DNA of 32,665 nt from Flavobacterium sp. (GCA_020048955.1 JAIFLT010000123.1:1-32665); one strand, 5' to 3'. Shown: positions 1 through 32,665, numbered from the stretch's first letter. Numbers and translations: made by a program. The notes: generated by a model from the sequence alone, not told the origin.

Positions 1-2679
1 AATGAAATTTTGGCAAACAACACCGATGTTTTAATAAGAGTAAAAGCGTATGAAATTCAAATTAATGCCTATAAAGCTGAAAATCAGTTGAAAAAAGCAT
101 TAGAAACTGGTTTAGAAATTCTTGGCGAATTAGGAGAAAAATTTCCTTCCAAAGCCAGTATGCTCACTGTTTTTCCAGATTTAATTAAAACCGTTTTCCT
201 GCTTCGAAATAAAGACCTCGAAATCATTTTAAATTTACCCGAAGCAAAAGACCCTATAAAAATTGCATCTTTACGAATATTAGCCAATATTGCTCCTTCT
301 TCTTATTGGGGCAATCCTAAAATTTTTCCGCATATTATATTTAGAATGTGCCAAATATCACTCAAACATGGCGTTACAGCTCCAAGTGCTTTTGGCTTTG
401 CCACTTATGGCGTCATAATGATTGGTGTTTTAAATAAAATAAAAACGGGTTATCCTTATGGGAAAATAGGTTTAGAATTAATCAAACGTTTCAATGCAAA
501 AGAATGGGTGGCGCAGGTTTACACTCCTGTTTATGCCTTAATCAATATTTGGAACGAACACATCAAAAACACCTTAAAACCGTTGCTAGACTCCTATCAT
601 GTTGGTCTAGAAACAGGTGCGATTGAATTTGCTTGCATCAATGCTAATATTTATTGTATTCATGCTTATGCTATTGGGAAACCTTTAGATGTTTTAGAAC
701 CCGAAATGGCGGATTATAGCCAAATCATCAAACAATATAAGCAAGAAACTAACTTAATGTATAACGAAGTTTTCAGACAATCGGCTTTAAACTTTATGGG
801 AAAAGCAGCAGATAATCTTAAACTAAACGGAGCTGCTTTTAACGAAGACGAATTAATTGCAAACGGTATAGAACAAACCAACAGAACCATTTCGTTTCAA
901 ATATTTTTGCACCGAAGTATTTTAGGGAATTATTTTGGCAATGCTGATTTTGCTTTTACAAATGCTTTAAAATCTGAAGAATTATTAGATGCGGTATTGG
1001 CAAAAATTGAAGTTGCCATTCATGCTTTTCATTTTGGTTTGGCGGCTGCCAATGTATCGCATAAAAAATATCCAAAATCAGTTGCTATTCTATCAAAATG
1101 TATTGATAAAATGAATCAATGGTCAAAAAATGCTCCCGAAAATTTTGAACACAAATTGTATCTACTCCTTGCCGAACAAGCCAGAGTGCAAAACAAACAC
1201 AACAAAGCCCGAACCTATTATGACAAAAGCATCAACAAAGCCAATGAAAATGGCTATTTACAAGAAGAAGCATTAGCCAACGAACTCGCAGGAAAATATC
1301 ATATAGCCAACAATAATTTACTTTTGGGTAATTTCTATCTTCGAAACGCCTTTCAAGCTTATAGAAGTTGGGGAGCCAATGGCAAATTAGTTCAATTATC
1401 CAATCAATTTCCGGCAGAATTAAAAAGTTTAATGGACGATACTTATGCTACTAAAGAATTAGAAATCAATAACAAACAATTGTCGTTTTCGTCTTTAGAC
1501 TTAAAAAGTATATTTAAAGTTTCCACTACCTTGTCTAGCGAAGTAGTTTTTGAGAAAATGCTCAATCAATTGATGAAAATAGTGTCCGAAAACATTGGCG
1601 GCAATAGAGCTGCATTGATACTTCCAAAAGATAACGAACTCATAATTGCTGCCTATTGGGAAGTGGAACAAAACGAAATTGCCCTGCAAAATATTGCATT
1701 AGATAAAAGTCAAAATCTACCTAAAACATTAATAAGATATATTGAACGCACTCGCACCGAAGTGCTTTTAGATTGTGCTTGGCAAGATCAATTGCATGGC
1801 AAAGATGCCTACATTCAATCGCACAAAGCTAAATCGGTTTTTGGAATGCCATTAATCAATAAAAACGAATTAAAAGGTATTTTATACATAGAAAACAACT
1901 TGCTTGAAAATGCTTTTTATTCAGAAAACATCATGTTTTTAAATTTTCTATCCAGTCAAATTGCAGTTTCTATTGAAAATGCCATGTTGTATAACAATCT
2001 TGAAAAAAATGTAGCCGAAAGAACAGCCGATTTGGAAGACGAAAAAAAGAAGTCGGATAATTTATTACTCAATATTTTACCTGCTGAAATTGCTCTTGAA
2101 CTGAAAAAATTTGGCAAAGCAATACCAAGACGCTACGAGTCGGTTACTGTAATTTTTACCGACTTTGTAAATTTTACAAATAAATCGGAGAAAATGACTA
2201 CCGAAGCCCTTGTTCTTGAAGTAGATAGGTATTTTATAAAATTTGATGAAATCATTCAAAAATATCATATTGAAAAAATAAAAACCATTGGTGATGCCTA
2301 TTTGTGTGTAGCCGGATTGCCATTAATAGATGCCAATCATGCCCAAAATGCCGCCGCTGCTGCCATTGAAATGCGCAACTATGTGCAAGAAATTGCCGCT
2401 CAAAAAGGTTCAAATGATCCATCTGCTTTTGAAATTAGAATTGGCATGCACACGGGTCCTGTGGTTTCTGGAGTGGTGGGTCTCAAAAAGTTTGCTTTTG
2501 ATATTTGGGGCGACACCGTGAACACCGCTTCAAGAATGGAAGTCAATAGTTTGCCATCAAGAATTAATATTTCTAGTTCAACTTATGAATTCATAAAAGA
2601 CAAATATACCTGTGAATATCGTGGCTTAATTCCCGCCAAAAACAAAGGAGAAATTGAAATGTATTTTTTAGAACCCTAA
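1..2679 (+). CDS. GAF domain / class III adenylate cyclase, C-terminal part of a large signalling protein (5' truncated)
   Basis: The reading frame stays open through base 1, so the TTG at 10 is a window artefact and the real start lies upstream. Numbering from that TTG, residues 1-480 form a helical TPR-like region of the kind found C-terminal to the AAA/NTPase part of large multidomain sensors (family knowledge; no NTPase is in view). A GAF domain covers about 500-655. A coiled linker with NILP follows, then a class III cyclase catalytic domain from about 707. Visible catalytic residues are D718 (FTDF) and D762 (IGDAY) for metals, Lys in EKIKTIGDAY plus Asp in FDIWGD (the Lys/Asp pair typical of ATP rather than GTP use), and the transition-state N838 and R842 in VNTASRM. 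The product is therefore probably cAMP. It lies 12 bp upstream of the lipoxygenase gene and is probably cotranscribed. What the GAF domain binds is unknown. Confidence 0.88.
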   Translation, partial: NEILANNTDVLIRVKAYEIQINAYKAENQLKKALETGLEILGELGEKFPSKASMLTVFPDLIKTVFLLRNKDLEIILNLPEAKDPIKIASLRILANIAPSSYWGNPKIFPHIIFRMCQISLKHGVTAPSAFGFATYGVIMIGVLNKIKTGYPYGKIGLELIKRFNAKEWVAQVYTPVYALINIWNEHIKNTLKPLLDSYHVGLETGAIEFACINANIYCIHAYAIGKPLDVLEPEMADYSQIIKQYKQETNLMYNEVFRQSALNFMGKAADNLKLNGAAFNEDELIANGIEQTNRTISFQIFLHRSILGNYFGNADFAFTNALKSEELLDAVLAKIEVAIHAFHFGLAAANVSHKKYPKSVAILSKCIDKMNQWSKNAPENFEHKLYLLLAEQARVQNKHNKARTYYDKSINKANENGYLQEEALANELAGKYHIANNNLLLGNFYLRNAFQAYRSWGANGKLVQLSNQFPAELKSLMDDTYATKELEINNKQLSFSSLDLKSIFKVSTTLSSEVVFEKMLNQLMKIVSENIGGNRAALILPKDNELIIAAYWEVEQNEIALQNIALDKSQNLPKTLIRYIERTRTEVLLDCAWQDQLHGKDAYIQSHKAKSVFGMPLINKNELKGILYIENNLLENAFYSENIMFLNFLSSQIAVSIENAMLYNNLEKNVAERTADLEDEKKKSDNLLLNILPAEIALELKKFGKAIPRRYESVTVIFTDFVNFTNKSEKMTTEALVLEVDRYFIKFDEIIQKYHIEKIKTIGDAYLCVAGLPLIDANHAQNAAAAAIEMRNYVQEIAAQKGSNDPSAFEIRIGMHTGPVVSGVVGLKKFAFDIWGDTVNTASRMEVNSLPSRINISSSTYEFIKDKYTCEYRGLIPAKNKGEIEMYFLEP

Positions 2680-2691
2680 AATTATCAAATT

Positions 2692-4902
2692 ATGAGCAAT
2701 AAAACTTTCGATTTTGAAGAAATGTTTCGCATACAAGAAGCTTGCCAACAAAAGTTGTCGGGTACTACTACCAAAACAACAAGGCACAAACTTAAAAGTG
2801 TGCATCATTTGAACGACAATGGTAGTAAACTTATTTCCAATCCTATTGCTTTGATAGGCGAATATCTGTACAGTTTGTATGATAAATTTTTACTTTTTTA
2901 TCAAACCAAAATGGCACAACTTTTTCCAAGAAATGAAATTATTTTTTTAAACCAAATCAATAGTAGCGTCATAGGGCGACTTACTTTTTCTGATAAAAAA
3001 GATTATCACACGCCCATTCATCATATCCATTTAGAATTGTGGGCAAAAACGCGATTGGGACATTGGGTAAAACTCAGCGAAACGGATACCGACACCGAAG
3101 GTCGTTTTGAATTGGCTTTTGATATGTCTGTCATTCATCGAAACAGAATTGCCAAAAACATTCGTTTAGAAATTTATCATACCAATACACATAAGTTTAA
3201 TGAACATACTATTGAAAATACAGCAGCTTTTAGAGCAGAACGCATCAATACTTTGTTTAAAACCATTAAAATTAAAAAAGCTGATTTGGTAGGTTTGAGT
3301 TACAATATGGGAACCATACCTTTGTTTTATTGGGAATATAGACAAGATACCCCATTGCCACGAGTGGTGATTAAAGACCACGACAAAGACGCACCACAAA
3401 AATATCCACAAGCAAGAATAGATGCCATTGTAAAACAATTTATCCCTGTAGAACTTACCACTCAAAAACATCTTTTAAAAATAAAAGAAGGTAAATCCTT
3501 AACCATTGAAGAAATTCAAGCTGATTATCCCGAAAACTTAACCGTTGCTATGGAAAAAATGAAACCTGGCATCACACGCAGTGATGAATGGTTTGCAGAA
3601 AGAATGGTGAATGGAATGTATGCCAGCACTTTAGACAAAGATCCAGAAAATCCAAATGGCTATTGGTTGTACTATCATTGGAGTTCGTATGACCATACTT
3701 CTCAATATGCTTTTAATGATATTTCAATGAAGTTTAGCATCAACAATGAGGGTTATTTTATGCCCGAAAGCATCACGTTAAAAGGTCCTACAAAACCAAA
3801 CGATACTGCCCAATCCAAAATAACGCTTACGCCCAATGACGGACAGCAATGGGAGGCTGCCAAAAGAGTAGCCCGAGTGAGTGGTGGTATTTTGACCGAA
3901 GTTGACAAACATTTTACAGAAACACATCTCAATACAGAGCAATATGCCATTGCAGCTTATAGAAACATCAGACGCAATCCGGTGGGTTCTGTTTTATTTC
4001 CACATTTAAGAAGTGTGGTGCTCATTAATCATACTGCAGATCAAATATTAATTAAAGAAGATGGTTACATCAATAGAGCCACGGCACTAACCGCTAAAGG
4101 CATCAACAAAAGGGTTTATGATGTTTTAGGTACTTTAGATTGGAAAAATTGGCAACCTATGAAACCCCTTTCTTCAAAACATCGGTATGCCCATACAGCC
4201 AACTTGTTTTATACCGTTTTAACAGAATATATAGACGAATTTTTTGTCCTTCACGAAGATGAAATTACAGCTGAATGGCATGAAATTTTTGCGTTTTCTA
4301 GAGATTTAGTGGAACATTCGGTAGAACCATTTTTGTGCAAACACCTGCAAAAAGAAACAAATGCCAATCCTAAAACAGGAAAAACCACCAATCCTCCAAA
4401 TTGGTACACCACCGAAAACAGAATGGATTTGAACCTACAAAGACCCATTGTTTCTGATACCTACAAGGCGGTTTCACACATTACCACTTTAGCTACTTTA
4501 GACAAAAACAATCTGGAAGAATATTCGCAACAACTAAACAATTTAAAAAAAGCATGTGCTTATATCATTTTTAATGCCTCTTTTGGACATTATTGGGCAA
4601 ATTCTAAACAATATGACGACATTGGAGAAATTCGTTATTCCTCTTTAGGGATAAGACTTGGCTGTGAACCAAACGGCGTTTTGGGCGATGAAAAAGACGA
4701 TAGCATTGCACCAGATTTAACCATTGCAACCCAAATGATGTGGTGGAGTAATATGCTTTCCAAAACAGGTTATGGCTATATTATGAAAAACGAACAAGGC
4801 GACATCAACCCGCTGTTAATCCAAAAATTAAAAGCAAAAGAAGCGGAGTTTAACGCTTTGGGAGTTGATATCTATAACATTCAATCTGAAACTAATATCT
4901 GA
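2692..4902 (+). CDS. Lipoxygenase (non-heme iron fatty-acid dioxygenase)
   Basis: Lipoxygenases insert O2 into polyunsaturated fatty acids to give hydroperoxides. The full iron ligand set is readable: H407 and H412 in DKHFTETH (H-x4-H), H633 and N637 in GHYWAN (H-x3-N), and the C-terminal Ile736 whose carboxylate would bind iron. Flanking LOX signatures are present: WEAAKRVA before the first helix, LFPHLRSVVLIN after it, and NSKQYDDIG after the third His. Residues 85-165 look like a small beta-sandwich with a transthyretin-like pattern (LELWAK...TDTEGRFEL) and not an obvious PLAT domain. The 736-aa length suits a full-size LOX plus an N-terminal domain. No signal peptide is seen, so it is probably cytoplasmic. 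The stop overlaps the start of the catalase-related gene by one base (TGATG), implying translational coupling. Substrate and regio/stereospecificity cannot be read from sequence. Confidence 0.87.
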   Translation: MSNKTFDFEEMFRIQEACQQKLSGTTTKTTRHKLKSVHHLNDNGSKLISNPIALIGEYLYSLYDKFLLFYQTKMAQLFPRNEIIFLNQINSSVIGRLTFSDKKDYHTPIHHIHLELWAKTRLGHWVKLSETDTDTEGRFELAFDMSVIHRNRIAKNIRLEIYHTNTHKFNEHTIENTAAFRAERINTLFKTIKIKKADLVGLSYNMGTIPLFYWEYRQDTPLPRVVIKDHDKDAPQKYPQARIDAIVKQFIPVELTTQKHLLKIKEGKSLTIEEIQADYPENLTVAMEKMKPGITRSDEWFAERMVNGMYASTLDKDPENPNGYWLYYHWSSYDHTSQYAFNDISMKFSINNEGYFMPESITLKGPTKPNDTAQSKITLTPNDGQQWEAAKRVARVSGGILTEVDKHFTETHLNTEQYAIAAYRNIRRNPVGSVLFPHLRSVVLINHTADQILIKEDGYINRATALTAKGINKRVYDVLGTLDWKNWQPMKPLSSKHRYAHTANLFYTVLTEYIDEFFVLHEDEITAEWHEIFAFSRDLVEHSVEPFLCKHLQKETNANPKTGKTTNPPNWYTTENRMDLNLQRPIVSDTYKAVSHITTLATLDKNNLEEYSQQLNNLKKACAYIIFNASFGHYWANSKQYDDIGEIRYSSLGIRLGCEPNGVLGDEKDDSIAPDLTIATQMMWWSNMLSKTGYGYIMKNEQGDINPLLIQKLKAKEAEFNALGVDIYNIQSETNI

Positions 4903-5996
4903 TGAAAACAATTATTCAAAAACCAAAAAGATCTAGTGTGGGTCGGTTCATTGATCAACTAGAATTGAAAGTAGTGTCGCACCTATTTGGCTTTGCCATT
5001 GCCATAGGCATGGGTATAAAAGCCAGACAACGCATGTCGCACAACAATGGTATTGCTGCCAAAGGAACTTTTACCTTTGATTTAGATCCTGCTATTCCTC
5101 AACATCCCTTTTTAGTACAAGGAAAAGTTATGCCTTGCCAAGTTCGGCATGCTATGGCTACTTTTTATGATGATGCTATGGCAACCATCAAATCATTGAG
5201 TATCAAATTATCTGACCAACCTTTCAAAAGTCCGTTTGATATGAACCTCAACACCGGAAGTATTTCTCTTTTTTGGAATGTGGCAAGTTTTTTAAAATTG
5301 GCCAAATTGAGAAATCAAAAGTTTGGAATAGAATATATCGATTATTACAAACAATACCCTGTGGGCAAAGAAGCCGCTATTGATAACTTGAGAAGAAACC
5401 CTACTTCATTTTCTAATCTTACCTACCACGCTCAAACGCCTTTTAACTTTGTAGGAACTGATGGCGTGCAGCGTTATGCCAAATACAAAGCCATTCCTTT
5501 TGATTTAGAAACCGTAGAAACAGGCATTATATCTGAACAAAACCGATTGGAACCTGAAAATCAACGCATATTACCTGGCGAAACCAGAAACAGAAACTAC
5601 CTTAAAAACGAATTAAGAGAACGATTAAAAAAGCAAACCGTAAAATATTGGTTTCAAATACAAATAAGAGATGCACAACCTAATGAAAATGAAAGTATTT
5701 TCAATTCCAGTTTAGATTGGGACGCTACCGAATTTCCATGGCGAAATATAGGTGTTATTGAACTGAAAGAAATTATGGACTGGGACAGTTCCAATAGTAT
5801 AGGGTTTGGTGTAGGCAATATGCCCAAAGGTTTAAACTACATAAAAGCAACATCTATCTACGATTATAATTCCCTAAATTATATGCGAGATAAAACCGAA
5901 ATTGCCCGAAAAGCGAGATTATTTGCCTATAAAATTTTTGGAAAACCCATAGAAATCCCCGAAAATGATAATAGAAATTCTTCAACGATAGTGTAG
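4902..5996 (+). CDS. Catalase-related heme protein, allene-oxide-synthase-like (fatty-acid hydroperoxide converting)
   Basis: This 364-aa protein has the compact catalase core without the extra length of true catalases. The distal His is H47 in MSHNNGIAAKGTF, aligning with catalase VVHAxGxGAxGxF. The proximal heme ligand is Y343 in ARLFAY, with R339 giving the catalase R-x3-Y pattern. VRHA...IKSLSIKL and YYKQYPVGKEAA, HAQTPFNF, YAKYKAIPFD continue the catalase-related pattern. The residue before the distal His is Ser46; true catalases have Val there and coral allene oxide synthase has Thr. By my eye alignment the distal-pocket Asn of catalase (NNTPVFF) corresponds to GSISLFW, so it may be absent. 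Placement directly after a lipoxygenase suggests it rearranges the LOX hydroperoxide to an allene oxide or another epoxide or carbonyl product (inference). True catalase activity is unlikely. A hydrophobic stretch at 28-38 may associate with membrane. Confidence 0.85.
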   Translation: MKTIIQKPKRSSVGRFIDQLELKVVSHLFGFAIAIGMGIKARQRMSHNNGIAAKGTFTFDLDPAIPQHPFLVQGKVMPCQVRHAMATFYDDAMATIKSLSIKLSDQPFKSPFDMNLNTGSISLFWNVASFLKLAKLRNQKFGIEYIDYYKQYPVGKEAAIDNLRRNPTSFSNLTYHAQTPFNFVGTDGVQRYAKYKAIPFDLETVETGIISEQNRLEPENQRILPGETRNRNYLKNELRERLKKQTVKYWFQIQIRDAQPNENESIFNSSLDWDATEFPWRNIGVIELKEIMDWDSSNSIGFGVGNMPKGLNYIKATSIYDYNSLNYMRDKTEIARKARLFAYKIFGKPIEIPENDNRNSSTIV

Positions 5997-6192
5997 AATG
6001 AGGTAAATGAGTAAATTTTTAAGATTGATAGAGTATAGGGAGAGTAGATCAGTTTTTTAGTTTTAAGTTTAACAATAGTAATTTATTGAAAAAAAATAGC
6101 GTAGCAATTTCGATTGATATTTTCGTGCATGGTGTTTGTACTGTTTAAAAGGGCGTTTATTTTAGTATGTTTCATTTTAAAAATATTTATTG

Positions 6193-6225
6193 CAAATATA
6201 AGTAACTTTTTAAAAACTACTCAAA
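6193..6225 (-). promoter_or_regulatory. Possible minus-strand promoter (TATATTTG)
   Basis: Read on the minus strand, TATATTTG matches the Bacteroidetes -7 box TAnnTTTG. A TTTG lies 21 bp upstream (ideal is about 19). It would fire toward the 3' end of the catalase-related gene, through a 30-codon ORF. No known product. Confidence 0.35.
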
Positions 6226-6416
6226 AGCTATTTGTTATTGTGGTAAAATTATGAAAAAATGGGGGTATTAAAAAAAGCAACTCAATAATAAATATGAACT
6301 ATATGTTGTTTTTGCTTGCAATACTATATATGTTAAGTGTTGTGTGCAGCGCATTTTATGGAACTATTGTATTTTATTTATAATAATATTTAGTGTGGCT
6401 TAATCAAAACTAGACC

Positions 6417-6447
6417 TTTGTTTTAAACCAAATTAATCTTACATTTG
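6417..6447 (+). promoter_or_regulatory. Bacteroidetes-type sigma promoter for the MocR gene
   Basis: TTTG at 6417-6420 and TACATTTG at 6440-6447 are separated by exactly 19 bp, matching the TTTG-N19-TAnnTTTG consensus. Transcription would start near 6451, leaving a leader of about 60 nt before the ATG at 6514. Confidence 0.75.
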
Positions 6448-6513
6448 ACAATTAAGAACTGATTCTTGTAACTTAATCTACACCGAGCTTGTGCTTTTAT
6501 TAAAACTTAATTT

Positions 6514-8013
6514 ATGGAAACAAAAGCATCTTTTATATTGGACAAAATAGTTGAAAAATATAGTGTTGCATCTAAAAAGTCAAGAAAAAGCAAGTATTTA
6601 ATTCTTTATCAATCTATAAAAAATTGTATTCAAACAAAAATTCTTATTCATCAAACTAATTTGCCTTCTACTAGAAAGCTAGCAATTTCGCTACATTTGT
6701 CTAGAACAACGATTTTAAAAGCTTTTGAACTATTAGTATTAGAAAAATTAATAATTCCAAAAAAGGGTTCGGGTTATTTAGTTAATTTTTACAAAGAAAA
6801 GAATCAAGGAGTTATTGCTTTTAAAGATGCTATTTATCCAGAAATATCTGAAAAAGGGATGTCTTTTTTAAAAAATGAAATTGTACAAAGTGCTAATTTG
6901 AATAAGAGTTTTACGTTTAGACCTGGTTTGCCTCCTTTAGATATTTTTCCTGTAAATCAATGGAAAAGCTTGTTAAATGTGTATTGGAAAAACATAAAAT
7001 CTTCTAGTTTGTCTAATGCTCCATCATCAGATTTGAATCCGTTAAAAATAAATATCTGCAATTATTTGAATGTGTGCAGAAACATAATTTGTGAACCCGA
7101 ACAGTTATTGATAGTTTCGGGCTCTCTACAATCTTTGTATTTAATTTCTAATGCTATCCTAAACAAAGGCGATGCTGTAGTTATAGAAAATCCAACTTTT
7201 CCTAATGTTATATCTATTTTTAATAGTATTGAGGCACATATAATTCCGCTACCCATTGATAATAACGGAATTGTACTAAAAAATTCTACCATAAATCAAG
7301 CTCAAAAACCAAAATTAATTCATGTAACTCCTTCTAATCATTATCCACACGGGGTTAAAATGAGCTTAAAAAGAAGAAAAGAGATAATAGAATGGGCTAC
7401 TAAAAATAGAGCTTTTATAATTGAAAATGATTATGAGAACGAAATGAGTTCGACAAAGCAATCATTGCCCAGTATTTATAGCTTAGACCAAGAAGACAGA
7501 ACTATTTATTTAGGTACTTTTAATAGAATTTTGCATCCCAATATTCGATTAGGGTATATTATTGTGCCAAAATATTTAATAAAAACCATTAAAGCAATTC
7601 AAGAACACTCGCACAAATTTGTCAATCCTTCAATACAACTTGTTATGAGTCAGTTTATTGAAAAAAATTATTTGTATTTACATCTTAAAAATATTCTAAA
7701 AGTGGCTCAAGAGAGAGAAATTTTATTTAGAAAATTATTTAATGAAAATACCACACATCTAAAAATTGAAGATAAACCTTTTTGTAGTTTGCATTTAGTT
7801 GCAAAATTTACCAGTCCAGTTTTTGTTGAACAAGAGTATAAACTACTAGAATTGTTTAAAGAATCTAACATTGTTGCTGATTCATTGAGTAATTGTTATA
7901 TAAATAAAGAAAAACAATTTGGTTTTATTTTTGGATATTCTTGTGTAAGAACTTCTTTAATGCAACAAAAAGTAATTCAAATGACAAAAATTATAAATTT
8001 ATACATGAAATAA
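6514..8013 (+). CDS. MocR/PdxR-like transcriptional regulator (GntR HTH + aminotransferase fold)
   Basis: A GntR-type winged helix (about residues 22-92; LPSTRKLAISLHLSRTTILKAFELL then KKGSGYLV) is fused to a fold-type-I aminotransferase-like domain (about 130-499). MocR hallmarks are visible: VTPSNHYPHGVKMSLKRR and IIENDYENEM, the latter carrying the Asp expected to contact the PLP ring. The segment that normally reads GTFSK, whose Lys forms the PLP Schiff base, reads GTFNRILHPNIRLGY here, so the Lys is replaced by Arg. Effector binding may therefore be non-covalent or may not involve PLP. It is transcribed from its own promoter and lies 93 bp upstream of the co-oriented secreted protein/DcuC/iadA/porin/M14 run, which is its most likely target (inference). 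Confidence 0.88.
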   Translation: METKASFILDKIVEKYSVASKKSRKSKYLILYQSIKNCIQTKILIHQTNLPSTRKLAISLHLSRTTILKAFELLVLEKLIIPKKGSGYLVNFYKEKNQGVIAFKDAIYPEISEKGMSFLKNEIVQSANLNKSFTFRPGLPPLDIFPVNQWKSLLNVYWKNIKSSSLSNAPSSDLNPLKINICNYLNVCRNIICEPEQLLIVSGSLQSLYLISNAILNKGDAVVIENPTFPNVISIFNSIEAHIIPLPIDNNGIVLKNSTINQAQKPKLIHVTPSNHYPHGVKMSLKRRKEIIEWATKNRAFIIENDYENEMSSTKQSLPSIYSLDQEDRTIYLGTFNRILHPNIRLGYIIVPKYLIKTIKAIQEHSHKFVNPSIQLVMSQFIEKNYLYLHLKNILKVAQEREILFRKLFNENTTHLKIEDKPFCSLHLVAKFTSPVFVEQEYKLLELFKESNIVADSLSNCYINKEKQFGFIFGYSCVRTSLMQQKVIQMTKIINLYMK

Positions 8014-8069
8014 AAAATTGGTATGTTATTTTTTTATAAATTGGTATTATTTTGAATTGATTTATTTTA

Positions 8070-8077
8070 TAATTTTG
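8070..8077 (+). promoter_or_regulatory. -7 box TAATTTTG before the seven-gene run
   Basis: TAATTTTG fits TAnnTTTG and lies 29 bp upstream of the ATG at 8107. The nearest TTTG (8051-8054) is only 15 bp upstream, so the -33 element is weak, as might be expected of a promoter that needs an activator such as the upstream MocR protein. Confidence 0.45.
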
Positions 8078-8106
8078 AAAATTATAATTACTTAATTTTA
8101 CACTTT

Positions 8107-9780
8107 ATGAAAAAATTTTACTATTTAATTTTATTATTCTCAATGTTTGGATGGAGCCAAACCACTATTTTTTCTGAAAATATGGGCAATGTAACCGCAA
8201 CAACGCTTATACCTGCTCACGTTACTGCAAATGGCTTTCAAAATTCGGCTACTTTAACATACTCTAGCGGCACCATTACAGATGGGGCAGATATTAGAAA
8301 CACTAATGCCTCATCGGGTTATACCAATGCTAGTGCGGGAGCAAATGTGTTTTTTTCTACCGCATCTAGTGCTGTTGCAAGAGGTTTTGCAATTGAAAGC
8401 ATTAATGCCTCAACTTATACAAATTTGCAACTGCAATTTGCCTATAGAAAAGAAAGTGCTACTGTTTTACCTGCTTTAGTGGTAGATTATTGGAACGGAA
8501 CACAATATGTAAATATTCCCTTTACTTTTAATGAAACAGCCAGTGCTGCTATAGCTTGGTATTTGACTCCCGTAATTAATCTTCCGGTTGACGCTCAAAT
8601 TAATGGACTTAAATTGCGCTGGGTTAGAAGTACTGGAGGAACAACCACAAGAATTGATGATGTAGTTCTTGCAGGAACACCCACAACTCCTTCTTTAAGC
8701 ACAACTCCCACTGCGGTTTCAGGACTTAACTATATTATTAATGCAGGACCATCAACGTCTCAAAGTTTTGGATTAACTGGAGCAAATCTTACTGGTGGTG
8801 CAGTAACTGTTGCCTTACCTGTAGTTTCTAATTTTGAGATTTCTGAAACTATAAACGGCACCTATAGTTCCTCTATTTCTTTAGCCGCTTTTAGTGGCAC
8901 ACTAACTACTATTTTTGTTAGATTAAAACAAGGTCTAGCCATAGCAAATTATAATGATATCATTACAATATCAGGTGGTGGCGCAAGTACAAATGTAAAT
9001 GTTGCCGGAAAAGTTGTAGAAGAAATTTTTCTTATTTATGAATTTACAAACAATTCATTAGTTGCAACTCAAACACCCGATGATGCAGTTACTACAGATT
9101 TTCAAGTAAGTTCTGACCTACTTGCTTTTGGAACAGCACAACCAGAAACATGGACTGGTTCTGGCGTACCCTATACTAATAGTCAAGCTGGATGGGCGGC
9201 AACAAATGCAGCAAGTGCAAAAAATTTCTTTTTTAATGTTACTCCAAATGCAAATTTTAATATAAATGCAACTGCTATTTCTTTTCAATATAGAGCAACC
9301 GGAAATGGACCATCTGGCATAACTGTAGAAATAAACGGAAATGTAATTGAAACTTTTAATGTGCCTGCCGACGTTACGAGTGTTTTTACAAAACCTCTAA
9401 ATCTTCAAAATCTTCCGTCACTTCAGGTAAAAATTTATGGTTGGAATAATGCTTCAAGAACTACTGATGGTAGTGGTTTTTTAAGAGTTGATGATGTAAG
9501 AATTAATGGAGAAACTTTTAATACCTTAAGTTCAAATGATTTTAATATAACAAATACTATTTCTCTTTATCCAAACCCATCTAGTAATGGCAATGTTTCT
9601 ATTAAATCTAATTTGAATGGATTAAAAAACATTCAAATGTTTGATATAAGTGGAAGAGAAGTTCTAAATACTACTATTCAAGAAAATAGTTTTAATGTAA
9701 ATGGTTTTAATAGTGGCGTTTATTTAGTAAAAATTACATCAGAAAATAAATCGTTTACAACAAAACTTATCATAAAATAG
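8107..9780 (+). CDS. Secreted multi-beta-sandwich protein with T9SS type A sorting domain
   Basis: A Sec signal peptide (MKKFYYLILLFSMFGWSQ) leads into a jelly-roll-like region (about 20-190), a repeat domain typical of Bacteroidota surface proteins (about 195-300; GLNYIINAGPSTSQSFGLTG...VRLKQGLAIANYNDIITISG), a second carbohydrate-binding-like beta-sandwich (about 305-475) ending in LRVDDVRI, and a C-terminal T9SS type A sorting domain (SLYPNPSSNG...GREVL...GVYLVKI...KLIIK). The protein would cross the outer membrane through the type IX system and be anchored or released. No catalytic motif is visible, so a binding or adhesive role is likelier than an enzyme. It is the first gene of a tight co-oriented run that goes on to surface protein, transporter, dipeptidase, porins and peptidase, suggesting a job in binding the substrate. 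Confidence 0.85.
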   Translation: MKKFYYLILLFSMFGWSQTTIFSENMGNVTATTLIPAHVTANGFQNSATLTYSSGTITDGADIRNTNASSGYTNASAGANVFFSTASSAVARGFAIESINASTYTNLQLQFAYRKESATVLPALVVDYWNGTQYVNIPFTFNETASAAIAWYLTPVINLPVDAQINGLKLRWVRSTGGTTTRIDDVVLAGTPTTPSLSTTPTAVSGLNYIINAGPSTSQSFGLTGANLTGGAVTVALPVVSNFEISETINGTYSSSISLAAFSGTLTTIFVRLKQGLAIANYNDIITISGGGASTNVNVAGKVVEEIFLIYEFTNNSLVATQTPDDAVTTDFQVSSDLLAFGTAQPETWTGSGVPYTNSQAGWAATNAASAKNFFFNVTPNANFNINATAISFQYRATGNGPSGITVEINGNVIETFNVPADVTSVFTKPLNLQNLPSLQVKIYGWNNASRTTDGSGFLRVDDVRINGETFNTLSSNDFNITNTISLYPNPSSNGNVSIKSNLNGLKNIQMFDISGREVLNTTIQENSFNVNGFNSGVYLVKITSENKSFTTKLIIK

Positions 9781-9828
9781 TTTTATTACAAAAAATAGTT
9801 ATAGTTCATTTTTTTAAAAATCAACCTC

Positions 9829-10830
9829 ATGAAAATCACTAGAATTTTAGTACCTTTTTTAGTCTTATTTTTTTCTTTTGCTTATATTAGATGCACCACC
9901 GAAGACATATTGCCGTCTTTAAGTGTAAGTTCTTCTAGTTTAAATTTAAGCGAGGCAAATGGAACTGTTGAGGTTACTGCCACTTTAAATGGTCCGGCAA
10001 CGAGCACTTTAACTATTCCGTTTGAACTAGGAGGAAATGCTCAAAACACTACAGATTATCAATTGAGTAATTTACAATTTGTAATACAAGAAGGAGCCAC
10101 ATCCGGAAAAATAACCATTACAAGTATTCAAGATAATTTAATTGAGAGTGTTGAAACAATTACTATTTCTATTCAAAACAATTCAAATGTATTAGTTACG
10201 TCACCTGTTTTTTTAAGTATAAATCTACAAGATGATGATGCAGATACTGACAATGATACTGTTCCAGATGCACTAGATAATTGTCCGGCTGTTTTTGGAG
10301 ATGTTTCTAATAATGGCTGTCCTTTTTTAGGACTTGTTATCAATGAAGTATTATATGACCCTGCAGACGGAATTGCTGGCGATGCTAATGGCGATGGAAC
10401 AAGAGACCCAAATCAAGATGAGTTTGTAGAAATTATCAATTCAAATCCTTCCTTAAACATAAGTGGATATACGCTTTCTGACGCTTCTTCTACAAGGCAT
10501 ACTTTCCCAACAGGAACAATTTTACCACAAAATGGTGTTATAGTTGTTTTTGGTGGGGGCACGCCTACAGGAACTTTTGGAGGAAGTATCGTTCAAACGG
10601 CATCAAGTGGACAAATCAACTTAAATAATGCAGATGATATGCTAACTTTAAGAAACGCCTCGGGTGTAGTTATTGCCACTTTTGATGTAACTCCGTTAGA
10701 TGATAATCCAAATGAATCTTATACAAGAAAACCAGATTTAACAGGTAATTTTGAAAGACATTCTACTATTAATAGTGCAAATGGAGCTATTTATTCCCCA
10801 GGAAGAAAAGTTAATGGTTCTAATTTTTAA
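9829..10830 (+). CDS. Exported Calx-beta / TSP3-like / lamin-tail domain surface protein
   Basis: The N-terminus is a hydrophobic export signal ending in FAYIRC (Cys22). Cys suggests a lipoprotein, but Arg at -1 does not fit the usual lipobox, so lipidation is uncertain. Residues about 30-135 resemble a Calx-beta sandwich. A short Asp-rich calcium-binding linker of thrombospondin type 3 style follows (DDDADTDNDTVPDALDNCP). The rest (about 170-333) is a lamin-tail domain (LVINEVLYDPADG...DEFVEIIN...ISGYTLSD) with an inserted Asp/Asn-rich loop. Bacterial lamin-tail domains are usually on extracellular proteins, often beside nucleases or other hydrolases (family knowledge). None is fused here. 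It follows the T9SS protein by 48 bp, and its stop codon is 3 bp from the transporter ATG. Confidence 0.8.
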   Translation: MKITRILVPFLVLFFSFAYIRCTTEDILPSLSVSSSSLNLSEANGTVEVTATLNGPATSTLTIPFELGGNAQNTTDYQLSNLQFVIQEGATSGKITITSIQDNLIESVETITISIQNNSNVLVTSPVFLSINLQDDDADTDNDTVPDALDNCPAVFGDVSNNGCPFLGLVINEVLYDPADGIAGDANGDGTRDPNQDEFVEIINSNPSLNISGYTLSDASSTRHTFPTGTILPQNGVIVVFGGGTPTGTFGGSIVQTASSGQINLNNADDMLTLRNASGVVIATFDVTPLDDNPNESYTRKPDLTGNFERHSTINSANGAIYSPGRKVNGSNF

Positions 10831-10833
10831 TTG

Positions 10834-12189
10834 ATGATAGGTCCAATAGTATCTCTTATTTGTATTATAATTATAACAAGGTTTTTGTTAAAAAATTATA
10901 ATCCTGTAGCTACCTTATTAATAGGAGGATTAGCTATGCTATTGATATCAATAATTTTAGAATTGCAATTACCCGAATTAAAAACATCAACAGGTTTTAA
11001 AGGATTTGATTTATTCAAATTTATAAAAGAATCTTTTAGTACTATAAACGAGGGTGTTGGGTTAATGATTATGGCAATTGGAGGTTTTGTGGCGTATATG
11101 GATAAAATAGGTGCATCAGATAAATTGGTAGATTTAGCCATGAAACCATTGGCATTATTTAAAAAAAGCCCCTATTTAGCCGCTTCCATGGTTATACCCA
11201 TAGGTCAAGTATTGTTTATTGCTATACCATCTGCAGCCGGATTAAGTTTATTGCTAATGACCTCTATGTATCCTATTTTAGTAAAACTAGGCGTCAGTAG
11301 ATTATCAGCCGTATCAGTAATTACAGCAACAACAACTTTTGGAATTGGTCCTGCATGTGCCACTACAGCAAGTGCTATAGATTTAATTAAACTAGATTCG
11401 GTATTTTATTTTCTAAATTTTCAAATTCCCTTAGTATTGCCATTGTCGCTTTCTATGATGATAACTTATTTTTTTGTAAATAGATATTTTGATAAAAAAA
11501 ATCCGGAAGAACTAATAGAAGAAAATCATAACAAAACAAATGTTAGTGTTCCTGCTATTTATGCTATTTTGCCCATTTTACCCATAGTTTTATTAATCGT
11601 TTTTTCCGAATTTTTTCCGTTTTTTGAACCACCCATAAAATTAGATACAACAACAGTAATGTTCATCAGTTTATTTGTAGCCTTAATTTTTGAAGCTATT
11701 AGACTTAAAAACATTAAAAACACCTTAAATTCTTTACAAACATTTTGGAATGGTATGGGCGATATTTTTAAAACCGTTGTAGTTTTAATCATCGCAGCCG
11801 ATATTTTTGCTAAAGGACTAATAAGTTTAGGGTTTATAGAAGGATTAATTATTATTACAGAAAATCTTGGTTTTGGCGCAATAGGTGTAGGAATTGTAAT
11901 GACAATTATGATATTTTTAGCCTCAATGTTAATGGGAAGCGGAAATGCTGCTTTCTTTGCTTTTGGTCCTTTAGTGCCAAAAATTGCTACTAAACTTGGA
12001 ATTGCTAGTACAGAAATAATTTTACCCATGCAATTAGCAGCATCAATGGGAAGAACCGTTTCGCCAGTTTCGGGAGTTTTAATTGCAACCGCTCAAATTG
12101 CAAAAGTTACCCCAATTGCCATTGTTAAAAGAAATATAATCCCACTTGGCATTGCATTAATACTTATGCTAATACTTCATTTTATATAA
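10834..12189 (+). CDS. DcuC-family C4-dicarboxylate/amino-acid carrier
   Basis: A polytopic inner-membrane protein of 451 aa with about 12 hydrophobic segments. It resembles DcuC along its whole length: an N-terminal STGFKGFDLFKFIKE...GLMIMAIGGFVAYMDKIGASDKLV, and the conserved C-terminal block MGSGNAAFFAFGPLVPKIA...LAASMGRTVSPVSGVLIATAQIAKVTP. DcuC proteins move C4-dicarboxylates such as succinate and fumarate. In this operon, beside isoaspartyl dipeptidase, the cargo may instead be aspartate, an isoaspartyl dipeptide or a related acidic compound (inference). The track start at 10831 is TTG; I prefer the ATG at 10834. The gene is 2 bp from iadA. Confidence 0.85.
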   Translation: MIGPIVSLICIIIITRFLLKNYNPVATLLIGGLAMLLISIILELQLPELKTSTGFKGFDLFKFIKESFSTINEGVGLMIMAIGGFVAYMDKIGASDKLVDLAMKPLALFKKSPYLAASMVIPIGQVLFIAIPSAAGLSLLLMTSMYPILVKLGVSRLSAVSVITATTTFGIGPACATTASAIDLIKLDSVFYFLNFQIPLVLPLSLSMMITYFFVNRYFDKKNPEELIEENHNKTNVSVPAIYAILPILPIVLLIVFSEFFPFFEPPIKLDTTTVMFISLFVALIFEAIRLKNIKNTLNSLQTFWNGMGDIFKTVVVLIIAADIFAKGLISLGFIEGLIIITENLGFGAIGVGIVMTIMIFLASMLMGSGNAAFFAFGPLVPKIATKLGIASTEIILPMQLAASMGRTVSPVSGVLIATAQIAKVTPIAIVKRNIIPLGIALILMLILHFI

Positions 12190-12191
12190 AT

Positions 12192-13334
12192 ATGTTAAAA
12201 CTTATAAAAAACGCAAATCTATTTTCGCCCACTTCATTAGGAAAAAAAGACCTTTTGATTGCTGCTAACAAAATTGTAGCCATAGATGAAAACTTAGATA
12301 GATTTAAGAATGACGCACAAGTTTTTGATATGCAAGGAAAAAGCGTAGTGCCCGGATTTATAGATCAACATATTCATATCAATGGAGCAGGTGGAAAAGA
12401 TGGCTATTCTTCTATGACACCCGAAATTAAATTGAAAGATTTAATTGCGTGTGGCACAACAACTGTGGTGGGGCTTTTAGGTACTGATGGAACAGTAAGA
12501 AACATTAGATCTTTATATAGTAAAACAAAAGCATTAGAACAAGAAGGAATTTCGGCCTATATGTTTTGTGGATATTATGGTGTAGATACGGTTACCATTA
12601 CAGACAATATTCAAAGCGATATGATTTTTATTGATAATGTTTTGGGCTGTAAAATTGCAATAAGCGACATTAGATCTTCTTATCCAACGGCGCTTGAATT
12701 AGTAAGAAAACTTAGAGACGTGAGAGTGGGTGGAGGCATTGCAAGAAAAAAAGGAATTTTGCACATTCACTTGGGCAATTTACCCAGTAAAATGGACGTA
12801 CTTTTTGAATTAGTAAAAGATTATGGTTTTCCCATAGAACATATTTCGCCAACTCACGTTACAAGAACCAAAGAATTATTTGACGAAGCCATAAAATTTG
12901 CAAAATTGGGCGGAATGATTGATATAACAACAGGAGCCTCAAAATATACGGCACCTTATTTATCGGTTTTATATGCACTAGAGCAAGGAGCGTCTATAGA
13001 CAACATGACTTTTAGCACAGATGGACATGCTGGGCTTTCTAAAGTAAATGATCAAAAAGAAACGATTGTTTTTCCGGCACCCATTTATACAAATTTAAAA
13101 GAAGTAGTAGATCTTGTGAAATTAGGAAATTATCCGCTAGAACAAGCCATAAAATTAATAACATCAAACCCTGCAAAAAATTTAGGATTAAAAAATAAAG
13201 GTAAAATTGAAATAGGATATGATGCCGATTTGTGTGTGTTTGATGACCATCTAAATTTAGTAGATGTTTTTGCTCACGGAAAACCATGTATGCTAAATGG
13301 TGAAATAATTGTAAAAGGAACTTTTGATTCATAA
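12192..13334 (+). CDS. iadA: Isoaspartyl (beta-aspartyl) dipeptidase
   Basis: An amidohydrolase-superfamily binuclear zinc enzyme that splits beta-Asp-Xaa dipeptides. All ligands expected from E. coli IadA are present: H60 and H62 (DQHIHINGAGG), K154 (GCKIAISDIRS, the carboxylated bridging Lys), H193 (HIHLGN), H222 (PTHVTR) and catalytic D277 (FSTDGHAG). GLLGTDG and the C-terminal NPAKNLGLKNKGKIEIGYDADL are also typical. At 380 aa it matches the family. There is no signal peptide, so it acts in the cytoplasm on imported dipeptides or on products of protein isoaspartate turnover. Its position between a DcuC-type carrier and an outer-membrane porin points to a nutritional role rather than repair (inference). 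Confidence 0.93.
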   Translation: MLKLIKNANLFSPTSLGKKDLLIAANKIVAIDENLDRFKNDAQVFDMQGKSVVPGFIDQHIHINGAGGKDGYSSMTPEIKLKDLIACGTTTVVGLLGTDGTVRNIRSLYSKTKALEQEGISAYMFCGYYGVDTVTITDNIQSDMIFIDNVLGCKIAISDIRSSYPTALELVRKLRDVRVGGGIARKKGILHIHLGNLPSKMDVLFELVKDYGFPIEHISPTHVTRTKELFDEAIKFAKLGGMIDITTGASKYTAPYLSVLYALEQGASIDNMTFSTDGHAGLSKVNDQKETIVFPAPIYTNLKEVVDLVKLGNYPLEQAIKLITSNPAKNLGLKNKGKIEIGYDADLCVFDDHLNLVDVFAHGKPCMLNGEIIVKGTFDS

Positions 13335-13344
13335 AATATAAAAA

Positions 13345-14652
13345 ATGAGAATTTTAAATAAAATTATCTATTCTGTACTCTTTCTTTCTTTGTTGACTAC
13401 AAATGCTCAAGAAATAAAAATGAATGAATACACCTTTGGGGAAGGGTTTAATTTTTCTACATCAAATGGAAATACGATGCAAATTTCTACTTATTTTCAG
13501 CCTTATTTTGAGAGTAGAAGTTATGAAGATGCACAAGATTTTGGTGGACTAAATAGATTTAGAATACGAAGAGCCAGGCTAAGACTAGATGGAAAATCAA
13601 ACAATAGTCGTTTTAGCTATCGTTTTCAGGTTGATTTAACAGGATCGGGAGAGGCAGACAATGATTTGGTAAATAATTATTTACTAGACGCTTGTGTTTC
13701 TTATGATGTAAGTAAGCAAATATCAATCACTTTTGGACAAAGAGCCACTTATACTGATAATAGAGAACTTTTAATGAATTCTAGTTCGCTGCAACTCGTT
13801 GACAGAAGTAGATTAACCTCGGCATTTGCAACCATTAGAGAATTTGGATTATTTGTAGATGGAAATTTTAAACTAGGAGGCACATCGTATCTAAGACCTT
13901 ATTTTGTTCTTACAAACGGCGATGGACAAAGCATATATGGAAAAGATAGAGGTGGTTTAAAAGTGGGCGGAAGAGTAGATTATTTGCCATTTGGTTTATT
14001 TAGCAACTTTGGTCAGTTTAGACAAGTAGATATTGTAAGAGAATTAACCCCAAAATTTGTAATTGGAACAACTTATAGCATCAATCAAGGAATAAGTAGC
14101 AGAGCGGGTAGAGAGAGTGGCGAAATTTTATATCTAAATGCTTTAAACGAAGAATCACTGCCCGATTATAGTAAATTTGGAATAGATTTTTTGTTCAAAT
14201 ATAAAGGATTTTCTTGCTTGGGCGAATTTGTAAAATCTTGGACAACTGTTCCTTCTGATATTACACAAAGAGTGAGAACAAACGGAACTGTAACTTCTGA
14301 TTTTGAAATAAATGGGGTTCAAAACAAAGAAAATTATATAAAAAACAGAATGATTTTAGGGAGTGCTTATAACCTGCAAATGGGCTACATACTTAAATCA
14401 GGAGTTTCTATAGATGCACGATACACGCATTTAAAAGCAGATGAATTTTCGTTTCTTAATAACGGAACATTTTACAATAGACCAGATCATTATACTATTG
14501 GAATTACAAAATATATTGCTAGAAATTATGGTGCAAAAATTCAAGCAGATTGTACTTACATGACTAATAATGGAGGAATTGACAACCTCAACGGAACTCC
14601 AATTTCTGGAAATGAATGGATTACAAGATTAATTTTATCATTATCATTATAA
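13345..14652 (+). CDS. OprO/OprP-like outer-membrane porin (first copy)
   Basis: Signal peptide MRILNKIIYSVLFLSLLTTNAQ, then a beta-barrel with alternating strands and an aromatic C-terminal strand (WITRLILSLSL). The phosphate-selective porin O/P pattern is visible: FRIRRARLRLDGKSNNSRFSYRFQVDLT, then ACVSYDVSKQISITFGQ and GLKVGGRVDYLPFG. Family members are anion-selective channels. Here it probably admits acidic peptides or other anions for the carrier and IadA encoded just upstream (inference). It is 10 bp after iadA and 1 bp before the M14 peptidase. The second porin at 16203 is its paralogue. Confidence 0.82.
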   Translation: MRILNKIIYSVLFLSLLTTNAQEIKMNEYTFGEGFNFSTSNGNTMQISTYFQPYFESRSYEDAQDFGGLNRFRIRRARLRLDGKSNNSRFSYRFQVDLTGSGEADNDLVNNYLLDACVSYDVSKQISITFGQRATYTDNRELLMNSSSLQLVDRSRLTSAFATIREFGLFVDGNFKLGGTSYLRPYFVLTNGDGQSIYGKDRGGLKVGGRVDYLPFGLFSNFGQFRQVDIVRELTPKFVIGTTYSINQGISSRAGRESGEILYLNALNEESLPDYSKFGIDFLFKYKGFSCLGEFVKSWTTVPSDITQRVRTNGTVTSDFEINGVQNKENYIKNRMILGSAYNLQMGYILKSGVSIDARYTHLKADEFSFLNNGTFYNRPDHYTIGITKYIARNYGAKIQADCTYMTNNGGIDNLNGTPISGNEWITRLILSLSL

Positions 14653-14653
14653 A

Positions 14654-16183
14654 ATGAAAAAAATAATTATCTATTTTCAACTTTTTTTTAGCACTTTTCT
14701 TTGGGGGCAAATGAATCCGCAGTCTAAAGAAATTACTCAAAAATTCTTTCCAGATGTAGATACACTTTCTATACACACACCTGGTTTAAAAAAAGAAAAA
14801 GGATTTGTTAATTATGAAGAGTTAATTGCTTTTTTAGAAAATCTTGCAACAAAATACCCCGATAGAATTTCACTTTCCTACATTGGCGAAAGCCAAAAAG
14901 GACATAAAATTCCAATGGTAGTTTTAAAATCAAAAGAAGTAATTAATCCTATTAAAGTATATATGCAAGGCGGCTTACATGGCGATGAACCCGCAAGCGT
15001 GGAAGGAATGTTGTATTTAACTCATGCGCTTGTTACTAATTCAAAATTAAATTATTTATTTGACAAAATTGAACTAAGAATTGTTCCCATGGCTAATATT
15101 GATGGAAGTTTAAAACTAGAAAGAAACGCCTCAAACGGATTAGATTTAAACAGAGATCAAACTAAATTAATGGCTGCAGAAACTATAATTCTAAAAAATG
15201 CTTTAACTAATTTTAACCCAGAAATTGCTCTAGATTTTCATGAATTTAGACCTTTTAGAAAAGATTTTACAAAGTTTGGGTCATTTGGCGTAACGTCATT
15301 TCATGATGTTATGTTTTTATATTCAGGAAATTTGAATGTTCCACAAAATTTAAGAAACTATACCCAAGATGTTTTTGTAAAAAATGCCAAGGAAAAATTA
15401 GACACCCATCAAATCACTCATCACGATTATTTTACCACAAATACTTATGACGGAGCGGTTCAATTTGATTTAGGATCAACAAATGCCAGGTCTAGCGCAA
15501 CTTCATTTGCTTTGCAAAATAGAATTTCAACGCTTATAGAAATTAGAGGCGTTGGGTTAAACAAAACGTCATTTAAAAGACGCACCCTCATTGCTTATTG
15601 CATTGGTTTATCTTATTTAGAAACCGCTTTTTTAGAAGACAAAAAAATAAGAGATGTTATAAAAATTGCTAATGAAAACAAAGAAGATATTGTAGTTAAA
15701 AGCAAAAAAATAATTTCTAACGAATCATTGAAATTTATAGATTTAGATTCAAATAGTCCTATAAATATTGACGTAACCTTAAGAAATTCTTTAAAATCTA
15801 TAGCTACATTTTCAAGAAAAAGACCTATTGGATATCTATTAGATGCAAGCTTGATAGACATAGTAAGTAAATTAAAAATATTAGGATTTGAAGTTTCAAC
15901 AATAGAAAACGACACAACTTATAAAATAGAATCTTACTTAGTTACTTCTTATAAAATAGATGAAATGAAAACTGAAAAAATGAATCTACAAGATATAAAT
16001 ACCGAAACAAATGTTTCTGAAAAAATGTTTTCAAAAGGTTCGTTTTATGTTTCCCTCAATCAAAAAGGAGCTTCATTAATTGCAGAAGTATTAGAGCCCG
16101 AAATGCCAAATAGTTTCATCAGTTTTGGTGTTTTAAAAACAGAAAATAATCAAATTTTACCCATATACAGACATATTCAATAA
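14654..16183 (+). CDS. Exported M14 family zinc carboxypeptidase-like protein
   Basis: Signal peptide (MKKIIIYFQLFFSTFLWGQ) followed by an M14 metallopeptidase domain. Zinc ligands are H109 and E112 (GGLHGDEPAS) and H196 (DFHEF). DLNRD gives the substrate-binding Asn-Arg, and E296 in LIEIRG fits the catalytic Glu. The roughly 200-residue C-terminal part (RPIGYLLDASLIDIVSKLK...SYLVTSYKI...FSKGSFYVSLNQKGASLIAEVLEPEMPNSF) matches in order the C-terminal part of the M14 protein at 19726. In this operon it sits between two porins and after iadA, so it may trim peptides or amidated side chains in the periplasm to produce the import substrate (inference). Whether it acts as a carboxypeptidase, deacylase or amidase cannot be told. 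Confidence 0.86.
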   Translation: MKKIIIYFQLFFSTFLWGQMNPQSKEITQKFFPDVDTLSIHTPGLKKEKGFVNYEELIAFLENLATKYPDRISLSYIGESQKGHKIPMVVLKSKEVINPIKVYMQGGLHGDEPASVEGMLYLTHALVTNSKLNYLFDKIELRIVPMANIDGSLKLERNASNGLDLNRDQTKLMAAETIILKNALTNFNPEIALDFHEFRPFRKDFTKFGSFGVTSFHDVMFLYSGNLNVPQNLRNYTQDVFVKNAKEKLDTHQITHHDYFTTNTYDGAVQFDLGSTNARSSATSFALQNRISTLIEIRGVGLNKTSFKRRTLIAYCIGLSYLETAFLEDKKIRDVIKIANENKEDIVVKSKKIISNESLKFIDLDSNSPINIDVTLRNSLKSIATFSRKRPIGYLLDASLIDIVSKLKILGFEVSTIENDTTYKIESYLVTSYKIDEMKTEKMNLQDINTETNVSEKMFSKGSFYVSLNQKGASLIAEVLEPEMPNSFISFGVLKTENNQILPIYRHIQ

Positions 16184-16202
16184 CAGATTATAAATAAAAA
16201 AA

Positions 16203-17420
16203 ATGAAAAAATTAGTACTACTATTTGTATTTTTAAACGTTGCTTTATCACTTAATGCACAAGAAGAAAAGAAATCTAACCAAGCAAATTTTGAACTAGG
16301 AAGTGGTTTAAACTTTTCTTTTAATAAAGGAGCTTATGAATTTAATATTTCGGGGTTTATTCAGCCAAGTTATATCTATGAAAAAACTGAAAACCGCAAA
16401 TCTACTCAAGAATTTAATTCTAGAAGGTCGTTTTTTATGATGAGTGGCAAAGCAGTAAAAGAAAAAATTAGTTTTTTATTACAAACAGATTATAGCCAAT
16501 CTAGTCCTTTAATGGATGCCTGGGTTGCTTATCACCCAACTAATTCAATCACAATTTCGGCTGGTCAAAAACAAACTTTTGTAAACAACAAAGAAATGTT
16601 GATTAGAGAAGACCGTTTACAATTTACTGATAGAAGTTTACTTAGCCAAAATATGAGTAGAACAGGAAGAGAAATGGGACTATTTATTGAAGGTAAATTT
16701 GGAAATAAATTTGGAATAGCACCCAAATTAGCATTAACATCTGGTGATGGTAGAAACTCTTTTGGTGCTGATTCTAGAGACACAGATGCTGGCGGCGTAA
16801 AGCTGGGCGGAAGATTAGACATTTATCCACTAGGGTTTTTCTCTGAAGGAATTGAACAAACCACCGCAGATCTTAAAAAAGAAGATAAACTAAAAATGGT
16901 TTTAGGTGTGGCATTTAGTGTAAACAATGGAGCATCGGCATCAAACGGAGAAGGGCACAGAGAAATTGAACTATTTGATTCTTTTGGAAATTTTTCATCA
17001 CCTAATTACAATCAATTATACGTTGATTTGTTGTTAAAATACAAAGGTTTTTCGTTTTTAGGCGAATATAATAATTCAACTGCCGATGATATTGACCTCG
17101 TTTACACAAATGACACTGCCACACAACTACTTGTCCCACAAGAGATTAGTAGTTATTTTCTATTGGGCGACAATTACAATTTTCAGGCCGGATATATGTT
17201 GCCAAAAGGTTTTAGTATAGACACACGATATGAAATTTCTAAACCCGAATTTTCAACTTACACTAATTCGTTGTTAAAAGATTCTAATAGCTACACCATT
17301 GGTTTAACAAAATACTTTAGTGGAAACAATTTAAAAATACAAACCTCTTTTACAGCAATACAAATAGAAAACGGAGCAAAACAACAAATTGGGTCTTTGC
17401 TCATGCAAATTGCTTTTTAA
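16203..17420 (+). CDS. OprO/OprP-like outer-membrane porin (second copy)
   Basis: Signal peptide MKKLVLLFVFLNVALSLNAQ, then a porin barrel ending in a C-terminal strand with terminal Phe (LLMQIAF). The OprO/P family signature is RRSFFMMSGKAVKEKISFLLQTDYS, then DAWVAYHPTNSITISAGQKQTFVNNKEMLIREDRLQFTDRS. It resembles the porin at 13345 in the same segments (REFGLFVDGNFKLGG vs REMGLFIEGKFGNKFG; DHYTIGITKY vs NSYTIGLTKY), so the two are probably diverged tandem duplicates on either side of the M14 gene. It is the last gene of the run. No clear hairpin terminator follows in the 197 bp before the convergent gene at 17618. Confidence 0.82.
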   Translation: MKKLVLLFVFLNVALSLNAQEEKKSNQANFELGSGLNFSFNKGAYEFNISGFIQPSYIYEKTENRKSTQEFNSRRSFFMMSGKAVKEKISFLLQTDYSQSSPLMDAWVAYHPTNSITISAGQKQTFVNNKEMLIREDRLQFTDRSLLSQNMSRTGREMGLFIEGKFGNKFGIAPKLALTSGDGRNSFGADSRDTDAGGVKLGGRLDIYPLGFFSEGIEQTTADLKKEDKLKMVLGVAFSVNNGASASNGEGHREIELFDSFGNFSSPNYNQLYVDLLLKYKGFSFLGEYNNSTADDIDLVYTNDTATQLLVPQEISSYFLLGDNYNFQAGYMLPKGFSIDTRYEISKPEFSTYTNSLLKDSNSYTIGLTKYFSGNNLKIQTSFTAIQIENGAKQQIGSLLMQIAF

Positions 17421-17617
17421 ATAAAAGCCCCCTAACCAGAGAAGTGGAAATAAAAGTTAAAAAAGTATTTTTGTGTGTAAATGCAAGTGTAGATTAGTGA
17501 CTACAATATGTAAAAATTTGTATAAAATTAAGGGTAGTAAACTAAATTAAAAATTGAAACGAAAATTAAAATTAAATATGAAATTCTTCAATTATTTTAT
17601 TTTTCTTTTTCAGATAT

Positions 17618-18166
17618 TTACTTATTCATCTCCAAAAAATGATTGATTTTATTGAGAATTAAATATGCTTCTTTTTCAGTGAGACTATTTAATAGTTCAA
17701 TTTGCTTTTGACGATAAGTAATAACAATCGATTCAGAATCTCTTTTAAAATTGGCAATACTACCTGTATAAGCTTTTCCAAAAAGAGGAATTTTATTTAA
17801 AGCTTTAATATAAAACAAACTTTCAATTGAAATAGAATCTATTTCGTCTATATAATAACTCTTATACTTATTAAAGGTAGCAATGTTTTTCTGAATAAAG
17901 ATTTCGGTAACATTAATTTCAATAGTAGTTTTTCCTTTAAAAATCCAAATTAATTGCCTAATTATAATCACTGCTATTCCAGCTGTAATCAATATTGGAA
18001 TTATAATAAAGTATAGTTTTTCGAAATAAATCAACATTGAATATAAAACAATCAAAAAACTAATAACAATAAGAAATAAGATTAAAAAAGTAGTTAAAAA
18101 CCAATTCTTATGTGGTTTCAAATTGTAAATAAAGACGTCATTAAATTTATTTAAACGCTGCATCAA
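17618..18166 (-). CDS. Small two-TM membrane protein of unknown function
   Basis: A 182-aa protein I do not recognise as a named family. Two strong hydrophobic segments (about residues 23-48 and 52-70) are followed by a charged cytoplasmic part with alternating short strands (KTTIEINVTEIFIQKN...YYIDEIDSISIESLFY...SIVITYRQKQIELL) and a terminal helix. The layout resembles bacterial PH-like membrane proteins, but the match is only general. It is convergent with the second porin and lies 54 bp downstream of the helicase gene on the same strand, so it could be read through from that gene. Confidence 0.65.
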   Translation of the reverse strand: MMQRLNKFNDVFIYNLKPHKNWFLTTFLILFLIVISFLIVLYSMLIYFEKLYFIIIPILITAGIAVIIIRQLIWIFKGKTTIEINVTEIFIQKNIATFNKYKSYYIDEIDSISIESLFYIKALNKIPLFGKAYTGSIANFKRDSESIVITYRQKQIELLNSLTEKEAYLILNKINHFLEMNK

Positions 18167-18220
18167 AAAATATAAAATTTTAAAACTTATAAGCTAATAA
18201 CTGCTAACTGCCATCTGAAA

Positions 18221-19564
18221 TTACTCCTCTTTCTTAACAACCTTCCTAGCAACCTCAATCTTAAACTTCTTGCCTTTCATTTTTTCATCACGAATGTTAG
18301 CCAAAAACTCTATTACTTTTTTAGATTTTACGGCGGCAAACGAAATGAAATCTTTCACTTCAATCAAACCTAAATCGCCTTTTTCTAGTTTTCCTTTTTG
18401 AGAAAAGAAACCTACAATGTCTATTTTATTCAATTTGTTTTTCTTTCCGCCACTTACATAAATCGTTTGAAATTGCGGTGGTTTTGGTAAATTTGTGGCG
18501 TTTTCTACATTTAAAACAGGCATTTTATAATCTAAATACTCCATTTTTTTCTCACTTTCGTGCGCTATAATGTACGCCGTTCCTGAAGCTAACATTCTCG
18601 CCGTACGACCATTTCTATGAGTAAATTCGTCTTCTTTTAAAGGCAAATGATAATGAATTACGTGCTTCATTTCGGGAATATCCAATCCACGCGCCGCTAA
18701 ATCGGTCGTGATTAAATAACTTACACTTCCGTTTCTAAACTGAATTAAAGCGCGTTCGCGTTCATCTTGATCCATTCCGCCGTGATAATACGTCGAATAA
18801 ATTCCTTTTTCGTTCAACGTGTCGCTGATGCGTTCGGCAGCATCACGATGGTTGCAAAAGATAATCGCCGCTTCCGATTTTAGGGAACAAATCAAATTGA
18901 ATAACGAATTGATTTTGTCTTTTTCTTTAGAAACAACCATTTTCAAACTCAAATTGCTACTCGAATCTTCCGTTGGAATAAAATCCAAAACCGTCGGATT
19001 CAAAACGCGCGTATATTTAGGAATTTCAATATCGGATGTCGCCGAAACCAAAACGCGTTTGTTCAACTTATTCAATCTCGAAATGATAAAGCTCATTTGC
19101 TCGTGAAATCCTAATTGCAACGACTTATCAAATTCATCCAAAACCAACGTCTGAATGGCATCTACAGCAAAAGTTTCTCTGTCCAAATGATCGGCAATTC
19201 GACCAGGCGTTCCTATTAAAATCGCAGGAGGATTTGATAAATTCTTAATTTCTGTTTCAATAGAATGTCCACCATAACAAACATTTACTTTGTAATCGGT
19301 GCCCATTTTTTTCCAAACTTGTTCGATTTGCAAACCCAATTCACGCGATGGAACTAAAATCAAACATTGAACGTCTTTACATCTATCGTCCAACATTTGA
19401 AAAATAGGTAATAAAAAAGCTAACGTTTTTCCAGAACCTGTAGGTGAAAGTAGTAAAACATTGGCCTCGTTCAAGATGGTTTCTTGAGCAACAACTTGCA
19501 TATCGTTTAATTCCTCAATACCTAAATTGAGAAGAACATTATTGGAATGTGGATTTTTATTCAT
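18221..19564 (-). CDS. DEAD-box RNA helicase, DbpA-like
   Basis: A 447-aa ATP-dependent RNA helicase. Motifs in order: Q-motif region (LNDMQVVAQ), motif I SPTGSGKT, Ia PSRELGLQ, motif II DEFD (a variant of DEAD), motif III SAT, motif V TTDLAARGLD and motif VI HRNGRTAR. The C-terminal 70 residues (IYVSGGKKNKLNKIDIVGFFSQKGKLEKGDLGLIEVKDFISFAAV) match the DbpA RNA-binding domain, which in E. coli directs the enzyme to 23S rRNA hairpin 92 during large-subunit assembly (family knowledge). A TACCTTTG box ends 4 bp before the start codon, which would give an almost leaderless message. Confidence 0.88.
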   Translation of the reverse strand: MNKNPHSNNVLLNLGIEELNDMQVVAQETILNEANVLLLSPTGSGKTLAFLLPIFQMLDDRCKDVQCLILVPSRELGLQIEQVWKKMGTDYKVNVCYGGHSIETEIKNLSNPPAILIGTPGRIADHLDRETFAVDAIQTLVLDEFDKSLQLGFHEQMSFIISRLNKLNKRVLVSATSDIEIPKYTRVLNPTVLDFIPTEDSSSNLSLKMVVSKEKDKINSLFNLICSLKSEAAIIFCNHRDAAERISDTLNEKGIYSTYYHGGMDQDERERALIQFRNGSVSYLITTDLAARGLDIPEMKHVIHYHLPLKEDEFTHRNGRTARMLASGTAYIIAHESEKKMEYLDYKMPVLNVENATNLPKPPQFQTIYVSGGKKNKLNKIDIVGFFSQKGKLEKGDLGLIEVKDFISFAAVKSKKVIEFLANIRDEKMKGKKFKIEVARKVVKKEE

Positions 19565-19568
19565 TTGG

Positions 19569-19576
19569 CAAAGGTA
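19569..19576 (-). promoter_or_regulatory. -7 box TACCTTTG at the helicase start
   Basis: On the minus strand TACCTTTG matches TAnnTTTG and lies 4 bp upstream of the ATG. No TTTG is found about 19 bp further upstream. If used, the 5' leader would be about one nucleotide. Confidence 0.45.
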
Positions 19577-19698
19577 ACTAAATTTAGGGTTTTAGGTTGT
19601 AGGTTTTTGGATGTAGGTTTTGACATAAATTTTTCAAATTTCTTAAATTTCTCAAATCTGTGTTGCTAAAAATTGATAATTAGAGTTGATTTTTTAAT

Positions 19699-19706
19699 TA
19701 CATTTG
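19699..19706 (+). promoter_or_regulatory. -7 box TACATTTG for the second M14 peptidase
   Basis: TACATTTG lies 19 bp upstream of the ATG at 19726 in the 161-bp divergent spacer. No well-spaced TTTG is seen. The spacer also has low-complexity repeats of TAGGTT near 19590-19620. Confidence 0.5.
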
Positions 19707-19725
19707 AACTCCAAAAAAAAATACC

Positions 19726-21453
19726 ATGCGTTTTATAAAAGTTGCTTTCCTCCTATTCACGACAGTTCTTTTGGCTCAAGATAATGCAAAATACGACACC
19801 TATTTTGAAAAAGGAAACGGAAATCAAAGTGCTGATTATGAGGAAATACTTCGTTATTATGAGCAATTGGATTTAGATTTTGAAACCATTCAAGTTTTAA
19901 ATATGGGCGAAACCGATAGTGGTGAACGCTTGCAAGTAGTGATTTTCAATCCAGATAAAGTATTTGATTTAAATTTTGCTTCTTCAGAAAAAAGCATCCT
20001 ATTAATCAATAACGGAATTCACGCCGGTGAACCTGACGGAATTGATGCCACCATGCAATTGTACCGCGACTTGGCTTTAGGGAAAATTAAAGTGCCAAAA
20101 AATGTGATTGTGGTTGCTATTCCGGTCTATAATATTGGTGGTTGTTTGAATAGAAATTCGACGACGCGCGTCAATCAAGATGGACCAGAGGAATATGGTT
20201 TTCGAGGCAATGCAAGAAACTTTGATTTGAACAGAGATTTTATAAAATCGGATACTAAAAATACACATAGTTTTTATAAAATATTTCAAGAATTCAATCC
20301 CGATATTTTTATAGACAATCACGTGAGCAATGGCGCAGATTATCAATATACGTTGACGTACATCATGACCGAACCTAAAAAATTAGGTACCGTTTTGGGT
20401 GATTATATGAAAAACGAATTGACGCCATCGATTGTAAAAGATTTACAACAAAAAAAGATAGAAACCACGCCTTATGTAAACGTTTGGCACGGCACACCAG
20501 ACGAAGGTTTTCAGCAGTTTTTTGAAAGTCCGAGGTATGCCACAGGTTATACTTCATTATTCAATACCATTGGTTTTGTGGTAGAAACGCACATGTTGAA
20601 AAACTACGCTAGTCGTGTGAAAGCAACTTATGAGTTTATGGTTTCTACAATAAATTTTGCCGATAAAAACTATAAAACCATAAAAATCAAACGATTAGAA
20701 AACAAAAAACAATTTCTACCAAAAAGTGAGTATACCATTAAATGGGAAATTGATACGACCAAAATTACCAAAATTCCGTTTTTTGGTTACGAAGGAAAAT
20801 ACAAAAAAAGTGATGTAACCACAGGCAAACGATTGTATTACGATAGAAAACTTCCGTTTACAAAGTACATTCCTTTTTTGGCAGATTTTAAATCGGTTCA
20901 AACGGTTAAAATCCCGAATGCTTATGTCATTCCACAAGGATTTTGGCCCGTAATTGATCGTTTGAAAGAAAATAAAGTAGAATTCAGAAGATTAAAAACC
21001 GATACAATAATTGAAGTAGAAAGTTATAGAATTACCGATTATAAAACTTCTAAAAATGCTTACGAAGGACATTATCCGCACAACAGTACAAAAATTGTAA
21101 GTTCTAAAATAAATATGAATTTTAGAAAAGGTGATTATTTGTTCAAAACCGACCAAATGGGCGTAAAATTTCTAGTAGAAACATTAGAACCAGAAGCCAT
21201 AGACAGCTTTTTCAATTGGAACTTTTTTGACACCATGTTGCAACAAAAAGAAGGCTATTCCGATTATGTTTTTGAAGATTTAGCCAATGAATATCTGAAC
21301 AAAAATCCAGAATTGCGAGCCAAATTAGAACAAAAGAAATTAGAAGACAAAGTCTTTGCAGAAAACCCAGAAGCGCAATTGGATTGGGTTCATAAAAATT
21401 CTACATATTACGAAAAAGCGCATTTGCAATATCCTGTTTATAGGATAAACTGA
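19726..21453 (+). CDS. Exported M14 family zinc metallopeptidase
   Basis: Signal peptide (MRFIKVAFLLFTTVLLAQ) then an M14 catalytic domain. Zinc ligands are H99 and E102 (GIHAGEPDG) and H199 (IDNHVSNGADY). FDLNRD is the substrate-binding block, and E287 in FVVETH fits the catalytic Glu. The C-terminal 200 residues (NAYVIPQGFWPVIDRLKENKVEF...VESYRITDYK...FRKGDYLFKTDQMGVKFLVETLEPEAIDSF) share their pattern with the M14 protein at 14654, so this is a two-domain architecture present twice in the window. It stands alone, divergent from the helicase, with its own promoter. Substrate is unknown. Confidence 0.87.
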   Translation: MRFIKVAFLLFTTVLLAQDNAKYDTYFEKGNGNQSADYEEILRYYEQLDLDFETIQVLNMGETDSGERLQVVIFNPDKVFDLNFASSEKSILLINNGIHAGEPDGIDATMQLYRDLALGKIKVPKNVIVVAIPVYNIGGCLNRNSTTRVNQDGPEEYGFRGNARNFDLNRDFIKSDTKNTHSFYKIFQEFNPDIFIDNHVSNGADYQYTLTYIMTEPKKLGTVLGDYMKNELTPSIVKDLQQKKIETTPYVNVWHGTPDEGFQQFFESPRYATGYTSLFNTIGFVVETHMLKNYASRVKATYEFMVSTINFADKNYKTIKIKRLENKKQFLPKSEYTIKWEIDTTKITKIPFFGYEGKYKKSDVTTGKRLYYDRKLPFTKYIPFLADFKSVQTVKIPNAYVIPQGFWPVIDRLKENKVEFRRLKTDTIIEVESYRITDYKTSKNAYEGHYPHNSTKIVSSKINMNFRKGDYLFKTDQMGVKFLVETLEPEAIDSFFNWNFFDTMLQQKEGYSDYVFEDLANEYLNKNPELRAKLEQKKLEDKVFAENPEAQLDWVHKNSTYYEKAHLQYPVYRIN

Positions 21454-21460
21454 AATTAAG

Positions 21461-21596
21461 TTTTTAAACCACATAGAAACATAGTTTTAGAAAACCGAAT
21501 TAGACGTTTCACTTTTTTAAAGGATTTCATAGCTATGTAATCTATTTAGAATGAAACGCCTCATAAATAAAAATCTATGTTTATATGTGGTTAAAA
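21461..21596. repeat. 136-bp imperfect inverted repeat (hairpin-forming intergenic element)
   Basis: The outer arms TTTTTAAACCACATAGAAACATAG (first 24 bases) and CTATGTTTATATGTGGTTAAAA (last 22) are reverse complements apart from one indel and one mismatch. Inside is a second pair CGTTTCA (21505-21511) / TGAAACG (21552-21558), and between these the perfect palindrome CATAGCTATG (21528-21537). The whole would fold into a long cruciform or RNA hairpin. It resembles dispersed intergenic repeats I associate with Flavobacterium genomes (recollection, not checked). It lies between convergent genes. Confidence 0.75.
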
Positions 21597-21638
21597 TTTT
21601 ACAGAAGCTATGAAATTGTTACTTTCTTCAAATGAAAA

Positions 21639-22250
21639 TCAGATTTTGATACTATTTTCATTTTCTTCTTCAAACAACAATTTAATATTTTCATACGAAT
21701 TTTTCAAAGCCTCTTGAATTTCTTCGGGTTTTAACCAAACGGCTTTTTTAATTCCTTCTTCTTTTTGAGGTGTTAATTTGTCTTCAAAATCGGTTTTCAT
21801 TTCAAACCAATGGGTTATTTTTAATCGATATTCGTTATTTCTCTTAAAAATATGATACGTTTTTTGAAGTTTCTTAGTAATTTTCAAACCTTGAACACCA
21901 GTCTCTTCTTCCACTTCTCTTACAGAACAAGCTTCAATTTCTTCGCCTTTATCGCAACCACCTTTGGGCAAATCCCATTTTCCGCCTCTAAAAATGAATA
22001 ATACTTCACCATTTTTGTTATAGACCAATCCGCCACCCGCTTTTTTTACAGGGATTTTTTCCTTTACTTTTTTCAGAATTTCCTTTTCGTCAGGATAATA
22101 CAAATAAGCTTTATTAATTTTATTGTTGAACATCTTTACAATAAGCTGTTCAATGTCAACACTTTCAAGCAAAAACAATTGAAAGTCGGTTTCCTTTGCG
22201 ACTTCATTTGTCAAAAAAAGTGGTTTATCGTTCACAAAAACTTTATACAT
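21639..22250 (-). CDS. NUDIX hydrolase
   Basis: A 203-aa protein with a full Nudix box GGCDKGEEIEACSVREVEEETGV (G-x5-E-x7-REU-x-EE-x-GU), preceded by GGGLVYNKNGEVLFIFRGGKWDLPKG. Residues 1-65 form an extra N-terminal domain before the Nudix fold. Such enzymes cleave nucleoside diphosphates linked to another moiety; the substrate here is not predictable. The start codon is 7 bp from the divergent pyrE start, so the two genes share or overlap promoter DNA. Confidence 0.87.
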   Translation of the reverse strand: MYKVFVNDKPLFLTNEVAKETDFQLFLLESVDIEQLIVKMFNNKINKAYLYYPDEKEILKKVKEKIPVKKAGGGLVYNKNGEVLFIFRGGKWDLPKGGCDKGEEIEACSVREVEEETGVQGLKITKKLQKTYHIFKRNNEYRLKITHWFEMKTDFEDKLTPQKEEGIKKAVWLKPEEIQEALKNSYENIKLLFEEENENSIKI

Positions 22251-22253
22251 TTG
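22246..22253 (+). promoter_or_regulatory. -7 box TACATTTG of pyrE, overlapping the NUDIX start codon
   Basis: TACATTTG ends 4 bp before the pyrE ATG and covers the CAT that encodes the NUDIX initiator on the other strand. The pyrE message would be nearly leaderless. A TTTA, not TTTG, lies 18 bp upstream. Confidence 0.45.
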
Positions 22254-22257
22254 CGGT

Positions 22258-22899
22258 ATGATTTTTAATAAAGAAACAGCCGAAAAAACAGCCGAATTGC
22301 TTTTACAAATAAATGCAATTAAATTGAATCCGTCAAATCCTTTTAAGTGGGCTTCGGGTTGGAACTCACCTATTTATTGCGATAATCGTCTAACGCTTTC
22401 ATTTCCAGCGATTAGAAATTATATTCGCGATGAATTTTCTAAGCAAATTGAAGAAATTTATGGTAAACCCGATGCCATTGCAGGTGTTGCAACCGGTGCT
22501 ATTGGCATTGGCATTCTTGTTGCAGAAGAATTAGGACTGCCCTTTGTGTATGTTAGACCAGAGCCAAAAAAGCATGGAAGACAAAATCAAGTGGAAGGTT
22601 TTTTACAAAAAGGTCAGAATGTTGTTGTCGTTGAAGATTTGATTTCAACAGGAAATAGTAGTTTGCTTGCCGTTGAAGCATTAAAAGAAGCTGGTGCCAA
22701 TGTAAAAGGAATGTTAGCTATTTTCTCTTACGGATTTGATGTTGCCGAAGAAAACTTCAAAAATGCGAAGGTAAATTTGAATACGTTAAGCAATTACGAA
22801 CATCTTTTAGAACTTGCTGTAGAAAAACAATACATTACAGAAGAAGAACAAAAAACATTGCAAGAATGGCGAAAAAGTCCATCAACTTGGAGTGTTTAA
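22258..22899 (+). CDS. pyrE: Orotate phosphoribosyltransferase
   Basis: Joins orotate to PRPP to make orotidine 5'-phosphate, the fifth step of de novo pyrimidine synthesis. The PRPP-binding signature VVVVEDLISTGNSSLLAVEAL is clear. The N-terminal FKWASGWNSPIYCDNRLTLSFP and the flexible-loop region YVRPEPKKHGRQNQVEG, with its catalytic Lys and His, are typical. Length 213 aa fits the family. It is divergent from the NUDIX gene and followed after 74 bp by the SRPBCC gene. Confidence 0.94.
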   Translation: MIFNKETAEKTAELLLQINAIKLNPSNPFKWASGWNSPIYCDNRLTLSFPAIRNYIRDEFSKQIEEIYGKPDAIAGVATGAIGIGILVAEELGLPFVYVRPEPKKHGRQNQVEGFLQKGQNVVVVEDLISTGNSSLLAVEALKEAGANVKGMLAIFSYGFDVAEENFKNAKVNLNTLSNYEHLLELAVEKQYITEEEQKTLQEWRKSPSTWSV

Positions 22900-22973
22900 A
22901 TAGTTATTAATTAATAATTTATTGTTAATAGTTTTGAGCGAACAATAAACCATTAACAACAAACAATAAAGAA
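22900..22973. repeat. AT-rich imperfect inverted repeat between pyrE and SRPBCC gene
   Basis: TTATTGTTAAT and ATTAACAACAAACAATAA can pair with gaps across a short centre. It may be a weak hairpin that attenuates read-through from pyrE. No T-run follows directly. Confidence 0.35.
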
Positions 22974-23366
22974 ATGAATTTAGAAAGTCCAAAAGTTACT
23001 GTAGAAAAATCGGCTGAGTATTTATATACTCAATTGTCTGATGTAAAAAATTTTGAAAAACTAATGCCAGAGAACATTGCTAAATTTGAAGTTCTTGGCG
23101 ATGATATTTTTAATTTTGGTTTGAAAGGTATGCCAGAAATCAAATTACGATTAAAAGAAGGCTTTCCACATTCTATAGTAAATCTTGCTGCAGCAAGCGA
23201 CAAACTTCCTTTTACATTAGTAGCTAATATTGATGCCATTTCTGAAAATTCTAGTGAAGTAAAATTAGATTTTGAAGGCGATTTCAACCCAATGATGGCA
23301 ATGATGATTAAAGGTCCGATTTCAAAATTTATAGAGACTTTGGCTGAAAATATGTACAAGTTGTAA
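22974..23366 (+). CDS. SRPBCC (START-like) family protein
   Basis: A 130-aa single-domain protein with the SRPBCC opening (VTVEKSAEYLYTQLSDVKNFEKLMPENI) and a C-terminal amphipathic helix (KGPISKFIETLAENMYKL). This helix-grip fold usually binds a hydrophobic ligand in a central cavity. No enzymatic motif is visible and the ligand is unknown. It lies downstream of pyrE on the same strand and is closed by a strong hairpin at 23412. Confidence 0.75.
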   Translation: MNLESPKVTVEKSAEYLYTQLSDVKNFEKLMPENIAKFEVLGDDIFNFGLKGMPEIKLRLKEGFPHSIVNLAAASDKLPFTLVANIDAISENSSEVKLDFEGDFNPMMAMMIKGPISKFIETLAENMYKL

Positions 23367-23411
23367 AAAATAGATTCCTGTGGTTTGACAAAACGGAGGA
23401 ATTGAAAATAG

Positions 23412-23448
23412 AATAACCTCGTAGCTAATTTGTTACGGGGTTATTTTA
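23412..23448. terminator. Bidirectional terminator between SRPBCC gene and birA
   Basis: AATAACCTCGTA (23412-23423) pairs with TACGGGGTTATT (23434-23445): a 12-bp stem with one G-T pair and a 10-nt loop, followed by a short T-rich tail. It sits between convergent genes and probably serves both. Confidence 0.75.
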
Positions 23449-23461
23449 TACTTTGAAAAAA

Positions 23462-24193
23462 TTAAAATAACATTTGAATCTCTTTTACACCAAAAGTTTT
23501 AACAGAGTCATCGTTCAATAGTACTTCCAACTTACCTTCATAATTTACACCTTGAATGATTCCCATAAATTGATTATTTTGATGGTCTGAAAAGGCAATA
23601 GGTGTATTTAATTTAAAAAGGTTTTTGTGATATTCCTTCCACAGAAAATCATGCTGATTGGAAAGTAACAAACTACTTTGTTTTTTTATTTGAAAAAATA
23701 AACTTTCCAGGATTTCATTTACATCAAACTCTTTTTCTTTTAATAAATATAATGAAGAAGCTTTTGGCAAATTATCAAAGTTAATTTGATTAATATTTAA
23801 TCCAATTCCAATTATAGATTCTATCCTATTGTCAGATTTGAAGCTGTTTTCTATTAAAATGCCACCAATTTTTTTATTTTCTGCCATAATGTCGTTTGGC
23901 CATTTAATAGAAAGTTTAGGCAAATGTAAAGGTTCTAATGTTTTAATTACCGATAGCGCTATGGCAACATTCAAATGAAATATTTCATCAATATCTTTCA
24001 ATACTTCTTTTATCAAGATACTTATAATTAAGTTTTTGCCACTTTCTGTTTCCCATGTTGCACCCATTTGACCTTTCCCTTTTGTTTGGTTCTTGGCAGT
24101 TACAATGGTAAAGTTTTCTACGATTTGACGTCTTGACATTTCTTTCAAAAAATCGTTTGTAGAATCTATGGCATCGAGTTTGATTAGGTTCAT
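23462..24193 (-). CDS. birA: Biotin-[acetyl-CoA-carboxylase] ligase
   Basis: Activates biotin to biotinyl-AMP and transfers it to the carboxyl-carrier protein of acetyl-CoA carboxylase. The signature loop reads GKGQMGATWETESGKNLIISIL in place of the usual GRGRxGRxW, and SIKWPNDIMAENKKIGGILIE is the conserved core. At 243 aa it has only the catalytic and small C-terminal domains, with no N-terminal HTH, so it is a monofunctional ligase without repressor activity. It is divergent from rsfS. Confidence 0.92.
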   Translation of the reverse strand: MNLIKLDAIDSTNDFLKEMSRRQIVENFTIVTAKNQTKGKGQMGATWETESGKNLIISILIKEVLKDIDEIFHLNVAIALSVIKTLEPLHLPKLSIKWPNDIMAENKKIGGILIENSFKSDNRIESIIGIGLNINQINFDNLPKASSLYLLKEKEFDVNEILESLFFQIKKQSSLLLSNQHDFLWKEYHKNLFKLNTPIAFSDHQNNQFMGIIQGVNYEGKLEVLLNDDSVKTFGVKEIQMLF

Positions 24194-24237
24194 GAAAATT
24201 ATTTTTATAAAACAGTGTTTAAACTTATGTTAAGCAT

Positions 24238-24245
24238 CAAAAATA
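24238..24245 (-). promoter_or_regulatory. Possible birA -7 box (TATTTTTG)
   Basis: TATTTTTG on the minus strand fits TAnnTTTG, 44 bp upstream of the birA ATG. A TTTG lies 22 bp further upstream (24268-24271). Spacing is not ideal. Confidence 0.35.
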
Positions 24246-24259
24246 ATCACAAATTTTGA

Positions 24260-24267
24260 TACCTTTG
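24260..24267 (+). promoter_or_regulatory. -7 box TACCTTTG of the rsfS-ftsH operon
   Basis: TACCTTTG matches TAnnTTTG 19 bp before the rsfS ATG. There is no TTTG at the ideal upstream distance. Confidence 0.55.
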
Positions 24268-24286
24268 CAAACTATATAAAATTTAA

Positions 24287-24658
24287 ATGGTAAAAAAGAC
24301 AATTAGTACCGATGTTTTATTAACTAACATCATTAAAGGAATAGAAGAAGTAAAAGGAAATGATATTGAAATCCTTGATTTAAGAGAAATCGATACCGCT
24401 GTTTGCGATTATTTTGTTATTTGCAATGGTTCATCAAATACACAAGTTAATGCTATTGTTAACTCTGTTCAAAAAGTTGTTTCCAAAGAAATAAAAGACA
24501 AGCCTTGGCATTTAGAAGGAACCGACAACGCCGAATGGGTTTTGATGGATTATGTAAGTATTGTTGTTCATGTTTTTCAAAAAGAAATTCGTGACTATTA
24601 TAATATTGAAGGTCTTTGGGGCGATGCCAAAATAACAACTTTAGAAAACAAATACTAA
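24287..24658 (+). CDS. rsfS: Ribosome silencing factor RsfS
   Basis: A 123-aa RsfS/Iojap-family protein. Members bind ribosomal protein uL14 and block joining of the 50S and 30S subunits when nutrients are scarce. The family core is readable: DLREIDTAVCDYFVICNGSSNTQVNAIV, WHLEGTDNAEWVLMDYVSIVVHVFQKEIRDYYNIEGLWGDA. It lies 14 bp upstream of ftsH and is probably cotranscribed with it. Confidence 0.93.
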   Translation: MVKKTISTDVLLTNIIKGIEEVKGNDIEILDLREIDTAVCDYFVICNGSSNTQVNAIVNSVQKVVSKEIKDKPWHLEGTDNAEWVLMDYVSIVVHVFQKEIRDYYNIEGLWGDAKITTLENKY

Positions 24659-24672
24659 AAGCACTATAAATA

Positions 24673-26598
24673 ATGTCAGAGAACAAAAAACCAAGCGGTT
24701 TAAAATTTAGTCCATGGTGGATTTCAGGAGGAGTTATCCTAATATTTGTTATATTAAACCTATTAGGTGGCTCAAGTCTTCAAGATCCTTCAAAAATTTC
24801 TTCATCAAAATTTGATGAACTTTTGAATAGCGGTCAGATTGAAAAAGTAATTATTTACAATAAAAATCAAGCAGAGGCTTATTTAACAACTGCCTCCCTA
24901 AAAGCTAAAGCTAATGAAAAAATAGCCAAAGATGTTTTTGGTAATCCAAATAAAGGGCCACATTACATTTTTGATCCAGGAAATGATGAGCTTTTTCAAA
25001 AGAAATTAGTTGATGCAAGAGCTCAGAAAAAAATCAAAGATTTTGATTTTCAAACTAAAAGCGATTGGTCAGAATTAATAGTTGGTTTATTGCCAATGAT
25101 TATTCTTATTGGAGTTTGGTTGTATTTCATGAGAAGAATGTCTGGTGGTGCTGGCGGTGGCGGAGGTCAAATCTTCAACATTGGAAAATCTAGAGCCAAA
25201 CTTTTTGATGAAAAATCAGAAATAAAAACCACTTTCAAAGATGTTGCTGGTTTGGAAGGTGCTAAAGAGGAAGTTCAAGAAATTGTAGAGTTTCTTAAAA
25301 ACCCCGAAAAATATACTGTTTTAGGAGGAAAAATTCCAAAAGGTGCGCTTTTAGTTGGACCTCCAGGAACAGGAAAAACATTACTTGCTAAAGCTGTTGC
25401 TGGTGAAGCTAAAGTACCTTTTTTCTCATTATCTGGTTCCGATTTTGTAGAAATGTTTGTAGGTGTTGGAGCATCTCGTGTAAGAGATCTATTTAAACAA
25501 GCCAAAGAAAAATCTCCAGCCATCATTTTTATCGATGAAATTGATGCTGTTGGTCGTGCAAGAGGAAAAAATAATATGTCTGGCGGAAACGACGAGCGTG
25601 AAAATACTTTGAACCAGTTACTAACAGAAATGGATGGTTTTGGAACAAACACTCACGTAATTGTATTAGCTGCAACCAATAGAGCCGATGTTTTAGACAA
25701 AGCATTAATGCGTGCAGGTCGTTTTGACAGACAAATCTATGTAGATTTACCAGACATTAGAGAACGTAAAGAAATTTTCGAAGTGCATTTAGCACCTTTA
25801 AAAAAAGTGGAAAATTTGGATACCGACTTTTTAGCAAAACAAACCCCAGGTTTCTCTGGTGCAGATATTGCAAATGTTTGTAACGAAGCGGCTTTAATCG
25901 CTGCTCGAAATAATAAAACAGCTGTTGACAAACAAGATTTTCTAGACGCTGTTGACAGAATTGTTGGCGGTTTGGAAAAGAAAAACAAAATAGTTACACC
26001 TGCAGAAAAGCGAGCTATTGCAGTTCACGAAGCCGGTCACGCAACAGTAAGCTGGATGCTAGAACATGCTGCACCACTTATTAAAGTTACAATTGTTCCT
26101 AGAGGACAAAGTCTAGGTGCTGCATGGTATTTACCAGAAGAAAGACTTATTGTTCGCCCAGATCAAATGCTTGATGAGATGTGTGCTACTATGGGTGGTC
26201 GTGCTGCAGAAAAAGTAATCTTTGATACTATTTCAACGGGTGCATTATCTGATTTAGAAAAAGTTACAAAACAAGCTCGTGCTATGGTAACTATTTATGG
26301 CTTGAATGAAAAATTGGGTAACATTACTTATTATGATTCTTCTGGACAAAGCGAATATAGTTTTAGCAAACCCTACTCAGAAAATACTGCAATTACAATT
26401 GATAAAGAAATTTCACTCCTTATTGAAGGTCAATATCAAAGAGCGATTGAAATTCTTAAAGAAAACAAAGATAAATTGTTACAACTTGCCGATATTTTGA
26501 TTGAAAAAGAAGTTATTTTCAAAGATGATTTGGAAACTATTTTTGGCAAAAGACCCTATCAAAACGACGCCGATGAGCATACCGTATTTACTGTTTAA
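24673..26598 (+). CDS. ftsH: ATP-dependent zinc metalloprotease FtsH
   Basis: Membrane-anchored AAA+ protease that degrades misassembled membrane proteins and regulatory proteins. Two TM segments (about 14-33 and 133-154) flank a periplasmic part. Then come the AAA module with Walker A GPPGTGKT (229-236), Walker [12 protein letters not shown] and the arginine-containing [16 protein letters not shown], and the M41 protease with HEAGH (452-456) and SDLEKVT, which holds the third zinc ligand. At 641 aa it is a normal full-length FtsH. The glycine-rich [19 protein letters not shown] linker after TM2 is usual in Bacteroidota. Transcription ends at the strong hairpin just downstream. Confidence 0.96.
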
Positions 26599-26621
26599 AA
26601 ATTAGATAAACATAAAAAATT

Positions 26622-26664
26622 AAAAATCTTAATTCAAAAAATGCTTTTGAATTAAGATTTTTTT
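26622..26664 (+). terminator. Rho-independent terminator of rsfS-ftsH
   Basis: AAAAATCTTAATTCAAAA (26622-26639) and TTTTGAATTAAGATTTTT (26645-26662) form a perfect 18-bp stem with a 5-nt loop and T tail. The next promoter box begins at its last base. Confidence 0.85.
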
Positions 26665-26671
26665 ATCTTTG
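26664..26671 (+). promoter_or_regulatory. -7 box TATCTTTG of the LUD-cdsA-psd-ACBP-SOD operon
   Basis: TATCTTTG lies 40 bp before the ATG at 26712. The nearest TTTG (26646-26649) is 14 bp upstream and lies inside the terminator stem, so the -33 part is poor. Confidence 0.5.
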
Positions 26672-26711
26672 AAGGTTTTCAAATGATATTTAAAGTACAT
26701 TACCCAACAAT

Positions 26712-27311
26712 ATGAGTCTTTTTAGAAAAATATTTGGTTCTAGCAATGATGCTTCCGATGAGGAAAACCAAAGTCAATATAACACTCCCAAATCATCAAA
26801 TCTTCCAATTGACGATTTATTTACTTTCAATTTCAAGAAAAATGGCGGTAAGTTTATTTATTGTGAAGATTTAAACGAAGTAAGAGAACAGTTTGAAAAT
26901 ATACTTGAAGAAAATGATTGGTTTGAAAGCGAAGTATTATGTTTTGAACCTAAACTTTACAACCTTTTAGACGAAAATAAACTAAGTTATTCCAACCCAA
27001 CAGAACCAAAATTCTTTTTTGCAAGTTGCGAAAATTTAATTGCAGATGAAGGATCTGTTTTATTTTCTTCTAATCAAATCAAACAAAAAAAACCAAACGA
27101 ATTACCAGACAATATTGTAATACTTGCCACTACAAGTCAGATATTAGAATCTAAAAGTGATGGTTTGAGAGTGATAAAGATAAAATACGATAAAGACTAT
27201 CCTACCAATATTACGACAATCAAATATTTTGAAAAAGCACAAGAAGAAGATTTCTTGACTTATGGAAGTTGTGCCAAAAATCTTTACCTACTTCTTTTAG
27301 AAGATTTATAA
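26712..27311 (+). CDS. LUD domain protein (LutB/LutC-related)
   Basis: A 199-aa single LUD domain (formerly DUF162), the domain of the lactate-utilisation proteins LutB and LutC. Seen are FFASCENLIADEGSVLFSS, which corresponds to the family's IAdTG block, and LPDNIVILATTSQIL. It has no iron-sulfur cysteine motifs and no LutA or LutB partner nearby, so a role in lactate oxidation is doubtful. It is the first gene of the phospholipid operon and ends 1 bp before cdsA. Confidence 0.72.
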   Translation: MSLFRKIFGSSNDASDEENQSQYNTPKSSNLPIDDLFTFNFKKNGGKFIYCEDLNEVREQFENILEENDWFESEVLCFEPKLYNLLDENKLSYSNPTEPKFFFASCENLIADEGSVLFSSNQIKQKKPNELPDNIVILATTSQILESKSDGLRVIKIKYDKDYPTNITTIKYFEKAQEEDFLTYGSCAKNLYLLLLEDL

Positions 27312-27312
27312 C

Positions 27313-28137
27313 ATGAATGAATCGCTAACGAGATTACTTTCGGGTGTAGTTTATGTAACACTATTACTATTAGCTACTTCTTACTCTGCTGATAGTTTTT
27401 TTTTACTATTTGGTGTTTTTATGCTCATTGCTATTTATGAGTTTTGCCAATTAATTAATTTAAATAAAATTCTTCCCATTATAGTTGGAGGAATTGCGTT
27501 TTACTTGGGAAGCCAATTTAAAACCAACAAAACAAACGATATTTTAATATTAATTGCAACGCTTTTTGTTTCCATAAAATGTTTACTTTTATTGTTCAAT
27601 ACCAAGAAAGAAAAAATTGATACCCTTTCAAAATACATATACCTTATTGGTTATGTAATCTTACCTTTTATTCTAGTTGCCAAAATTCCTTTTGTTGGAA
27701 ATAATTTCAGACCCAAAATTATTATTAGTATTTTTATCCTAATTTGGACCAACGATACTTTTGCTTATATCGTAGGAAAATCAATTGGAAAACATAAATT
27801 ATTAGAGAAAATATCACCTAAAAAAACCATCGAAGGATTTTTTGGAGGAATGGTTTTCTCGGTTTTAGCAGGTTTTTTAATATCAAAATACTATTTCGAT
27901 CCCAATCCGAAATACTTTACTACTTCGGTTTTAATTTGGACTATTAGTGCTGTTATTATCAGTATTTTCAGTACTTTGGGCGATTTAATTGAATCCAAAT
28001 TTAAGCGCATTGCTGGCGTAAAAGATAGCGGAAAAATTATGCCAGGTCATGGAGGTATTTTAGATCGCTTAGATAGTATTATATTTGTAGCTCCATTTGT
28101 ATTTTTGTTTTATCAAATTTTAGATTATGTTTCATAA
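27313..28137 (+). CDS. cdsA: Phosphatidate cytidylyltransferase
   Basis: Makes CDP-diacylglycerol from phosphatidic acid and CTP in the inner membrane, the branch point for phosphatidylserine/ethanolamine and other phospholipids. The family signature is complete: SKFKRIAGVKDSGKIMPGHGGILDRLDS near the C-terminus. About eight hydrophobic segments are visible, and 274 aa is the normal length. Its last 11 bases overlap the psd start, implying translational coupling. Confidence 0.94.
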   Translation: MNESLTRLLSGVVYVTLLLLATSYSADSFFLLFGVFMLIAIYEFCQLINLNKILPIIVGGIAFYLGSQFKTNKTNDILILIATLFVSIKCLLLLFNTKKEKIDTLSKYIYLIGYVILPFILVAKIPFVGNNFRPKIIISIFILIWTNDTFAYIVGKSIGKHKLLEKISPKKTIEGFFGGMVFSVLAGFLISKYYFDPNPKYFTTSVLIWTISAVIISIFSTLGDLIESKFKRIAGVKDSGKIMPGHGGILDRLDSIIFVAPFVFLFYQILDYVS

Positions 28138-28777
28138 AGAAGGTGCCAAGATTATTCTTATTTCTACAACGCTTTTTGTAGTTTTACTATTAGTTTCTCC
28201 AATTATTTTTACTAATCCTTGGATACTAAAACCACTTCAAATACTAATGCTGTTGCTTTTAGTGACCGTATTACAATTTTTTAGAAATCCAAAAAGACCT
28301 CTAGAAGTTAATGATTACACTATTATTGCTCCAGTAGATGGAAAAGTGGTAGTTATAGAAGAAGTGTTTGAACCTGAATATTTTAAAGACCAACGTTTAC
28401 AAGTTTCTATATTCATGTCGCCAATAAATGTGCACGTAACTCGTTATGCCACAAGTGGTAGAGTGAGATATAGCAAATATCATCCTGGCAAATTTCTAGT
28501 TGCTTGGCATCCAAAAGCAAGTACAGAAAACGAAAGAACAACAGTTGTAATTGAAAATAGAATTTTTGGTGAAATTATGTACCGACAAATTGCTGGTGCT
28601 TTAGCAAAAAGAATTATAAATTATGCCGAAGAAGGAATGCAAGTAAGACAAGGTGAAGATGCAGGATTTATAAAATTTGGTTCAAGAGTAGATATTTATT
28701 TACCCATTGGAACCACTGTAAATGTAAAAATTGGACAAAAAGCAGTAGGAAATCAAACTATAGTTGCTAGCAAATAA
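28127..28777 (+). CDS. psd: Phosphatidylserine decarboxylase proenzyme
   Basis: Converts phosphatidylserine to phosphatidylethanolamine using a pyruvoyl cofactor made by self-cleavage. This is the short (216 aa) form with two N-terminal hydrophobic segments. The conserved blocks IIAPVDGKVVVIEEV, VSIFMSPINVHVTRYATSGRV and YHPGKF are present. The cleavage site is G185-S186 in IKFGSRVD, where Ser186 becomes the pyruvoyl group. It overlaps cdsA and abuts the ACBP gene with no gap, so precursor supply and decarboxylation are coupled. No phosphatidylserine synthase gene is in the window. Confidence 0.94.
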   Translation: MFHKEGAKIILISTTLFVVLLLVSPIIFTNPWILKPLQILMLLLLVTVLQFFRNPKRPLEVNDYTIIAPVDGKVVVIEEVFEPEYFKDQRLQVSIFMSPINVHVTRYATSGRVRYSKYHPGKFLVAWHPKASTENERTTVVIENRIFGEIMYRQIAGALAKRIINYAEEGMQVRQGEDAGFIKFGSRVDIYLPIGTTVNVKIGQKAVGNQTIVASK

Positions 28778-29047
28778 ATGCAAGAAGATTTAGAAAAACG
28801 ATTTGAAAATGCCGTAGCCTTGGCAAATACAATAACTCAAGCCGAACTACCCCAAGATGTTCAGTTGCGATTGTATGCTTTGTATAAACAATCTACTCAC
28901 GGAACAATTACCAATCGTGTTTATCCTGTATATGACCTAAGAAATGCGTTTAAAATGAATGCTTGGATGCAAATTAGTCATCTTAGTCAAGAAGAATGTA
29001 TGGAATTATATATTGATGCCATAAATGATTTAGTTAAAAAAAGATAA
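28778..29047 (+). CDS. Acyl-CoA-binding protein
   Basis: An 89-aa four-helix ACBP. The family core YALYKQSTHG and the C-terminal FKMNAWMQISHLSQEECMELYIDAINDL are clear. It binds long-chain acyl-CoA in the cytoplasm. Its place directly after psd suggests buffering of acyl chains for lipid synthesis or turnover (inference). ACBPs are common in eukaryotes and patchy in bacteria. Confidence 0.88.
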   Translation: MQEDLEKRFENAVALANTITQAELPQDVQLRLYALYKQSTHGTITNRVYPVYDLRNAFKMNAWMQISHLSQEECMELYIDAINDLVKKR

Positions 29048-29050
29048 CCA

Positions 29051-29821
29051 ATGAAAAAAGTAATTTTAATTGTATTAAGTTCGATTTTTTTTCTTTCTAT
29101 TGGTTCCTGCAAAAGGAAAAAATATACCGAAGTAGTTGAAGTTCCTCTTCCAACAAAAGAAGAAAAAATGACTATAGGTTTACCAGAAGACGTTAAAGCC
29201 GATGCTGGCGCTTTTGAATTGTTGAAACTTCCCTATAACTATGATGCCTTAGCTCCCAATATTGATGCTATGACTTTGGAACTGCATTACTCTAAACATT
29301 ATTTAACATACACCAACAACTTAAATAAGGCTTTGGCTGGAACCGAGTTAGAAAGTCTTCCAATCGATGAGATTTTCAAAAAATTAGATTTAAACAATGC
29401 CGATTTACGAAACAATTTAGGAGGCTATTACAACCATACTTTGTATTTTGATAGTATGACACCAAAAGCTATCGAAAAACCATCCGAAATTTTGGCAAGT
29501 GCCATTGATAAAGATTTTGGTTCATTTGATAATTTTAAAATTCAGTTTGAAGAGGCTGCTACTAAGCAATTTGGCTCGGGTTGGGCTTGGTTGATAGTTG
29601 ATAAAGCAGGTAAACTGCAAGTTACAAGCACACCAAATCAAGACAATCCGTTAATGCCAAGAGCCGTTGTTGCAGGAACTCCAATTTTAGCTATTGATGT
29701 CTGGGAACACGCCTACTACTTGAATTATCAAAACAAAAGAAAGAAATACATTGAAGCTTTTTTTAATGTCATCAACTGGAAAAAAGTTGGTGAAAAATAT
29801 GAAGAAGCCATTAAAAAATAA
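29051..29821 (+). CDS. Superoxide dismutase (Mn-type residues) exported as a lipoprotein
   Basis: The signal peptide ends in a good lipobox, SIGSC (Cys20), so the enzyme should be lipid-anchored in the cell envelope. The SOD domain begins near residue 55. Metal ligands are H79 (ELHYSKH), H129 (YYNHT), D216 and H220 (DVWEH). The second-sphere pattern, Gly125 with Gln197 in TPNQDNP, is that of Mn enzymes rather than the Fe type, though cambialistic use is possible. It is the last gene of the LUD-cdsA-psd-ACBP operon, 3 bp after ACBP, and is followed by a terminator. Placing it with membrane lipid synthesis fits protection of envelope lipids from superoxide (inference). Confidence 0.9.
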   Translation: MKKVILIVLSSIFFLSIGSCKRKKYTEVVEVPLPTKEEKMTIGLPEDVKADAGAFELLKLPYNYDALAPNIDAMTLELHYSKHYLTYTNNLNKALAGTELESLPIDEIFKKLDLNNADLRNNLGGYYNHTLYFDSMTPKAIEKPSEILASAIDKDFGSFDNFKIQFEEAATKQFGSGWAWLIVDKAGKLQVTSTPNQDNPLMPRAVVAGTPILAIDVWEHAYYLNYQNKRKKYIEAFFNVINWKKVGEKYEEAIKK

Positions 29822-29825
29822 ACTA

Positions 29826-29857
29826 AAATCTCAAGCCAACAACTTGGGATTTTTTTG
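29826..29857 (+). terminator. Rho-independent terminator after the SOD gene
   Basis: AAATCTCAAG (29826-29835) pairs with CTTGGGATTT (29843-29852) with one G-T pair and a 7-nt loop, followed by a T-run. Confidence 0.85.
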
Positions 29858-29934
29858 TTTAGTATTCCCTTAATCAAGTGTTAAATAAACCTATATTTTA
29901 TTGCAAACCACTAGAGTAAAAAAATCCATTTTAT

Positions 29935-29942
29935 TATCTTTG
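29935..29942 (+). promoter_or_regulatory. -7 box TATCTTTG of the M28 peptidase gene
   Basis: TATCTTTG fits TAnnTTTG and lies inside the 5' extension of the ORF-track call (TTG at 29901). Transcription from here supports the ATG at 29976 as the true start. Confidence 0.55.
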
Positions 29943-29975
29943 CTCGCATTTAAAAATTACCTTATTAAATTATAT

Positions 29976-32198
29976 ATGTATCTAAATACTTCAAAACTAA
30001 ATTCTTTTGCTAAGTTCTTTTTTCTACTTCTTTCTTTAAACGTTGTTGGACAAGAGAAAAATCTTAAAAACATTCAAAAACTAACTAATGGCGGTGACAA
30101 TGCTGAGGCGTATTTTAGTCCAAACAGCTCGTTATTAACTTTACAAGTTTCTAATCCGAAAGCGAATATTCTTTGCGATCAGATTTATATGTATGATTTG
30201 CAAAGCAAAAGTTATTCTTCAGAAAATTTGAAACTAATTTCTACCGGAAAAGGAAGAACTACTTGTTCCTATTTCATGCCCGACGGAAAACACATTATTT
30301 ATGCCTCGACTCATGCTTCAAGTGAAGCTTGTCCTGCACCACCAAAACCAAAAGACGGAAAATACCTTTGGGCAGTTTACCCAGAATTTGATATTTATAT
30401 TGCCGATTTGAAGGGTAACATTGTAAAACAATTAACCAATACTCCAGGATATGACGCTGAAGCTGTAGTTTCTCCAGATGGAAAGAAAATTGCCTTCACT
30501 TCTACTCGTTCTGGTGATTTAGAATTGTGGACCATGGACATTGACGGAAGTAATTTGAAACAAGTTACTAATGGTTTGGGTTATGATGGTGGAAGTTTCT
30601 TTTCGCACGATAGTAAAAAATTAGTTTTCCGTTCGTCTAGACCAAAAACTGAAAAAGACATTAAAGAATACAAAGATTTATTAGCAGAAAATGTAGTAGC
30701 TCCAACAGAAATGGAAATCTACACTTGTAATGTTGATGGAACTGACGTTAAACAAGTTACTCACTTAGGAAAAGCCAATTGGGCACCATTTTTTAGTCCG
30801 AACGATAAAAAAATTATCTTTTCTTCCAATCATCATTCCACTCGTGGCTATGATTTTCAGTTGTATATGATTGATGTAGATGGAACTAATTTGAAACAAA
30901 TAACTTGGGAAAGTGAATTTAACGCCTTTCCAATGTTTTCACCAGACGGAAAGAAATTGGTTTGGTCTAGCAATCGTCAACAAACTGCCGCTCGTGAAAC
31001 CAATGTTTTTATTGCAGATTGGGTTGACAGTGACGAATCAGAAAATGTAAAACCAGAAGTTCTTAATAAACATATATCTTATTTGGCTTCCGATGAGTTG
31101 AAAGGTCGTTTAACAGGTTCTGTTGGCGAGCAAAAAGCTGCTGATTATATTTCGGCACAATTCAAAGCTTTAGGATTAAAACCCTACAGTGGAAAAACAT
31201 ATTTACAAAAATTTGATTACAAAGTTCGATTGAGTCCAAACGATTCTATTACCGATAAAAGCGAAACTAATAATGGTAGAAACGTTATTGCTTACTTAGA
31301 TAATAAAGCGGCTAAAACAATCGTAATTGGTGCGCATTATGACCATTTAGGATTGAACGAGCATAACAATTCAACCAAACCCAATTCTAAAGGAGAAATT
31401 CACAATGGCGCTGATGATAATGCTTCTGGAGTTTCTGGTGTTTTAGAATTGGCTCGTATGTTGTCAAAAAACAAGACTACTGAAAAAGCCAACTATATTT
31501 TTGCTTTATTTTCTGGTGAAGAAGATGGTTTGATAGGTTCTAAACACATGGCAGAAACATTGAAAACATTGTATCCAAATGTGGTTGCCATGATTAATAT
31601 GGACATGATTGGACGTTTGAGCGACAAAAAAGAGATGATTGTTGGTGGTGTTGGAACCTCTCCAGAATTCAAAAAACTGGTAGAAAAAAATAAACCCGCT
31701 GGTTTTAACGTTACAACAGAAGACAGTGGCACAGGACCAACCGATCATACTTCATTTTATTTGAAAGATATTTCGGTTTTAAATTTCTTTACAGGAACGC
31801 ATGGCGATTACCACAAACCAAGTGATGATACTGATAAAATTAATTTCAATGGTGTAAAAAACATTGTAGAATTTGTTTTTAGAATTGCTAATGATGTAGC
31901 TGATTTAGATAAAGTAGCCTTTACTAAAACCAAAGCTAATGCCGGAAAAACAAGACCAAAATACAAAGTAACGATGGGAATTATGCCTGATTACTCAGAG
32001 CATCCTGATGGTTTACATGTTGATGGCGTAACAGAAAATAGACCTGCACAAGTTGCTGGAATTAAAGAAGGTGATGTGATTACAAAAATTGGAACCACAA
32101 CCATCAAAGACGTTTATAACTATATGGAAGCTTTAGGCAAAATCAACCCAGGTGACGAACTAGAAGTTACTTATGTCTATTTCATCCTCAATTGTTAA
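29976..32198 (+). CDS. Exported WD40-like beta-propeller / M28 zinc peptidase with shortened PDZ domain
   Basis: I prefer the ATG at 29976 over the TTG at 29901, since it follows a -7 box and gives a signal peptide (MYLNTSKLNSFAKFFFLLLSLNVVGQ). The N-terminal half is a TolB-like PD40 propeller (repeats such as SPDGKKIAFTSTRSGDLELWTMDIDG). The M28 peptidase follows, with H454 (AHYDH), D480 (GADDNASG), E515/E516 (SGEED), D543 (NMDMIG) and H613 (GDYHKPSD) as metal and catalytic residues. A PDZ domain closes the protein (VDGVTENRPAQVAGIKEGDVITKIG). It stops at LEVTYVYFILNC, where a PDZ-ending peptidase would usually continue with a last strand, and the final codons are the 5' arm of a terminator. 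A short 3' deletion or rearrangement is likely, although the fold may survive. Confidence 0.87.
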   Translation: MYLNTSKLNSFAKFFFLLLSLNVVGQEKNLKNIQKLTNGGDNAEAYFSPNSSLLTLQVSNPKANILCDQIYMYDLQSKSYSSENLKLISTGKGRTTCSYFMPDGKHIIYASTHASSEACPAPPKPKDGKYLWAVYPEFDIYIADLKGNIVKQLTNTPGYDAEAVVSPDGKKIAFTSTRSGDLELWTMDIDGSNLKQVTNGLGYDGGSFFSHDSKKLVFRSSRPKTEKDIKEYKDLLAENVVAPTEMEIYTCNVDGTDVKQVTHLGKANWAPFFSPNDKKIIFSSNHHSTRGYDFQLYMIDVDGTNLKQITWESEFNAFPMFSPDGKKLVWSSNRQQTAARETNVFIADWVDSDESENVKPEVLNKHISYLASDELKGRLTGSVGEQKAADYISAQFKALGLKPYSGKTYLQKFDYKVRLSPNDSITDKSETNNGRNVIAYLDNKAAKTIVIGAHYDHLGLNEHNNSTKPNSKGEIHNGADDNASGVSGVLELARMLSKNKTTEKANYIFALFSGEEDGLIGSKHMAETLKTLYPNVVAMINMDMIGRLSDKKEMIVGGVGTSPEFKKLVEKNKPAGFNVTTEDSGTGPTDHTSFYLKDISVLNFFTGTHGDYHKPSDDTDKINFNGVKNIVEFVFRIANDVADLDKVAFTKTKANAGKTRPKYKVTMGIMPDYSEHPDGLHVDGVTENRPAQVAGIKEGDVITKIGTTTIKDVYNYMEALGKINPGDELEVTYVYFILNC

Positions 32199-32217
32199 TT
32201 CGATTGAGGATTTTTTT
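32184..32217 (+). terminator. Terminator hairpin overlapping the 3' end of the M28 gene
   Basis: ATCCTCAAT (32184-32192) and ATTGAGGAT (32203-32211) form a perfect 9-bp stem, with the stop codon TAA in the 10-nt loop and seven T's after it. The 5' arm is coding sequence. Confidence 0.85.
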
Positions 32218-32303
32218 ATTAACCTTTTTTACTTAATTTGATAATATACTCCACATAAAAACTAAGCTTTAATTTTAATAACTTTAGTAAAAAATTAAAG
32301 GTA

Positions 32304-32471
32304 ATGGAAATAAATTGGTATATGGTTGGAAGCGTTATTATATTTACAATTGTCTTGGTTGTTTTTTTAATAATGCGAAATTTAAAGGACAAGAAAAATT
32401 ATGAAAAATATTTAAAAAAGAATGATAAATCTATTCCTATAAAAGATGAAATAGACTCGGATGAGCTATAA
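32304..32471 (+). CDS. 55-aa single-pass membrane protein (absent from the ORF track)
   Basis: ATG at 32304 to TAA at 32471, reading MEINWYMVGSVIIFTIVLVVFLIMRN and then a Lys-rich and acidic tail ending DEIDSDEL. One TM segment (about residues 6-24) is followed by a positively charged cytoplasmic tail. It resembles short hypothetical membrane proteins I associate with Flavobacteriaceae (recollection). It lies between two terminators, so it is its own transcription unit, with a weak -7-like TAACTTTA at 32279. Function unknown. Confidence 0.6.
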   Translation: MEINWYMVGSVIIFTIVLVVFLIMRNLKDKKNYEKYLKKNDKSIPIKDEIDSDEL

Positions 32472-32481
32472 AATAAAAAAA

Positions 32482-32510
32482 TCCTGAGCATTAAACTCAG
32501 GACTTTTCTA
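32482..32510. terminator. Bidirectional terminator between the 55-aa gene and valS
   Basis: TCCTGAG (32482-32488) and CTCAGGA (32496-32502) form a 7-bp stem with a 7-nt loop. Pyrimidine/T-rich sequence follows on the plus strand, and a run of seven T's follows on the minus strand, so it should also end valS transcription. Confidence 0.75.
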
Positions 32511-32665
32511 TTATTTTAAACCAGCAATACTTTGTTCTATGGTGGCTATTTTGGCTAAAGCATCGGCTTCTTTTTTGCGTTCCATTTCTAATACTTTTTC
32601 TGGTGCGCCGTTTACAAACTTCTCGTTAGATAACTTAGCTTGTACCGATTTTAAAAATCCTTTGG
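32511..32665 (-). CDS. valS: Valyl-tRNA synthetase, C-terminal end (partial, continues past the window)
   Basis: Read on the minus strand, the last 51 codons translate to KGFLKSVQAKLSNEKFVNGA, then PEKVLEMERKKEADALAKIATIEQSIAGLK and stop. This is the C-terminal coiled-coil tRNA-binding arm typical of ValS (the FLxSVQxKLSNExFV block followed by ERKKxADA). The catalytic part lies outside the window, so only the tail can be judged. Confidence 0.85.
   Translation of the reverse strand, partial: KGFLKSVQAKLSNEKFVNGAPEKVLEMERKKEADALAKIATIEQSIAGLK

Follow-up and report, generated by a model that had tools for sequence, protein, structure and literature searches.

A conserved MocR-linked gene cluster of Bacteroidota and its candidate role in the use of beta-linked C4-dicarboxylate oligomers

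What does a bacterium take up with two anion porins, an exported zinc carboxypeptidase, a C4-dicarboxylate carrier and an IadA-family amidohydrolase whose genes lie together behind a MocR-type regulator? Such a set occurs in Flavobacterium sp. (GCA_020048955.1 JAIFLT010000123.1), in a stretch of 32,665 nucleotides that we analysed as a whole and call the window; it is one whole contig of a draft genome of 2.93 Mb that is 88% complete. An earlier note on this DNA had read the genes as a SusCD-independent uptake operon for acidic or isoaspartyl peptides, and had named beta-Asp dipeptides from cyanophycin or from damaged proteins as plausible substrates. Our analysis supports much of the first part of this reading and leads us to a different view of the second.

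Layout, predicted operator and distribution of the cluster

Translation and profile searches bear out the proposed arrangement of seven co-oriented genes behind a MocR gene, all of them present on one strand and in the order that had been given, with intergenic gaps across the operon of 48, 3, 2, 10, 1 and 19 bp. The features are as follows.

6514..8013, + strand: MocR/GabR-type regulator (PLP Lys replaced by Arg, pyridine-binding Asp by Asn)
8019..8047, + strand: predicted operator TGGTAT-N17-TGGTAT, a direct repeat
8107..9780, + strand: T9SS-exported surface protein (PF18962/TIGR04183)
9829..10830, + strand: lipoprotein with Calx-beta and lamin-tail domains (Cys-Thr-Thr-Glu-Asp after the signal peptide)
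10834..12189, + strand: DcuC-family C4-dicarboxylate carrier (PF03606, 266 bits; NF037994, 383 bits)
12192..13334, + strand: IadA-family amidohydrolase (TIGR01975, 375 bits; catalytic residues kept, Glu77 replaced by Lys69)
13345..14652, + strand: porin A, an OprO/OprP-type anion porin (Pfam Porin_O_P, PF07396)
14654..16183, + strand: M14 zinc carboxypeptidase, exported (HxxE, H, NRD and E motifs invariant)
16203..17420, + strand: porin B, of the same family as porin A (~35% identity to it over 392 aa)

The DcuC gene was listed with a TTG start at 10831, and an ATG follows immediately (10834). As read from the sequences, the lipoprotein, the porins and the M14 protein have signal peptides and IadA has none, which fits the compartments proposed earlier, and a Pfam search of all main ORFs of the window found no SusC/SusD pair, in keeping with SusCD-independent entry. 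The statement that the window holds no cyanophycinase is likewise correct. The model of porin A (pLDDT 72, moderate confidence) is closest in the PDB to OprP (2o4v) and OprO (4rjw), and of its 134 invariant columns across 14 orthologues 19 are Arg, which suits a polyanion. Porin B gives no Pfam match; an orthologue of it is present in all complete cassettes. A fold search assigns the M14 model (pLDDT 84) to the carboxypeptidase A/B/T fold, which does not reveal specificity, and its zinc and catalytic residues are all invariant. Arg279, a candidate specificity-pocket residue, is invariant too.

Is the group controlled as one unit? A perfect direct repeat, TGGTAT-N17-TGGTAT, lies in the spacer that follows MocR, 59 bp upstream of the first operon gene, and this is its only exact copy in the window's genome. 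Taken together, 26 loci contain 33 exact pairs with a gap of 17, against 0.15 expected under a first-order Markov null, and at most one exact TGGTAT pair at each of the other gaps from 5 to 40, while loci without MocR contain no TGGTAT-N17-TGGTAT pair. In relatives the repeat recurs at the same place, and also between MocR and the gene of a PahZ1-type hydrolase that we discuss below. This shared putative operator speaks for the single co-regulated unit that had been proposed, and at the level of sequence the seven genes and MocR form one predicted regulon. The regulon would extend further in some genomes: an exact operator lies 108 bp upstream of a PEP carboxykinase (PEPCK) gene in one (G325), a copy with one mismatch lies 109 bp upstream of such a gene in another (G199; chance ~0.35% per 500 bp), and PEPCK adjoins the cassette in two loci (L032 and L053), all of which ties the regulon to the flow of C4 carbon into gluconeogenesis. 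In the window's genome neither PEPCK copy has an operator; one-mismatch matches there number 30, against 16 for a reversed-pattern control.

The cluster is a real and widely conserved gene cluster of Bacteroidota. About two dozen loci or genomes across Bacteroidia preserve the gene order, which puts it far from chance. The window's own genus, sampled with ~90 genomes, showed neither this gene order nor any IadA above the curated cut-off, which 11 of 399 other sampled genomes of the family do have; a Polaribacter locus and one genome from the same taxonomic order were included as additional IadA loci. A search for the gene set in other Flavobacteriaceae, which the earlier note had suggested, thus finds the cassette in relatives, and every IadA with readable context sits in the arrangement MocR, T9SS/lamin-tail, DcuC, IadA, porin A, M14, porin B. 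The protein in the T9SS slot differs from locus to locus, and one cassette (G320) is divided over three contigs. A class-wide search with the M14 alignment added ten genomes from seven families: seven MocR-bearing cassettes, one truncated by a contig end and two variants without MocR. Two small pelagic genomes carry a reduced cassette that lacks MocR, DcuC and IadA (one is readable as far as porin B, the other ends at a contig edge). The lipoprotein is retained even here, and this reduced version points to a core of lipoprotein, porins, M14 and PahZ1.

Altered residues in the regulator and in IadA

The cassette MocR combines a GntR-type wHTH domain (PF00392) with a fold-type-I aminotransferase domain (PF00155), and it matches GabR (4n0b, E 2e-34). 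It shares with GabR and other MocRs this pairing of a wHTH and an aminotransferase-like domain, as well as a direct-repeat operator with the half-site ATACCA, which we take to be the half-site of GabR. It differs from them in the 17-base spacer and in two residues that are changed in every copy: the PLP Lys (GabR K312) is Arg in 21 of 21 MocR copies seen, and the pyridine-binding Asp (GabR D279) is Asn in all 14 copies aligned there. Both PLP residues are conserved across all MocR clusters (PMC6677901).

The amidohydrolase tells a similar story. Its TIGR01975 score of 375 bits lies above the curated cut-off of 331, and the cassette IadAs retain the equivalents of H68, H70, K162, H201, H230 and D285, that is, the metal ligands, the carbamylated-Lys position and the catalytic Asp. 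At the position of E. coli Glu77 (Glu80 in Colwellia, Lys69 in the window), on the other hand, 21 of the 23 cassette enzymes have Lys and the remaining two have Gln; the other IadAs carry Glu there without exception (9 of 9). Glu80 of the Colwellia enzyme (CpsIadA) contacts the substrate nitrogen, the alpha-amine, and its E80Q variant has no activity on beta-Asp-Leu (PMC5517026). Three further positions split the cassette enzymes from the others (Gly74 to Ala, Arg83 to Met or Leu, Ser289 to Gly), and these lie near the amine pocket in sequence or structure. Judged by these residues, the cassette "IadA" is not canonical; given the inactive E80Q variant, the change of Glu77 to Lys or Gln means that routine hydrolysis of beta-Asp dipeptides is not supported, and the Lys at this position also argues against beta-Asp-Asp as the dimer. 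Together the changes in IadA and MocR suggest two parallel losses of amine recognition and hence a ligand without a free amine, a description that would suit units of the malate type, or a beta-aspartyl chain that is N-blocked, better than it suits beta-Asp dipeptides.

PahZ1 neighbours and the candidate substrates

Which polymer might supply such a ligand? In 10 of the 12 loci of the first round, MocR has as its neighbour a homologue of poly(aspartic acid) hydrolase-1 (PahZ1; PDB 6ve6, E 2e-61; 9o7u, E 9e-47), an exported alpha/beta hydrolase; apart from the window's own, two cassettes have no PahZ1 nearby. Strong PahZ1 matches occur in 9 of 11 IadA-positive and in 0 of 388 IadA-negative genomes of the family (Fisher p ~1e-16). 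This association, like the gene order, the operator and the residue changes, is a property read from the genomes themselves. PahZ1 is usually accompanied by a DASS symporter, and two other loci have DctA (484-491 bits, against 300 for GltP). In one locus (L126) a PahZ1-DUF4886-M14 fusion of 1009 aa directly follows DcuC-IadA, and DUF4886 (PF16227), presumably an SGNH-esterase-like domain, is fused or adjacent in relatives. In the same locus SusCD takes the place of the porins. In the window's genome, an 88%-complete assembly, we found neither PahZ1 nor a DASS symporter. The copy in the window may therefore scavenge oligomers that others release; alternatively, its PahZ1 may be encoded in the part of the genome that the assembly does not cover.

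Synthetic polyaspartate is marketed as biodegradable, and to our knowledge it is the only polymer that PahZ1 is known to cut. The Pedobacter enzyme cleaves beta- and not alpha-amide bonds, and it converts beta-tri(Asp) to beta-di(Asp), which it cannot cleave (PMC4456602). An IadA-type enzyme, which could finish the dimers, would be its natural partner. As a guide to the identity of the polymer, the neighbours of PahZ1 on proteobacterial plasmids were mostly uninformative; only Microvirga was telling, with a peptide ABC transporter and an M20 peptidase. DcuC is of little help either, since in Enterobacteria it also adjoins an ordinary Glu77 IadA and hence does not identify the substrate. That the substrate is acidic, as had been suggested, is supported by the C4-dicarboxylate carriers, the OprP-like porins and the PahZ1 neighbours taken together.

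A natural polymer of the right kind exists in beta-poly(L-malate), a polyester of fungi and slime moulds. If this were the substrate, the bonds cleaved by PahZ1, M14 and the altered IadA would be esters, and malate or its dimer would come in through DcuC, DASS and DctA. We regard this special case of a beta-linked C4-dicarboxylate substrate as possible but tentative. It would agree with the loss of the IadA amine pocket and the MocR PLP site in all copies, with the C4-dicarboxylate type of every added carrier, with PEPCK in the regulon and with the fused or adjacent DUF4886 domain, and beta-poly-Asp has been described as the amide mimic of this natural polymer (PMC9210645). However, PahZ1 is known for amide cleavage, M14 and, in Microvirga, M20 are peptidase families, and the characterised Comamonas polymalate hydrolase (43 kDa) shows neither serine- nor metallo-esterase behaviour. 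The two lines do not yet agree on the monomer: the chemistry of PahZ1 and the peptidase families (M14, and the ABC transporter and M20 of Microvirga) favour an amide such as polyaspartate, while malate is the better match for the carriers and for the loss of the amine pockets. A fuller version, in which depolymerising polymalate is the natural role of PahZ1 enzymes, the cassette IadA hydrolyses di-malate and the PLP-free MocR senses a hydroxy-acid, appears to us slightly more doubtful. The open-access literature yielded no utilisation locus for either polymalate or polyaspartate.

Could the operon simply scavenge ordinary isoaspartyl dipeptides or peptides from damaged protein, with a standard IadA? 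The IadA score above the cut-off and the intact metal and catalytic residues would allow it, and M14 could trim peptides. We nonetheless consider it unlikely, given the replacement of Glu77 in 23 of 23 cassette enzymes with the accompanying changes at Gly74, Arg83 and Ser289, the loss of activity in E80Q, the near-exclusive association with PahZ1, and carriers that are of dicarboxylate rather than peptide type. The isoaspartyl reading of the earlier note was thus half right: an acidic substrate, a regulon and SusCD-free entry remain, and routine beta-Asp dipeptide hydrolysis is not supported, given the change at Glu77.

Cyanophycin use, with an external cyanophycinase releasing beta-Asp-Arg for import and cleavage by the operon, is very improbable: a genome-wide search does find a genuine cyanophycinase (TIGR02069, 231 bits, cut-off 127), but on another contig, beside a cyanophycin synthetase (1262 bits) and an Asparaginase_2 (IaaA-type) gene able to finish the degradation, and no cassette includes a cyanophycinase, an arginase or a basic amino-acid carrier, in contrast to the YfcC-iadA-arginase locus of Pseudoalteromonas. 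The cyanophycin source considered in the earlier note is disfavoured by this location. Stored cyanophycin would be served by the separate cphA-cphB-iaaA cluster, and storage was discarded as the operon's purpose for that reason; in relatives, too, no cyanophycinase lies beside any cassette. Cyanophycin utilisation loci, as described by Ben Hania et al. (cited in PMC10206079), consist of cyanophycinase, iadA and a transporter. The cassette resembles them in setting an IadA-family enzyme beside a carrier that serves an external polymer based on Asp, and differs in having no cyanophycinase, another outer-membrane route, an altered IadA pocket and dicarboxylate carriers.

A proposed route and its meaning

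Overall, we think it rather probable, though well short of certain, that the operon serves to import and catabolise beta-linked oligomers of C4-dicarboxylates, of the poly-aspartate or poly-malate type. In that case the window would contain one half of a regulon directed at such a polymer or its oligomers, namely the half for uptake. Most relatives would begin with an exported hydrolase of the PahZ1 type, under the same MocR control, which would cleave the polymer extracellularly or at the cell surface, where the lipoprotein and the T9SS protein would hold the pieces. Once these have passed the outer membrane through the two OprO/OprP-type anion porins, the M14 carboxypeptidase would trim them in the periplasm, and the resulting dimers or monomers would reach the cytoplasm through DcuC (in relatives also through a DASS or DctA symporter). 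There the altered IadA would split the last beta-linked dimer, probably one without a free alpha-amine, and the C4 product would enter gluconeogenesis via PEP carboxykinase. MocR, for its part, would sense a ligand in a way that involves no PLP aldimine, and would act through TGGTAT-N17-TGGTAT. The substrate, the direction of transport and the order of these steps are what we infer.

How does such a system compare with known ones? With the PahZ1 systems of Pedobacter KP-2 and Sphingomonas KT-1 it shares the homologous hydrolase, which relatives encode next to the cassette, an exo-acting carboxypeptidase partner, and product dimers that require a beta-linkage dipeptidase. Unlike them, the cassette is a regulated surface-porin-carrier operon with M14 instead of M20, and the window's genome is without PahZ1. 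Like the SusCD polysaccharide loci, it brings together in one locus a surface lipoprotein, outer-membrane entry, periplasmic trimming, an inner-membrane carrier and its own regulator; unlike them, it has OprO/OprP-type porins, and the proposed substrate is not a sugar.

The operator and the residue changes make the question of the substrate directly testable. If our proposal is true, the cluster would be the first genetic system for the use of beta-linked poly-dicarboxylates in Bacteroidota and would give PahZ1 a natural context, and a clade of IadA enzymes and a clade of MocR regulators would each have lost amine recognition in parallel.

SusCD-linked and solitary PahZ1 homologues

Homologues of poly(aspartic acid) hydrolase-1 (PahZ1) were found in the following loci of other DNA:
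L126:7804-10833, a natural PahZ1-DUF4886-M14 fusion of 1009 aa
L089:9532-19213, PahZ1 with DASS (the C4-dicarboxylate symporter) and DUF4886, adjoining SusC and a likely SusD

The second locus is a SusCD-linked variant of the cassette pathway, its SusD being only likely; the genome that carries it is without IadA. Upstream of the fusion lie SusC, SusD, DcuC and IadA. At L090 and L094, loci of small flavobacterial genomes, the PahZ1 homologues are solitary, adjoining genes for DNA polymerase I and for ribosomal proteins.

Cyanophycin and plasmid loci away from the cassette

Contig C62 of the window's own genome (L101:1271-6037), a cyanophycin cluster of Asparaginase_2 (IaaA-type), cyanophycinase and cyanophycin synthetase
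L129:1-6351, on a Pseudoalteromonas plasmid, where iadA lies with genes for a TonB receptor, a YfcC carrier and arginase
L116:4959-8593, a LysR-iadA-dcuC unit on plasmid pE-T70-KPC-2 of E. coli

On C62 the synthetase gene is divergent from the other two. The Pseudoalteromonas locus looks like one for uptake of beta-Asp-Arg (cyanophycin). Glu77, the amine-binding residue of ordinary IadA, is normal in the pE-T70-KPC-2 copy, whose unit is flanked by IS26 copies and adjoins blaKPC-2.

Other genes of the window

19726-21453, a second M14-like protein, exported, 575 aa
2692-5996, a bacterial lipoxygenase-family protein, then a 364-aa protein

The M14-like protein has no Pfam match at 0.001 and shares about 20-22% identity with the M14 proteins of the cassettes. 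The lipoxygenase-family gene and its neighbour overlap by 1 base; the 364-aa product, which has no match in a Pfam search, looks by eye like a candidate catalase relative, and the two proteins are possibly an oxylipin pair.
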